Assembly (NCBI GenBank): GCA_018401755.1
Contig: JAGYKJ010000005.1
Coordinates: 1-64,000, forward strand
Source: Litorivicinus sp.
Lineage (GTDB): Bacteria; Pseudomonadota; Gammaproteobacteria; Pseudomonadales; Litorivicinaceae
Reading direction: 5' to 3'
Length of the DNA: 64,000 nt
Shown: positions 1 through 64,000 of the stretch, piece after piece
Layout of the letters: each line of letters begins with the position of its first letter
Position numbering within the stretch: the stretch's first letter is position 1
Notes under the pieces: model-generated
Databases searched by the model: none
What the model was told of the DNA's origin: nothing
Seen by the model: the letters and a program-made list of their open reading frames with translations, nothing else
Position numbers and translations under genes: made by a program

Positions 1-114
1 CCGGATTTTTTATTCCGCAAAAAGGGTCAAAACAAACCGTAGGGGCAACCCACAGGTAAGCCGTCGGGTCCTACTCAGGTAGTTTTCGATTCAAAGTATG
101 GACAGCCAGTATGG

Positions 115-132
115 TTTTTTTTTTTTTTTTTT
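115..132. repeat. 18-base T homopolymer
   Basis: An uninterrupted run of 18 T on the plus strand. It is followed by a TGGCA/TGCCA inverted repeat (about 134-156). No hairpin precedes the run, so it is not a usual terminator for plus-strand transcription, and on the minus strand it reads as A. The length of such a run is often uncertain in assemblies. Positions 1-184 hold no gene that I can support. Confidence 0.9.
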
Positions 133-184
133 GTGGCATTTACTGCATATGTGCCATACGCAAAGGGGTCTTCAGGGATTTCAT

Positions 185-275
185 TGGCGGAGGGGGTGGG
201 ATTTGAACCCACGATAGGGTATTAGCCTATGCCGGTTTTCAAGACCGGTGCATTCAACCGCTCTGCCACCCCTCC
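185..275 (-). tRNA. tRNA-Ser (anticodon TGA)
   Basis: On the minus strand the 7-base acceptor stem GGAGGGG pairs with CCCCTCC, followed by discriminator G and an encoded CCA. The anticodon stem CCGGT/ACCGG encloses a loop with anticodon TGA, which reads UCA codons. The long variable arm makes the gene 91 bases, the class II length expected for serine tRNA. The T arm carries GGTTCAAATCC. It stands alone behind its own promoter (299-327). Confidence 0.97.
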
Positions 276-298
276 AAGGGTCGAGAAACGAGGCGGCG

Positions 299-327
299 AT
301 ATTAGTCGAACTATTCCAGGCTTGCAA
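299..327 (-). promoter_or_regulatory. sigma70 promoter of tRNA-Ser
   Basis: On the minus strand a -35 box TTGCAA (327-322) and a -10 box TAATAT (304-299) are separated by exactly 17 bases. A GC-rich discriminator (CGCCGCC) follows, typical of stable-RNA promoters. The -10 box ends 23 bases before the mature tRNA 5' end. Confidence 0.75.
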
Positions 328-369
328 TCTCTCTACCTTGGACCTTCATGAGAAAAAAGATCACGACCT

Positions 370-410
370 TTGATCTACATCACCCAGTTTGTTGCAACGC
401 AAAATAAAGT
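370..410 (+). promoter_or_regulatory. FNR/Anr-like box with class II promoter geometry
   Basis: TTGATCTACATCAC (370-383) matches the FNR/Anr consensus TTGATnnnnATCAA at every conserved base but the last. A -10-like hexamer TAAAGT (405-410) lies 31 bases from the centre of the box, the spacing expected when FNR sits near -41.5 and activates. The first gene downstream is the cation ATPase at 449. Low-oxygen induction of this gene, and perhaps of the cytochrome c gene behind it, is inferred. Confidence 0.6.
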
Positions 411-448
411 TGGTCACAGTGGTTATCCCTGATCACGGATGAACACTG

Positions 449-3158
449 ATGACGCTTCCTAGTTCACAGACCACCCCGAGTTGGCATCATTTGTCTATCG
501 AAGAAGCCTTCGCGGAGTCGGCATCAACTGGGGATGGCCTAGATCCTCAAGAGGCCTCACGGCGCTTCCAGAGGCACGGTCCAAACGCACTTCCTGATGC
601 CCCACCAACGCCCTTTTGGAAACGCATCATCCACCAGTTTCAGAACGTATTAATCTACGTCCTTTTGGTTGCCGCCGCCCTTTCAACCCTTCTTGGGCAT
701 ACAGCAGACGCGCTTGTGATTCTCGGAGTCTGCGTCATCAATGCACTGATTGGTTTGATCCAAGAAGGCAAAGCGAATCGAGCTCTCGAATCCATCAAAC
801 ACATGATTGATCCTCGCGCGATCGTCATTCGTGATGGAGAACGATTCTCAATTCCTGCGACAGAACTCGTTGTTGGTGATCACATCTATCTTGAAGCGGG
901 CGATAAAGTGCCCGCTGACGTCCGCTTTCTCGAAGTCAGCCACCTACAAACCGATGACGCAGTACTTACTGGTGAGTCACAAATCACTGAGAAGGCCGTC
1001 GATCCAGTTTCGATAGATGCGCCACTCGGTGACCGGCGATCGATGGGCTATTGGGGCACCTTGGTGGTCACTGGGCATGCCAAGGCACTTGTCGTTGCAA
1101 CAGGAAGTGCAACAGAGCTCGGCCGGATCAGCACACTGATCCGCAATGTACAAAGTCTCAAAACACCACTCATTCAAAAAATGGACGAGCTCGCCTCGCG
1201 GTTGACCCTAGGGATCATTGGTCTTGCTCTAGTCACATTCTTATTCGCATGGCTATTGCGGGGATATACCTTTGACGATGCCTTCATGGCCATCGTCGGT
1301 CTCGCTGTCGCCGCGATTCCAGAAGGATTGCCCGCAATCATGACCATCACCTTGGCAATCGGTGTACAAACGATGGCTCGTCATGCCGCGATCATTCGGA
1401 AACTACCCGCGGTTGAAACCCTCGGCTCAGTGACTGTGATCTGCTCTGACAAGACCGGGACGCTCACAATGAATGAGATGATGGTCAAAACACTTTGGAT
1501 GAATGGAACTCGGATCGAAATCACCGGATCAGGGTATGCACCCATTGGTGAGTTTCAGGTGGCTGGTCATCCGCTCGAAATGGCGCAACAGCACCAGCTA
1601 ACAAACATGCTCAAAGGCCTGGTTCTCAATAATGATGCGGTGCTTCGACCGCATGGTGATAGCTGGCAGGTCGAAGGGGATCCAATGGAAGCGGCCCTCC
1701 TATCTGCGGCGCTCAAGGCAGGACTAGATCCCACGGAGCTCAAATCTCAAGAGCCAAGAATCGATGACATCCCCTTTGATTCGAGCTACAAATATATGGC
1801 AACGCGGCACCAAGTGGGCAATGACGTATTCACCCTTGTCAAAGGCGCTCCAGAAGCCATCCTATCGCGATGCAGCTATCAGCAAACCCAGTCAGGCATT
1901 CAGCCACTTGACGATCACTGGTCTAACTATGCCGATCAATTGGCGTCTGAAGGGCAGCGCGTATTAGCGCTCGCGGTCATCGAAGGACCTGAGCTCGATG
2001 CAGCCCTGACCCACCTGGGTGTTGAGAATAACTTAGTACTTCTCGGACTCATTGGCCTTATTGATCCCCCGCGCCCTGATGCACTGGAGTCCATCGCACT
2101 TTGCCATCAAGCGGGGATTCGGACTGTCATGATCACTGGTGACCATGCGCTGACGGCCCAGACTATTGCTCGCGCACTGGGGCTTGCCGAACATCCCTCG
2201 GTCACCACTGGGTCAGAGATCGATGCGTGCGATGACGTCGCGTTAAGAGCGCTTGTTCAAACCACCGACGTGTTTGCAAGAACGACACCCGAACACAAGC
2301 TTCGCATTGTGGCAGCGCTTCAGTTTCTCGGTGAGATTGTCTCAATGACAGGTGATGGGGTGAACGACGCACCTGCATTAAAGCGCGCAGATGTGGGTGT
2401 CGCGATGGGTCTCAAAGGAACAGAAGCAGCCAAAGAAGCGTCCGAAATGATATTGGCAGACGATCGATTCGCGACAATTGCAATCGCTGTTCGCGAGGGG
2501 CGCACCGTCTACAACAACCTTCGCAATGTGATCACCTGGACCCTTCCAACCAATGGTGCAGAAGCAATGATCATCGTCATGGCGATCTTATTCGGCATCC
2601 CACTCCCGATCACACCCATTCAAATCCTATGGATCAATATGATCACTGCCGTGGCACTTGGGCTCACCATGGCATTCGATCCCGCACCATCGGGGATCAT
2701 GCAACGCCCTCCCCGAACACCCGGCGCGCCTGTCCTGTCTGCCCACGCTCCTTTGGCAAATCGCATTCGTTTCAACAATTACCGTTTTGGCAAACTTTGG
2801 GATTTTTCAGTGGGCACTGTCGGCGGGACACTCTCTTGAGGTGGCACGCACACTTGTTGTCAACACTCTGGTTCTTATTGAAATCATTTATCTCATTCAT
2901 GTGCGTGCAACTGAAGGCCAGCAACAACCGCGGATTGAGCTCACCCGAGCCGTGGTCATTGGTATCTTATCGGTGGTCATCGCACAAGTGCTGTATACCT
3001 ATCTGCCAGTTCTACAACAACTCTTCGAGTCAACGCCGTTGACCGATGAACTCCTCATCGCACCGCTTCTGGTCGCAGCCATAGTCGGGGTGCTGATGCA
3101 ATTGGAGTATCGAATTAGGGGCTCTAGAGCAAGAAGCCACTGTTCTCCTTTGACCTGA
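449..3158 (+). CDS. PIIA-type cation-transporting P-type ATPase (frameshifted)
   Basis: Inner-membrane ATP-driven cation pump of the Ca2+/Na+ type P2 family. Visible motifs are TGES (about 174-177, actuator), PEGLP (291-295, membrane helix 4), the phosphorylation motif DKTGT (334-338) and GDGVND (about 635-640). Cytoplasmic domains and N-terminal membrane helices are normal. The frame breaks near residue 764: in the CCC at 2742-2744 one extra base is present, and the frame then continues with the remaining C-terminal helices to 3158. Corrected length is about 902 residues, normal for the family. Ion specificity cannot be read from sequence alone. An FNR-like box lies upstream. The cytochrome c gene follows within 60 bases. 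Confidence 0.85.
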
Positions 3159-3215
3159 CGACAAGAATTGGGTAAAAGACACCGTGAAATTGGTAGCAAG
3201 CGTTCCGAGGTCAAT

Positions 3216-3641
3216 ATGAGCAATACTAACTTTTTGGTTCCCATTTTAATTGGATCAACCGCACTTTTAATCGGAGCGCGTATGGTCTCTTGGGAGACCA
3301 ATCATCCGCCGGTTGGAGCCTGTATTGGTGAGTGCTACCAAAGCTATCTTGCTGAGCAACAAGTGCGTGAAGCGGCTGAGGCAGTGCTACTCGCGCAAGC
3401 GTCTCCTGCGGATCTGGGAAAACGCTTGTACACCGGTTGCGCGGCATGCCATGGCATGAGTGGCGAGGGCGGAGTCGGACCGAAGGTACAGGGGCAAACG
3501 CAAGCGGCCATTGTGTCAATGCTGACCGCCTATAAGAATAAAGAGACGCGCGGCGCTCAGAGTATGCTCATGTGGGGACAATCCGAGGCCTTATCGACAG
3601 CCGATATGAATAATCTCGGCGCCTACATCGAAACCATGTAA
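3216..3641 (+). CDS. Membrane-anchored c-type cytochrome, class I
   Basis: Small periplasm-facing electron carrier of about 141 residues. An N-terminal hydrophobic segment (about residues 5-22) is a signal anchor. The single haem site is CAACH (75-79), and the C-terminal LMWGQSEALS...MNNL...AYI pattern resembles cytochrome c4/c5/c553 domains, with a Met in SMLMW as the likely axial ligand. The ATG at 3216 is chosen because GAGGT precedes it; a TTG at 3168 would add a polar leader before the signal. It lies just downstream of the FNR-controlled ATPase, so co-transcription is possible. Its redox partner is unknown. Confidence 0.8.
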   Translation: MSNTNFLVPILIGSTALLIGARMVSWETNHPPVGACIGECYQSYLAEQQVREAAEAVLLAQASPADLGKRLYTGCAACHGMSGEGGVGPKVQGQTQAAIVSMLTAYKNKETRGAQSMLMWGQSEALSTADMNNLGAYIETM

Positions 3642-3651
3642 TGACCCTTGT

Positions 3652-3690
3652 ACTGCGCAGAGATCACATCACTGCGCAGTGTTTGCTTTC
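3652..3690 (+). terminator. Hairpin after cytochrome c gene
   Basis: ACTGCGCAG (3652-3660) and CTGCGCAGT (3672-3680) form a 9-bp stem with an 11-base loop. It starts 10 bases after the stop codon and is followed by TTTGCTTTC. The T tract is weak, so this is a probable rather than certain intrinsic terminator. Confidence 0.5.
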
Positions 3691-3872
3691 AAACGCCTTT
3701 CGTCGTTTTTTGCTCTCCAAATGTGTCATGGTCAGTACAGGCGCTGACAATCAGCAATGTTGATCACAACTCGATCGTTTCAAATGGTCATCCAGTCAAC
3801 GCGAACGGTGCGTCACGTCATGCCGCAACCACCTGAAGAAGCTGCCAGCGAAATAATCATCACGAATATCGA

Positions 3873-3902
3873 AATACTTTCTTAATAAATGATTTTTATA
3901 AT
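3873..3902 (+). promoter_or_regulatory. AT-rich candidate promoter
   Basis: The 384-base gap 3642-4025 contains no gene I can support. Its middle (about 3850-3915) is much more AT-rich than the surroundings and carries a perfect TATAAT at 3897-3902. The -35 region (about 3873-3880) is poor. It would drive the phosphodiesterase gene 135 bases downstream. Confidence 0.35.
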
Positions 3903-4037
3903 GAAAATTCATCACCGCTTTCGCGCAGCAATGCCATCCAGCCCTATCCTTTCCTAATGTCTCCCTGAGATCTCATCCATTAGTCATCGTGCTGTCATCT
4001 GAATTTGGCAACTTAAACAGGCGTAATGGAGGGAAGT

Positions 4038-5273
4038 ATGGCGGAACATCTGATCGTGGTTATGTTGATCGACGGTGTCTCTGAGCACTACTTCCACAAA
4101 AACAGACACAAACTCCCACATCTCGATCATCTCGCGCGTCGCGGCACCCTGGTCAACGCGCTCTCACCCGAGATTTGCGGCACCTCCCTGCCAGGGCGAA
4201 GCGCAATTCTGACTGGCGTGGATTCGTCAAGACACGGCGTCTACGGCAATCAACTGTTTGACCCATCGCAAGGACGCTTCCGAAATGCGCACCCCGATGA
4301 CCTCCGTGTTCCAACCGTTCTCGCACGAGCGAAACAAGCAGGGCGACAAGTCGCCGCGGTCGGATTTGGAATGGCGCATCCCCGCGATACACAGGTGTAC
4401 ATCGGCCCTTGGTGGGCCCGAGACATGATTCGGGGTCGGCATGATGAAATGGATCGACACGATACGATTTGGGAACAGGCAGCGGGTATCGTTGACCCCA
4501 AAAACTACCTGGCCGAATTGACAGCCCTAGGGTTGGATACTGAATTTGTCCAGGTCCCCAGTGACGAACCCGGACATCTGATTCGAGGGACCTTAGCGGA
4601 TCAACAAGTGGTCGATCTAGTCGCCGGCCTGGGATGCTCTACCCGTCGCCCTGACCTCATCATCGCCGAGATTGGGATGCCTGATCATGCTCTGCATACC
4701 TTTGGATACGACTCACCAGAGGCGGAGTGGTCAGTTCGCTTGGCAGATGCGCAAATCGGTACGCTGATGATGCGACTTCGTGAACATGCGGTTCCAACGA
4801 ATCTTGTGATCCTCTCAGATCATGGCCACATGGATATGCAACATGCCATTAATGTGACGGCACTGACAGATCTCCCACATTCCTGCGAGGGACAGACGAT
4901 CTTGATCGGCAATACCGATCCTGCTGCGATGATACGAGTTGATCATGCACTGCGCGAGTTACATTGTGAGCGATGGCCTGACCATGTCTTACCAATCGAT
5001 GCCCAAGGGTCGGTGCGCCTTTACGTTGCGCCAGAGGGCTACAGCTTCGAGAATTGTGCAGATTCATCACAGATTGTAGTCTCCCCAAGCGCGTTATCGA
5101 CCCACGGGCTGCGTCCGGGTCACCCGCGCGATCATCGTCTGTGTCTACTTGCGGGACCGGATATTCCAACCGGCCAAATCAATGCGTCCCAGCCCGGCCA
5201 AGTCACAGCGACAATCGCGCACCTACTGGGAATTGATAACCCCTTGCATGCATTTGCTAATCCCTTATTATAA
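4038..5273 (+). CDS. Alkaline phosphatase superfamily / type I phosphodiesterase-nucleotide pyrophosphatase
   Basis: Metal-dependent phosphohydrolase fold of about 411 residues. An N-terminal metal Asp sits in MLIDG (Asp12). The nucleophile region TSLPGRSAILTG (about 49-60) matches the NPP pattern T-F-P-N...TG, with Ser50 in the place of the usual Thr. Further metal ligands are in MPDHALHTFG and SDHGHMD. No signal peptide is visible, so the enzyme is probably cytoplasmic. GGAGG lies at ideal distance before the ATG at 4038; an upstream ATG at 4026 overlaps that ribosome site. It is a lone gene behind a long AT-rich region. Substrate is unknown. Confidence 0.75.
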   Translation: MAEHLIVVMLIDGVSEHYFHKNRHKLPHLDHLARRGTLVNALSPEICGTSLPGRSAILTGVDSSRHGVYGNQLFDPSQGRFRNAHPDDLRVPTVLARAKQAGRQVAAVGFGMAHPRDTQVYIGPWWARDMIRGRHDEMDRHDTIWEQAAGIVDPKNYLAELTALGLDTEFVQVPSDEPGHLIRGTLADQQVVDLVAGLGCSTRRPDLIIAEIGMPDHALHTFGYDSPEAEWSVRLADAQIGTLMMRLREHAVPTNLVILSDHGHMDMQHAINVTALTDLPHSCEGQTILIGNTDPAAMIRVDHALRELHCERWPDHVLPIDAQGSVRLYVAPEGYSFENCADSSQIVVSPSALSTHGLRPGHPRDHRLCLLAGPDIPTGQINASQPGQVTATIAHLLGIDNPLHAFANPLL

Positions 5274-5327
5274 GTACTCCGAAAGTCGTAAGCTTCGGCC
5301 TAATTGAACCAATAGGAGGTTAATTCA

Positions 5328-6001
5328 ATGGAACCACGCGTTATTCAAGCGTCTGCTACTCAAGGAATCGAGGCACAGTCGTCAACGAACAAGGTCCTTC
5401 GTAATACCTACTGGCTTCTGTCCCTGACACTATTTTTTAGCGCCGCGATGACAGCGGTTGCAGTGTCTGTGAATGCGCAACCGATGCATTGGTTGCTCAG
5501 TCTTGGTGGCATGATTGGACTTCTATTCGCGCTGCAGTCAATGCGAAATAGCGTCTGGGCACTTCCACTGACCTTTGCCTTTACCGGGTTCATGGGTTGG
5601 ACGATGGGACCGATGATTGGGTATTACCTCGCGGCACCCGGCGGCGCAAGCATCGTTGGTAACGCACTGTTTGGTACAGCGGCAGTCTTTCTTTCCTTGT
5701 CTGCTTATGTCATCACAACGAAGAAAGACTTTTCCTTCTTGGGTGGTTTTTGTTCACCGGCTTGATCGTTGCATTGCTCGCGATGATCGGATTGATCTTC
5801 TTCCAAGTGCCCGCACTCTCACTGGCACTCAGCGCGATGCTGGCGATGCTGGCTGCTGGATATATCCTGTTCGACACGAGCCGAATCGTGAATGGTGGAG
5901 AGACCAACTATGTGATGGCAACAGTCTCCCTATATGTTGATATCTACTTGCTCTTCACCAACCTGTTGGCACTCTTTGGGGTGTTCTCCGGCGACGAGTG
6001 A
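5328..6001 (+). CDS. yccA: Bax inhibitor-1 family membrane protein YccA (frameshifted)
   Basis: Seven-helix inner-membrane protein of the BI-1/YccA family; the E. coli homologue modulates FtsH proteolysis. The C-terminal half carries the family signature region GGETNYVMATVSLYVDIY. A strong ribosome site, TAGGAGG, lies 8 bases before the ATG. The frame breaks at a T5 run (5747-5751): one more T would read G-G-F-L-F-T-G and join both halves into about 224 residues, the usual size. The stop overlaps the GTG start of tusD (GTGA), so it heads the sulfur-relay operon, and E. coli also has yccA next to tusE. Confidence 0.88.
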
Positions 6002-6354
6002 AGCGACTCGCCTGTTTGATCGAGGTGACCCCAGAGTCGGGGTCCCTCGGTGTATCCGCACTTCAGTTTGTTGAGTCCTGTGCCAATCAGGCAATCGACG
6101 TCTTTGTTTTCTTTTACGGCGATGGTGTCTACACAGTCCATGCACTTCGCAACACTCCGACCGATGAGCCACCTCTGCAAACACTCTGGACTCAGGTCGC
6201 CGAAAGGCCCAACGTAACATGCGTGGCCTGCGTCACCGCAGCTGAACGGCGCGGAGTCACGTCCAATTATGTGCTGTCGGGATGCCGGTTAGGCGGTCTT
6301 GGCGAATGGACTGAGGCAATGGCAACCGCAGACCGTGTGGTTCAATTCCGGTGA
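5998..6354 (+). CDS. tusD: Sulfurtransferase complex subunit TusD
   Basis: DsrE-like subunit of the TusBCD complex, which takes sulfur from TusA and passes it to TusE for 2-thiouridine in tRNA. The active-site region ACVTAAERRG places Cys78 where E. coli TusD has its catalytic Cys78. Length 118 residues. It starts with GTG inside the yccA stop (GTGA) and ends in the same way on tusC, so translation is probably coupled. Confidence 0.9.
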   Translation: MKRLACLIEVTPESGSLGVSALQFVESCANQAIDVFVFFYGDGVYTVHALRNTPTDEPPLQTLWTQVAERPNVTCVACVTAAERRGVTSNYVLSGCRLGGLGEWTEAMATADRVVQFR

Positions 6355-6701
6355 ATCGCGTTCATCTCATCATTCGCCATGCTCCAAACGGAAGCCTCGC
6401 GGCGATGGAATTGATTGATCTCGCGCTGGTATCGGCAACCTTTTCAGTCCCGACCCAAATTTTCTTGGAAGGCCCGGGAGTCTGGCATGCCCTGCCGTCA
6501 GCGCCTTCAGTACTGAATTATTCAATTCGGGGGCGCCTGGACAGTATCGGGCTCTATGAGATGCCCCCTATGATCGTTGATGGCGAAGCGCTGGCTGCAT
6601 TTGGCCTCACAATTCACGAGCTCATGCCTCCCGTTGAGCTCTTGGACCACGCGACCTATGTTGCCTATAGTCGCAACGCAGACGTCATTTTGGAGGTGTA
6701 A
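6351..6701 (+). CDS. tusC: Sulfurtransferase complex subunit TusC
   Basis: DsrF-like subunit of the TusBCD heterohexamer, 116 residues. Identity rests on size, the DsrE/F-type start (a beta strand, then a helix) and its place between tusD and tusB. It starts with GTG overlapping the tusD stop, and its TAA overlaps the tusB ATG (TAATG). TusC is a structural subunit; I see no Cys in it, consistent with a non-catalytic role. Confidence 0.85.
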   Translation: MNRVHLIIRHAPNGSLAAMELIDLALVSATFSVPTQIFLEGPGVWHALPSAPSVLNYSIRGRLDSIGLYEMPPMIVDGEALAAFGLTIHELMPPVELLDHATYVAYSRNADVILEV

Positions 6702-6958
6702 TGATTCACATGGTAACAGGGCCCGGGGCGATGCCTGACGCGCTCTCAGCGCTGCAAGCGGGGGACATCTTGGTCTGCCTAGATCAGGCCATTCACGCAC
6801 TTCCAAAAGGACCCTGGCTGACACCCGTTTACGTGTTGGCCCCCGATGTCATGACACCCAAAGCGATTCCAGACGGCGTCCATGTGCTCGAAATGAGTGC
6901 GTTTGTCCACGTTGTTGCGGAGCATGGTCCCACGCGCACCTGGAGTGATCGCGCCTAA
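6701..6958 (+). CDS. tusB: Sulfurtransferase complex subunit TusB
   Basis: DsrH-like small subunit of the TusBCD complex, 85 residues. The pattern GDILVCLDQAIHAL is typical of DsrH/TusB (strand, Asp/Gln, helix). It sits in the expected third position of the operon with one-base overlaps on both sides (TAATG). Confidence 0.83.
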   Translation: MIHMVTGPGAMPDALSALQAGDILVCLDQAIHALPKGPWLTPVYVLAPDVMTPKAIPDGVHVLEMSAFVHVVAEHGPTRTWSDRA

Positions 6959-7263
6959 TGCAGCTCGATTCAGATGGCTACTTATTGGATCGCGCTGGCT
7001 GGACACGCGAAGTCGCCGAGGCGATTGCCAGAGACGAATCTATCCTTTTGAGCCCCGAGCATTGGGCGCTGATTGCTCTCGTTCAAGACTATTTTCAACG
7101 CTTCGACCATGCGCCACACATGCGACCGCTGGTCAATTGGGTCAAGCAGCATCGCGGGCCGGAGTGTGGCAACAGCGTCTATCTACACACCCTGTTTCCG
7201 GTCAGTCCCGCAAAGCAACTCGCCCGGATCGCAGGCTTACCAAAGCCCGCGAAATGTCTCTGA
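6958..7263 (+). CDS. tusE: Sulfur carrier TusE (DsrC family)
   Basis: Accepts persulfide sulfur from TusD on a flexible C-terminal arm and passes it to MnmA (gene at 19217). The 101-residue protein ends in GLPKPAKCL, with the conserved penultimate Cys100. The second Cys that marks dissimilatory DsrC (about ten residues earlier) is absent, so this is TusE rather than a sulfur-oxidation DsrC. It is the last gene of the operon and faces serS tail to tail with a 10-base gap. Confidence 0.9.
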   Translation: MQLDSDGYLLDRAGWTREVAEAIARDESILLSPEHWALIALVQDYFQRFDHAPHMRPLVNWVKQHRGPECGNSVYLHTLFPVSPAKQLARIAGLPKPAKCL

Positions 7264-7273
7264 TTTGACCTGG

Positions 7274-8569
7274 TTATTGAGGGGGTATTAACCGCTTCGT
7301 CCCCATGTACGGGACCAGCACGTCAGGGATGTTGATACTGCCATCTGCTTGCTGATAATTTTCAACGACTGCAATCAAGCACCGACCAATGGCGACCCCA
7401 GAGCCGTTTAAGGTATGCACTAATTCAGGCTTACCCTGGCCATCGCGCATGCGCGCCTGCATGCGACGTGCTTGGAAATCCGTACAGTTCGAACAGGAAC
7501 TGATTTCTCTGAACTGCTGCTGTCCTGGAAGCCAGACTTCCAAGTCGTAGGTCTTGGCCGCTGAAAATCCAAGGTCGCCACCACATAGGTTCAAGACGCG
7601 ATAGTGAAGGTCCAACCCCTGTAAAACGGCTTCGGCGTGGCCTCGAAGTTGTTCCAATGCGTCCCACGAAGACGCTGGATGGGTGATCCACACCAACTCC
7701 ACTTTGTCGAATTGATGCTGTCGAAACATTCCTCTGACATCACGGCCATAGGATCCTGCCTCTGCACGGAAACATGGCGTATGTGCGACGAGTCGGAAAG
7801 GAAGTGCTTGCGCGTCGACAATGGTCTCTCGAAATAAATTGGTCAGCGGCACCTCTGCAGTTGGAATGAGATAACGTTCTCGCCCACCCCCATTGGACTC
7901 CGGTATGCAAAACAGGTCTTCCTTAAATTTGGGGAGTTGCCCGGTCCCTTCCAACACCGCCGCATCAACCAGATACGGAACTGTTGTTTCCTGGTAACCG
8001 TGGTGATCCGAATGCAGATCCAGCATATATTGACCCAGCGCCCGGTGCAGCCGTGCGAAGCCGTCCTGCATAACCACAAATCGACTCCCGCTGAGCCGAC
8101 TCGCGCGCTCGAAATCAATGCCGCGATGCAATTCACCCAAGGCCACATGATCTTTCGGCTCAAAGGCGAAATCGGGCGCTGAACCCACAGTGGCCGCGAC
8201 GACGTTCTCTTCCTCCCGAAATCCGTCTGGCACGCTGGCGTCTGGTAGGTTTGGAAGATGCAGCAGCAACTCGTCTAACGCCTCACTGGTCGATGAAAAC
8301 TGCGCGTCAATCGCGCTGATTGCCTCACCAATATTCGCCATCTCCTCCTTAATCGCATCGGCCTCAGCGATCTTCCCTGCTTGCATCAACTGGCCAATCT
8401 GCTTTGACCCTTCTTTCCGACGATTTGCTAAGGACTCCGACTCCAACTGTAAACGCTTACGATCAGCCTCAAGTGTCAAATAATGCGCGCGATCAAAAGT
8501 CATCCCTTTTCGGGCAAGTTGAGACACCACAGCGTCCAGATCGGCGCGTAACAGTTTTGGGTCAAGCAT
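7274..8569 (-). CDS. serS: Seryl-tRNA synthetase
   Basis: Class II synthetase charging tRNA-Ser (one such tRNA lies at 185-275). The N-terminal coiled-coil arm (about residues 30-100) is clear from charged heptads, followed by the catalytic core with motif 2 (TPCFRAEAGSYGRDVRGMFRQHQF) and motif 3 (NGSGVAIGR). Length 431 residues, as in E. coli. The start MLDPKLLR is chosen because GAAGGA precedes it; a start six codons upstream would place that ribosome site inside the gene. Confidence 0.97.
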   Translation of the reverse strand: MLDPKLLRADLDAVVSQLARKGMTFDRAHYLTLEADRKRLQLESESLANRRKEGSKQIGQLMQAGKIAEADAIKEEMANIGEAISAIDAQFSSTSEALDELLLHLPNLPDASVPDGFREEENVVAATVGSAPDFAFEPKDHVALGELHRGIDFERASRLSGSRFVVMQDGFARLHRALGQYMLDLHSDHHGYQETTVPYLVDAAVLEGTGQLPKFKEDLFCIPESNGGGRERYLIPTAEVPLTNLFRETIVDAQALPFRLVAHTPCFRAEAGSYGRDVRGMFRQHQFDKVELVWITHPASSWDALEQLRGHAEAVLQGLDLHYRVLNLCGGDLGFSAAKTYDLEVWLPGQQQFREISSCSNCTDFQARRMQARMRDGQGKPELVHTLNGSGVAIGRCLIAVVENYQQADGSINIPDVLVPYMGTKRLIPPQ

Positions 8570-8630
8570 GGTGAGGCATTCCTTCAAGTATTCTCAGACG
8601 ATGTAGCATATCAGCTCACAGCAGATGGAT

Positions 8631-9235
8631 TCAGCGACCATCAATGAGATCCACGCCATCAGACAGACCGAATACAAAGGTCTGGGGTGGAGGTGTCCCA
8701 GAGGCGAGGTTGGTAAACCGAATATGCGTGGCCTGACCCATGCCATCCCGGACACCTAAACTCACAAGGATGTCATCATGAAATGTCAGTTCAATCACAC
8801 TGACCATCTGATCACGCGCGTTGGGCTCCAACAGGAATCGATCGCCACGATCAAGCACGATCCGACTCACCGTATACTGATCTCGGATTGCATCGATTCC
8901 ACTACCAAGAATCGCGATTGGTGACTCCGCCAGCGTGTCATCCAATGGACGCACCGTCACCTGAGCAAGATCAGGGTCATAGACCCATAGATCACTGCCA
9001 TCCGCCACGATTTCTTGCGCGTAAGGCGCGGCAGTTTCCCAACGAAAAACCCGTGGTCCCTGGAGATACAGACTCCCCTGCCGTACCTCCAACACGCGTT
9101 GATCCGGCGTCCGTGTTTCTTGCGTAAAACTGCTTGAAAAGGTGCGATAAGGTGCCAGCCGTTCCACAAGGCGTTCGACCGGATCAGCCATCAAAGTGGA
9201 TGTCCACGTCATGCTCAGAATGACCAGTAGCCGTA

Positions 9236-9239
<4 letters not shown>
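8631..9239 (-). CDS. lolA: Outer-membrane lipoprotein carrier LolA
   Basis: Periplasmic chaperone that takes lipoproteins from the LolCDE complex to the outer membrane. Residues 1-18 form a signal peptide with likely cleavage before Asp-Pro. The mature part has the LolA features SFTQ, an aromatic RWET region and RFTN. Length 202 residues. Its ATG overlaps the ftsK stop (ATGA). lolC and lolD lie at the far end of the window. The rarA gene usually found beside lolA in Pseudomonas is absent here. Confidence 0.93.
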
Positions 9240-12893
<3,654 letters not shown>

Positions 12894-13550
12894 TTGATCC
12901 CCTGGCTGTCTGAGCAGCCTGATCAGTTTCCATGCACGGATCAGGCCCTGACAGAGCCGAATGGATTGCTGGCAGTCGGTGGCGACCTCAGCATCGAACG
13001 TCTGATCGCTGCCTACCAACGCGGTATTTTTCCGTGGTACTCAGACGGCGAGCCGATCTTGTGGTGGTCTCCTGATCCACGACTGGTCCTCTACCCGGCC
13101 GACTTTAAGTACCGTCGTAGTCTTGCCAAATCTTGGCGTCGCCGAGGCTATCACGTCACTGTCAATCAAGCGTTTAATCAGGTCATTGCCCTGTGTGCCT
13201 CGGAACGATCGATGGCAGGAACATGGATTCATGCCGACATGCAAGCCGCCTATTGTCGGCTTTTCAAGGCAGGCTATGCGCTCAGTGTCGAAACCTGGGA
13301 TGGCTCAGAGCTTGTTGGGGGACTCTATGGAGTCAAGTTAGGGCAAGTATTATTCGGTGAGTCTATGGTGAGCGTGGCCACCGATGCCTCAAAGATCGCA
13401 CTTGCTCATCTGTGCCATCAAGCTGATCTGTATCAGATACAGATTATTGATTGCCAGATGCCAACCGCGCATTTAGCAAGCCTCGGTGCTAGGCTCATCT
13501 CCCGTTCTGCATTTTTGACAGAGGTACGCCGTTGGCATGAGCCGATTTGA
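12894..13550 (+). CDS. aat: Leucyl/phenylalanyl-tRNA-protein transferase
   Basis: Adds Leu or Phe to proteins with N-terminal Lys or Arg, making primary N-degrons for ClpS/ClpA. The N-terminal block is characteristic: FP...GLLAVGGDLS, then RGIFPWYS and PILWWSPDPR, and FGESM lies further on. Length 218 residues. The start is TTG immediately after the trxB stop; no in-frame ATG precedes the first conserved block. The last 14 bases overlap ate. Confidence 0.95.
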   Translation: MIPWLSEQPDQFPCTDQALTEPNGLLAVGGDLSIERLIAAYQRGIFPWYSDGEPILWWSPDPRLVLYPADFKYRRSLAKSWRRRGYHVTVNQAFNQVIALCASERSMAGTWIHADMQAAYCRLFKAGYALSVETWDGSELVGGLYGVKLGQVLFGESMVSVATDASKIALAHLCHQADLYQIQIIDCQMPTAHLASLGARLISRSAFLTEVRRWHEPI

Positions 13551-14253
13551 GGATTTACGATTTTTTGCGACCGCGCCACACCCTTGCAGCTATTTAGAAG
13601 GCCAAGAGGCGACAACGCTCTTTGTCGACCCCGAAATTCGTTTAAACCCGGATGATATTGCCCGGTTAACTGACTCGGGATTCCGTCGATCCGGCCGCTA
13701 CACCTACCGACCCCATTGTCAAAACTGTCAAGCGTGTATTTCAGTGCGCGTCTGTTGCGCTGAGTTCCAGCCTAAACGGCGGCAGCGCCGAACTCGGTAT
13801 GCGAATGAGGATCTGACTTTTACACTCAGCAAGCCAACCATGACGGAACGTCACTACGGACTCTATGTCGACTACATCAACGCCCGGCATCGGGATGGTG
13901 ACATGTATCCGCCGTCAATCGATCAGTACCACTCGTTTTTAGTAACCGGCGGTGAGAATGCCTTCTTTCTCGAAGCGTACTTGGATCAACGGCTGATTGC
14001 TGTCACGCACTTTGAGCGCATCACTGGTCGCGGGCTGTCCGCCATCTATACCTTTTTTGACCCCCGTCCTGAGCTACATGCGCGCAGTCTGGGCCGAATG
14101 ATGATCCTGCAACTGATTGAACAAGCGCTCCTTGAAAAGCTTGATTACCTCTACTTAGGGTATTGGATACGGGATGCGCAAAAAATGGCATATAAGACCG
14201 AATATCGGCCCCTGGAGATGTTGGTGAATGGGCGGTGGATTCGTGCGACGTAA
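13537..14253 (+). CDS. bpt: Aspartate/glutamate leucyltransferase (Bpt)
   Basis: Transfers Leu from tRNA to N-terminal Asp or Glu, the second bacterial route to ClpS-recognised N-degrons. The N-terminal Cys-rich signature [12 protein letters not shown] and the C-terminal GYWI...MAYK region mark the Ate/Bpt family. Length 238 residues. It overlaps aat by 14 bases. Both N-degron transferases, clpA and clpS lie within 5 kb of each other. Confidence 0.93.
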
Positions 14254-14294
14254 GCCGGCATAATCGCCCCTTCGTTTCATCCCAAGGGAGCCAA

Positions 14295-14513
14295 ATGGCC
14301 AAAGAAGATTCAATTGAAATGGAAGGGACTATCGTCGATACCCTTCCGAACACCATGTTTCGCGTCGAACTCGACAATGGACATGTGGTGACCGCTCACA
14401 TCTCTGGCAAGATGCGTAAACACTACATTCGGATTTTAACCGGTGATCGAGTGACGGTGGAACTCACACCTTATGATCTCACCAAAGGCCGAATTACGTT
14501 TCGCGCCCGTTAA
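14295..14513 (+). CDS. infA: Translation initiation factor IF-1
   Basis: OB-fold protein of 72 residues that occupies the ribosomal A site during initiation. The sequence [18 protein letters not shown] is the canonical IF-1 start, and AAGGGAG lies upstream of the ATG at 14295. It is the last gene of the trxB-aat-bpt-infA run and is followed by a hairpin. Confidence 0.98.
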
Positions 14514-14529
14514 TATTGATCCAGTCATA

Positions 14530-14559
14530 GACCATCGCGAGCAACGACTCACGATGGTC
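14530..14559. terminator. Hairpin between convergent infA and clpA
   Basis: GACCATCG (14530-14537) pairs with CGATGGTC (14552-14559). The stem extends inward with GAG/CTC after one mismatch, leaving a 6-base loop. It lies between two convergent stop codons (14513 and 14571). There is no strong T tract on either side, so it is a likely bidirectional terminator or 3'-end stabiliser. Confidence 0.5.
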
Positions 14560-14570
14560 CATCGGACGCA

Positions 14571-16846
14571 CTATGCCGGCTGTGCACTCCGTTTTTCATG
14601 CGCAGTCATCTCAAATGCAAGCTCGCCTGCATCATCCACCGTGACATAGACACTCCCACCGTGTTGCAACTCGCCAAATAAAATCGCATCGGCAAGTGGT
14701 CGTTTGATCGCGTCCTGAATTAACCGAGCCATTGGTCGGGCACCCATGGTCTTATCGTACCCGCGCTTCGCAAGCCACTGCAGCGCCGCCTCAGAGACCT
14801 CAATGGAGACCTTACGATCATCCAACTGAGCTTGTAACTCAGCGATGAACTTGTGCACCACCTGCTCAATGACTTCTTCAGTCAAGGCTCCAAATTGGAC
14901 CACTGCATCCAGCCGATTCCTGAATTCAGGGGTAAAGAGCGTCTTGATCGCCTCCATACCATCCGTGGTTTTATCTTGCTCATTAAATCCAATGGAGCGT
15001 TTCGCCAAACTTTCAGCGCCTGCATTGGTGGTCATAATCAGAATCACATGCCGGAAATCCGCCTTGCGTCCGTTGTTATCGGTCAAGGTCCCATGGTCCA
15101 TGACCTGTAACAGCAGGTTAAATACATCCGGATGGGCCTTCTCGATCTCGTCAAGCAGTAATACGGAGTGCGGATGCTTTGTGATGGCCTCCGTTAACAA
15201 CCCTCCTTGATCAAATCCAACATACCCTGGCGGCGCACCAATCAGGCGACTGACAGTATGACGCTCCATATATTCCGACATGTCAAAGCGCACCAACTCG
15301 ATCCCGAGGGTCCTCGCCAATTGCCGACTGACTTCGGTTTTACCGACTCCGGTTGGACCTGAGAACAGGAAACATCCCACAGGCTTACCGTCTGCTTTTA
15401 AGCCGGCTCTGGATAATTTGATTGCCGAACTCATCCGCTCGATGGCTTCATTTTGCCCAAATACAGTGAGCTTCAGATCGCGATCAAGATTTGCGAGTAC
15501 TTCTGTATCACTAGCCGATACCTGTTTGGCAGGAATCCGCGCCATGGTTGCGATGACAGACTCGATTTCGGTCACACCAATCACTTTCTTGCGGCGACTG
15601 ACAGGTAACAAGCGCTGCATCGCACCAGCCTCATCAATCACATCAATGGCCTTATCTGGAAGATGCCGATCGGTAATGTACTTGGTCGATAATTCAACCG
15701 CAGAAGCAATCGCAGCCTTGGTGTAACGCAGACCGTGATGTTCTTCAAAGCGCCCTTTCAGCCCAGACAAGATCTTGATAGTGTCTTCAACCGAAGGCTC
15801 GAGGACGTCCACCTTCTGGAAACGGCGAGCCAATGCCCGATCCTTTTCAAAAATGCCTCGGAACTCTTGGAAGGTGGTTGACCCAATGCACTTGAGCTTC
15901 CCTGACGACAGCAAGGGCTTTAATAGATTTGAGGCATCCATGACTCCACCCGACGCGGCTCCGGCACCAATAATCGTATGAATCTCGTCGATGAACAAAA
16001 TGGCATGGCGATGTTTTTCGATCTCCGATAAGAGACTTTTCAACCGCTTCTCGAAATCACCCCGATACTTGGTGCCAGCTAAGAGTGCACCAAGATCCAA
16101 GGCATATACGGTCGCATCCGCGATAACTTCGGGGACCTGTGCTTCGACGATTCGATACGCCAAGCCCTCAGCAATCGCCGTCTTACCAACCCCCGCTTCG
16201 CCAACTAACAATGGATTATTTTTGCGTCGACGCGACAGGGTTTGAATGACTCGTGATAGTTCCGCATCACGACCAATCAGCGGATCGATTTGTCCAGCTT
16301 TCACAGCCTGATTCAAATTGGTACAGAAGCTATCCAAACTTGATTGCTCCTTCCCAGTATCCGCGGGTGCGTCAGTTTGTTCGGCCTCCGCGGATCCCCC
16401 TGAACCTGATCTTCAGCCTTAGCAATGCCATGGCTGATGTAATTCACGACATCGATCCGCGCGATTTCTTGATTCTTCAGGAAATATACCGCCTGCGACT
16501 CTTGCTCCGAAAAGATCGCGACCAGCACATTGGCGCCGGTGACTTCTTGTTTGCCAGAACTCTGCACATGGAATACAGCCCGCTGAAGGACCCGCTGAAA
16601 CCCCAGGGTGGGCTGCGTGTCCCGCTCCGAATCTTCGGCCAACACAGGCGTTGTCGAGTTCACAAACTGGGCAAGCTCATCCCGTAACTTGCCGATATCC
16701 GCACCACAGGCATTGAGGACTTGGATTGCAGAGGCATTATCCAAGAGCCCAAGCAACAGATGCTCGACCGTCATGTACTCATGACGAGCTTCACGTGCCT
16801 TCTTAAAGGCCGTATTCAGAGTCACTTCTAAATCACGACTCAACAT
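14571..16846 (-). CDS. clpA: ATP-dependent Clp protease ATP-binding subunit ClpA (frameshifted)
   Basis: AAA+ unfoldase that feeds N-degron and SsrA-tagged proteins to ClpP. The N domain (about 1-145) binds ClpS. Two AAA modules follow, with Walker A GEAGVGKT and GPTGVGKT, and LLLDEIEKAH in the second. The frame breaks in the linker between N domain and first AAA module at a 5-base run of C on the plus strand (16396-16400). One more base gives Q-G-G-S-A-E and joins both parts into about 758 residues, the E. coli length. The break coincides with no known programmed site. It lies downstream of clpS. Confidence 0.92.
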
Positions 16847-16858
16847 CTGCCTTGCTCC

Positions 16859-17188
16859 CTACTCTGCTCGATCCACCTGACACATCAGGGGATGGTGATT
16901 TTGCTTTGCATACTCAATGACGTGATCCGCCTTGGTCTCTGCAACATCCTTCGGAAAAATCCCACAGACTGCCGCCCCCTTGGTATGCACCTGCAGCATG
17001 ACCTGCACAGCCGTTTCCTGATCCAGGTTGAAAAAAAGTTCCAACACATGGATCACGAACTCCATTGGGGTGTAATCGTCGTTGAGCATAATGACTTTAT
17101 ATAGCGGAGGCTTAGCCAAAGCCGGCCGTGCTGTCGCTACACCATACTCGTCATCCGGATCCATTCCCGGTGTATTCGGTTCGCTCAT
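16859..17188 (-). CDS. clpS: ClpA adaptor ClpS
   Basis: N-recognin that binds N-terminal Leu, Phe, Tyr or Trp and docks on the ClpA N domain. Length 109 residues. An unstructured N-terminal tail (about 1-25) precedes the core with PLYKVIMLNDDYTPMEFV, the hydrophobic-pocket strand and acidic patch of the family. It is 12 bases upstream of clpA, so the two are probably co-transcribed. cspD, usual beside clpS, is absent. Confidence 0.97.
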   Translation of the reverse strand: MSEPNTPGMDPDDEYGVATARPALAKPPLYKVIMLNDDYTPMEFVIHVLELFFNLDQETAVQVMLQVHTKGAAVCGIFPKDVAETKADHVIEYAKQNHHPLMCQVDRAE

Positions 17189-17287
17189 ACCGTTTTAAAT
17201 TTTCCATGGGTCCCGTGTTCACTGTATGGGGGTTCATCCAGATTAGTAAAGAGGGAAATGTGGTTCGATTGCTGTGAATGGAATCCA

Positions 17288-17314
17288 TAAAAAAGGGGGC
17301 TATCGCCCCCTTTG
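17288..17314 (-). terminator. Rho-independent terminator of icd
   Basis: On the minus strand AAAGGGGGC, loop GATA and GCCCCCTTT form a 9-bp stem followed by further T. It begins about 14 bases after the icd stop codon. This is the clearest intrinsic terminator in the window. Confidence 0.9.
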
Positions 17315-17327
17315 AAGTCCGAGCCAA

Positions 17328-18584
17328 TTACATGTGCTTAATCATTTCCCGACCAAACTGCGCACTGCCCACTTCAATTGCATCATCCATCAGTCGGGCA
17401 AAGTCATAGGTGACCGTCTTCGACATGATGGCACGCTCCATCGCACTGATGAGGAGATCGGCTGCCTCGAACCATCCCAAATGACGCAGCATCATTTCTG
17501 CCGACAGAATCAACGAACCGGGGTTCACTTTGTCCTGCCCTGCATACTTGGGAGCCGTCCCATGGGTTGCTTCGAAGATCGCAACTTCGGCGCCAATATT
17601 CGCGCCAGGCGCAATGCCAATCCCACCCACCTGTGCCGCCAGGGCGTCAGAAAGATAGTCCCCGTTGAGGTTCAATGTGGCAATTGCAGAATACTCCGCC
17701 GGACGCAGAAGAATCTGCTGCAACATGGCGTCAGCGATCATGTCTTTGATGATGATCTCACGACCCGTTTTAGGATTTTTCATCACACACCAAGGACCTC
17801 CATCCAGTAGGGTCGCGCCGAACTCTTCGCGCGCCAACTCATAGCCCCACTCTTTGAATGCCCCTTCGGTAAACTTCATGATGTTGCCTTTGTGAACTAA
17901 CGTGACACTCGGCAGATCATTGTCGATCGCATATTGATAGGTCTTACGCACCAAGCGCTTGGTCCCCTCTTCGGAGACAGGCTTGATGCCAATCCCGCAT
18001 TGGTCAGGGAACCGAATCTTGGTCACGCCAAACTCGTTTTGCAAAATCGAGATCAACTTATCCGCTTCCGGTGATCCGGCGCGATACTCAATCCCCGCGT
18101 AAATGTCTTCAGAGTTCTCACGGAAGATCAACATGTTGGTCTTCTCAGGCTCCTTCAACGGACTCGGAACGCCGGCGAAATAGCGGACCGGACGCAAACA
18201 TAAATACAGATCCAGCTCTTGCCGCAAGGCGACATTCAACGAACGGATACCGCCACCCACGGGCGTGGTCAAGGGTCCCTTGATCCCCACCTTGAACTCT
18301 TTAAACGCCTCAAGGGTTTCTTGTGGCAACCACTCGTCGGCGCCATAAGTGCGGACCGACTTTTCACCACAAAACACCTCCATCCAGGAAATCTTGCGTT
18401 GGTCTCCATAGGCCTTTGCGACAGCCGCGTCGACAACTTCCAGCATCGGCGGGGTGATATCAACACCAATGCCATCGCCTTCAATGTAAGGAATAATCGG
18501 GTTATTTGGGACGTTCAGTGACAGATCCTGGTTCACAGTGATCTTTTCACCAACCGCCGGCACTTGGATGTGTTGGTAGCCCAT
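17328..18584 (-). CDS. icd: NADP-dependent isocitrate dehydrogenase
   Basis: Oxidises isocitrate to 2-oxoglutarate in the TCA cycle. Length 418 residues, close to the 416 of E. coli. The substrate and phosphorylation loop [18 protein letters not shown] contains Ser115, equivalent to E. coli Ser113, the target of AceK (gene at 24761). The start MGYQH at 18584 is preceded by AGGAGAGACGG; an upstream ATG would add 30 unrelated residues and place this site inside the gene. Transcribed alone, divergent from rluE. Confidence 0.97.
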
Positions 18585-18672
18585 CCGTCTCTCCTGTGCA
18601 GTCATGGTATGTTGAGGGCGCGTAGGATAGCAGAATCTTGGGGCGAGGCCCTGTTGTGCTTTGGGATAGTTC

Positions 18673-19269
18673 ATGATTGTTATTTTTCACAAGCCCTATG
18701 GAGTGTTATGTCAGTTCACGGGCGACACACCAAATCTCAAACACTTTATTGATCTCCCGGGCGTCTATCCCGCTGGCCGTCTGGACAAGGACTCCGAAGG
18801 ATTATTGGTCTTAACTGATGATGGACGGATCCAGGATCTGATCGCGCACCCTCGGCATGGCAAACAGAAAACCTATTGGGTACAGGTTGATGGTGAGATC
18901 ACCCAGGACGCGCTTGTGGCACTCACTGCAGGGGTCAGTCTCAATGATGGACTGGCACGCGCGCTGCAGGCGGAACCCATGCTGCCCCCACAGATCACGC
19001 CTCGGGATCCGCCAATTCGGGTGCGGCAATCAATCCCAACCAGCTGGATTACCCTCACCTTGGATGAGGGCCGAAATCGCCAAGTACGGCGAATGACAGC
19101 AGCCGTGGGTTTCCCCACGCTTCGCCTCATTCGGGTGGGTGTTGGACCCTTTACCTTGGGTGACTTACCAGTCGGCAGATATCGAGTCGATACGGCTTTC
19201 CAGTTACACTCTGTCGATGACTCAGCAAAAACACACACACGTCATCGTCGGGATGTCCGGCGGGGTTGA
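18673..19269 (+). CDS. rluE: 23S rRNA pseudouridine synthase RluE
   Basis: RsuA-family enzyme that makes pseudouridine 2457 in 23S rRNA. There is no S4 domain. The catalytic motif is [10 protein letters not shown] with Asp38, and GRNRQVRRM is the family's C-terminal motif. Length 198 residues. The 3' end overlaps the first 53 bases of mnmA, so the last 15 or so residues of RluE are coded by DNA shared with the MnmA P-loop. Confidence 0.9.
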
Positions 19270-20305
19270 CTCGTCCGTCACAGCGGCGCTGTTGCTCGAC
19301 CAGGGATACCAGGTTGAAGGCCTGTTCATGAAAAACTGGGACGAGGACGATGACACTGAATACTGCACTGCAAAAGCCGATTTAGCGGACGCGCAGGCCG
19401 TTGCCGACCGCCTCGGCATTCGTCTCCATCGGGTCAATTTTGCGGCTGAATATTGGGATGATGTGTTCGCTCATTTTCTCGCCGAGATCCAAGCAGGTCG
19501 CACCCCAAATCCGGACATTCTCTGTAATCGGGAAATTAAATTTAAGGCATTCTTAGATTACGCGCGCCATCTTGGCGCGGATCTGATTGCCACCGGCCAT
19601 TATGTGCGGCGCATGGACGGCCCAAATCCACTCGCGCGCGGGTTAGATCGCAACAAAGATCAAAGTTATTTTTTATGGGCACTCTCTGCAGAACAAGTCC
19701 ATAGTGCGCTGTTTCCCGTTGGCACTCTGGAAAAACCACACGTTCGGGAGATTGCAGCCCGTCATCACTTTGCGACGGCCACGAAAAAGGATTCGACCGG
19801 AATTTGCTTCATCGGCGAGCGGCGCTTTGCAGACTTTTTGAAAACCTACGTCACTGCCTCTCCGGGGCCGATCGTGACCGAGACTGGCGATCCGATTGGC
19901 ACCCACCAAGGATTGATGTTTCATACCCTAGGGCAGCGCCAAGGACTTGGGATTGGTGGATTATCGCGTTACCCGGATGCGCCTTGGTATGTGGCGGAAA
20001 AGCAGCTTGATCGCAATGCGCTGGTGGTTGTCCAGGGGGTTGACCATCCACGTCTTTATCGTCAAGCATTGCGGGCAACTCAGGTGAATTGGATCGGCGA
20101 TGCACCTACGCTCCCTCGCAATCTGACCGCCAAGGTTCGCTACCGCGCAGCGGATGCACCCTGTCGTGTTTGCGCTGACACTTCAGGCCTGCATGTGACC
20201 TTTGAGGTACCGCAACGGGCGGTCACGCCAGGACAATCAATTGTATTTTATGACGGCGACATTTGTCTGGGTGGCGCTATTATTGAGGAAACCTTGGATG
20301 TCTAA
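19217..20305 (+). CDS. mnmA: tRNA 2-thiouridylase MnmA
   Basis: Puts sulfur on U34 of tRNA-Lys, -Glu and -Gln; it receives the sulfur from TusE. PP-loop SGGVDS (14-19), catalytic Cys103 in PDILCN and Cys196 in GICFIG are present. Length 362 residues. The ATG at 19217 gives the usual N-terminus; the frame is open further upstream but that region lies within rluE. Its last 8 bases overlap hflD. Confidence 0.96.
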
Positions 20306-20915
20306 TCCCTATCGTGTCTATCCCTTGGCTGCACTTGCCATGGCCGCGCAGAACGTAGACCGGCTCGCCAATACGGGGCTGATCCCCCACGATGAGTTTG
20401 ACTGCTTAGTCAAAAGCGTGCTCACCTTTGACGCTGAAACACCCCTCGGCATTTACGGTGATGACATCGCATATCTGGCCAGCGGCGGAAAAATGCTCCG
20501 AGAAATGCTCGGCAAAGGTGGCAATCGTAAATACCCAGAGATCATTCGTTACTTCATTAGCCTGATGCAAGTTGAACGACAGTTGCATCGGCAATCGGCA
20601 CTGTTGGAACAGCTTCGCGGGCATTTGGAAGTTGCCAAGAGCAAATCCGAGCAGTTACACCCCACCCATGAATCCGTCATTGAGACCCTGAACCTCGCCT
20701 ATCAGGAGACTGTCTCTACTCTGAAATTCCGAATTATGGTGACCGGCAATCACGGCCGACACCTTCAGCAAGGCAACAATCCTGCTAAAGTACGCACGCT
20801 ACTCTTGAGCGGAGTGCGCGCGGCCATGCTCTACCGCCAGCTGGGCGGTGGCCGGCTGTCACTTTTATTCCAACGTGGTCGCGTCTTCAGTGACCTGACA
20901 GAGATGGGTTTATAA
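20298..20915 (+). CDS. hflD: HflD family lysogenisation regulator
   Basis: Peripheral-membrane helical protein, named for its effect on lambda CII in E. coli; its house-keeping role is unclear. Length 205 residues with the conserved GIYGD and IRAALLYRQLGG-like C-terminal motifs (here [12 protein letters not shown]). It overlaps the mnmA stop (ATGTCTAA) and is followed directly by purB, the same order as in E. coli. Confidence 0.93.
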
Positions 20916-22288
<1,373 letters not shown>

Positions 22289-22289
<1 letters not shown>

Positions 22290-23401
22290 TGCTCGCGCAG
22301 CTGTCCAATGTCCGCCTCGGTGATGGCGAACAGCTACGCCCCTACTGGCAACGCACGCCCGTCTTATTAACGCAGGCGCTCGATCCCACCCCGTTAATCC
22401 CCTCAACAGAGACGTTGCTTGAGATCCTCAATGACACGGCGTTACCCGCGCGACTGATCACGGGCGACATGGCCGAGGGGTTTACCCTCAGTCATGGGCC
22501 CTTCGAGGGATTTCGGCCGCCGAGCTCTGGCCCATGGACCGTCTTGATCCAAGCACTTGATCAACTGTTTCCAGAATATGACGCGCTCCGGACCGCCATG
22601 GCGTGGCTGCCCGCTTGGCGTTTTGAGGACGTGATGCTGTCCTGGGCGTCACCCGGTGGCAGTGTGGGTAAACACTACGACCATTTCTCGGTCTTTTTGG
22701 TGCAGCTCAACGGGCGCCGTCAGTGGGCTGTGGGTCCGCGGGCAAACCAAGACACCCCCCTCGTCCCGAATCAACCCTTGCGATTGGTCGACCTCGCAGC
22801 CGATGACCAGGTCGTTGCCAGCCCCGGAGATGTGCTTTATCTCCCACCTGGGGTGATTCATCATGGCGTGGCAATGGATCCGGATTGTATGACCCTTTCG
22901 ATTGGGTTCCGGGCACCTGATGCCGGTGCACTGTTTGAAACACTGGTCGAGCAATTAGATGACTCAGAGACCTGGTTCCGCTTCGATGATCCTGACCGCC
23001 ATACTGAGGGGCCATCTGCCGCCATTACTGCCGAGGATTTGGTGAGAACGCGTGCACAACTACTCAATTTCCTCGACCGTCCTGGGGTCCTCGAGCGGAT
23101 CCTTGCGACACGCGTGACTGAGCCCTATCTCCACGAGGATCCAGATGTTTCCGATGATGAGATTGATCTTCAGTCCGTCAATCAATGGCGAATCGAGGCG
23201 GGAACGCGGATGGCATACACGGAGACTGGATTCGCGATTCAGGGGATTTGGTGCGATGAGCCGCCCAGCGCGAGCCTACGCCAACTGGCGGATACGCGTG
23301 AAATCACGGGCATCGAAACCAGGCATCTCTCGCCGACTGAACGGCATGGACTGATCGCCTGGGTGCAGGCAGGCTGGGTCGTGGATGCCGATCTGGATTG
23401 A
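22289..23401 (+). CDS. JmjC-type ribosomal protein hydroxylase (RoxA/YcfD-like)
   Basis: Fe(II)/2-oxoglutarate oxygenase; E. coli YcfD hydroxylates an Arg of ribosomal protein L16. The iron triad is visible as HYD (His129, Asp131) and a distal His in PPGVIHHG (about 191). The cupin core is followed by a dimerisation and winged-helix C-terminal part. Length 370 residues. The ATG overlaps the purB stop (TGATG). Placement next to purB is also seen in Pseudomonas. The target residue cannot be inferred from the sequence. Confidence 0.85.
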
Positions 23402-24800
23402 AGAAGTCCGCTGGGCCTCGCATCAAGATGTGCTGCAATCCATTCGTCACGCGGTATTTATTATCGAACAAGGCATCGATCCCGCTGACGAGTGGGATCA
23501 CCGCGATGCCACCTGTCGCCATTTTTTAGGCTATCTCGACAATACACCGGTTGGTTGCGCACGATTGCTCGATGGCCGGACGATCGGACGCATGGCTGTG
23601 CTCGACTCGGCGCGGGGCCAACATGTCGGTTCCCGCTTACTCTTAGCGTGTCTCACAGCGATTCGGGCAACCCAAGCCACAGCAGTATTGGGTGCGCAGA
23701 TCTCCGCCATGCCCTTCTACGCACTGCATGGCTTTCAGCCAGATGGGCCAATTTTTGATGATGCAGGGATCCCACACCGACGCATGACTCTCAATACCCA
23801 ATCTCCCTATCAGATCTGTCCTGTTAAACGCTCTCCAGTCTCGTTGACCGTGCAACTCAGTGGCCCCACCACAAACATCCCATTGACCTTTCAGACCGAG
23901 ACTGCGCATTGGCAATTGCGATTGCCAGCGATGGATGCCCACACAGAAAGCTGGCTAACTCCACGACTGATCTGCCTTGCGGAGTGTTTTCAGGCTAACC
24001 GGACTGACGTTATTTACGCCCGCGGGGCCGGTACAAGTGGCCTTCGATGGCTCCGCATGCTGTTAACGGGTCTCTCCAGTCAATGGCCATTGGGCTGGGC
24101 GCTCGGCCTACAAAGTCTGACCGGTCTGATCATCATAAGCTCCCTCTGGCAGCTTGATTGGCGGCGACTCCAGCAGTTCGGTGACACCAGTGTCTGGGCC
24201 GGCACCTCACTGGCCTGTGCACTGCTCTGGCACCTGTCAGCCGGCATTGAACCAGGACTGAATTTCCACCTCTTTGGTACTGGCCTCATGACGCTGATGT
24301 TCGGGTTTCGATTCATGGTATTGGGTGGTCTACTCGGCTTGGGATTTCATGTCGCAGGGGGCTGGATGAACTGGACCGAGATTCTGTGGCCAGCGCTCTT
24401 CATACTGATTATTCCAGGCGCGCTCACCCACCTGTGCTGGCGAGCCAGCCTGATCTGGTTGCCGCCCAATTTCTTTGTCTACAGTTGGGGAGTGAGTTTT
24501 GCAGGAGTATCCCTCGCCATTGCCGCAAATAGCCTCATCCTGACGCTGGTACTAAGCCTGTCAGGACTCTTTGAAACCAACTATCTTTTGCACTTTTTCT
24601 TGCCCTACAGTCTGATGCAAGTGTTTCCGGAAGGCTTGATTACGGGGATGCTGATGACTTTGCTAGTGCTCTACCAACCGACCTGGGTCACGACCTTCCA
24701 TGATCGGTTCTATCTCTCTCATCAGAGTCCTCAGGATGCACATCGCCGTCCACGGAAACGTCAAACAACAGACCAACCTGGTGGACCACCAGACGACTGA
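23385..24800 (+). CDS. Fusion of GNAT acetyltransferase and CbiM-like membrane domain
   Basis: The 471-residue protein has two recognisable parts. Residues 1-140 are a GNAT domain with an acetyl-CoA loop (RGQHVGSRLL) and FYALHGF. Residues about 215-445 carry five or six hydrophobic helices ending in FPEGLITGMLMTLLVLYQPTWV, which matches small CbiM-like ECF-transporter permeases. In Pseudomonas the corresponding genes lie side by side as separate genes (remembered context). Residues 145-215 match nothing I recognise. The protein may be a true fusion, or two genes merged by consensus indels as seen elsewhere here. The 3' end overlaps aceK by 40 bases, tail to tail. Confidence 0.7.
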   Translation: MPIWIEEVRWASHQDVLQSIRHAVFIIEQGIDPADEWDHRDATCRHFLGYLDNTPVGCARLLDGRTIGRMAVLDSARGQHVGSRLLLACLTAIRATQATAVLGAQISAMPFYALHGFQPDGPIFDDAGIPHRRMTLNTQSPYQICPVKRSPVSLTVQLSGPTTNIPLTFQTETAHWQLRLPAMDAHTESWLTPRLICLAECFQANRTDVIYARGAGTSGLRWLRMLLTGLSSQWPLGWALGLQSLTGLIIISSLWQLDWRRLQQFGDTSVWAGTSLACALLWHLSAGIEPGLNFHLFGTGLMTLMFGFRFMVLGGLLGLGFHVAGGWMNWTEILWPALFILIIPGALTHLCWRASLIWLPPNFFVYSWGVSFAGVSLAIAANSLILTLVLSLSGLFETNYLLHFFLPYSLMQVFPEGLITGMLMTLLVLYQPTWVTTFHDRFYLSHQSPQDAHRRPRKRQTTDQPGGPPDD

Positions 24801-26497
24801 TAGGGGAAGAATTCCATGACCTGTCCCGCGGCAATACGCGACTGCAGATCTTGCCAATACCCAGCATCGAATAGTTCACCATGCAGTTCGGAAAACACCT
24901 CACGGGTTGCCGGGCTTGGGAACAAAAAGGTGGCAAATTCTTCAGGGAAGACGTCATTGGGCCCAATTGTGTACCAGGGCTCTGACGCCATTTCTTGTTC
25001 ATAGGTGACCGGTTCAGGGATACGACGGAAATTTACTTCGGTGAGATAGCAAATTTCATCGTAATCGTAAAAGACCACACGGCCATGTCGGGTCACCCCA
25101 AAATTTTTGAGCAGCATATCTCCTGGAAAAATGTTTGCAGCCGCCAACTGCTTAATGGCATGCCCATACTCATCCAAAACCCGGCGCTGCTCCTCGTCCG
25201 TGCATTGTTCAAGATAGATATTTAAGGGCACCATGCGTCGCTCGGTGTAGAGGTGACGGATTAACACCGTCTCACCCACAATCGTGACACTACTTGGACA
25301 CAAGGCTAATAATTCCTGCAAGCAGGCTCGATCAAAGCGCTCCAAGGGCAAGCTCAGATTCGAAAACTCCTGGGTATCCGCCATCCGGCCCACGCGATCA
25401 TGAACCTTTACCAGATGATATTTTTCCAAGACGGTCTGGCGTGTCACATTTTTACTGGGCCCAAATCGATCTTTAATGACCTTAAAGACCATTTCAAAGC
25501 TTGGCAGTGTAAATACCGCCATCACCAAGCCCTTGATCCCTGGTGCGATCACACATTGATCGTGAGACGTCTTTAAATGCTTCTGAAACAACCGAACGAA
25601 CTCAGTCTTACCATGCTTATAAAAGCCAATTGCGGAATACAGCTCATGCCGACGCTTGGCCGGGATCAAGGTATGCAGGAATCCAACAAATTCCACAGGA
25701 ATGGGGACATCCACCATGAAGTAGCTACGGGTGAAACTAAAGACGACACTGACTTCAGAACGTCGAGTGATTACCGCATCCACGTACACGCCTTGATCCA
25801 GTGCATGCATCAGTGCAATGACCACAGGATAGATCACAGTCTCGGTCACCACACGTCCGACCAGATAGGCACCCTTATTTCGATAGAAGACAGGTTTAAG
25901 ACACTCCAGTCGAGCTTCAGGCTGTAACAAGACCTCCGCTGGAATGCGATCTTCAATTGCACGCACAATCCGCACATGGTCTCGCTGTCGATGACACCAG
26001 GGCACCGTAAACGCGTAATCATCGAGCAGCTGATCAACGACCTGACCAGTCGACTCATGAAACCGATAGGTCATGTAAATCTCGACCTGACCTCGCGCGT
26101 TGACCCACTGATCCCCAAACCAAGAGTTCACGAAGGCATAGGTATCCGTAATGTCCTCATGACGGAAGATGTCGCAATAGATTGAATTAAAGAAGGTTTC
26201 TGCAAGCTCAGGATCAGTCCTCTCCTGAATCAAAGCAATGTAGTCACGTCGTGTGTCCGCCCAAATCTCGCGCGTGAGATTTTCATAACCGACACGCTCT
26301 GACAGCGTGCGATGGACAGCCTGCACCGCATCTTCATAGAGATCGATCCGCTCTTGAGCTGCCCGCTGCACCTCCTGCCAAGCGCCGCGCTCAAAGCGAT
26401 CTCTGGCACCCAAGGTGATATTGATAAACTGATGACGATAGGCGGCAAACCCATCAATGATCGTCTGTGCCACCTGTCGTGGCGAGTAAATCTTCAT
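24761..26497 (-). CDS. aceK: Isocitrate dehydrogenase kinase/phosphatase AceK
   Basis: Bifunctional enzyme that switches isocitrate dehydrogenase off or on by phosphorylating its active-site Ser (Ser115 of the icd product, 6 kb away), steering carbon to the glyoxylate shunt. Length 578 residues, as in E. coli. An N-terminal regulatory part is followed by a kinase-like domain with the ATP-binding region APGIKGLVMAVFTLPS and GDMLLKNFGVTRHGRVVFYDYDE. The gene is not beside aceA or aceB, which are absent from the window. Its stop side overlaps the GNAT fusion gene; its ATG overlaps the DUF924 stop. Confidence 0.96.
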   Translation of the reverse strand: MKIYSPRQVAQTIIDGFAAYRHQFINITLGARDRFERGAWQEVQRAAQERIDLYEDAVQAVHRTLSERVGYENLTREIWADTRRDYIALIQERTDPELAETFFNSIYCDIFRHEDITDTYAFVNSWFGDQWVNARGQVEIYMTYRFHESTGQVVDQLLDDYAFTVPWCHRQRDHVRIVRAIEDRIPAEVLLQPEARLECLKPVFYRNKGAYLVGRVVTETVIYPVVIALMHALDQGVYVDAVITRRSEVSVVFSFTRSYFMVDVPIPVEFVGFLHTLIPAKRRHELYSAIGFYKHGKTEFVRLFQKHLKTSHDQCVIAPGIKGLVMAVFTLPSFEMVFKVIKDRFGPSKNVTRQTVLEKYHLVKVHDRVGRMADTQEFSNLSLPLERFDRACLQELLALCPSSVTIVGETVLIRHLYTERRMVPLNIYLEQCTDEEQRRVLDEYGHAIKQLAAANIFPGDMLLKNFGVTRHGRVVFYDYDEICYLTEVNFRRIPEPVTYEQEMASEPWYTIGPNDVFPEEFATFLFPSPATREVFSELHGELFDAGYWQDLQSRIAAGQVMEFFPYQSSGGPPGWSVV

Positions 26498-27132
26498 CGC
26501 ACACCTTGCCCAAACCGCGGCCCGTCAATCAAAAAAGCAGCTTCAGCAGGCGTCGATTCGCGACCCAAAACCACATTACGATGCGGGAAGCGTCCGAATT
26601 GGCGGATGATCGATCGGTGCTCTTTTGCCGAACGTAAAAACCGCCCAAGATGTCCTGCGCTCTCGGGGTCGGTATGCACTAAGAGATGAGTAAGGGCCTC
26701 AACCATCTGCGACTGATCGAGTAACGACTCTGAATGTTCTAATGGCATCAAGGCAAAGGCTTGGTAGTGCCAAGGTAATGCGGTAAACCACCCCTCCTCA
26801 AGACCCATTCGACACAGCCGTCGGGCGCGTGGATCGCCAGCATATGCGCGCGCAGTGCCGCGGAAGACATTGCGAGGAAACTGATCGAGCAAAACAATCA
26901 GAGCCACCAGACTGTATGCGTCGGATTCCCAGTCCCTGAGCCCGCCGGCGAGTGCGCGCTCAATCAAGGGTCCAAAGCGATCCCCAATCATCCGATCCAA
27001 AGCAGAACCACCATGGAACCATCGTTGATTGAGTTCAGTGATTGAATGACGCGAGGTGTCGAACCAAAACGACAGAATGTCATCGACGGCGGGACTGGCA
27101 AAAGTGAGGGCATTGAGAGGAACAAACATCAT
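26494..27132 (-). CDS. DUF924 family protein
   Basis: Conserved helical protein of unknown function, about 212 residues, related to TPR-like folds. Family hallmarks are ILSFWF near the N-terminus, LVALIVLLDQFPRNVFRG and PHRNVVLGRESTPAE. The start MMFVPLN at 27132 leaves the usual short N-terminus; an upstream start adds 16 poorly conserved residues. The stop overlaps the aceK start (ATGA), suggesting a shared transcript. Confidence 0.8.
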   Translation of the reverse strand: MMFVPLNALTFASPAVDDILSFWFDTSRHSITELNQRWFHGGSALDRMIGDRFGPLIERALAGGLRDWESDAYSLVALIVLLDQFPRNVFRGTARAYAGDPRARRLCRMGLEEGWFTALPWHYQAFALMPLEHSESLLDQSQMVEALTHLLVHTDPESAGHLGRFLRSAKEHRSIIRQFGRFPHRNVVLGRESTPAEAAFLIDGPRFGQGVR

Positions 27133-27192
27133 GCAGTCAGTGTAACCGAGTCGTTGCGGCGACTCGCCGCAGATCGACAAAGGTCTCAGAAA

Positions 27193-28076
27193 TTAGGGGC
27201 GGAATCGCACCAGTTCAGCACGTTCTGGAGAGGCACCTTCCTGGGGGCGTACTAACGCGCCGAGACCGTGGGCATGCACAATGGTTAATCCAGACTGCTG
27301 TAAGACGCTTTGCACATGCTCAGCACGTGCCTGCGATTGCACCAACGCATCGCCTAATGAGCCCCCCGGCGTTACCGCAGTGAAGGCGGTGATGGCCAGA
27401 TCTTCAACGGGAAACCCAGCCAGCGATGCCGCCAGCTCCTCGAGCAATGGAATACTCTCTGGACTCACGCGATTCCCTGCAAACAGGACCGGTAGCACCA
27501 CGCGTCCATCACTGATCAGCATGGATTGGCTATCAATCTGTCGTGACTCGGCACCCGGTTCGACCAATCGAAGATGCACGTACTGCCGCCGATTACCCCG
27601 TTCGACGCCATAGGCCGATAGATACCGCTCCGCCTGTCCTGGCAACTTGACTGCGACGTAACGCTGCGCTTGATTCGGACCGTACAGCTCAGTGACCTGA
27701 AATAATGAGTTCGCCCACAATCCACTCGAGCCACACGCGCGACTTTCACACTGAAATAGCATCTCAGCCCCGAGCGCCTCGAGTTCTGCAGTAAGATTGG
27801 TCAGATAGGTGTGATAGTCCATTCTCGCTGACAGCTGATAGGTAATGTCAACGACATGTCCGTCGAGCTCAAGCTCAGTATCGATGGTGACACGGTTATT
27901 CACCCGCTCAACCCGATCCAAGGGAAACCGAATGGCTTTCCCGACCCCTCTTTGTATTTGACGATCTCACTACTGAGTGGCCGAGTGACTTCTGGAAGAT
28001 CGCGTGCTCCAGGCACGTCAGCCGCCCAACTGGTCGAAGCAACAAGCATCAGGCTCAACATCAAGGGTTTGGACAT
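27193..28076 (-). CDS. DUF4892 family secreted protein (frameshifted)
   Basis: Probable exported protein of unknown role, with a C-terminal half resembling OmpA-type peptidoglycan-associated regions (QSQARAEHVQSVL...GLGALV). The signal peptide and the DVPGARDLPEV segment are in one frame from an ATG at 28076 with GGAG upstream. The rest is in another frame. The break is at a 4-base C run on the plus strand (27945-27948): a fifth base gives K-E-G-V-G-K-A-I-R-F-P-L-D-R and a 294-residue protein that matches the family layout. Function is not inferred. Confidence 0.75.
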
Positions 28077-28095
28077 GCGTACTCCATTTCAGTGA

Positions 28096-28109
28096 ATCCT
28101 CGCGAGGAT
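28096..28109. repeat. 14-bp perfect palindrome between DUF4892 and sixA
   Basis: ATCCTCGCGAGGAT is perfectly self-complementary. It lies about 20 bases upstream of the DUF4892 start and downstream of the sixA stop, both on the minus strand. It could be an operator or a short hairpin. No other copy was noticed. Confidence 0.4.
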
Positions 28110-28157
28110 AGAGATGGTGACAGATTGTCGAGTTTCCACCCCTTCTCCTGGCTCTGT

Positions 28158-28631
28158 TCAGGATATTACGGGCTGATAGCTTGCAATAAGACGTGCACCC
28201 CCACGCGAAAAGTCCGACAGTGCGAGCACATATGCCGTTCCAGTCATCGCACGCGGCTCAACGTCATGGGTGGGATCTGCATAGACCAAATATCCCACAA
28301 CCTTCGTCAGTAACGGCTGATGAAACACCACCAAATCACCATCGCTGACAGCACGCTCAAGTGCTTTCACAGCTGCATCCAAGGCACTGTCAGGGGTGAG
28401 ATAGGGAATATCGGCGCCTACCTCTGCACCGATTTCCGTACACATCAACTGACAGGTCTGCAAGGCACGGCGATACCCCGAACTGTGACCCCGAACAACG
28501 GACACCCGGGCTTGGCGCAACTGCTGTCCAATCTCTATCGCTTCCGCCTCGCCGCGAGGAGTCAGCGTGCGGTCCGCATCTGTCCGAGCAAATGGAATCG
28601 CTTCCCCATGGCGCATCAGTATCAGTTGCAT
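28158..28631 (-). CDS. sixA: Phosphohistidine phosphatase SixA
   Basis: Histidine-phosphatase superfamily enzyme; E. coli SixA removes phosphate from His in phosphorelay or PTS proteins. The RHGEA motif has catalytic His8, and a second His is in VFHQPLLT. Length 157 residues, the short form typical of SixA. Divergent from xthA with a 71-base gap. Confidence 0.88.
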   Translation of the reverse strand: MQLILMRHGEAIPFARTDADRTLTPRGEAEAIEIGQQLRQARVSVVRGHSSGYRRALQTCQLMCTEIGAEVGADIPYLTPDSALDAAVKALERAVSDGDLVVFHQPLLTKVVGYLVYADPTHDVEPRAMTGTAYVLALSDFSRGGARLIASYQPVIS

Positions 28632-28702
28632 GCCGTCTCCCGGTCGTGTTGAGTCCGTATGGGATGGTAGTATGCCAAAGCCACCCCAAGAGTGAACCCA
28701 CC

Positions 28703-29524
28703 ATGAAGCTGATGTCGTTCAATATCAATGGAATCCGCGCACGGATTCATCAACTCGATGCCATCGAAGCGACCCTCGCGCCAGATATCCTGGGACTCCA
28801 GGAAGTCAAATGTGCTGACGATGCGTTTCCGTACCAAGACCTGGCTCACCTGCCATACCACTTTGAGACCTTTGGGCAAAAGGGGCATTACGGTGTGGCC
28901 TTAGCTTCTCGCATGCCCCCTGAGTCGATCCAACGGGGATTGCCCATGGAGGCAATCGATGCGCAGCGACGCATGATTCGGGGCGACTATCGCCTCCAAG
29001 ATGGTCAGATGCTTACGGTGTACAACGGCTACTTCCCACAGGGGGAGTCCCGTGATCATGAAACGAAATTTCCATACAAAGCAGGTTTTTATCGTCATTT
29101 ACTCGAAACACTTCAGACATATCACCGCCCTACCGAACTGATTGCAATCATGGGGGATTTCAATATTGCCCCGGTCGATCATGACATTGGTATCACGGCT
29201 GATGCCAAAGCGCGGTGGTTGCGTACCGGGAAAACATCCTTTTTACCCGAGGAGCGTGCCTGGTTTGACGCGCTCACGCGTTGGGGTCTACTCGATAGTT
29301 GGCGGAGTCGCCACCCCGAGATTTCGGATCGATTTAGCTGGTTTGATTATCGGTCACGCGGTTTTGAGGACTCTCCAAAGCGGGGATTGCGTATCGACCA
29401 TATTTTAGTCACCGCCCCGCTCAACGAGCGCATTCTCGAGTGTGGAATCGATTACGCCATTCGGGGACTTGAGAAGCCCTCCGATCACTGCCCAGTCTGG
29501 CTGACGCTCGACAATGCGTCTTGA
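28703..29524 (+). CDS. xthA: Exodeoxyribonuclease III
   Basis: AP endonuclease and 3'-exonuclease of base-excision repair. Catalytic residues follow E. coli numbering: Asn7 in SFNING, Glu34 in LQEVK, GDFN and the C-terminal SDHCPVW. Length 273 residues. The ATG at 28703 gives the canonical MKLMSFNINGIRAR start; the frame is open upstream into the divergent sixA gene but that extension is not expected. Confidence 0.95.
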   Translation: MKLMSFNINGIRARIHQLDAIEATLAPDILGLQEVKCADDAFPYQDLAHLPYHFETFGQKGHYGVALASRMPPESIQRGLPMEAIDAQRRMIRGDYRLQDGQMLTVYNGYFPQGESRDHETKFPYKAGFYRHLLETLQTYHRPTELIAIMGDFNIAPVDHDIGITADAKARWLRTGKTSFLPEERAWFDALTRWGLLDSWRSRHPEISDRFSWFDYRSRGFEDSPKRGLRIDHILVTAPLNERILECGIDYAIRGLEKPSDHCPVWLTLDNAS

Positions 29525-29549
29525 CCAGCGGCCTGATCTAACCGACTCA

Positions 29550-29585
29550 CGTACGGGGGGCGACCACTCCACCGCCCCTTGTACG
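29550..29585 (+). terminator. Hairpin after xthA
   Basis: A 13-bp stem (29550-29562 with 29573-29585; arms CGTACGGGGGGCG and CGCCCCTTGTACG, two G-T pairs) encloses a 10-base loop, starting 26 bases after the xthA stop. No T tract follows. It separates xthA from the propionyl-CoA operon. Confidence 0.55.
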
Positions 29586-29666
29586 ACAAAGCGCTAGTTG
29601 CGGACCTCTTGAGCATCCACCACTATCGACGGTTGATTGATTCTGTCTCATACAAGGACTCATGGC

Positions 29667-31334
29667 ATGACCGAGACGTCACGTTCGGCCCGACTCACCA
29701 ACCCTTTCCATGAACCCACTCCAAAACGATTTGAAATTCCGGGCGAAATTGCACGGACGCCTGGTATTTACGAAGAGGCATTGACGGCTGGCTGGGCGCT
29801 GATGCAGCGACCCAAGAATGCACCCATTGCCGCCATTGAACGACAACATCAGAAGAACCGAATGACTGTCTGGGAGCGAATTCAAGAGCTTGCCGATGGC
29901 GAGCCGACGATTTTATTTCAGAATTGGGGCGAGAATTTAGATGGTGCCGGATTGGTCACCGCCCTGTGCACGGTACATGGGCGCGATATCGCTGTGTACG
30001 GACACGATTTCACCGTACGCGCAGGATCCATGGATGCCACCAATGGTTCAAAACTCGCTCAGCTTTTTGAGACCGCGGGAAAACTCGGTATCCCAGTAGT
30101 TGGCTTCAATGATTCGGCGGGAGCCTATGTCCCGGCAGGAGTGGGTGGCCTGGATGGCTATGCGGAGGCCTTCCGCGCACTGCGAGATATTTCAGGGCGG
30201 GTTCCATCGATCATGTGTATGTTCGGGTTTAATGCTGGGGGTGGCTCATACCTGCCTCGCCAAGGATCTTTCGTCATCCAACCGAACGATACGTTCTTCG
30301 GACTCACAGGCCCGCAAGTGATTAAAAGCGTCTTAGGTGAAGACGTGACGCCAGAGGCCCTCGGTGGTCCGTCGGTCCACAGTCAAACTGGGGTGACCGA
30401 CTTTGTAGTCGACGATGAAGTGCAAGCGATCCGCAAAGTTCGCCGGCTGTTGCGATTTTTACCGTCCAATCACTCCGTGATGGCACCCTATCAGCCGACC
30501 TCTGATCCCATTCATCGAAAAACCTGGGATGCCGATATTTTATTAAAACGCGCGTTTAACAGCCCCAGTGGATTCAATACCCCCTTGGATATCACGATCT
30601 TAATTCAGCAGATCTGTGACCACGGCGATTTTGACGAGTTTCAACCAACGCGTGCCCGTAACACAATTTGTGCATTTGGCCGGATCGGTGGCCACGTGAT
30701 CGGATTTTGCGCCAATAACTCGGCGGTTGCCTCAGGTCAGATCGACATTGATGCGGCCTTCAAAAATGCGCGCTTTATCCGGTTTTGCAATCTCTACAAC
30801 ATTCCGATGTTATTTTTAGAAGACACAACCGGCTTTTTGCCAGGCCAAGATCAGGAGTCACGAGGGATTATCCAGGCCGGCCGCGCAATGCTGGATGCGA
30901 TTATCGATCTACGCGTACCCCGCTTTCTTCTGATTATCCGAAATGCCTTCGGCGGCGCCTATGCGGCATTCAACAACTATAAGCTCGGTGCAGATATGGT
31001 GTTTGCGCTCCCAACAACCCGCCTCGCGGTCATGGGTCCAGCTGGCAAAGAGTTTGTCTACAAAGACGAGCTCCGAGCGATTCGGCACGAAGCCACACAA
31101 CGCGCCAAAACCAATGCGGTAGAGGCTCTCGCATGGCAGCAGCACGAAGAAGCGCGATTGTCTAAACGCTATGAAGTCGAACTCATGAATCCAAAAGAAG
31201 CCCTGTCACTTGGCTCAATTAATCAAATCGTCATGCCACATGACCTGCGCCCTGTGCTGGGGGAAAACTTCCGGCGCTATATTTCGGCCTACCAGCCATC
31301 CCCCATGCAATCCATTCAACGAGAATTCCACTGA
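29667..31334 (+). CDS. Acyl-CoA carboxylase carboxyltransferase subunit (propionyl-CoA carboxylase beta-like)
   Basis: Carboxyltransferase of about 555 residues that would move CO2 from biotin to propionyl-CoA. Two crotonase-like halves are visible: [21 protein letters not shown] and [15 protein letters not shown] in the first, and [13 protein letters not shown] and [13 protein letters not shown] in the second, forming the two oxyanion holes. Sequence details differ clearly from canonical PccB. The ATG at 29667 has AAGGA upstream; a TTG at 29637 is less likely. Its stop overlaps the biotin carboxylase ATG (TGATG). Substrate is inferred from the downstream mutase and epimerase. Confidence 0.75.
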
Positions 31335-34123
31335 TGCATAACTCACTGATTCATCGTGACCGCCGATTGAGCCATCATCCGTCCGCATTCGTGCGTCAGT
31401 TTGCGGTTGAGGATGTCGATTGTCTGATCATCTGTCGTGGGCCAATCCGTCGCGAAGTCATGGATGTCCTCACAGAAATGGGTGCGAAATATGCCATCTT
31501 GCTCTCTGAAAAAGACTCGATCACCTACCAAAATGCACTCGCGCCTGAACTACGACTCATGGCTGATCCGACTCGCGTCCATCGCGTCCCGGACTACACC
31601 GGTGCTACCAAAGAAGAACGGACCCAACGCATTGCCCAGATCATCCAGATCGCCAAGGACAATGGCCACAATGCGATCTTCGCCGGATACGGCTTTATGG
31701 CTGAAGATGCCGAACTGGTTCGCGCGATCGAACACGCGGGACTGCTTTTCATTGGACCCTGCGCACGCACCGTGCGCCAGGCAGGGCTTAAAGATGAGGC
31801 GAAGCGAACCGCGTTGGCGGCCGAGGTCTCGGTCGTCCCTGGCGTTGATGACCTCACCACCCGGACACTGCTTGCCAAAGCCGAGCAGCATGGCGGGCTT
31901 GAGGCTGTCGCGCGTGATGCTGGACTCGCCATGCCAGCGGGCAGCTCTGAGTCAGACAACGCCACCGAGCTACTCGACGCCAGTTATCAAGCAGGGATTG
32001 ATCTGATCACGGTTGATGAGATTGCCGCACAGGCCGAAATCGAGGTCCGCGCTCTATTTCGTGCACAACCCAACAATCGGATTCGTCTCAAAGCCATCGG
32101 CGGTGGCGGTGGCAAGGGCCAACGGATTCTGAAGGCACCAAAAGACTATTCTGGGACGGTAGAGGACCAAGTCCAACAAGCGAGCAGCCAGGTCCCAGGA
32201 CAGTTGCGTGAAGTCCTGCAAGAAGTCAAAGCCACCGGGGTTGGGGACAACAAAAATGTCCTGATTGAGCTGAATATCGAAACCACCCGACATCAAGAGA
32301 TTCAGGTGATCGGGAATGGCCAATGGTGCCTGACACTGGGCGGCCGAGATTGCTCGCTGCAGATGCATGAGCAAAAACTATTGGAAGTATCAACAACGCT
32401 CGAGAGTCTCGAGACTGAGCAGCATCGGGCACTGGCCACTGGCGATGCACTCAAGGCTGCCGCTCTCGCGACAGATCGTCAGATTTTAGAACGCATGGAG
32501 GGGGAAGCGACTCGTTTTGGTGAGGCAGTGGGGCTCGATTCTGTCTCCACATTTGAGTGTATTGTCGATGCCGATCAACACTTCTTCATGGAAATGAATA
32601 CACGCATTCAGGTCGAACATCGGGTCAGTGAACTGTGTTACCAGCTCCAGTTTTCAAATCCCAATGATCCCAGTGATCAGTTCACCGTCGACTCACTGGT
32701 CGAAGCCATGGTGCTGATCGCCAAGCATAAAACCCAACTGCCAAAGCCCGCCCGTATTCCTCGCGAAGCAGCCAGTGTCGAGGCTCGCTTAAACGCAACC
32801 AATGCCGGGCTTGCCCCCCACGCGGGTGGCGTGATTGAACATTGGTCAAACCCGATTACGGATGAAGTTCGGGACGATCAAGGCATTGGCGTGCGTAATC
32901 CCGACACCGGGGCATTTATGAAGTACACCCTTGCCGGTGCCTATGATTCCAATATTGCGCTGTTATTGACCGTCGGCAGTGATCGCCGTCACAGCTACCA
33001 GCGAATGGCTGAAGTCTTGCGCGCCATGGTGATTGATGGTCAGGATGTGCAGACCAATCTCAATTTCCATTACGGCCTGGTCCACTGGTTCCTTGCGCGC
33101 GATGTCCATGCAAAATCCACAACCGCTTTTATCCAACCCTATCTCACCTTGGCTGGGTTGCTCGCTGGCGAAGTGCGACAACTGAACCTCGACTGGGCCT
33201 GGACTACCCTTGCCGAGGACAGCGTCACACCAGACATCTTTGACCGAAAACGCGCACTGGTGTTGCGACCCTTGCAGGTGATGATCAACGACCCGCATCT
33301 TCTGATTGGCTGGATCGCGCTCACGCGCGATGCATGGTCGTCTGATGCAACAGGGTTTCAGTGGCATGCCAATCCGTTTGGTTTATTGGCAGGGCTCTAT
33401 CACTATCTGAACATGGACGCTGACCCGAAAAAGCCCGCTGCTGCAGTGATCTGGGACCACGACGCGATCATCCTGGACCAGGGGCAACAGTTCTATCGCG
33501 ATCTCGCAACTCGCTTCGGGGTTGAGGACTGGCAGGTACTCTGCGCGTGTCTCGACGCCGAAGCACCGGCTGCGATGGAACCGCTGTGGGAAGAGATTCA
33601 AGCAGCACACCGGGGCTTCCAAGCAGGACTCGAATTATTGGGCCTTGTGGTGCAGTGTGCGCTTGCCGTTGATTTCGACGCACTCGGAGTTCACCCCGAC
33701 CTGACTGTCGATATTCCGGATCGACTGCGCGATCCGGAGGTCCAAGCCCGTGCTCGTAAGATACTCATTCCACCACCGACGGCTGATGCCAATGAGATTG
33801 TTGCGGTTTCAGGGGGAATGTTCTATGCGCAAGAAACGCCCGGAACACCCAATTTTCTGGATGAGGGGACACACTTTGACATTGGCGATCCGCTCTACAT
33901 CATTGAAGTGATGAAAATGTTTAATAAGGTCTACGCAGAGTTTGCAGGCACTGTCACCGAAGTACTGATCGAACGAGGTGACGGTGTCATTGTGAAGAAA
34001 GGGCAACCCCTCTATCGCATCGAACCCGACGAAAAAAGTGAACAGCTAGATCTGGACAGCCAACAGGCGGTGAGGCTCACCTATACCCGCGAGGCGATGC
34101 AACGAATGCGGAGAACAGCATGA
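31334..34123 (+). CDS. Atypical biotin carboxylase-BCCP fusion subunit (acyl-CoA carboxylase alpha-like)
   Basis: A 929-residue protein: a biotin-carboxylase N-terminal part, ATP-grasp domain with AIGGGGGKGQR (about 253-263), active-site EMNTRIQVEH, then about 350 residues of linker, and a C-terminal biotin carrier domain. It departs from standard alpha subunits. The usual ANRGEIA start is replaced by ICRGPIRRE. The stretch between VVPG and the ATP-grasp loop is several tens of residues longer than usual. The biotin Lys (about 861) sits in EVMKMF instead of EAMKM. It is coupled to the carboxyltransferase upstream and to the mutase downstream (4-base overlap). Confidence 0.78.
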   Translation: MHNSLIHRDRRLSHHPSAFVRQFAVEDVDCLIICRGPIRREVMDVLTEMGAKYAILLSEKDSITYQNALAPELRLMADPTRVHRVPDYTGATKEERTQRIAQIIQIAKDNGHNAIFAGYGFMAEDAELVRAIEHAGLLFIGPCARTVRQAGLKDEAKRTALAAEVSVVPGVDDLTTRTLLAKAEQHGGLEAVARDAGLAMPAGSSESDNATELLDASYQAGIDLITVDEIAAQAEIEVRALFRAQPNNRIRLKAIGGGGGKGQRILKAPKDYSGTVEDQVQQASSQVPGQLREVLQEVKATGVGDNKNVLIELNIETTRHQEIQVIGNGQWCLTLGGRDCSLQMHEQKLLEVSTTLESLETEQHRALATGDALKAAALATDRQILERMEGEATRFGEAVGLDSVSTFECIVDADQHFFMEMNTRIQVEHRVSELCYQLQFSNPNDPSDQFTVDSLVEAMVLIAKHKTQLPKPARIPREAASVEARLNATNAGLAPHAGGVIEHWSNPITDEVRDDQGIGVRNPDTGAFMKYTLAGAYDSNIALLLTVGSDRRHSYQRMAEVLRAMVIDGQDVQTNLNFHYGLVHWFLARDVHAKSTTAFIQPYLTLAGLLAGEVRQLNLDWAWTTLAEDSVTPDIFDRKRALVLRPLQVMINDPHLLIGWIALTRDAWSSDATGFQWHANPFGLLAGLYHYLNMDADPKKPAAAVIWDHDAIILDQGQQFYRDLATRFGVEDWQVLCACLDAEAPAAMEPLWEEIQAAHRGFQAGLELLGLVVQCALAVDFDALGVHPDLTVDIPDRLRDPEVQARARKILIPPPTADANEIVAVSGGMFYAQETPGTPNFLDEGTHFDIGDPLYIIEVMKMFNKVYAEFAGTVTEVLIERGDGVIVKKGQPLYRIEPDEKSEQLDLDSQQAVRLTYTREAMQRMRRTA

Positions 34124-36253
34124 TTGATTTAGCGGCCTGGGCGGCACAAGTTGCCAAAGAAACCAAAGGTCTCTCGCCCGACGAGCTGACTTGGTATACC
34201 CCAGAAGGGATTGGCCTAAAGGTGTTGTACACCGAGGCGGATATCGCGGATCTTCCCAACCAACGCACCTTGCCAGGCTTTGCTCCCTTCATTCGTGGTC
34301 CCAAGGCCACCATGTACGCGGGTCGACCCTGGACCATTCGCCAATATGCGGGCTTCTCACAGCTGAGGAATCGAACGCCTTTTATAAGAAGGCGCTGGCC
34401 GCTGGTGGCCAGGGAATTTCAGTTGCGTTCGATCTTGCCACACATCGTGGCTATGACTCCGATCACCCTCGCGTGTCCGGCGATGTCGGCAAAGCTGGCG
34501 TTGCCATCGATTCAGTCGAAGATATGAAAGTTCTGTTTTCTGAGATTCCACTGGATCGCGTTTCAGTCTCGATGACGATGAATGGTGCCGTGCTCCCGGT
34601 ACTCGCGGGCTACATTGTCGCCGCTGAAGAACAAGGCGTTGCACAAGATGCGTTGTCAGGGACCATTCAAAACGACATTTTAAAAGAGTTCATGGTGCGC
34701 AATACCTATATCTATCCGCCGGAGCCCTCCATGCGGATCATCGGTGACATCATTGCCTATTGCTCCACCCATATGCCGAAGTTCAATACCATCTCCATCT
34801 CTGGTTATCACATCCAAGAGGCGGGCGCCGATGCGGCACTGGAGCTCGCTTACACCCTTGCCGATGGGAAGGAATACATTCGCACAGCGCTAAAAGCGGG
34901 GCTTGATATCGACCAATTTGCACCGCGGTTATCCTTTTTCTTCGGCATTGGCATGAATTTCTACATGGAAATTGCAAAGCTCCGGGCGGCCCGCTTGCTG
35001 TGGCATGAAATCGTGAGCGAATTCAATCCAAGTAACCCAAATTCCACAGTCCTACGCACACATTGCCAGACATCAGGCTGGTCCCTAACCGAGCAAGACC
35101 CGTACAACAATATTGTACGGACGACGATCGAGGCCATGGCCGCCGTTTTTGGAGGCACCCAGTCGCTACATACCAATAGTTTTGATGAAGCGATCGCCCT
35201 GCCGACCGAATTCAGCGCACGAATCGCGCGAAATACACAGCTGATCTTGCAAGAAGAAACGGGTATTCGCCAGGTGGTGGACCCCTTTGGTGGATCGTAC
35301 CTGATGGAGCGACTGACCCATGATCTGGCAGAGCGCGCGCGTGAACTGATCGCAGAAGTGGAACTCAAAGGAGGCATGGCCAAGGCCATCGAAGCAGGTC
35401 TCCCTAAACTGCGGATCGAAGAATCTGCAACTAACAAGCAAGCGCGTATTGATCGCGGCGAAGACGTGATCGTTGGGGTGAACAAATATCGCCTGCCAGC
35501 GGAGGCAGAAGAAGAGATCGATGTCCTCTCGATCGATAACACTCGGGTTCGTGATGCGCAGATTCAGCGTCTTGCAGCAATCCGCGCTGAACGCAATTCA
35601 GTGCGAGCAGATCAAGCCCTCGACGCGCTGCGAACGTGCGCCCATCGTGGCCAAGGAAATTTATTGGCCTTAGCCATTGAAGCAACACGTGCACGCTGTA
35701 CAGTGGGTGAGATCTCAGACGCTCTGGAAACCCACTTTTCGCGGTTCCAGGCAACCCATCGGAGTGTCTCTGGCGTGTATGGACGGCATTTTGAACACGA
35801 TGCAGGGTGGGCGGCTCTCCGTGAGCGCATCCAAGCATTTGCGAAGGCGCAAGGTCGACGGCCTCGTATTTTGGTTGCCAAGATGGGCCAGGATGGTCAC
35901 GATCGGGGCGCCAAGGTGGTTGCCACCGCCTTTGCCGATTTAGGCTTCGATGTGGATCTCTCACCCATGTTTTCAACACCTGCAGAGGTTGCTCGACAAG
36001 CGATCGAAAATGATGTGCATGCAATCGGCATAAGTTCGCTAGCAGCAGGCCATCTCACCCTGATTCCGGAGCTCAAAGCTGCCCTGTCAGCCGAATCTGC
36101 GGAGGATATTATTTTGTTCGCAGGGGGGTGATACCCCGCAAAGACTATGGTGCATTATTTGATGCCGGTGTCGCCGCGATCTTTGGTCCCGGAACCGCCA
36201 TCCCTGCCTGCGCAGCTGAAGTGATGGATGCCATTGAACGCCATGTCAGTTGA
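34120..36253 (+). CDS. Methylmalonyl-CoA mutase, single-chain (two frameshifts)
   Basis: Adenosylcobalamin enzyme that turns methylmalonyl-CoA into succinyl-CoA. The TIM-barrel substrate domain has [20 protein letters not shown], and the C-terminal B12 domain has the cobalt-binding DGHDRG (His about 594). Two frame breaks occur. At 34357-34360 one base is missing before TAEESNAFY. At a G6 run (36123-36128) a seventh G would restore [10 protein letters not shown] and a normal end at 36253. Corrected length is about 711 residues, the usual single-chain size. The start overlaps the carboxylase stop and the end overlaps meaB. Confidence 0.88.
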
Positions 36254-37205
36254 TCTAAGTGCACTTTTTGCAGGTCAGCGACGCGCCCTTGCAAAAGCCA
36301 TTACCTTGATTGAGTCAACGCGAGAAAGCGATCGAGCACAGGCGATGTCGGTTCTCAATGCGTGTTTACCACGCAGTGGACAGAGTCTTCGGTTGGGGAT
36401 TTCCGGAGTACCCGGGGTGGGTAAGTCGACCTTCATTGAAGCCTTCGGACAGTTCCTCATTCAGCAAGGACATCGCGTTTGCGTACTGGCTGTGGATCCC
36501 TCCTCTCCCAAGTACGGAGGGTCGATTCTTGGTGACAAAACACGGATGGAAAAACTGTCCAGAGACGCGCATGCCTTTATTCGTCCCTCCCCTGCGGGTA
36601 TCACTTTAGGCGGCGTCGCGCACCGCACCCGTGAAAGTATGTTGTTGGCTGAGGCCGCAGGGTATGACGTAATATTGGTTGAAACAGTGGGCGTCGGGCA
36701 ATCTGAACACGATGTCGCATCAATGACAGATTGTTTTCTAGTCTTGATGCAGCCAGGTGCAGGCGATGAGCTTCAGGGAATCAAAAAAGGGATTCTTGAA
36801 TTGGCTGACTTCATTGTGGTGAACAAAGCCGATGGCGAGCTTGCGCGGACGGCTGAGCAAACACGATTGCATTACCAAAATGCGCTGGGTGTTCTCAATC
36901 ACACCGGTTTCTGGACACCTGTCGTACGACTTGTGAGCTCGACCACGGGGTTAGGTATCGAGGCATTCTGGGAACAATTACAGCAATATCAGGCGCAAGG
37001 CGCAGCGACTCTCAAGGAACGGCGTCGACAACAAGCACTACAGTGGTTTCACCAGCTCATTGATGAGGGCATACAACGGAGCCTACACGCGCAACCCAAG
37101 TGGGCATCCGCTCTAGAGGACGCACGAACGCAGATCCTCAACGCGCAACAAACACCTCCTGATGCGGCAGCCAGTCTATTGGCCGACTACTTCAAACTCT
37201 CCTAG
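36228..37205 (+). CDS. meaB: Mutase-associated GTPase MeaB
   Basis: G3E-type P-loop GTPase that protects and repairs methylmalonyl-CoA mutase by gating adenosylcobalamin loading. Walker A is GVPGVGKST (about 60-68), with ETVGVGQSE in switch II and NKADG as the guanine-specificity motif. Length 325 residues from the ATG at 36228; an in-frame ATG at 36243 is an equally possible start. Either start lies within the end of the mutase gene, so translation is probably coupled. It ends 4 bases from the convergent CBS gene. Confidence 0.93.
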   Translation: MPLNAMSVDLSALFAGQRRALAKAITLIESTRESDRAQAMSVLNACLPRSGQSLRLGISGVPGVGKSTFIEAFGQFLIQQGHRVCVLAVDPSSPKYGGSILGDKTRMEKLSRDAHAFIRPSPAGITLGGVAHRTRESMLLAEAAGYDVILVETVGVGQSEHDVASMTDCFLVLMQPGAGDELQGIKKGILELADFIVVNKADGELARTAEQTRLHYQNALGVLNHTGFWTPVVRLVSSTTGLGIEAFWEQLQQYQAQGAATLKERRRQQALQWFHQLIDEGIQRSLHAQPKWASALEDARTQILNAQQTPPDAAASLLADYFKLS

Positions 37206-37209
37206 CAAC

Positions 37210-37629
37210 TCAGACCTTGACCGGCGGAAGATCGTACGCGGCGACCGCTCGCAATAAGTCTCTGCGGGAAATTTGTCCAATCAAAGTACCGTCGCGGTCT
37301 ACCACCGGTAAGCGCCGTCGCCCAAGTTCAATCATGCGTGTTGCGGCATCCACCACACTGACACCGATTTCAATCCGATCCACCTGCGTTTGCATGACAT
37401 CGCCCACTGAGATCTCACCCAAATCGCCCTGGTATGTTCCCGATAGAATTCCGCGCAAACAGTCGTGCTCTGAAATCATCCCCACCAGCGCACCCTGTTC
37501 ATCCAACACCGGCATCCCCGAACACCCATGCTCCACCAACAGGTGCACCACAGTCATCACGTTGACATCAGGCCGTGTCGTGATCAGTTCACGAGCCATA
37601 AAGTCATCCAAAAGAATCGAACGAAACAT
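37210..37629 (-). CDS. CBS-domain pair protein
   Basis: A 139-residue cytoplasmic protein made of two CBS domains (about 10-65 and 75-130); each ends in a pattern such as LVGMISEHDCLR or LIGQISRRDLLR. Such stand-alone pairs sense adenine nucleotides or similar ligands. AGGAGG lies at ideal distance before the ATG at 37629, ruling against the 15-residue longer frame. It is encoded opposite to, and between, meaB and the epimerase gene. A link to the pathway is only suggested by position. Confidence 0.85.
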   Translation of the reverse strand: MFRSILLDDFMARELITTRPDVNVMTVVHLLVEHGCSGMPVLDEQGALVGMISEHDCLRGILSGTYQGDLGEISVGDVMQTQVDRIEIGVSVVDAATRMIELGRRRLPVVDRDGTLIGQISRRDLLRAVAAYDLPPVKV

Positions 37630-37694
37630 CGTGCCTCCTGCTCTATTATTGTTATGGTTTGAATTAGCATACACCCTGTCATGGGAGGACGGTT

Positions 37695-38111
37695 ATGTTG
37701 CATAAAATTGATCATGTGGGGATTGCCGTGACCAACTTGGATGCCGCCATTGCAACCTATGAAGCGCTCGGATTGACGCTCTCGGGTCGGGAAATGGTTC
37801 CATCACAGCAGGTTGAGACGGCATTTTTTCCACTCGGTGACAGCTGCCTTGAACTCATCGCTGCCACGGATGCGCACAGCCCGATTGCCAAGTTTATTGC
37901 GAAAAATGCAGGGAAAGGTGGTCTGCAACAATTGGCGATTACGGTCACCGATATTGATGCCGAGTTAGAACGCCTCAAGGCCGCAGGATTCACCTTAATC
38001 AACGACACACCTGTAGCTGGCGCACACGGGTCGCGGGTTGCGTTTGTGCACCCAAAGGATACTGAGGGCGTTCTGATCGAGCTGTGCGAACACAGCCACA
38101 ACCCCACCTAA
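37695..38111 (+). CDS. mce: Methylmalonyl-CoA epimerase
   Basis: Converts (S)- to (R)-methylmalonyl-CoA between carboxylase and mutase. A glyoxalase-fold protein of 138 residues with His7 in KIDHVGIAV, GGLQQLAI in the middle and the metal Glu in VLIELCEH. A GGGAGGA ribosome site precedes the ATG. It is divergent from the CBS gene (65-base gap) and overlaps the next gene by one base (TAATG). Confidence 0.93.
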   Translation: MLHKIDHVGIAVTNLDAAIATYEALGLTLSGREMVPSQQVETAFFPLGDSCLELIAATDAHSPIAKFIAKNAGKGGLQQLAITVTDIDAELERLKAAGFTLINDTPVAGAHGSRVAFVHPKDTEGVLIELCEHSHNPT

Positions 38112-38851
38112 TGCAGATCGAGGCACTCTGGCGTTACCCCCTCAAAGGCATGGCAGGTGAATCCTGCTCATTCTTCGATCTCGCGCCCAACATGGGGATT
38201 TCTGGTGACCGGCAGTTTGCGCTCATGCGTGCTGATCGACCCTTCGCAGACATCGCTCAGTGGGCACCCAAACGACACTTTATGCACGGCATGTACACGA
38301 CGTTACTCTCCCAGATCACGATTCGGTGGCAGACCGATGCAGTGCGCTTTGAGTACGGCGATGAAGCCTTGGAACTCCCGCGGCCACTCGATCAGACCAC
38401 GGCGCTCTGTGATTGGCTCGCGCACCTCGACTCCAGCCTTCCCCAACTCAGCCTAGTCAACCATGTGCGCGGATGGGCGGATGTGAGCCAACCTGTCTGG
38501 TCTATGATCAATCCAAGCACCGTCCAAGCGATTGCCGATGCCACTGGAACCCCTTTCAGTATGGCGCGCTACCGCGGCAATGCCTGGCTAAATCAAGTCG
38601 CTCCCTTTGAGGAACTCAACTGGGTCGGACGAATCATCGAGTGCGGTGCGGTACGCTGTCGCGTGGTCGAACCGATCGTGCGCTGTAAAGCGACTGAGGT
38701 GAATTGGCTTGGTTCGCGCGACCTTGGTTTCCTGGATCAGCTCGAAACCATTTCCCCAGATCTGGTCTGTGGCATCTACCTCGAAACCCTCAGTCCAGGA
38801 CGTCTCCACCTTGGGGATTCGATCTCGATCGGCTCAGTACCCATAGATTAG
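38111..38851 (+). CDS. MOSC domain protein with MOSC_N barrel (YcbX/mARC-like)
   Basis: Predicted molybdenum-cofactor sulfurated-Mo binding protein of 246 residues. The N-terminal beta-barrel begins with LWRYPLKGMAGES and GDRQFALM. The C-terminal MOSC part has RYRGNAWL and a conserved Cys in VEPIVRCKATEVN, the expected Mo ligand. Unlike E. coli YcbX it has no ferredoxin domain, so it needs a separate electron donor. The ATG overlaps the epimerase stop. The end overlaps the convergent next gene by 4 bases. Confidence 0.85.
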   Translation: MQIEALWRYPLKGMAGESCSFFDLAPNMGISGDRQFALMRADRPFADIAQWAPKRHFMHGMYTTLLSQITIRWQTDAVRFEYGDEALELPRPLDQTTALCDWLAHLDSSLPQLSLVNHVRGWADVSQPVWSMINPSTVQAIADATGTPFSMARYRGNAWLNQVAPFEELNWVGRIIECGAVRCRVVEPIVRCKATEVNWLGSRDLGFLDQLETISPDLVCGIYLETLSPGRLHLGDSISIGSVPID

Positions 38852-39477
38852 GGTGTGAGCCAAAGTCCCTTGGTGCGCCGCGTCTGGACCAGACGATCCA
38901 CAGTAAATCCTTCCGGGGCCCCTTTGAGCAGCGACATCCCACAACTGACGAGCGCACGTGCCATCACGGCATCTTGATCAGCTGGAGGAATCGCGGATGT
39001 CTCCCGTAAAACGCCTTCAAAGGCATCGATCACATCGTCTGCCAGACGCCCCCAGGCATCTTGTCCTTCGCCCCATAGCGTCATCGCGTGCCGCACCACC
39101 GAGGCAGTTCGCGGCCAACCGGATAGCATCAAATTCCATGGCTCGCCCGCTTCTGCCTGATCGCCACCGACCCGGAAGTCAGTGCGAATCAGGACCGAGG
39201 GCATATCCAACATCCGCGCCAACATAAACTCAACCACCGTCCCTGAGTCAGGCTCTGAACCATCCAACTGAAACACCGCCACATCCGATGCAATGAGTGC
39301 TCGTAAGCAGCTATTCCGAATTGCGATCGGATCGCGTGACGCACCAAGTAATTGCGGCAGAATTGGCTTATAGCGACCCTCACTGTGATGCTCAATTGCG
39401 TCTGCAAAGCGCTGATTACCATCCAGTTGCTTCAAATCAAATAGGGGTCCAGCCACATACACGCGCAGTGCCGTCAT
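38848..39477 (-). CDS. Nucleoside 2-deoxyribosyltransferase-like protein
   Basis: A 209-residue protein with the NDT fold. It begins VYVAGPLFD, and the likely catalytic Glu lies in PDSGTVVEFMLAR (pattern D-x-G-T-x-x-E). Members exchange bases between deoxynucleosides or act as nucleotide hydrolases in salvage or clean-up. The C-terminal 80 residues are less typical. Its ATG overlaps the stop of the upstream TetR gene, so the two are co-transcribed. Substrate is unknown. Confidence 0.7.
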   Translation of the reverse strand: MTALRVYVAGPLFDLKQLDGNQRFADAIEHHSEGRYKPILPQLLGASRDPIAIRNSCLRALIASDVAVFQLDGSEPDSGTVVEFMLARMLDMPSVLIRTDFRVGGDQAEAGEPWNLMLSGWPRTASVVRHAMTLWGEGQDAWGRLADDVIDAFEGVLRETSAIPPADQDAVMARALVSCGMSLLKGAPEGFTVDRLVQTRRTKGLWLTP

Positions 39478-40112
39478 AAATAGGTCACCTTAGGCGAATC
39501 ATTGGAACGCTTCACATCACCCAGCAGACGGGGAATGGCTGCAATCGCGGTCGCCACTAAACTATCCGGATCAAGACCTTCTGGCCGAATCGGTGCCGCA
39601 TACAGCGTGCGAAGTCCCATGACTAAGGACTCAAACCACTCGACCACCATCATCGGTGGAATATCCGAATGCGGTAGTCGCGCGGAGACGATCTTTCCCA
39701 AGACGCGCCGCATTCGATCAGCACCCTCGCTCATCGCCTGTCGTGCCTCAGGATCATCTGCCAAATGACGAACCAATCGATCCATCAAGGCACCACGATC
39801 CGGATCACTCAGCTGTACCGTAATCCATGCTGCGAGCTGCTTTTCAGGATCATCAATCCCACTGACATGATCCATTAATCGATTTTGATAGCGCATCACG
39901 AGCGCGATCAATAGGGCATGCTTACTGTCAAAATGCTTGTAAATAGTCCCCTTACCGATCCCTGTCTCCAAAGCGATCTCTTCCACCGTGACGCGACGAA
40001 TCCCCGCCACCAGCATCAATCGTTCCGTCACATCAAGAATATCGTGGCCCCGCCGTGCAAACTCCTGGCGACGTCTCGCAGCACGCTCTGGGCTGATCAT
40101 CGACACACTCAC
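39474..40112 (-). CDS. TetR family transcriptional regulator
   Basis: A 212-residue one-component regulator. The N-terminal helix-turn-helix (about 40-65, VEEIALETGIGKGTIYKHF) is standard TetR; the C-terminal ligand domain is unrecognised. In Pseudomonas a TetR gene also lies next to tatD. The start overlaps the tatD stop (ATGA) and the end overlaps the deoxyribosyltransferase gene. Target genes are unknown. Confidence 0.88.
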   Translation of the reverse strand: MSVSMISPERAARRRQEFARRGHDILDVTERLMLVAGIRRVTVEEIALETGIGKGTIYKHFDSKHALLIALVMRYQNRLMDHVSGIDDPEKQLAAWITVQLSDPDRGALMDRLVRHLADDPEARQAMSEGADRMRRVLGKIVSARLPHSDIPPMMVVEWFESLVMGLRTLYAAPIRPEGLDPDSLVATAIAAIPRLLGDVKRSNDSPKVTYL

Positions 40113-40882
40113 TGCGCTCCCACACCAAACAAACGCACGAAATTCTCGGTGGTTTGTTCCGCAATGGCTTCAGGTGACGTCTGACGAAGCTGTGCAACAG
40201 CCTCAGCCACATGACTCACATAGGCAGGCTCATTGGGCTTACCGCGATAGGGAATTGGCGCCAACCAGGGCGCATCGGTCTCAATCAGTAGACGATCCGC
40301 TGGAATTTTTCGACAGACCTCATGGACATTCGTCGCCTTTGGGAAGCTCGCAATCCCAGACATCGAGATGTAATACCCCAAATCCAGCGCAGCCTTGGCC
40401 ATCTCCCAGGTTTCGGTAAAACAATGCAAGACCCCGCTGTGCTGCGATGACCCATAGCGCGCAATCAGCGCGATGGTTTCCTCACGCGCTTCCCGCGTAT
40501 GAACCACAATCGGAAGTCCTAAGGTGGCGCCAGCTTGTAAGTGCGTAATGAAGCTCTCGCGTTGCGTCTCAGTGACCGGCTGATGGTATCCATCCAACCC
40601 CGTCTCTCCCAATGCGACCACCTTCGGCGCAGATGCAAGCTCAGTGAGCAACGCGACCGTGACGCCAGGCTCCTCATCTGCATGGCACGGATGAATGCCT
40701 ACCGTGGCCCAGACAGGCGCGTGCGCAGCAGCGAGATGACGAGGTGCCGGATTTGCCAGCGTAATACTGATACACAACATGCCATGCACTCCGTGTGCAG
40801 CTGAACGCTCCAACAGTTCAATGACACGCTGTGGCTGATCTGCACCGTCAATGCAGTCAAGATGGCAATGGGAATCGATCAT
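40109..40882 (-). CDS. tatD: TatD family metal-dependent hydrolase/deoxyribonuclease
   Basis: TIM-barrel metallohydrolase of 257 residues; E. coli TatD and YcfH have 3'-5' DNase activity. The metal motif HCH is at the N-terminus (MIDSHCHLD), with GETGLDGYH, HTREA and LIETDAPWL following in order. GGAGGACAGC precedes the ATG at 40882. Its place between pilZ and tetR points to the YcfH-type paralogue of the holB cluster. Confidence 0.92.
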   Translation of the reverse strand: MIDSHCHLDCIDGADQPQRVIELLERSAAHGVHGMLCISITLANPAPRHLAAAHAPVWATVGIHPCHADEEPGVTVALLTELASAPKVVALGETGLDGYHQPVTETQRESFITHLQAGATLGLPIVVHTREAREETIALIARYGSSQHSGVLHCFTETWEMAKAALDLGYYISMSGIASFPKATNVHEVCRKIPADRLLIETDAPWLAPIPYRGKPNEPAYVSHVAEAVAQLRQTSPEAIAEQTTENFVRLFGVGAQ

Positions 40883-41219
40883 GCTGTCCTCCGATTCCGG
40901 ATTGTAGCAGGGCCGGTCCCATTTCGGGGCTGATGAGTTGTGACGCGGCCTGCCAAAGAGCCACAAAATCGACGGGCGGTTGGACCACACCTAACCCCAC
41001 TGCAGGACGAAATGGAGGTGCAACCGACTCTGCAGCAAACCACACCACACGGACCTGGCACTGCCAGATCTGCCCATGTACCGTGAGGCATAATTGATGA
41101 AACCCACCGACCACCTCTGGCGGATATGCGCCAGGCACGATGACAGTCGGTAACTGAAATCCGAGCATGCAATGCGCGGCAAAGCGGGCCTCGTCTGGGC
41201 AAGTCAGTGCAAAATCCAT
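40857..41219 (-). CDS. Divergent PilZ-like protein
   Basis: A 120-residue protein in the exact position of pilZ between holB and tatD in Pseudomonas. The strand pattern CQVRVVWFAAE...PAVGLGVV resembles the PilZ core (V-x-G-x-V-V-W ... GIGV). The RxxxR and DxSxxG c-di-GMP ligands of canonical PilZ domains are not seen, as in PilZ itself, which does not bind c-di-GMP. It overlaps the tatD start by 26 bases. The family call rests largely on context. Confidence 0.55.
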   Translation of the reverse strand: MDFALTCPDEARFAAHCMLGFQLPTVIVPGAYPPEVVGGFHQLCLTVHGQIWQCQVRVVWFAAESVAPPFRPAVGLGVVQPPVDFVALWQAASQLISPEMGPALLQSGIGGQHDRFPLPS

Positions 41220-41249
41220 GGAGGAACCATAGACGCAATCCGCGATTTG

Positions 41250-42227
41250 TCAGGGACGCTGGACCTTTGACCAGAGGTGGGACCAGACAGCCAACAGCGA
41301 TCCAAAGCCCGGTAGCGCCATATGCGCAATGCCGCGCGCCGTGGGCATCCGTTGCGCGTGAATCCGATCCAATAACTGAAATAAACCTGATGCCTCTGGA
41401 AAAGGGGCCTGAAACGCCTCTGGGCCGAACCGGCGCGCGCAACCAGCCGAATCGGCTTGCCCATGCAAGCAAGACTCAACAATACGGACCATCACGGTCA
41501 GTACCAAGATTGGCGAAAGCCCCTTGATTTGATTCGCGCCCCACTGTGGATCCGCACCTGTTGCCACGGACTGTAGTGTCTTTAACACCACCTCGGCCTC
41601 CGCCAGTCGACTTGGGTCATCGTGACCGACGAAAGGCTCCTGAAGAAGCCATTGACCACGAGACACTTGTGCTTCACTCAAGCCAATACGGACACCCTCA
41701 GCACACACCGCATCCCAAGAGGCCAGACTGAGGTCAATTCGGCGCATCCGGCTTCGGAGTGTGGGCAGTAGCGCACCAGGTAGATGGGTTGAGAACACGA
41801 ATCGGGTCCCGACTGGTGGTTCTTCCACCACCTTAAGCAGTGCATTTGATGCTTCAGTATTGAGAGCATCGGCAGGGGTCACCTCGATCACCCGTCCCTG
41901 CCCTAAGGTCGATGTGCTATAAACCAGCGCAATCGCATCACGCACCGCATCGATTCGAATACGTCCAGCGGCACCCTCTGCAGTTAGCTTCAAGCGATCT
42001 GGATGTGCACCTTGCATCAAAAACCGACAACTTTGGCAGCGCCCACAGGCCGATTGTTCTCGGACGTCAGGGCATAGCAATCGTGCCACCAGCCGATCAC
42101 TGACGGTCGCTAAACCGAGTCCCCATGCACCCGTCAGACACCACGCATGCGGTACCCGAGGACCTTCGAGATCATGCTGGATGTGCTGCCAGGTCGACTC
42201 GATCCAGGGCCGCACTACAGTCTCCAT
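41250..42227 (-). CDS. holB: DNA polymerase III subunit delta'
   Basis: Clamp-loader subunit of 325 residues. The zinc module is visible as [18 protein letters not shown], and [20 protein letters not shown] is the AAA sensor region. The P-loop is degenerate (GAWGLGLAT lacks GK[ST]), normal for delta', which does not hydrolyse ATP. It overlaps tmk by 13 bases, the usual tmk-holB pairing. Confidence 0.93.
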
Positions 42228-42838
42228 CGGATCGCCAAGGTGGTGAGCAAGGTCGCGGTCACCTGTTCGGCTGGAGGCGACCCGTCAATCATCACAAATC
42301 GCTGGGGTTCAGCATCCGCACGCCGCTGATAGGCCCGTCGGACGCGTTCGAAAAAAGCGTGGTCTTCCCGTTCAATCCGATCTGCATGGCCCCTCGATGC
42401 CGCACGGGATAATCCGATATCGACAGGCACATCAAACACAATGGTGGTATCCGGTCGCAAGCTCCCCTGCACCAGCGTTTCCAAAGTTTCGATCCAGGAC
42501 CACGAACACCCCCGTCCACCGCCCTGATAGGCAAAGGTGGCATCTGTAAACCGATCACAAATTACCCAATGCCCCGCATTCAACGCTGTCTGAATCCGTG
42601 TTTCGAGGTGTTGTGCGCGCGCAGCGAACATCAACAACAGCTCCGTCAATGCAGTCGGCGGGTCCGCTTCGGTATGCAGCAAAAGTGTCCGAATCGATTC
42701 GGCCAAGGGCGTTCCCCCAGGTTCGCGGGTCTCCACAAACGAGACCCCTCGAGCGCTCAGCCATGCGCAAATTGCCGCCTTTTGCGTACTTTTGCCAGCG
42801 CCTTCGACTCCTTCAAGAGTCACAAACTGAGGTTTCAT
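42215..42838 (-). CDS. tmk: Thymidylate kinase
   Basis: Phosphorylates dTMP to dTDP. P-loop [10 protein letters not shown] (about 9-18), DR[FY] in ICDRFTDAT and a lid with [12 protein letters not shown] are present. Length 207 residues. It lies between mltG and holB with overlaps on both sides, giving a tightly coupled minus-strand operon. Confidence 0.96.
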
Positions 42839-43815
42839 TCGGTCTGCCCTAATTGATATCGACGTACATTACGATTGTGCTCGTCAAGGGTCTCTGAAAA
42901 GGCATGACTGCCGTCTCCCTTCGACACAAAATACAGTGCACTGGTTGCCTTGGGATGCATCACTGCCTCCAAGGATGCTCGCCCCACGAGTGCGATCGGC
43001 GTCGGGGGCAATCCATCGATGCGATACGTATTGTACGGCGTTTTTTCGCGAAGGTTCTTGCGTGTCAAATTCCCATCAAATCGCGCACCCAACCCATAGA
43101 TCACAGTAGGATCGGTTTGCAGGCGCATCCCTTGCTCAAGTCGCGACAAAAAAACTCCCGCAATCAATCCACGCTCAGCGGAAAGGCCAGTCTCTTTTTC
43201 CACAATTGACGCCAAAATCAGTGCCTCGTATGGAGTCTTCAGCACCGCCTTGGTGCGCTCGCTCGCGGAAGACCAAGCCGCGTTGAGTTCATCCAGTAGC
43301 GCATCGTGAGCACGCCGCAGAAGTGCCTCGGCAGCCACCTCACCATGCCAAAAAAAAGTCTCGGCCAGTAAGACACCCTCTGGATCGGAAAAGGGTGAAC
43401 CCCAATCAGACAGCCATCGGCGCCACTCAGGAGCGCCAGTGGACACCACATCAGGATGCGCAATCACGCGCGCCCAGGCTTCCTGAATCGTCGTTCCCTC
43501 GATCAAAGTTGTCCGGGACGGAATCGCCTCTCCTGCCCCAATTTTTTCCAATACTGCCAAATAACCCATCTGTGGAGACCATTGATAGCGACCGACCTGA
43601 GGTGTCCCTAACTGCGGAAAGACACGAAATACCAGGGCATGGCGCCAAGCGGGCCAAGTCGGATGCAGTGCTTGAGAGACTTGCCGAGCAGTCATTCCTG
43701 GGGTGACGTAGAGTGCATTGACAGCCACAGGTGTGGTCCACTGCTGTTGTTCATAGCGGGCGCACACGAGCACCAATACAATCCCGAGGCCCGCGAGACG
43801 CATCAAGAGACGCAT
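42835..43815 (-). CDS. mltG: Endolytic murein transglycosylase MltG
   Basis: Inner-membrane enzyme that cuts nascent glycan strands. One N-terminal membrane helix (about 4-20) is followed by a LysM-like segment and the YceG catalytic domain. The catalytic Glu is in [12 protein letters not shown] (Glu206 or its neighbour). Length 326 residues. It follows fabF directly (TAATG); the pabC gene normally between them is missing. Confidence 0.94.
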
Positions 43816-45053
43816 TAGGGTGTCTTAAAGATCAAGGTCCCGTTGGTTCCACCAAAACCGAAACTATTGGATAAGGCGACGGACAGTTTTGCTTGGCGCG
43901 CTTCATTTGGCACGTAATCCAAACGACACCCATCCCCTGGCGCCTCCAAATTGATCGTGGGTGGCAAGACTTGATCGCGCAGTGCAAGAACAGAAAAACA
44001 GGCTTCCAATGCACCTGCGGCACCCAACGCATGACCGGTCATCGACTTCGTTGAACTGACTGCCACGCGACCTGCGTGGTCACCCATTAAGCTCTCAATG
44101 GCTTGTGACTCGGCAACGTCACCCAGTGGAGTGGAGGTGCCATGCGCATTGATGTAATCCACCTGATCTGGACGCAATCCCGCATCACGCAGTGCATTCG
44201 CCATCGCGGCACGTGCGCCACGTCCGTCTTCGACAGGTGCGGTCATGTGATGCGCGTCATCACTCATCCCGAAACCAACGAGCTCTGCAAGTATCGGCGC
44301 CCCTCTCGCAACCGCCGTGTCATAGGCCTCAAGGACCATACAGGCAGCCCCGTCAGCCAAGACAAAACCATCGCGGTCTTTATCCCAGGGCCGACTCGCT
44401 GCGGTCGGATCGTCATTTCGGGTTGAGAGTGCTCGTGCGGCTGAAAATCCTGCAATACCCAGCGGGGTCGAGGCTTTTTCAGCCCCCCCTGCAACCACCA
44501 CATCGCAATCGCCATAGGCAATCATCCGAGCACCAAAACCGATGCAATGAGTCGATGTCGTGCACGCTGTGGTAATGGCAATATTCGGGCCTTGAAAGCC
44601 ATATTTAATCGCGAGATTGCCAGCGATCATGTTGATAATGGATCCTGGCACAAAGAAGGGAGACACTTTTTTAGGTCCCTGGTTGTACAACAATAAGGTG
44701 GTATTTTCGATCAGGGTTAAGCCACCAATCCCAGATCCAATTGACACACCAATCCGAGTTGGATCGACGACATCGACCGATAACCCAGCCGCTTCGACAG
44801 CCTGAATGGCGGCAACCATGCCATATTGAATGAAGGGGTCCATTCGACGCGCGTCTTTTGCGGCCATATACTGATCTAATTCGAACGCGGCCACCAATCC
44901 TGCAAAACGCGTCGGATAATCGCCAGTATCAAACTCAGTGATCGCGGAAATCCCGCTGCGACCTGCTAAAATCGCATCCCATGATGACGCCACAGTGGCC
45001 CCACATGGACTCAACATACCAAGACCTGTGATCACAACACGACGCTTTGTCAT
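43815..45053 (-). CDS. fabF: 3-oxoacyl-[ACP] synthase II
   Basis: Condensing enzyme for fatty-acid elongation. The catalytic triad is Cys164 ([10 protein letters not shown]), His304 ([11 protein letters not shown]) and His341 (TGHALGAAG), with Lys336 nearby. Length 412 residues. It is separated from acpP by an 82-base gap that contains a hairpin, so it probably receives only part of the acpP transcripts. Confidence 0.97.
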
Positions 45054-45082
45054 TTCCTGCCCTTCGATTGTTCAGCTACAAC

Positions 45083-45106
45083 AAAAAGCCGCGACAGACG
45101 CGGCTT
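45083..45106 (-). terminator. Hairpin with T tract between acpP and fabF
   Basis: On the minus strand AAGCCGCG, loop TCTGT and CGCGGCTT form an 8-bp GC-rich stem followed by a run of T. This is a good intrinsic terminator or partial terminator inside the fab operon, 30 bases after the acpP stop. It would let acyl carrier protein be made in excess over FabF. Confidence 0.8.
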
Positions 45107-45135
45107 CATGCATTCAACACGTCTAAGGCGATCCC

Positions 45136-45369
45136 TTACAGGTGCGCTTCGATATACGCGATGGCTTGTTGTACCGTGGTGATCTTCTCAGCTTCTTCGT
45201 CAGGGATTTCGGTTTCGAATTCCTCCTCAAGCGCCATCACCAACTCGACCGTGTCAAGAGAGTCAGCACCCAGGTCATTGACAAAAGAGGACTCAGTCGT
45301 CACTTCTTCTTCTTTAACGCCAAGTTGCTCACACACAATTTTCTTGACGCGTTCTTCGATATTACTCAT
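45136..45369 (-). CDS. acpP: Acyl carrier protein
   Basis: Acidic 77-residue carrier of growing acyl chains. The phosphopantetheine site is Ser37 in [17 protein letters not shown] lies before the ATG. It has its own promoter (45418-45445), a short leader hairpin and a terminator-like hairpin behind it, consistent with its need for very high expression. Confidence 0.98.
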
Positions 45370-45396
45370 CGCTTTGAATTCTCCTAAAGATGTCGT

Positions 45397-45414
45397 GCCA
45401 CGCTACGACGTGGC
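45397..45414 (-). promoter_or_regulatory. acpP leader hairpin
   Basis: GCCACG and CGTGGC pair around a 6-base loop (TCGTAG on the minus strand), about 28 bases upstream of the acpP ATG and just after the predicted promoter. It would lie at the 5' end of the acpP mRNA and might stabilise it. Confidence 0.4.
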
Positions 45415-45417
45415 GCC

Positions 45418-45445
45418 ATTATTACCGATGAGGAAAAGATTACAA
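45418..45445 (-). promoter_or_regulatory. acpP promoter
   Basis: On the minus strand TTGTAA (45445-45440) and AATAAT (45423-45418) are separated by 16 bases. Both boxes are near consensus and lie in the fabG-acpP gap, so acpP can be transcribed separately from the upstream fabD-fabG genes. Confidence 0.6.
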
Positions 45446-45462
45446 CCTCTCCCACATCCGAC

Positions 45463-46185
45463 TTAGGCCATATACATGCCGCCGTTCACGTGTAACGTTG
45501 TTCCAGTGATGTAACTTGCACCATCGCTGGCAAGAAATGCCACCGCATGCGCAACCTCATCGGCCGAACCAAGACGTCCAAGTGGAACCTGAGTGAGCAA
45601 GGCTTCCTTTTGCGATTCAGGAAGCACATGTGTCATATCTGTTTCTATAAACCCTGGGGCCACTGAATTCACTGTAATCGCGCGCGATCCAAACTCACGC
45701 GCGAGTGCACGAGTCATACCCTCAAGGCCTGCTTTAGCGGCCGCATAGTTGACTTGGCCTGCATTTCCCATGGACCCCACGACCGAGCTGATATTAATGA
45801 TCCGACCGGTTCGCGCCTTCGTCATCGGACGAATAAACGCAGAGACCACGGTAAATACGCCACTTAGATTGGTATCGATCACCTGCGACCAGTCGTCTGC
45901 TTTCATACGCAGCATCAGGGTATCTTTGGTAATCCCAGCGTTATTCACCAGCACCAGAGGACTCTTGTTATCTCCCGCCAACTGTTCGGCAAGTGTCGCT
46001 ACCGCATCCGAATCTGTGACATTTAGGATGCGTCCTTCACCTTGCTCACCCAAGCGGGCTGAAATCGCGTTGGCGCCGTCTGCAGACGTTGCCGTACCAA
46101 TCACATAATGACCATCAGCCGCTAAACGATCTGCGATCGCTCGACCAATTCCCCGGCTCGCGCCGGTCACTAGTGCAATGCTCAT
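45463..46185 (-). CDS. fabG: 3-oxoacyl-[ACP] reductase
   Basis: NADPH-dependent reductase of fatty-acid elongation, 240 residues. Cofactor loop TGASRGIG (7-14), NNAG (81-84) and the catalytic Ser134, Tyr147 and Lys151 are present. GGAGG precedes the ATG at 46185; a longer frame to 46248 would overlap fabD for no reason. The start overlaps the fabD stop. Confidence 0.97.
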   Translation of the reverse strand: MSIALVTGASRGIGRAIADRLAADGHYVIGTATSADGANAISARLGEQGEGRILNVTDSDAVATLAEQLAGDNKSPLVLVNNAGITKDTLMLRMKADDWSQVIDTNLSGVFTVVSAFIRPMTKARTGRIINISSVVGSMGNAGQVNYAAAKAGLEGMTRALAREFGSRAITVNSVAPGFIETDMTHVLPESQKEALLTQVPLGRLGSADEVAHAVAFLASDGASYITGTTLHVNGGMYMA

Positions 46186-47129
46186 GCACCCTCCTTCAAT
46201 TGTTCGAGCGCAACTTGGAATGCGGCCGCTTGACCTGTCGGCCAACACTGCATCGCCGGATCAATTCGTTTCACCAGCCCAGATAGCACAGCACCTGGAC
46301 CAAACTCCACCGCATGCATTAAGCCACTTGCGATCAGTCCCTGAACGGTTTCTGTCCAGCGCACAGGTGAATATGTTTGTGAGAGCACTTGTGAGCGAAT
46401 CTGCTCTGGATCGGTCTCTGGCTGCAAACTGACATTTTGGACGACAGGGACCTGTGGCGCTGCCAATGGGATCGTCGCCAAGACCTCGGCCAATCGCTCA
46501 GCCGCGGGGCGCATCAACGCGCAGTGAAAGGGCGCGCTCACAGGAAGCGGCAGTGCACGCTTTGCACCCAAGGCTTTCAGTCGCGGTAATGCCGTTGCAA
46601 CGGCATCCGCATGGCCAGCAATCACAAGTTGACCCGGCGCATTGTAATTCACCGCCTCAATGACTCGGCCGCTCTCGGCAGCCACCTGTGCAAGGGCCTC
46701 CTCGATTATCAGATCATCAAGACCAATCACTGCAGCCATCGCACCGGTACCCGCCGGAACTGCCGCTTGCATGAATTGTCCTCGTGCACGAACCACACGG
46801 ACGGCATCTGCCAGCGTCAGGCTACCGGCACAGGTTAATGCGGTGTATTCACCAAGGCTATGACCGGCCATGACCCGAGGCATCGGACCATTCGCAGCTC
46901 GCCAGGCGCGCCACACGGCCACGCCCGCGGTCAGGATCAGCGGCTGGGTCACTTCAGTTTGAGAAAGCGCCTCTGCAGGACCACTTTGGGCGAGCGCCCA
47001 AAGATCATAGCCAAGGGCCTCTGAGGCCTCACTGAACGTCGCATCAATCTCGGCATACAAAGGCGCTAGGTCGGCAAGCATCCCAACCGTCTGAGAGCCT
47101 TGCCCTGGAAAAAAGGCCGCATATGCCAT
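46182..47129 (-). CDS. fabD: Malonyl-CoA-[ACP] transacylase
   Basis: Loads malonyl groups on ACP. The GHSLGEYTAL motif has nucleophile Ser91, and His202 in SAPFHCALM completes the dyad. GQGSQ is at the N-terminus. Length 315 residues. It begins 5 bases after rpmF, where plsX and fabH are usually found; both are missing here. Confidence 0.97.
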   Translation of the reverse strand: MAYAAFFPGQGSQTVGMLADLAPLYAEIDATFSEASEALGYDLWALAQSGPAEALSQTEVTQPLILTAGVAVWRAWRAANGPMPRVMAGHSLGEYTALTCAGSLTLADAVRVVRARGQFMQAAVPAGTGAMAAVIGLDDLIIEEALAQVAAESGRVIEAVNYNAPGQLVIAGHADAVATALPRLKALGAKRALPLPVSAPFHCALMRPAAERLAEVLATIPLAAPQVPVVQNVSLQPETDPEQIRSQVLSQTYSPVRWTETVQGLIASGLMHAVEFGPGAVLSGLVKRIDPAMQCWPTGQAAAFQVALEQLKEGA

Positions 47130-47134
47130 GAGAC

Positions 47135-47335
47135 TTATGCGTCGTCTTCTGTCGACTCGTCTTGACGTGTCACCAAAACCTGGCGACCACGATAGAATCC
47201 GTCTGGACTGATATGATGGCGACGATGTACTTCGCCAGTCATCGCGTCCGTGGAGAGTGTCGGACCAGTTAATGCATCGTGTGAACGACGCATGTCTCGG
47301 CGTGATCTGGATTTTTTGTTCTGCTGAACGGCCAT
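47135..47335 (-). CDS. rpmF: 50S ribosomal protein L32
   Basis: Small ribosomal protein of 66 residues with the canonical start [22 protein letters not shown] and [12 protein letters not shown]. It has no zinc Cys residues (the Cys-minus form) and an acidic tail. It follows yceD by 2 bases, the conserved yceD-rpmF pair. Confidence 0.97.
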
Positions 47336-47337
47336 GG

Positions 47338-47859
47338 TTATTCCCCTTTGGGTCCCTGTTCGGTCTTCAATGCACTGAGCACCCCAAAGGGGCTCACCCG
47401 CGCCGGCGCCGATTCTGGCTCCGGGTCTGATGTCCATCCGGTGTCGCACATGTCATGCATTGGCATGATTGGCACCAGTAACAACAATTCATCTTCAATC
47501 GCTTGACGCAGCCACAATTCGCCGTCATCGAGCACAATGGGATCGAGCTCTCGATCCAGCTGCCCAGCCGCTTTTTCATTACGCGCCAAGCCCCATCGAA
47601 TGTCGCCTGACAGCACGACATCCACTGGCTGCAAACACCGCTGACAGGTTAGGCGCACCTCACACTGCAGGGTACCGCGCACGACCTGGGGTCCAAATGG
47701 ATCCCGACTGCCTTGTAACTCGGCAGTCCCTCCGGGCAAGAGGGTCGCGATTTCAGCCAACCTCTTGTAATGTGCTGGGTCTAGAGCGCCAGCCAACCGC
47801 TCCCCCGCATCCACGAAGCGTACCGCACTTACTCGCTCAGGAATGGGCTCGGAAAACAT
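47338..47859 (-). CDS. yceD: YceD family (DUF177) 23S rRNA accumulation protein
   Basis: A 173-residue protein; YceD is needed for normal 23S rRNA accumulation and is co-transcribed with rpmF. The family signature is [12 protein letters not shown] with a CxxC pair. The start codon lies at 47859, divergent from maf with a 52-base gap. Confidence 0.9.
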
Positions 47860-47911
47860 AGGCGCCGAATTCTAGTGAGAGCCCGCAAGACTGTCAAAGG
47901 AAATCATCGCA

Positions 47912-48496
47912 TTGCGCACATCCAATCGACACCTACTCGCCACCGAGAGTCCCTATAAAATCAATCTGTTTACACGATTAGGCGTGCCCTTTCACGCAAT
48001 CGCCGCCCACCTGGATGAAACCCCTCTTGCACACGAAGATGCCGAGTCCACCGCGCGGCGTCTTGCCCTGGCCAAAGCATCTCACCTTCAATCCAGCCAT
48101 CCTCACGACTGGATTTGGGGAAGCGATCAGGTGTGTCTTGGCCCAAATGGTCCATTGGGTAAGCCTGGAGACCCTGAGCGAGCCATCGCAATGCTGCAGA
48201 CATTATCTGGCCAGCAGGCACTGTTTTTGACTGCAGTGGCTTTGGTGGGGCCCAATGGATATCAGCGCATTCATTGTGAACAAGTGACTGTCCAATTTCG
48301 ATCCTTAAGCAAGCCGGAAATCGAGCGATATATTGCCATTGAACGTCCGCTGGACACTGCAGGGGCCTTTAAGGTGGAATGCTTAGGCATCTCGCTCTTT
48401 GACTCCGTGACCAGCCGAGACCCGACTGCCTTGGAGGGACTTCCGTTAATCACAATCAGTCAATGGTGCCGGGACCTCGGTCTCCAAGTCCCATAG
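47912..48496 (+). CDS. Maf-like nucleotide pyrophosphatase (YceF type)
   Basis: House-cleaning enzyme of 194 residues that hydrolyses modified nucleotides; the YceF subgroup prefers 7-methyl-GTP. The usual LASxSPxR start is LATESPYK here, and SDQV and GLPL follow at the expected places. The start is TTG with AAGGAA upstream; I see no in-frame ATG near it. It is the only plus-strand gene in a minus-strand block and ends 3 bases from sppA, tail to tail. Confidence 0.85.
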   Translation: MRTSNRHLLATESPYKINLFTRLGVPFHAIAAHLDETPLAHEDAESTARRLALAKASHLQSSHPHDWIWGSDQVCLGPNGPLGKPGDPERAIAMLQTLSGQQALFLTAVALVGPNGYQRIHCEQVTVQFRSLSKPEIERYIAIERPLDTAGAFKVECLGISLFDSVTSRDPTALEGLPLITISQWCRDLGLQVP

Positions 48497-48499
48497 ACG

Positions 48500-49504
48500 C
48501 TAGCGAGTGAAGGGCTGACCCACAGCCTGAAGCCACTGGCTGAGACCAACAGAAATACCCACACCGATCTGCCGCGTGACTTGCTGCCAGAGCGGCTCAT
48601 CGGCGACATAGTAGACGCGCTCTGCAGCGCCAATAAGATCGCGAGCAACTTCATCAGGACCGGCCAAAGAATCAATCAGACCAAGACCCAGCGCGGTCTC
48701 CCCGTTCCAAATCCGGCCATCGAAGACGTCTTCACTGCGCAGACGGTCGCCTCGACCCTCTTTTACTCGAGCAATGAATTGCTGATGAGTCTGGTTTAGA
48801 ATTGTTTGCAGGTGCGCACGATCTTCCATCGACTCCGGCGAAAATGGATCCAACATGGCCTTACTGTCACCCGCCGTGATCACCCGACGATCAACGCCCA
48901 ACTTATCCATTAATCCAGCGAACCCAAATCCGGACGAGACAACACCAATGGAGCCCACAATCGACGCCGGTGCCGCATGAATTGAATCTGCGGCCGCAGC
49001 GATATAATACGCACCGCTCGCCCCAATATCCCCGATCACCGCATGCACAGGCTTACCCGGATAATCCGCCTTCAATCGCATCAGTGCGCGATACACATAC
49101 TCCGATTGCACCGGACTCCCACCCGGCGAATTAATCTCCAACATGACACCTCGGGCGTTTGGTGCTGAAAAGGCCTCTTCAAGATTGAAAATCACGTCAT
49201 GGGCATTGGTGACTTCATCAGCAGCAATGAGCCCATCGATGGGTACCACGGCGGTGTGAGGAGTCCCGATGAAATCCGGCGTCACAGATTCATTCCGGAA
49301 CACCCAGACCGACAGCCCAATAATGTAACCAAGCGTGAGCGTCTTGAAGAAAATGCCCCATCTGCGCGCACGACGCTGCTCTCTTGTTGACTCCGTCAAA
49401 ACCCGCTCAAGGGTCGTCCACAGACGCTCCGTCTCCGCATTTGGCGGCGGAGGCGTCGGTGCGGGAATCGACGCTTGCGATTCAGTCCAAGGGTCATTTG
49501 ACAT
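48500..49504 (-). CDS. sppA: Signal peptide peptidase SppA (short form)
   Basis: Membrane-bound Ser-Lys protease that degrades cleaved signal peptides. A Pro-rich N-terminal tail is followed by one membrane helix (about 52-69). The catalytic Ser163 (GDIGASGAYY) and Lys215 (GDSKAMLDP) are present. Length 334 residues, the 36-kDa half-size type. It lies downstream of rluC, as in Pseudomonas. Confidence 0.93.
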   Translation of the reverse strand: MSNDPWTESQASIPAPTPPPPNAETERLWTTLERVLTESTREQRRARRWGIFFKTLTLGYIIGLSVWVFRNESVTPDFIGTPHTAVVPIDGLIAADEVTNAHDVIFNLEEAFSAPNARGVMLEINSPGGSPVQSEYVYRALMRLKADYPGKPVHAVIGDIGASGAYYIAAAADSIHAAPASIVGSIGVVSSGFGFAGLMDKLGVDRRVITAGDSKAMLDPFSPESMEDRAHLQTILNQTHQQFIARVKEGRGDRLRSEDVFDGRIWNGETALGLGLIDSLAGPDEVARDLIGAAERVYYVADEPLWQQVTRQIGVGISVGLSQWLQAVGQPFTR

Positions 49505-49513
49505 GGGTCATCC

Positions 49514-50464
49514 TTAAAAAATATCGGGATCCAGTCCAGCTGCGACCAACAATACCGCCATGTGCGAAGGTATCGGCGCGAGGACCGTCACCGCATGCCC
49601 GGAGGCAGCAATCAGGCCAATCGATCGCGCATGAAGACACAATGTCGTGACCTGTCGGGACTTCCATGCGGCCTGGCTCGCTTCAGACTGATACTTTAAA
49701 TCTGCCAACACTGGATGTTTCTGGAAAGCACAGTGTACGCGAATCTGGTGGGTTCGACCGGTCACAGGCTCCGCTTCAAGCAAGGTTGCATCTGGCAAGC
49801 TTGCCAATACCTTAAATCGGGTCGTCGAGGGCTTTCCATCTTGCGCCACCTCAACCCGTCGCTCACCACTGCGCTCGTATTTCGCCAACGGTGCATTCAT
49901 TTCGGTGACATACGATGGCCACCGCCCCTCAACAATGACAAGATAGCGTTTCTGCAGCTCAGCGTGCTGCTCGCGGAGTGATTTGTGTAACCGCCGGAGC
50001 GCCGATGGGCGACGCGCAATCACCAGACACCCAGAGGTTTCCCGATCGAGGCGGTGCACCAGCTCCAAGAAACGCTCATCCGGGCGCGCCAATCGTAACT
50101 GCTCGATTAATCCCGTCGCCAACCCAGAGCCGCCATGGACAGCAAGACCGCTGGGTTTGTTCAGAACAAACACATCCTCATCCTCGTACAACAGCGCATC
50201 ACGCAATTGCAGCTGCATCCGGGAGTTGCTGCGCGGCTGTGCAGGACGATCAAGCACCACAGGAGGAATTCGTACGATATCGCCTGCCTGCAGACGACTC
50301 TCGGGCTTGCAGCGACCTTTGTTGATGCGCACCTCTCCGGTTCGGATCATCCGATAAATCCGACTTTTGGGAACACCCTTCAACAATGCGGATAAAAAAT
50401 TATCCAGTCGTTGGCCTTCGCGGCTGTCATCTATGGTGAGCCACTGCACCTGCAATGCGTCCAT
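49514..50464 (-). CDS. rluC: 23S rRNA pseudouridine synthase RluC
   Basis: Makes pseudouridines 955, 2504 and 2580 of 23S rRNA. An S4 RNA-binding domain (about 18-65) precedes the catalytic domain with HRLDRETSG (Asp140) and GRTHQIRVH. Length 316 residues. The ATG at 50464 has GAGGG upstream; the open frame continues into the rne leader region but that start is not credible. Divergent from rne, as in E. coli and Pseudomonas. Confidence 0.94.
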   Translation of the reverse strand: MDALQVQWLTIDDSREGQRLDNFLSALLKGVPKSRIYRMIRTGEVRINKGRCKPESRLQAGDIVRIPPVVLDRPAQPRSNSRMQLQLRDALLYEDEDVFVLNKPSGLAVHGGSGLATGLIEQLRLARPDERFLELVHRLDRETSGCLVIARRPSALRRLHKSLREQHAELQKRYLVIVEGRWPSYVTEMNAPLAKYERSGERRVEVAQDGKPSTTRFKVLASLPDATLLEAEPVTGRTHQIRVHCAFQKHPVLADLKYQSEASQAAWKSRQVTTLCLHARSIGLIAASGHAVTVLAPIPSHMAVLLVAAGLDPDIF

Positions 50465-50805
50465 CCGGACCCTCTTCTGTGTTGCATTGCCGAAACAGCA
50501 ATCCGCTGGTATGCTCCAGACCATCTCGGGTTGAGTCAAGACTCCCCGCGACAAGACACCTTCTGCGCGGTTCGCAGAAGATGAAAGTATGATCCCGCCC
50601 GATCTCGGCGGGCCAGCGAAGCTGGGACAAGCACATTGATTGTAAGCGGAAGTTCCGCTTGAGAAGAAATTCAGGGCTCCCGAAGTGACAGTCGGTTGAG
50701 CCTGCCAAAACGTGTGATTTGTCGCCTTGGTTTTCCGACCGAGGCCTCGGTTAGTGTATCTAGCCCTCCGGATCGTGGCATCTGACCATTGAAGGTTGCC
50801 ACTAC
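50465..50805 (+). promoter_or_regulatory. Structured leader region of rne
   Basis: The 341-base gap between the divergent rluC and rne holds no gene that I can support but several hairpins on the rne strand. They are an 8-bp stem CTTCTGCG/CGCAGAAG (50560-50580), CCCGCC/GGCGGG (50594-50612), CCAGC-GAA-GCTGG (50613-50625), AAGCGGAA/TTCCGCTT (50644-50660) and the palindrome ACCGAGGCCTCGGT (50738-50751). In E. coli the rne 5' leader is about as long and lets RNase E control its own mRNA. A similar role is inferred. Confidence 0.55.
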
Positions 50806-53800
50806 ATGAAGCGTATATTAATTAATGCATTACAGGCGGAAGAGATCCGCGTTGCGATGGTCGACGGACAGCGTCTGTATGACCTCGATATTGAGTCCTC
50901 CGACCGCGAGCAGAAAAAAGGGAATATCTACCGGGCACGTATCTCCCGGATCGAACCCAGTCTTGAAGCCGCATTTATCGATTTTGGTTCAGAGCGGCAT
51001 GGCTTTTTGCCGCTGAAAGAAATCTCCCCCGAATATTTCTATGACGCCCCCAAAGAAAATGAACGTATTCGGATCGACAAGGTCTTAAAAGAAGGCCAAG
51101 AACTGATTATTCAAGTCGAAAAGGAAGAGCGTGGAACAAAGGGCGCCGCCCTCACGACTTACATTTCCTTAGCGGGCCGCTACATGGTTCTGATGCCGAA
51201 TAATCCAGATGCAGGTGGGATTTCGCGCCGTATTGAAGGTGAGGATCGCTCAGAACTCAGAGAAAAACTGCAATCGCTTAAGATCACTCCGGGTGCTGGC
51301 ATCATCATTCGAACAGCCGGCGTCGGACGATCATTGGAAGAATTGCAATGGGATCTGGATTATTTAGACACCACCTGGCAAGCCATCCGTAAGGGAGCGC
51401 TCAGTGGTGTCGCTCCATTCCTGATTTTCCAAGAATCCAACGTGATTGTTCGCGCGATTCGAGATCATCTGCGTTCCGATATCGGCGAGGTGCTGGTCGA
51501 CTCAGAAGAGATCTTTAAGAAGGCCCTTGATCTGATTCAGCAAGTCATGCCCTCCTTCGCGACCAAGTTAAAACACTATAACGATGAAACTCCTCTGTTT
51601 AATCGGTATCAGATTGAGGGGCAAATCGAGTCCGCTTTCCAACGGGAAGTGCGACTCCCATCCGGTGGCGCGATCGTGATTGATCCGACCGAAGCTCTGG
51701 TCTCCATCGATATCAACTCAGCCCGTGCCACCAAGGGGGTGATATTGAAGAGACTGCGCTACAGACCAACCTTGAGGCGGCTGATGAAATCGCGCGCCAA
51801 CTCAGATTGCGCGACATGGGCGGACTGGTTGTCATCGACTTTATCGACATGTCTGCCAACAAAAATCAGAAGGCGGTCGAAAACCGTCTGAAAGATGCCC
51901 TGAAATCTGATCGGGCCCGAGTCCAAATTGGACGTATTTCTCGATTTGGGCTTCTTGAAATGAGTCGCCAACGCATTCGTCCATCGCTTGGAGAAACCAG
52001 CGGTGTGGTCTGCCCACGGTGTCATGGCCAAGGGAGTATCCGTGATGTGCAGTCACTGTCACTGCAGATTTTGAGATTATTAGAAGACGAAGCCGTCAAA
52101 GATAAGACGGGTGAAGTGCGTGCCCAAGTGCCCGTCTCTGTCGCCACCTTCCTTCTGAATGAAAAACGCCAGCAAATCGAGTCGATTCAAGCACGCCATC
52201 GGGTACGAATCTTGATTCTCCCGAACCCGAACATGGAAACGCCAAATTACGATCTTCAGCGCCTTCGCGATGACGATCCGCAGGTTTCAACGCTGGAGCT
52301 GTCAATCGATATTCAATCACAGACTCCTGCCCCTGAACCTGAGGTGGTTCGGCAACGACAAGTGCAGGTGCGTGAGCAAGCATTGGTGACCGATATTCAA
52401 CCAAAGACTCCGGCACCTGTCCGCGCAGAGCCTGAACCCACGATTGCGGTTGCGCCCACGCCGTTGCAGGAGCGTGATGACACCCGTGCTGCAGTCGGAC
52501 GAAAGCCGCGACCCACGTCGGAACGACGCCGACGCGAACCCACCCGAAAAATCTCGATTCTATCGCGGATTATTGGACTCTTTACCGGACAACCGAGCGA
52601 TGTCAGCTCAGCCGATACGACAAAAGCATCTGCCGACATGCGTCAGGAGCGCGGTGAACGTGATGACCGCCGTGGTCGTCGCAGACGTCCCGGTGATGCT
52701 CGGCCCAATGCGCCGACGGTGGTTGCTGAGGAGGCCGTGACGCTTGATTCACTCCCGAAAGATCCAACCGCCTCAGAGTCCAACGAAGAACGTCCCGGCC
52801 GTCGCCGTCGCCGTCGTCGCAATCGGACCGGTCGTGACAACGACGCTGATCAGCCAATCACCTCGGTGGATGCGATCGATGAGGTTTCGGATATTGAAGT
52901 CGTCATGACTCCAGCAGTCGTGGACCCTGCGCAACAAGCCATGATTGACGCGCATCGGGAACCCTTAACGCCCCGTCCTAAGCGCGCTGAGCGATTTGCG
53001 CGCGGTGAATCGGCAATTGCTGACCAACAAGCAAAGCTCGAAGAACATAGCATGACCTCTGGAGAAGACACCTTAAACGATCAGCCAGTGCTCAATGAGG
53101 GCATGATCAGTGACGATAAGCCAAAGCGCTCCAGACGCAGTCGTCGTGGATCACGGCGGCGCAGTGAAGAGTCAGGCATTGTGGATCAAGCAAACAGCTT
53201 GACTGCGGGCGACGACTTGGATCGCGACGAGATCGAACCGACAGCGGTTGAAGCAACCACCCAGGCAGCGACAGGCCCATCAGTCGACGTGATCAGCGTA
53301 GCAGGATCACCCGAATCCCCTGAGGACGCACTGCTGGACCAGCCAGATATGCCACAGCGAACCGCAGAGGTTCTTGGCGCGCCCATTGGAGAGCCTACTC
53401 CAGCGAAACGTGCACGCCGTGGCCGTGCTCGCAAGCCTAAGGGGACCGATGACACCGCGTTGCAAGCGATATCGACACTGGATGCCAACGACGAAAGCTC
53501 GCCAGTGACCATTGCGATCGAGACACAGGCCGAGGTGACCGTCCCAACCGAAGACTCGCCGGTACAAACCACAGCCGCAGATCTCTCACCCGCTCCCGCG
53601 CGTCGGGGCCGTGGTCGAAAACCAAAGGCGACAGACGATGCGGATGCTCCGATGCAGCCGGACCTGGATCATGTCGCCCTTGTGGAGGGTGGTGGCTCAG
53701 CGCCAGAAATAGAAGCGGACTCCAGTGCGCCTGAGATGGTGGAGACACCCGATCAATCGACATCGATCGATGCTGATGACGAGGCAATTGCAGTTCCAGT

Positions 53801-54074
53801 TGCATCGGCAACACCAGACCCCGAGACGGTGATCGGATCTGACCCAATCGCACCAAAAGCGCGCAGCCGACGAGGCCGTGGGCGAGTGACACCTGCACCC
53901 ACAGCAAGTGTGATTCCCAGTGTCTCAGACGTGAAAGCGGCCCTGCTTGAAGACGCACCGTCTACTCCGATTGAGACGACCGCAACGCCGGTCAAGAAAG
54001 GTCGCGGTCGTGGACGTCCAAAAGCGGCACCGGCGCTATCAGCGAAGACACCTGATTCCACTGAGACGATTTAA
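50806..54074 (+). CDS. rne: Ribonuclease E (frameshifted)
   Basis: Essential endoribonuclease and scaffold of the RNA degradosome. The N-terminal half has the S1 domain (about 35-120), DNase I-like catalytic core and zinc link CPRCHGQG. The frame breaks at a G5 run (51735-51739): a sixth G restores [12 protein letters not shown], the catalytic-site region, giving about 1089 residues. The C-terminal half is low-complexity. It carries Arg-rich patches ([18 protein letters not shown]) and four basic GRGR/GRAR-K-P-type repeats near 53410, 53600, 53865 and 54000. Followed by a hairpin. Confidence 0.93.
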
Positions 54075-54090
54075 TCAGGTAATGCGGTGA

Positions 54091-54109
54091 GCCCACAGCG
54101 ACTGTGGGC
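54091..54109. terminator. Hairpin between convergent rne and murB
   Basis: GCCCACAG and CTGTGGGC pair around a CGA triloop, 16 bases after the rne stop and 6 bases from the murB stop. No long T tract follows in either direction; it is probably a shared bidirectional terminator. Confidence 0.6.
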
Positions 54110-54115
54110 CCACCC

Positions 54116-55118
54116 TCAGATCAGCGAGCCACCCACTTGAGTTGGCTCCACGTCCAAGTGGATGTGATAGCGCGCCTTAATCTCAGACCGGACTTGCTTG
54201 ACCAGCGTTCGCAGGTCTGCCAATACCGGTTGGCCATTGTTGACCAGCACCAGTGCTTGATCAGCATGAACGCCGACACTTCCGATCCAACGACCCCGCC
54301 ATCCGGCTTGATCGATCAAAAAACCAGCCGCAATTTTAACCCCATCTGAATCCGGAAAATGTGGTAAGTCAGGATGTCGCTTCAATAGTGCGTCCCGCTG
54401 AGCAACCGAAACCACTGGATTCTTAAAAAAACTCCCCACATTCGGGATCACATCAGGATCTGGGAGCTTCGACTGACGGATCGCAATCACAGCATGGGCA
54501 ATATCCAAGGGGTTCTGTAGATCGCCACCAGCCGCCGATACCGCATCACGAATCGCCCCATAGTCCACTGAGGTGCGTGCCCGGCGATGCAAGGTGAGAT
54601 GCACTTCAAGAATGCAATATCGGGTGGAATCTCGCTTGAACAGGGAATCTCGATAGGCAAACGCACAGTCGTCGTTGGTCAACATGACCTGCTGCTGGCG
54701 TGACAAAATCCCATGCCAACACAGCCGTGCATACGGAGGAAAGCTCGACGCCATAGGCCCCGATATTTTGAATGGGTGCAGCACCCACCCACCCAGGAAT
54801 GAGTGCCAAATTCTCGAGACCGTACCAACCGGATGCCAGCGTATCCATCACCAACTGATGCCACAGTACTCCGGCACCAACCCGCAGCCTGACCTCGTCC
54901 TGAACGATCTCAGCATGGCAATGCATCAGCCGAGGACGAATCACCGTTCCCAAAAATGTTGGATCCAACTGGATCCAGTTACTTCCACCCGCCAACACCA
55001 GAGCAGGTGCATCGATGCCCTGTAGCTGTGTTGCCGCAGTCTCTAGCGATGCGAGTTCAATCACCGTAGCCGCTTGAAACGGCAAACGAAAGGTCGTTTG
55101 TGCCGTCAAATCAATCAT
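54116..55118 (-). CDS. murB: UDP-N-acetylenolpyruvoylglucosamine reductase MurB (frameshifted)
   Basis: FAD enzyme making UDP-MurNAc for peptidoglycan. The N-terminal part has AGGSNWI and PIQNIGAYGVEL, the C-terminal part YRDSLF, NVGSFFKNPVV and the type I MurB ending. The parts are in different frames. One extra base in a 4-base A run on the plus strand (54705-54708) explains the break: removing it gives AWDLSRQQQVMLT, which aligns with E. coli CVELATGKQVRLT. Corrected length is about 333 residues. It overlaps the kdsB stop by 4 bases. Confidence 0.92.
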
Positions 55119-55855
55119 GCACGACCATTTAAATGCGCGCGGACCCGTTCCAAATCCGCCTGGGTATCCACCCCAGGTGGAATATCACACTCTGTCACCG
55201 CGACCTGAATCCATTCACCATGCTCCAGCGCGCGCAACTGCTCGAGATGCTCGACCTGTTCCAGTGGTGTGGGCTGCCAGTCATGAAATCGCTTTAAAAA
55301 CCCTGCGCGATAGCCGTACAGACCAATGTGTCGATAGGTCAAGGGAGTTGGTTGGTCCGGAAAGCCAGCCGGGATTGCGGCCCGCGAAAAATACAAAGCG
55401 CGTCCCCGCCGATCGAAAACGACCTTAACCTGATTGGGGTTGTGACGATCCTCAGATGCAGTAAAGGGTTCACACAAGGTCGCCATCCCAGCATTTGGCT
55501 CCGTCTGCAGCAGTCCCGCCACCTGCGCGATTGCGCGAGGTGGTAATAAGGGCTCATCGCCTTGCACATTCACAACAATCGTTTGGTCATGCAAGTTCAG
55601 CTTTTGTGCCACCTCGGCCAATCGGTCCGTCCCAGTGGCGTGCTGGCCAGATGTCATCACCACTTCACCACCAAATCCATGGACCGCATCAGCGATCTCT
55701 GCATGGTCAGTGGCGACTACAACACGCGAGGCAGTCGATGCAATCGCACGAGTCCACACATGCTGGATCATTGGCCAACCTGCAATCTCCATCAAGGGTT
55801 TTCCGGGTAGACGGGTTGATCCAAATCGCGCTGGGATGACGACCCAATAGGTCAT
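55115..55855 (-). CDS. kdsB: CMP-KDO synthetase
   Basis: Activates KDO for lipopolysaccharide core synthesis. N-terminal PARFGSTRLPGKPL binds CTP, and VQGDEPLLP and RHIGLYGYR are family motifs. Length 246 residues. It overlaps both the Trm112-like gene upstream and murB downstream, the same lpxK-ycaR-kdsB order as E. coli. Confidence 0.96.
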   Translation of the reverse strand: MTYWVVIPARFGSTRLPGKPLMEIAGWPMIQHVWTRAIASTASRVVVATDHAEIADAVHGFGGEVVMTSGQHATGTDRLAEVAQKLNLHDQTIVVNVQGDEPLLPPRAIAQVAGLLQTEPNAGMATLCEPFTASEDRHNPNQVKVVFDRRGRALYFSRAAIPAGFPDQPTPLTYRHIGLYGYRAGFLKRFHDWQPTPLEQVEHLEQLRALEHGEWIQVAVTECDIPPGVDTQADLERVRAHLNGRA

Positions 55856-56046
55856 GGGCGATCCAACCGCTCATCGGTTGTCAGGGTCCGTGCTTCATCC
55901 GCGAGCATGACTGGAATGTCATCGCGAATGGGGAATGCCAAACCATCCGCACGACACCAAATCTCTCGGTCCACTTCACGAATATCAACCTCCCCCTTAC
56001 ACAGGGGGCAAACCAATAAGGCCTTTAATGCCGGTGCCAAACTCAT
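55852..56046 (-). CDS. ycaR: Trm112/YcaR family small zinc-finger-like protein
   Basis: A 64-residue protein with the UPF0434/Trm112 pattern: LLVCPLCKGEV, a third Cys in IWCRADGLAFPIRDDIPVML. The fourth Cys of classic Trm112 zinc sites is an Asp here. The ATG at 56046 overlaps the lpxK stop (ATGA). Bacterial members are of unclear role but always sit between lpxK and kdsB in this gene order. Confidence 0.88.
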   Translation of the reverse strand: MSLAPALKALLVCPLCKGEVDIREVDREIWCRADGLAFPIRDDIPVMLADEARTLTTDERLDRP

Positions 56047-57074
56047 GCTGTACTCCACTGTTGTAACTGTGCGATTACCCACGCATTCAATGCTGCCTGT
56101 TCGGTCTCGAGTGCCACGACCCAGATCGGTGAAGGACTCAAGTGTACCAACTTCACCGCATCCTTTTCTGTCGTAATCAAAGGCTCGCCGAGCAGTGCAA
56201 CATCATCTTCGGTATAGGCATGGTGATCGGAAAACACATGCTCGGTAATCAATAATCCAGCATCTTGTAATCCATCAAAGAACACTTTGGGATTGGCGAT
56301 TCCTGCCACTGCTTGAAATGTTTGCCCCGAAAAATGGGTGAGTGGCCAGCGTGTGTCAGGCTGATCAGAGCGATAGACAGCCAAGGATCCATTAAGGGAT
56401 TGAAACACCGGCTGCTGGACCGACACACCCATGTGCACCAAAGCAGCCTCAGCATCGTCAGTGTGCCGAACAACCACAGCATCGTAGTCATTCACCACAT
56501 CGAGCGGTTCACGTAACGGACCAAAAGGTAACACCTGCCCATTCCCAATTCCTTGCGTGGCACTGAAGACGCAGATACTCAAATCCCGACCGAGCCCCTC
56601 GTGTTGGAGACCATCGTCGCAGACAACGACATCAACGGAATGGTCATGAATCACACGATGCACTGCATCGCGACGCCGCGCGCCAACGATCAAAGGCACG
56701 CCGCACTGCACTGCCAGCATCACAGGCTCATCACCGACCTCAACTGGATCACTGTATGGGGTCACAGCCCGAGTCCCAGTTCGGCCAGAACGACCATAGC
56801 CGCGACTTACAATGCCGGGACTGAACCCTGCTGCACGAAGGGCTGTCACTAAATTCGCGACAACGGGCGTTTTGCCGGTGCCACCCAACACAATATTGCC
56901 AATGACCACCACAGGCACTTGCGAGGTGTCCATAGTGGTCCGCGCAATACGACGATGCTTGGCACGCATCCATCGCGCAATGAACGGACCCAGACATCGC
57001 GCCAAAAGGCCAGGTGGCCGTATCCACCATCTCGGCCAACCACCTGAAGGAAGACTGAACGCCGTGATCACCAT
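56043..57074 (-). CDS. lpxK: Tetraacyldisaccharide 4'-kinase
   Basis: Phosphorylates the lipid A precursor at the inner-membrane face. One N-terminal hydrophobic segment is followed by the P-loop GGTGKTPVV (about 64-72), with DDGLQH as a further family motif. Length 343 residues. AAGGAGTGAG precedes the ATG at 57074, ruling out a 19-residue longer frame. It is divergent from the phosphatase gene, whereas in E. coli msbA and lpxK form one operon. Confidence 0.95.
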   Translation of the reverse strand: MVITAFSLPSGGWPRWWIRPPGLLARCLGPFIARWMRAKHRRIARTTMDTSQVPVVVIGNIVLGGTGKTPVVANLVTALRAAGFSPGIVSRGYGRSGRTGTRAVTPYSDPVEVGDEPVMLAVQCGVPLIVGARRRDAVHRVIHDHSVDVVVCDDGLQHEGLGRDLSICVFSATQGIGNGQVLPFGPLREPLDVVNDYDAVVVRHTDDAEAALVHMGVSVQQPVFQSLNGSLAVYRSDQPDTRWPLTHFSGQTFQAVAGIANPKVFFDGLQDAGLLITEHVFSDHHAYTEDDVALLGEPLITTEKDAVKLVHLSPSPIWVVALETEQAALNAWVIAQLQQWSTA

Positions 57075-57143
57075 CTCACTCCTTGTAAACCGGTGCAGGA
57101 TAGCGTGATTTTCAGTATCTTTAGCACCCAATCAACAAAAGGA

Positions 57144-57857
57144 ATGGGTGTGTCAATTGAAGGCTGGGCTGAAGCCCCTCCAGCCGTGCCGCTTACACCA
57201 TGGAAGCGTTTACTTGGCCAATTGGATTTTTGGCTGGTAGATCACGGCTTTTTACGGGCGCTCTACGCCAATCGATTCGCGCTGGACGGTCCGTTTTACC
57301 GTAGCAATCAACCGAGCCAACAACAGATTCGCTGGCTCGCCGAGCATGTGGGTATCAAGACCATCATTAACCTTCGGGGCTACAATCCCACCCAAGGGCG
57401 TTATCAACTCGAAGCAGAGGCTTGCGAAGCTTGGGAGATTGCCCTGATCAATACGCGCGTGCACTCGCGAGGCTTACCGACAGCCCGCCAGATCAATCTG
57501 CTGAAAGATCTGATTGACCACATGAGGCTACCCGCCTTGGCCCATTGTAAATCGGGCGCGGATCGTGCCGGTTTCTTTGCGGTGCTGTATTGTCACTTCC
57601 GACTTGGACAGCCCGTCGCCGAAGCAGCCCGGCAACTGCACTGGCGCTATGGGCATTTCAAGAGTGCGAAGACAGGGATCCTAGATCACTTCTTTGAGAC
57701 CTATTTGGTCGCCGCGCAATCCGCCCAAAATCAAGGTGAGACGCTCGCATTCATTGATTGGGTCAATACCGCCTATGATCGTGAGGCGGTGGAGCAGAAC
57801 TTTAAACCTCGCGGATTTGCAAATTTTTGGGTGGACTGGATCCTTCGGCGCGAATGA
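57144..57857 (+). CDS. Dual-specificity-type protein/lipid phosphatase
   Basis: Cys-dependent phosphatase of about 237 residues with the P-loop HCKSGADRAG (His134, Cys135, Arg141; HCxxGxxR). The FYRSNQPSQQQIRWLAEHVGIKTIINLRG region is typical of bacterial DSP/tyrosine phosphatases. No signal peptide or membrane helix is evident. The ATG at 57144 follows AAGGA too closely; a GTG at 57150 has better spacing and may be the true start. It overlaps msbA (ATGA) and lies opposite lpxK, so a substrate in envelope synthesis is suggested by position only. Confidence 0.78.
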   Translation: MGVSIEGWAEAPPAVPLTPWKRLLGQLDFWLVDHGFLRALYANRFALDGPFYRSNQPSQQQIRWLAEHVGIKTIINLRGYNPTQGRYQLEAEACEAWEIALINTRVHSRGLPTARQINLLKDLIDHMRLPALAHCKSGADRAGFFAVLYCHFRLGQPVAEAARQLHWRYGHFKSAKTGILDHFFETYLVAAQSAQNQGETLAFIDWVNTAYDREAVEQNFKPRGFANFWVDWILRRE

Positions 57858-59530
57858 AAAAAGACATGTCCACATACGTGCGTTTGGTCAAAGAGGCCAT
57901 TCCTTATTGGCGGATCGCAGCAGTCGCAATGCTTGCCATGATCGTCACCGCTGGGCTTGAGCCGATTTTACCAGCCCTCATGGCCCGTCTCATCGATGAG
58001 TCATTGATCGCACAGGATCCTGATGCCTTATTAACGATTCCATTTTTAATCGTGGGTGTGTTTGTTCTGAAGGGGATCGCTGAATATGTCGCGAGCGTCT
58101 CCAGCCAGTATGTGGCGCATCGCACAGTCGCTGATATCCGTTCACAGGTCTTTGCCGTGCAGCTTGACCTCCCGATGGAAGAGCATGGGGATGAAGAAGG
58201 CGGACGGATGCTCTCACGGATTACCTATGATGTTGCCCAGGTTGGTGAAGCCGTCTCGACCGCATGGATGGTGATCATCAAAGACACTCTGATGATCCTC
58301 GGACTGTTGGGATTTTTGATTTATACATCGTGGCAATTGTCACTGGCACTGCTCATCGCCGCTCCAATCGTGCACTACGTGGTCAAAAAGGCAGCCGTTA
58401 AAATGCGGCGATCGAATGAAGACCTGCAAACCTGGACTGGTCGACTGACAGGATTGGTCGAAGAGTCGTTAATGGCAATCCGAGATATCAAAATATTTGG
58501 CGGTCATCGCAGTCAGCAGGCGCATTTTGATGATATCAATCGACGGCTTCGCCAAGAACAGATGCGCGTCGTGAAAATTCAGTCACTCAACGTGCCTCTG
58601 GTGCAAATTCTAGCGGCTCTGACCATTGGCATTGTCATCGTCATGGGGACGCAAATGAGTGTGCGTAACCTCCTCAGTCCGGGCGAATTCATTGCCTACA
58701 TCACAGCAATGGGAATGATCTTTGATCCAGTCCGTCGGCTGACAGGCGTCAATGCCACGATTCAGCGTGGCTTGGCTGCTGCCGAGTCGATTTATGCGAT
58801 TTTTGATCACGCATTGGATGACCAACGTCACCCTGCACCCCATTACACTCCCCTACCAGAAGCGAGCCTTGAATTCGATCACATCTCGTTTCAATACCCT
58901 GGGCAATCAGAACTTGTCCTTAGTGATGTGTCGCTGCGTATCGCGACCGGTGAGACCTTGGCACTCGTCGGCCCCTCGGGCAGTGGAAAAAGCTCCCTGC
59001 TTGCCCTGATCGCAGGCTTTATTCAACCCGTATCCGGCGCGATCAGAATCAATGGGATTGCCATCACGGATTGGCCACTGGCGCAACGACGACGGCAGCT
59101 ATCCTTGGTAGGACAGCAGGTCAATTTGTTCGATACGACGATTGAGGCAAATATTCGATTTGGTGATCCCGATGCGAGCTTTGATGCGATTTATGACGCA
59201 GCACGCAAAGCACATGCACTGGACTTCATTGAAGCGCTTCCAGATGGCTTCCAGACCCGTATCGGTCCCTTTGGTAATCGACTCTCCGGTGGGCAACGGC
59301 AGCGGCTGGCAATCGCTCGCGCCTTCCTCAAAGATGCGCCCATCTTGCTATTGGATGAGCCCACCAGTGCCTTGGATGCCGATGCACGCGATCACGTACT
59401 CGCTGGGCTTGAAAATCTCAAGCAGAGCCGAACCACCTTGGTCATCAGTCACCAGCCAGAAACATTGCTGAGCGTTGATCGAATCCTTGAGCTCGATCGT
59501 GGTCACCTCAGATCACCAACGCGTCGGTGA
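57854..59530 (+). CDS. msbA: Lipid A export ABC transporter MsbA
   Basis: Homodimeric exporter that flips lipid A-core across the inner membrane. Six membrane helices (about 15-310) precede an ATPase domain with Walker A GPSGSGKSS (about 373-381), signature LSGGQRQR and Walker B ILLLDEPTSALD. Length 558 residues. The gene pairs with the upstream phosphatase (ATGA overlap) and its 3' end overlaps comEC by 18 bases on the opposite strand. Confidence 0.93.
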   Translation: MKKDMSTYVRLVKEAIPYWRIAAVAMLAMIVTAGLEPILPALMARLIDESLIAQDPDALLTIPFLIVGVFVLKGIAEYVASVSSQYVAHRTVADIRSQVFAVQLDLPMEEHGDEEGGRMLSRITYDVAQVGEAVSTAWMVIIKDTLMILGLLGFLIYTSWQLSLALLIAAPIVHYVVKKAAVKMRRSNEDLQTWTGRLTGLVEESLMAIRDIKIFGGHRSQQAHFDDINRRLRQEQMRVVKIQSLNVPLVQILAALTIGIVIVMGTQMSVRNLLSPGEFIAYITAMGMIFDPVRRLTGVNATIQRGLAAAESIYAIFDHALDDQRHPAPHYTPLPEASLEFDHISFQYPGQSELVLSDVSLRIATGETLALVGPSGSGKSSLLALIAGFIQPVSGAIRINGIAITDWPLAQRRRQLSLVGQQVNLFDTTIEANIRFGDPDASFDAIYDAARKAHALDFIEALPDGFQTRIGPFGNRLSGGQRQRLAIARAFLKDAPILLLDEPTSALDADARDHVLAGLENLKQSRTTLVISHQPETLLSVDRILELDRGHLRSPTRR

Positions 59531-61642
59531 ATCCGCACGCCAAGTGCGAACTGGCCCATCAAACGAAAAAGTCAAAGCCCCATCTCGGTCGGTGCGATAG
59601 ATCTGGGCTCCAACAGCATGCCACCCTTCAAGAACAGAGGCATGTGGATGCCCAAATCGATTCGTCGCGCCGACACTGATCATGACCACATCTGCACCGA
59701 CCAACTGTTGAAACACTGGGCTTGACCCATCCCGAGCCCCATGATGAGACGCCACTACCACATCGATCTCACCCAGCAGATTGCGCTCATACAGGGCCCG
59801 AATCACTTGTGCTTCCGAGAACCAATCGGCATCACCCATCAGCAGCACCCGTTGACCCTCCGCGGTGATCAACACGACACAACTGGCACGATTCTCTGGC
59901 TGGTAATCTGATCGATCAGGCCACAAGACATCAATCACCGCATCATCAACGGACCATGTTTGTCCTGCCAAACAGGGGGTCGCACGTTGACTGACGCGTC
60001 CGCCACCAATCACCGCATCAGGGATCCGCGCATTTCGAAGAGATTCAAAGGCACCCACATGATCAAGATCGCCGTGGCTCATCAGAATTCGCACATCCTC
60101 GGCACCCTCGAGTAAAGGCATGATTTCGGATAAGCGGTCCCAGGATCCGGGTTGACCGGGGCCCAAATCAAACAGCCAACGAGTGGATCCCAGTTGCAAC
60201 ACCGCAGCAGACCCTTGACCGACATCGACCACGTCAAATCTGCGCGGTGGGTGCTCTGGCCAAAGCAGTGCAATGAGGATCACACACAGCACAAGTGGCC
60301 CTTTCGGAAGACAGCTTGGTAAAACGCTGATACCACCAATCAATGCACATGAGATCAACGCAGATGGCGCGATCGGATGCGACAACAGCGAGTGGGACAA
60401 CACCCAAAAGACGCCATCCAAACCAACGGTCAACGCGTCGTTTAGCCATCCGATCCATTGAGCCAAATCCAAGACCAGCAGGCCAATCAGGACCAGAATC
60501 AGGGGACCGAGTAACGGAATCACGATCAGATTACAAAGGAAGCCCAACCACGGAAAAGCAAAGCCCATGGATAGGGTCACCAGTGGATTCATCACAGCAG
60601 AAAAGAACCACTGCATTCGGAGCAATCCCCGAATTCCAGTCAGCGGCGCAATGCCGTGCAACCAAGCGATGGCAGCAACAGCCCCGACCGACATCCAATA
60701 GCCGCCGGATAATCCGATGAGGGGATCCCACGCCACCAGTCCAATGGCAGTCAACGCGAGTAGGGATAGAAGATTGATGCGCCACCCGAACGTTCGTAAA
60801 ATTGCAGCCAAAGCCGCCATTCCCACGGCTCGGCTCACCGAGGGCGACCATAGCGTCCAGTCCGCCAGCGCAACGCCAAGCAGACAGATGACGACAGTCT
60901 GTCCACGTAATCGACGCCTTGGATGCCATCGCGAAAGCAGATGCCCAAGCACCCACCACACACTGCCAAGAACCAAACCAACATGTAACCCAGAAATCGC
61001 GAGCAGGTGCGATAGCCCCATGGCAGATACGATGTGATAGGTCTCTGCTGCCAGACCAACACGCTCGCCAAAGAGTAAGGCGAGCGCGATACCCCCAAGG
61101 GGTTGCGGCCAGGCTTCAAGACGAGATCGGAATGCCTGTCGTGGTCCTTGCACCGGCGTGATCGAGCCACCGAGCCACTGCCCCTGTGCCACCACATTCA
61201 ACACCAATGCCTGTCGTCGAGAATCCCACCCACCTGGGTTATGTAAATTGACAAGGGGTCGTAATCGAGCGCGCCCTTCAAGCACGTCACCGATCCGTAC
61301 CTCGGCATAGGGAATACGAAGCAACGTTTGATCACTCTCTGCGAGGCTCGGACAGGTTGACGATAGCCACCGAACCACGGCCACAGTGTCGGGTGGCTGA
61401 CTTGCCCGCAGAGCGCGCACCATAGCGCGCCCCGAGCAGACTTCGGGAGGATGATCTCTAGACCACAGTCGCTGCACCTGAGTCGATACACGTAGATCCT
61501 GGACAATCACACAGAGCGCGAGGAAGCCCACCCATCGACAATGGCTGAGAAAGGCGGCAATCGCCAATAGTCCCAGTCCACTGACTGAGAAAGAGGTTGG
61601 CAACCAAGCTAAAGTGCTTACAATCAAAGCTAGAAAGATCAT
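59513..61642 (-). CDS. comEC: ComEC/Rec2 DNA internalisation protein
   Basis: Inner-membrane channel for transforming DNA, 709 residues. An N-terminal hydrophobic and OB-like (DUF4131) region is followed by the Competence domain with many helices (about 190-480, GLSHLLAISGLHVGLVLG). A C-terminal metallo-beta-lactamase domain has SHGDLDHVG and SHHGARDG. All three parts are intact, so the potential for DNA uptake is retained. Pseudomonas has comEC in the same place. Confidence 0.93.
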   Translation of the reverse strand: MIFLALIVSTLAWLPTSFSVSGLGLLAIAAFLSHCRWVGFLALCVIVQDLRVSTQVQRLWSRDHPPEVCSGRAMVRALRASQPPDTVAVVRWLSSTCPSLAESDQTLLRIPYAEVRIGDVLEGRARLRPLVNLHNPGGWDSRRQALVLNVVAQGQWLGGSITPVQGPRQAFRSRLEAWPQPLGGIALALLFGERVGLAAETYHIVSAMGLSHLLAISGLHVGLVLGSVWWVLGHLLSRWHPRRRLRGQTVVICLLGVALADWTLWSPSVSRAVGMAALAAILRTFGWRINLLSLLALTAIGLVAWDPLIGLSGGYWMSVGAVAAIAWLHGIAPLTGIRGLLRMQWFFSAVMNPLVTLSMGFAFPWLGFLCNLIVIPLLGPLILVLIGLLVLDLAQWIGWLNDALTVGLDGVFWVLSHSLLSHPIAPSALISCALIGGISVLPSCLPKGPLVLCVILIALLWPEHPPRRFDVVDVGQGSAAVLQLGSTRWLFDLGPGQPGSWDRLSEIMPLLEGAEDVRILMSHGDLDHVGAFESLRNARIPDAVIGGGRVSQRATPCLAGQTWSVDDAVIDVLWPDRSDYQPENRASCVVLITAEGQRVLLMGDADWFSEAQVIRALYERNLLGEIDVVVASHHGARDGSSPVFQQLVGADVVMISVGATNRFGHPHASVLEGWHAVGAQIYRTDRDGALTFSFDGPVRTWRADSPTRW

Positions 61643-61719
61643 CTAAGGAAGGATGCATCTCACGTTCTGAATGATCCGTCGTCAGCGCGTAAATGCTTGT
61701 CAGAGAACCGCTCGACCTC

Positions 61720-62318
61720 ATGCCGAAAAAAACTGTTGCTCGCATCATGCCCCATCCAGATAAGATGGCGCAGTTCCGACGTCTTGGATGGTTCGGCCGG
61801 AAATTGTTCGCGTCTGATTTGTGGCATTTAAATCGGCGAACAGTGGCCTTGGCCTTTCTCAATGGGATTTTTTGGGCCTGTATGCCCATTCCGATGCAGA
61901 TGCTTGCGGCGGCTCTGACCGCGTTAGTCATTCGTTGCAATGTGCCGATCTCAGTGGGCTAGTCTTCATCACAAATCCCGTCACGATGCCGCCCTATTAC
62001 CTTGCAGCATATCAACTCGGTGCTTGGGTGTTGCAGAGTGATCCCATCGCGTTACCCGATGCATTTACCATGCATTGGCTGATGCAGCAGTTAAACCTGA
62101 TTTGGCTGCCACTCTTGGTCGGATGCCTCATCTTTGGGCTGATTCTGAGTATCGTTGGCTATTTCGCGGTTCGCATCTGGTGGGTGATTCAGGTCCGCTT
62201 AATGTGGCAGGTTCGACAAAAACGAATCAAGCTAAATGAAGCGTCCCGTGCTGCAGCAGCCACTGTTGATCCGCCATCGCCGCCGCTCGGCGATCATGGG
62301 TCACGATCAATAGACTAA
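61720..62318 (+). CDS. DUF2062 membrane protein (frameshifted)
   Basis: Small inner-membrane protein of unknown function. MPKKTVARIMPHPDKM at the start and LWHLNRRTVALAFLNGIFWA, then TNPVTMPPYYLAAYQLG, are family hallmarks. The frame breaks at GGG (61956-61958); a fourth G gives ISVGLVFITNP and a protein of about 199 residues. An earlier ATG at 61693 is less likely because it adds a poorly conserved leader. The last 92 bases overlap lolD on the other strand, so the true end may be disturbed by the same kind of error. Confidence 0.8.
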
Positions 62319-62910
62319 GACGACGTTCAGACGACAGTTGAAAGAGCATTGCCAGAACCCGATCGGCCGTCTCTTCATCAAGATTTCCAGTCGGTTCATC
62401 CATCAAGAGCACTTGAGGATCCGCCGCTAACGCACGCGCAATCGCCACGCGTTGGCGCTCGCCGCCTGATAACTCTCCAGGGCGATGTGTTATCCGAGCA
62501 GACAAATCCACCGCCGCCAGCAACTCGCGGGCGACACGCGTCGCGCTCGACACGGAGTGACCCGCCAGCAACGCAGGCAACATCACATTTTCCAAGGCAC
62601 TAAACTCCGGAAGTAAGTGATGAAATTGATATACCACCCCAATCATCCGGCGTCGCGCGGCAACCCGCTCTGTCTCAGACATGGCATGAATCGGCTGATC
62701 CGCCCAATAAATCGTACCCGATCGAGGCAGTAAGAGCCCTGCTAGCAAATTCATCAAGGTCGATTTACCGGACCCGCTACGGCCTAACAATGCGACGCGT
62801 TGACCCGTTGTAATCGACCAGCTCAGCGACTTTAAAACCGAGACTTCAGACGTGCCTTCGCCAAAGCCAAAGGACACATCTTGCAATCGAATCAGCGTCT
62901 CAGTGCTCAT
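62227..62910 (-). CDS. lolD: Lipoprotein-releasing ABC transporter ATPase LolD
   Basis: ATPase of LolCDE, which extracts lipoproteins from the inner membrane and hands them to LolA (gene at 8631). Walker A GRSGSGKST (about 43-51), signature LSGGERQR and Walker B VLLMDEPTGNLD are present. Length 227 residues. Its ATG lies inside the end of lolC (11-base overlap), so translation is coupled. Confidence 0.95.
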   Translation of the reverse strand: MSTETLIRLQDVSFGFGEGTSEVSVLKSLSWSITTGQRVALLGRSGSGKSTLMNLLAGLLLPRSGTIYWADQPIHAMSETERVAARRRMIGVVYQFHHLLPEFSALENVMLPALLAGHSVSSATRVARELLAAVDLSARITHRPGELSGGERQRVAIARALAADPQVLLMDEPTGNLDEETADRVLAMLFQLSSERRLSLLIVTHDRRAAAMADQQWLLQHGTLHLA

Positions 62911-64000
62911 AATTCAGCACCTCGGCAGGCACAATGCGACTCGCACGATAGGCCGGATAGAGGGTCGCAAGGAAGGATAACATCACGCTAAAGGCAACCA
63001 CCGATAGCACATCATTGAGGTACAGCTCACTTGGCAAATACGATATAAAATAGGCACTTGGATTAAATAGATAAAATCCGAGTATAGATTCAAGCCACGC
63101 CAACAGATCGGTAATCGTCAGTGCCAAGGGGATCCCAAGCAGCACCCCAAAGAGGGTCCCAACCAAACCGACGACTGTCCCTTGCACCATAAAAATACCC
63201 ATGACAGCCATCGGCGATAATCCGATCGTTTTCAGGATCGCAATGTCCGCACGCTTGTCAGTCACCACCATCACAAGTGTGGACACAATGTTAAATGCCG
63301 CAACAGCGACGATCAGTGCAAGGAGCAGGCCAATCAGGGTTTTCTCGAGTTGAATCGCCTCAAATAGATTTCCCTGCGTCCGAGTCCAATCTTGGTAACG
63401 AATGGGTTCTTCAATCTGCAGACTCACGTCCTGCGCGATATCCCGAATCCGCTGGGGTGCAGCAAACAAATCATCAAATTGAATGCGAATCGCCGACACC
63501 CCCTCACCGAGACGATACAATCGAGCCGCATCATCCAGTGCCACCAAGGCGAGCTGACTATCAAGCTGCGCACCCACCTCAAAGATCCCCACCACGGTGA
63601 GACGGCGCATCCGCGGAATGACCCCAGCCGCCGTAACCGTGGCGTCAGGGATCAGTAAGGTCACCATGTCCTCGAGTGTGACCCCTAACGCATTCGCGAC
63701 GCCTCGACCCAAGACCACGCCAAAATCGCCTGCTGTTAATTCTGACAAGACTCCTTGCGTCATGTGCTGCGGCAAGATCGAGACATTGGCTTCGCGACGT
63801 GGATCCACACCAAGAATCGCCACAGAAATAGATTGCCCCCCCGCGAGTAGCAGCCCTTGTCCTTGATTTAGCGGGGCAACTCCCTGAATCCCGGGCATCG
63901 CCGCAATACGATCCATCAACAGGGTGGCGTCTGTCCGACCTGTTTCAAACTCAAGTAACGCATGCGGAACCGTCCCTAAGATTCGGGTGCGCAACTCTTG
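62900..64000 (-). CDS. lolC: Lipoprotein-releasing ABC transporter permease LolC/LolE (5' end outside window)
   Basis: Permease of LolCDE. The window holds the last 366 codons; the frame is open to position 64000, and QELRTRILGTVPH at the edge matches the start of the periplasmic domain, so the first membrane helix and N-terminus are missing. After the periplasmic domain come three membrane helices (about 63360-62930) typical of the MacB/LolC family. Whether it is LolC or a LolF-type single permease cannot be told here. Confidence 0.9.
   Translation of the reverse strand, partial: QELRTRILGTVPHALLEFETGRTDATLLMDRIAAMPGIQGVAPLNQGQGLLLAGGQSISVAILGVDPRREANVSILPQHMTQGVLSELTAGDFGVVLGRGVANALGVTLEDMVTLLIPDATVTAAGVIPRMRRLTVVGIFEVGAQLDSQLALVALDDAARLYRLGEGVSAIRIQFDDLFAAPQRIRDIAQDVSLQIEEPIRYQDWTRTQGNLFEAIQLEKTLIGLLLALIVAVAAFNIVSTLVMVVTDKRADIAILKTIGLSPMAVMGIFMVQGTVVGLVGTLFGVLLGIPLALTITDLLAWLESILGFYLFNPSAYFISYLPSELYLNDVLSVVAFSVMLSFLATLYPAYRASRIVPAEVLNYEH

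Follow-up and report, generated by a model that had tools for sequence, protein, structure and literature searches.

A conserved, covarying RNA leader upstream of rne in the genus of the marine isolate HIMB30, a candidate for RNase E autoregulation

Introduction

The closest described systems are the leaders of the RNase E gene, rne. According to a review, autoregulation in Escherichia coli requires that RNase E bind a hairpin within the rne 5' UTR (PMC3997798), and a precedent for negative feedback by RNase E through the rne leader comes from Pseudomonas aeruginosa (PMC8545117). A sequence-only reading of the DNA studied here had regarded such an element as known mainly from enterics. That element is catalogued in Rfam as rne5 (RF00040), but the view was too narrow, since a second family, rne-II (RF01756), is listed for Pseudomonadales (PMC2864571) and reached its cut-off in one family of that order in our searches.

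We describe a leader directly upstream of rne in a window of 64,000 nt (the whole stretch analysed, from Litorivicinus sp., contig JAGYKJ010000005.1) and in its genus, the one holding gamma proteobacterium HIMB30 and sampled here with 22 genomes. HIMB30 falls in the marine clade OM252, for which the name 'Candidatus Halomarinus' has been proposed and which is sister to Litoricola (PMC8269220). The GC content of the window (54-55%) falls between the ranges published for OM252 (47-51%) and Litoricola (58-60%) in the same source. The genome comprises 2.19 Mb in 7 contigs and is 99% complete.

Results

Locus, promoter and extent of the leader

The intergenic gap between rluC and rne was exactly 50465-50805 (341 bases), with the rluC ATG at 50464 on the minus strand and the rne start at 50806.

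49514..50464, minus strand: rluC, the divergent neighbour; the best NCBIfam match is RluC with 333.6 bits, below that model's cut-off of 378, and an RluA-family model is above cut-off
50487..50515, plus strand: predicted rne promoter, TTGCCG (50487-50492), a 17-nt spacer and TG-extended TATGCT (50510-50515)
50806..51891, plus strand: 5' part of rne; the NCBIfam RNase E/G domain is above cut-off and the RNase E model is the best match

The promoter pattern TTGYCG-17-TATNCT was present in all 15 genus loci. A promoter consensus scan with a 9-of-12 threshold reported none, TTGCCG-17-TATGCT scoring below it. The rne transcript is predicted to start near 50522, and no intrinsic terminator was found on the plus strand of 50300-50900. 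Five stems had been proposed in the 341 bases before rne from the letters alone. Inverted repeats did match about five (50557-50583, 50594-50612, 50644-50660, 50738-50751 and 50775-50802) and the gap folded with a z of -3.50, but the consensus structure had ten helices and the first 57 or so bases (50465 to about 50521) were conserved promoter-like sequence, leaving about 285 bases as structured leader.

The reading frame of rne was broken at 51735-51739, where a G-rich stretch is 1 base shorter than in five aligned relatives, splitting the gene into 361 aa and a second frame. The rne gene is normally essential, so the break is likely a homopolymer sequencing error. One in-frame TAG was also seen within the rne match of another genus locus (L011, G004:C42). 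At G000:C2:16838-17776 lies another gene of RNase E/G type, with 37% identity to the N-terminal part of rne; it probably encodes RNase G.

Structure of the leader

The consensus features are given below; strand A (GGUYGAG) and strand B (CUCCC) are the two halves of a motif that occurs twice.

50524..50551, plus strand: hairpin H1 near the predicted 5' end; 5 of 11 pairs change on both sides
50529..50535 and 50542..50546, plus strand: motif copy 1 in H1, GGUUGAG and CUCCC; order A-B in 14 of 15 sequences
50557..50583, plus strand: hairpin H2, an inverted repeat; 1 of 4 pairs changes on both sides
50594..50612, plus strand: alternative local hairpin CCCGCC/GGCGGG; 89 of 90 cells paired, with 5 of the 6 pairs invariant and covariation absent
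50596..50611, plus strand: 5' strand of H3, the long-range helix closing a multibranch domain; 15 pairs, 98.2% of cells paired
50613..50625, plus strand: hairpin H4, CCAGC/GCUGG with a variable loop; 4 of 5 pairs invariant
50626..50723, plus strand: stem H5, 50626-50634 with 50712-50723, around two hairpins; consensus helices 5 and 6
50644..50660, plus strand: inner hairpin AAGCGGAA/UUCCGCUU of the consensus structure, of CAGGC/GCCUG type in relatives
50661..50672, plus strand: A/U-rich linker that the consensus leaves unpaired, a candidate site for cleavage by RNase E; RNWUU, the RNase E cleavage consensus (PMC5222698), matches in 15 of 15 sequences, being short and matching elsewhere in the leader too
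50672..50704, plus strand: hairpin with motif copy 2, CUCCC (50677-50681) and GGUUGAG (50694-50700); order B-A in 15 of 15; consensus helix 8
50724..50745, plus strand: hairpin GCCUUGGU/ACCGAGGC; 5 of 7 pairs change on both sides
50749..50765, plus strand: hairpin GGUUAG/CUAGCC; consensus helix 10, 1 of 7 pairs changes on both sides
50765..50780, plus strand: 3' strand of the long-range helix H3, placed by the consensus structure and column counts, with the invariant GAUCGUGGC
50775..50802, plus strand: ribosome-binding-site hairpin GUGGCA/UGCCAC around a Shine-Dalgarno-like AAGG (50792-50795); excludes the long-range helix

The apical part of H1 was nearly invariant and its lower stem covaried; only a few bases separate this first hairpin from the predicted start. 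Both-side changes were found in 4 of 9 pairs of the inner hairpin on alignment A5 and in 1 of 9 on A4. The long-range helix, which excludes the local hairpin, had none in its 15 pairs. At the 3' end, GAUCGUGGC is followed by the AAGG, GUUGCCAC and the rne start codon. GUGGC/GCCAC was paired and invariant in all 15 sequences, with 95% of cells paired in the inner stem and no covariation. The stretch GAUCGUGGCGAUC at 50770-50783, exact in 6 of 15 sequences, is near-palindromic (GAUCG-UGG-CGAUC), a further alternative pairing in this region.

Conservation and covariation

Of the 22 genus genomes examined, 15 had an rne locus with sequence upstream of it, and each of these carried the leader. The other seven genomes were without a full rne match; three had only a weaker homologue (37-39% identical), probably RNase G, and four had nothing. 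Of 314 alignment columns, 120 were invariant. Two alignments were used: A4 was made with MAFFT from sequence only and misplaces parts of L004 and of the window sequence, and A5 was fitted to a model and leans towards structure. On A4, 95.4% of cells were paired and 14 of 77 pairs changed on both sides, against 6.5 ± 1.7 in shuffles (0 of 500 reached 14) and 6-7 in slid structures; both-side changes occupied 29 cells, against 8.4 in shuffles and 6-9 in slid structures. On A5, 96.8% of cells were paired, with both-side changes in 17 of 77 pairs and 37 cells.

Shuffle statistics ignore relatedness, and events were therefore also counted by parsimony on a tree built from the first 795 bases of rne. 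Double substitutions that kept the pair numbered 21 on A5 when ties favoured pairs, 12 when they were neutral and 12 when they went against pairs; the corresponding counts on A4 were 16, 9 and 9, and slid-structure controls gave 0-6. One-sided changes with the pair kept numbered 49-55. Pair-breaking events were numerous as well (27-37 on A5, 41-53 on A4). Three hairpins contributed most of the covariation: H1, the inner one of CAGGC/GCCUG type, and GCCUUGGU/ACCGAGGC. The long-range helix changed on one side only, column pair 91/272 doing so five times with the pair kept each time. Conservation and covariation across relatives had been named beforehand as a test of the leader, and both were found: at all 15 loci, in 14 of 77 pairs on A4 and in 9-21 double substitutions on the tree. 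The leader on rne is conserved and covarying at every genus locus examined, and in the broad sense it is a structured rne leader, a conserved, covarying RNA structure directly upstream of the gene.

Folding energy

The 341-base gap folded at -130.3 kcal/mol, compared with -110.8 ± 5.6 for 100 dinucleotide shuffles, none of which was as low. For the predicted transcript part (50520-50805) z was -3.68, with 0 of 200 shuffles as low, and for the HIMB30 leader it was -6.34. When 250 bases upstream of rne were folded against 40 shuffles each (93 of 95 sequences folded; one genus leader omitted for Ns), z was below -2 in all 14 genus leaders folded (range -3.1 to -7.6), in 28 of 77 other gammaproteobacterial loci, in both sister-genus loci and in 11 of 93 controls taken from farther upstream. 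Fold energy by itself is a weak criterion, because the well-established E. coli rne leader has a z of only -0.66; covariation carries the case.

A motif present twice in permuted order

Strand A of the motif pairs with strand B across a two-base bulge. The order is A-B in H1 (14 of 15; L016 carries CUCCU) and B-A in the hairpin within H5 (15 of 15), so that the two copies resemble a single recognition element, employed a second time with its helix turned round. The copy-1 pattern matched 99 times in the 22 genomes, 14 of them at rne, with 105 matches for the reversed control; the copy-2 pattern matched 26 times, 15 of them at rne, with 21 for its control. Away from rne, neither pattern was commoner than chance by these controls. 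The strict twin motif was found at 0 of 78 loci from other lineages. A relaxed form (GGUNGAG) occurred at 5 of the 78, all named Pseudomonas, with gaps of 41-44 nt and, by eye, without a matching small hairpin; these were not accepted as further instances of the motif.

Distribution of the leader and of known families

A covariance model of 292 positions (R1), built from the 15 genus leaders, scored 202-338 bits at those 15. In 83 sources it gave 18 matches, which were the 15 source leaders (by construction) and three weak ones (8-9 bits) at genus loci, on the opposite strand, and there were no matches in 13 further loci. In the sister genus, with filters off, nothing convincing was found; the best match was a generic hairpin of 5.9 bits on the other strand. 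In 293 genomes of the order, searched with stricter filters, five non-genus matches appeared at E up to 0.1 (best 4.2e-4, 19.8 bits); these were taken as chance because no rne N-terminal match lay within 3.0-3.5 kb around any of them. Five additional weak matches (9-12 bits) away from the 15 leaders in the 22 genus genomes were likewise taken as chance. Among the loci and the 293 order genomes searched with R1, the leader thus appears so far to be confined to this genus. Among the literature matches listed (titles and starts of abstracts), no paper describes it.

None of 4227 Rfam families matched within the leader at gathering score, and at E up to 10 only two weak, unrelated matches, neither of them rne5, occurred in 50300-50950. 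The rne5 model, which gave 260.1 bits in the E. coli K-12 positive control, reached its cut-off of 180 bits in 0 of 22 genus genomes; three sub-threshold matches (10-13 bits) lay on contigs other than that of rne. This bears out the earlier suggestion that, relative to the enteric element, the leader is either divergent or independent. The rne-II model (cut-off 50 bits; positive controls 193.6 bits at L037 and 197.4 at L041) had no match in the 22 genus genomes at E up to 1. In the 293 order genomes it matched 13 at E up to 0.01; 12 reached the cut-off, all in one family, which by inference is Pseudomonadaceae because the two named matching loci are Pseudomonas.

Two side observations concern other loci. 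Five Pseudomonas loci (L043, L046, L061, L062 and L082) share a recurring hairpin-like CCGCUC..GAGCGG about 315-330 bases before rne, and L041 also carries it, just upstream of the start of its rne-II match. The two sister-genus loci (L116 and L117) carry a different structured rne leader, in which a Shine-Dalgarno-like AAGG lies in a hairpin loop and the stem sequence largely differs between the two species; it is possibly a fourth rne leader family.

Discussion

From its position and by analogy, RNase E autoregulation is the likeliest job of the leader. We consider it probable, with moderate confidence, that the roughly 285 nt with which the rne mRNA begins act as a cis-regulatory RNA in negative feedback by RNase E. 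The hairpin near the 5' end would shield the mRNA from 5'-end-dependent decay. Excess RNase E would bind the multibranch domain, where the twin GGUYGAG/CUCCC bulged hairpins are the likeliest contact, and would cut the unpaired A/U-rich linker beside the second of them; the cut would lead to decay of the mRNA and lower RNase E synthesis. Possibly the leader would also be allowed to close the ribosome-binding-site hairpin, lowering synthesis by that means too. We infer the binding at the twin hairpins, the cleavage of the linker and the contribution of ribosome-site closure. Overall, RNase E would limit its own synthesis, as in E. coli, by way of an RNA in which covariance models detect no resemblance to the E. 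coli leader.

Three other accounts of the leader were weighed against this. It may sense something else, such as a ribosomal protein, an RNA helicase or a metabolite, to set rne expression; the multibranch fold, the invariant apical and junction blocks and the 120 invariant columns are as in ligand- and protein-binding RNAs. We regard this as unlikely, given that the Rfam comparison produced no family at gathering score and only the two unrelated weak matches, and that the two rne leaders covered by the papers cited are tied to RNase E itself (PMC8545117, PMC3997798). A passive leader that merely stabilises the mRNA 5' end, with no role in feedback, would fit a first hairpin so close to the predicted start, but it needs no invariant apical blocks, no twin motif and no ribosome-binding-site hairpin conserved across 15 species, and is quite improbable. 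Control by a leader peptide or small ORF is scarcely credible and was rejected. Short frames are present, and a 20-codon TTG frame at the local hairpin recurs in most sequences, but not all: it is altered in length or lost in the window, L004, L011 and L016. No ATG frame is kept across the 15 sequences, and the variation tracks base pairing.

A bistable translational switch differs from these accounts: it may belong to the autoregulation model itself instead of competing with it. In one state, the long-range helix CGCCCGAUCUUGG/GAUCGUGGCG would occupy GUGGC and leave the ribosome-binding site open; in the other, the local CCCGCC/GGCGGG hairpin would free GUGGC to pair with GCCAC and close it, with binding of RNase E or another ligand choosing between them. 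The local hairpin, the long-range helix and the ribosome-binding-site hairpin are mutually exclusive in full, yet all are conserved (98.9%, 98.2% and, for GUGGC/GCCAC, 100% of cells paired). The local 3' strand GGCGGG is invariant at 5 of 6 columns though its long-range partner columns 268, 269, 271 and 272 vary; the local hairpin would account for this. In the local loop CGAUCUU, 4 of 7 columns are invariant and 13-14 of 15 sequences are alike at the other three, for which the long-range helix would account. The local 5' strand is invariant at 6 of 6 columns, and GUGGC and the paired region of GUUGCCAC are invariant except for one change at column 299. Each pairing accounts for an invariance that the others leave unexplained. 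In predicted ensembles, 6 of 15 species preferred the long-range helix and the other 9 (window included) preferred the local hairpin; forcing the first state cost 0 to 6.5 kcal/mol and the second, in full, 0.5 to 9.4, against minimum energies of about -100 to -123. These are model values, however, and the preferred state varies between species. In L013 the local hairpin and the long-range helix each have one broken pair, and the invariance may instead serve protein binding or tertiary contacts. Three exclusive conserved pairings, one of them over the ribosome-binding site, suggest a switch by their invariance, not by covariation. The local hairpin and GUGGC/GCCAC showed no covariation, with counts equal to those of the shuffles, and folds at the rne start as stable as in the genus (-9.5 to -14.3 kcal/mol) were common elsewhere (64 of 78 other loci at -8 or lower); the switch is therefore treated here as a hypothesis, possible if somewhat doubtful.

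If RNase E autoregulation through this leader is true, self-control of RNase E by a 5' leader would have arisen, or been rebuilt past recognition, at least three times in Gammaproteobacteria, in enterics, in the Pseudomonas family and in this genus. The three leaders may be separate inventions or one element diverged past recognition, and both are compatible with the data. In the fullest version, a third autoregulatory rne leader would have evolved independently; RNase E would read it through a bulged motif present in two permuted copies, and it would work as a bistable translation switch, with the long-range helix exchanged for the ribosome-binding-site hairpin, rather than by mRNA cleavage alone; we hold that combination to be doubtful. 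Unrelated leaders with the same job, when compared, would reveal what RNase E recognises in RNA, and the group is testable, including as it does the cultured marine isolates HIMB30 and LSUCC0096 (PMC8269220).

Among known systems, rne-II is like this leader in being a structured RNA immediately before rne, and both occur within one order. The sister-genus leaders occupy the same place with fold z values of -4.74 and -2.50, and in both the first hairpin has CUCCC/GGUAGAG strands in the order B then A, but neither gave a convincing R1 match. With rne5 the genus leader shares the form of a long structured rne 5' UTR and a hairpin at the very 5' end. A multibranch domain closed by a long-range helix, as in rne5, is predicted for it too, but that helix is kept by invariance and one-sided changes only and competes with a local hairpin. 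The hairpins and motifs are not the same as those of rne5, and whereas the translation start region of E. coli rne is reported to be unstructured (PMC8200214, citing Diwa et al. 2000), that of the genus can form a conserved hairpin.
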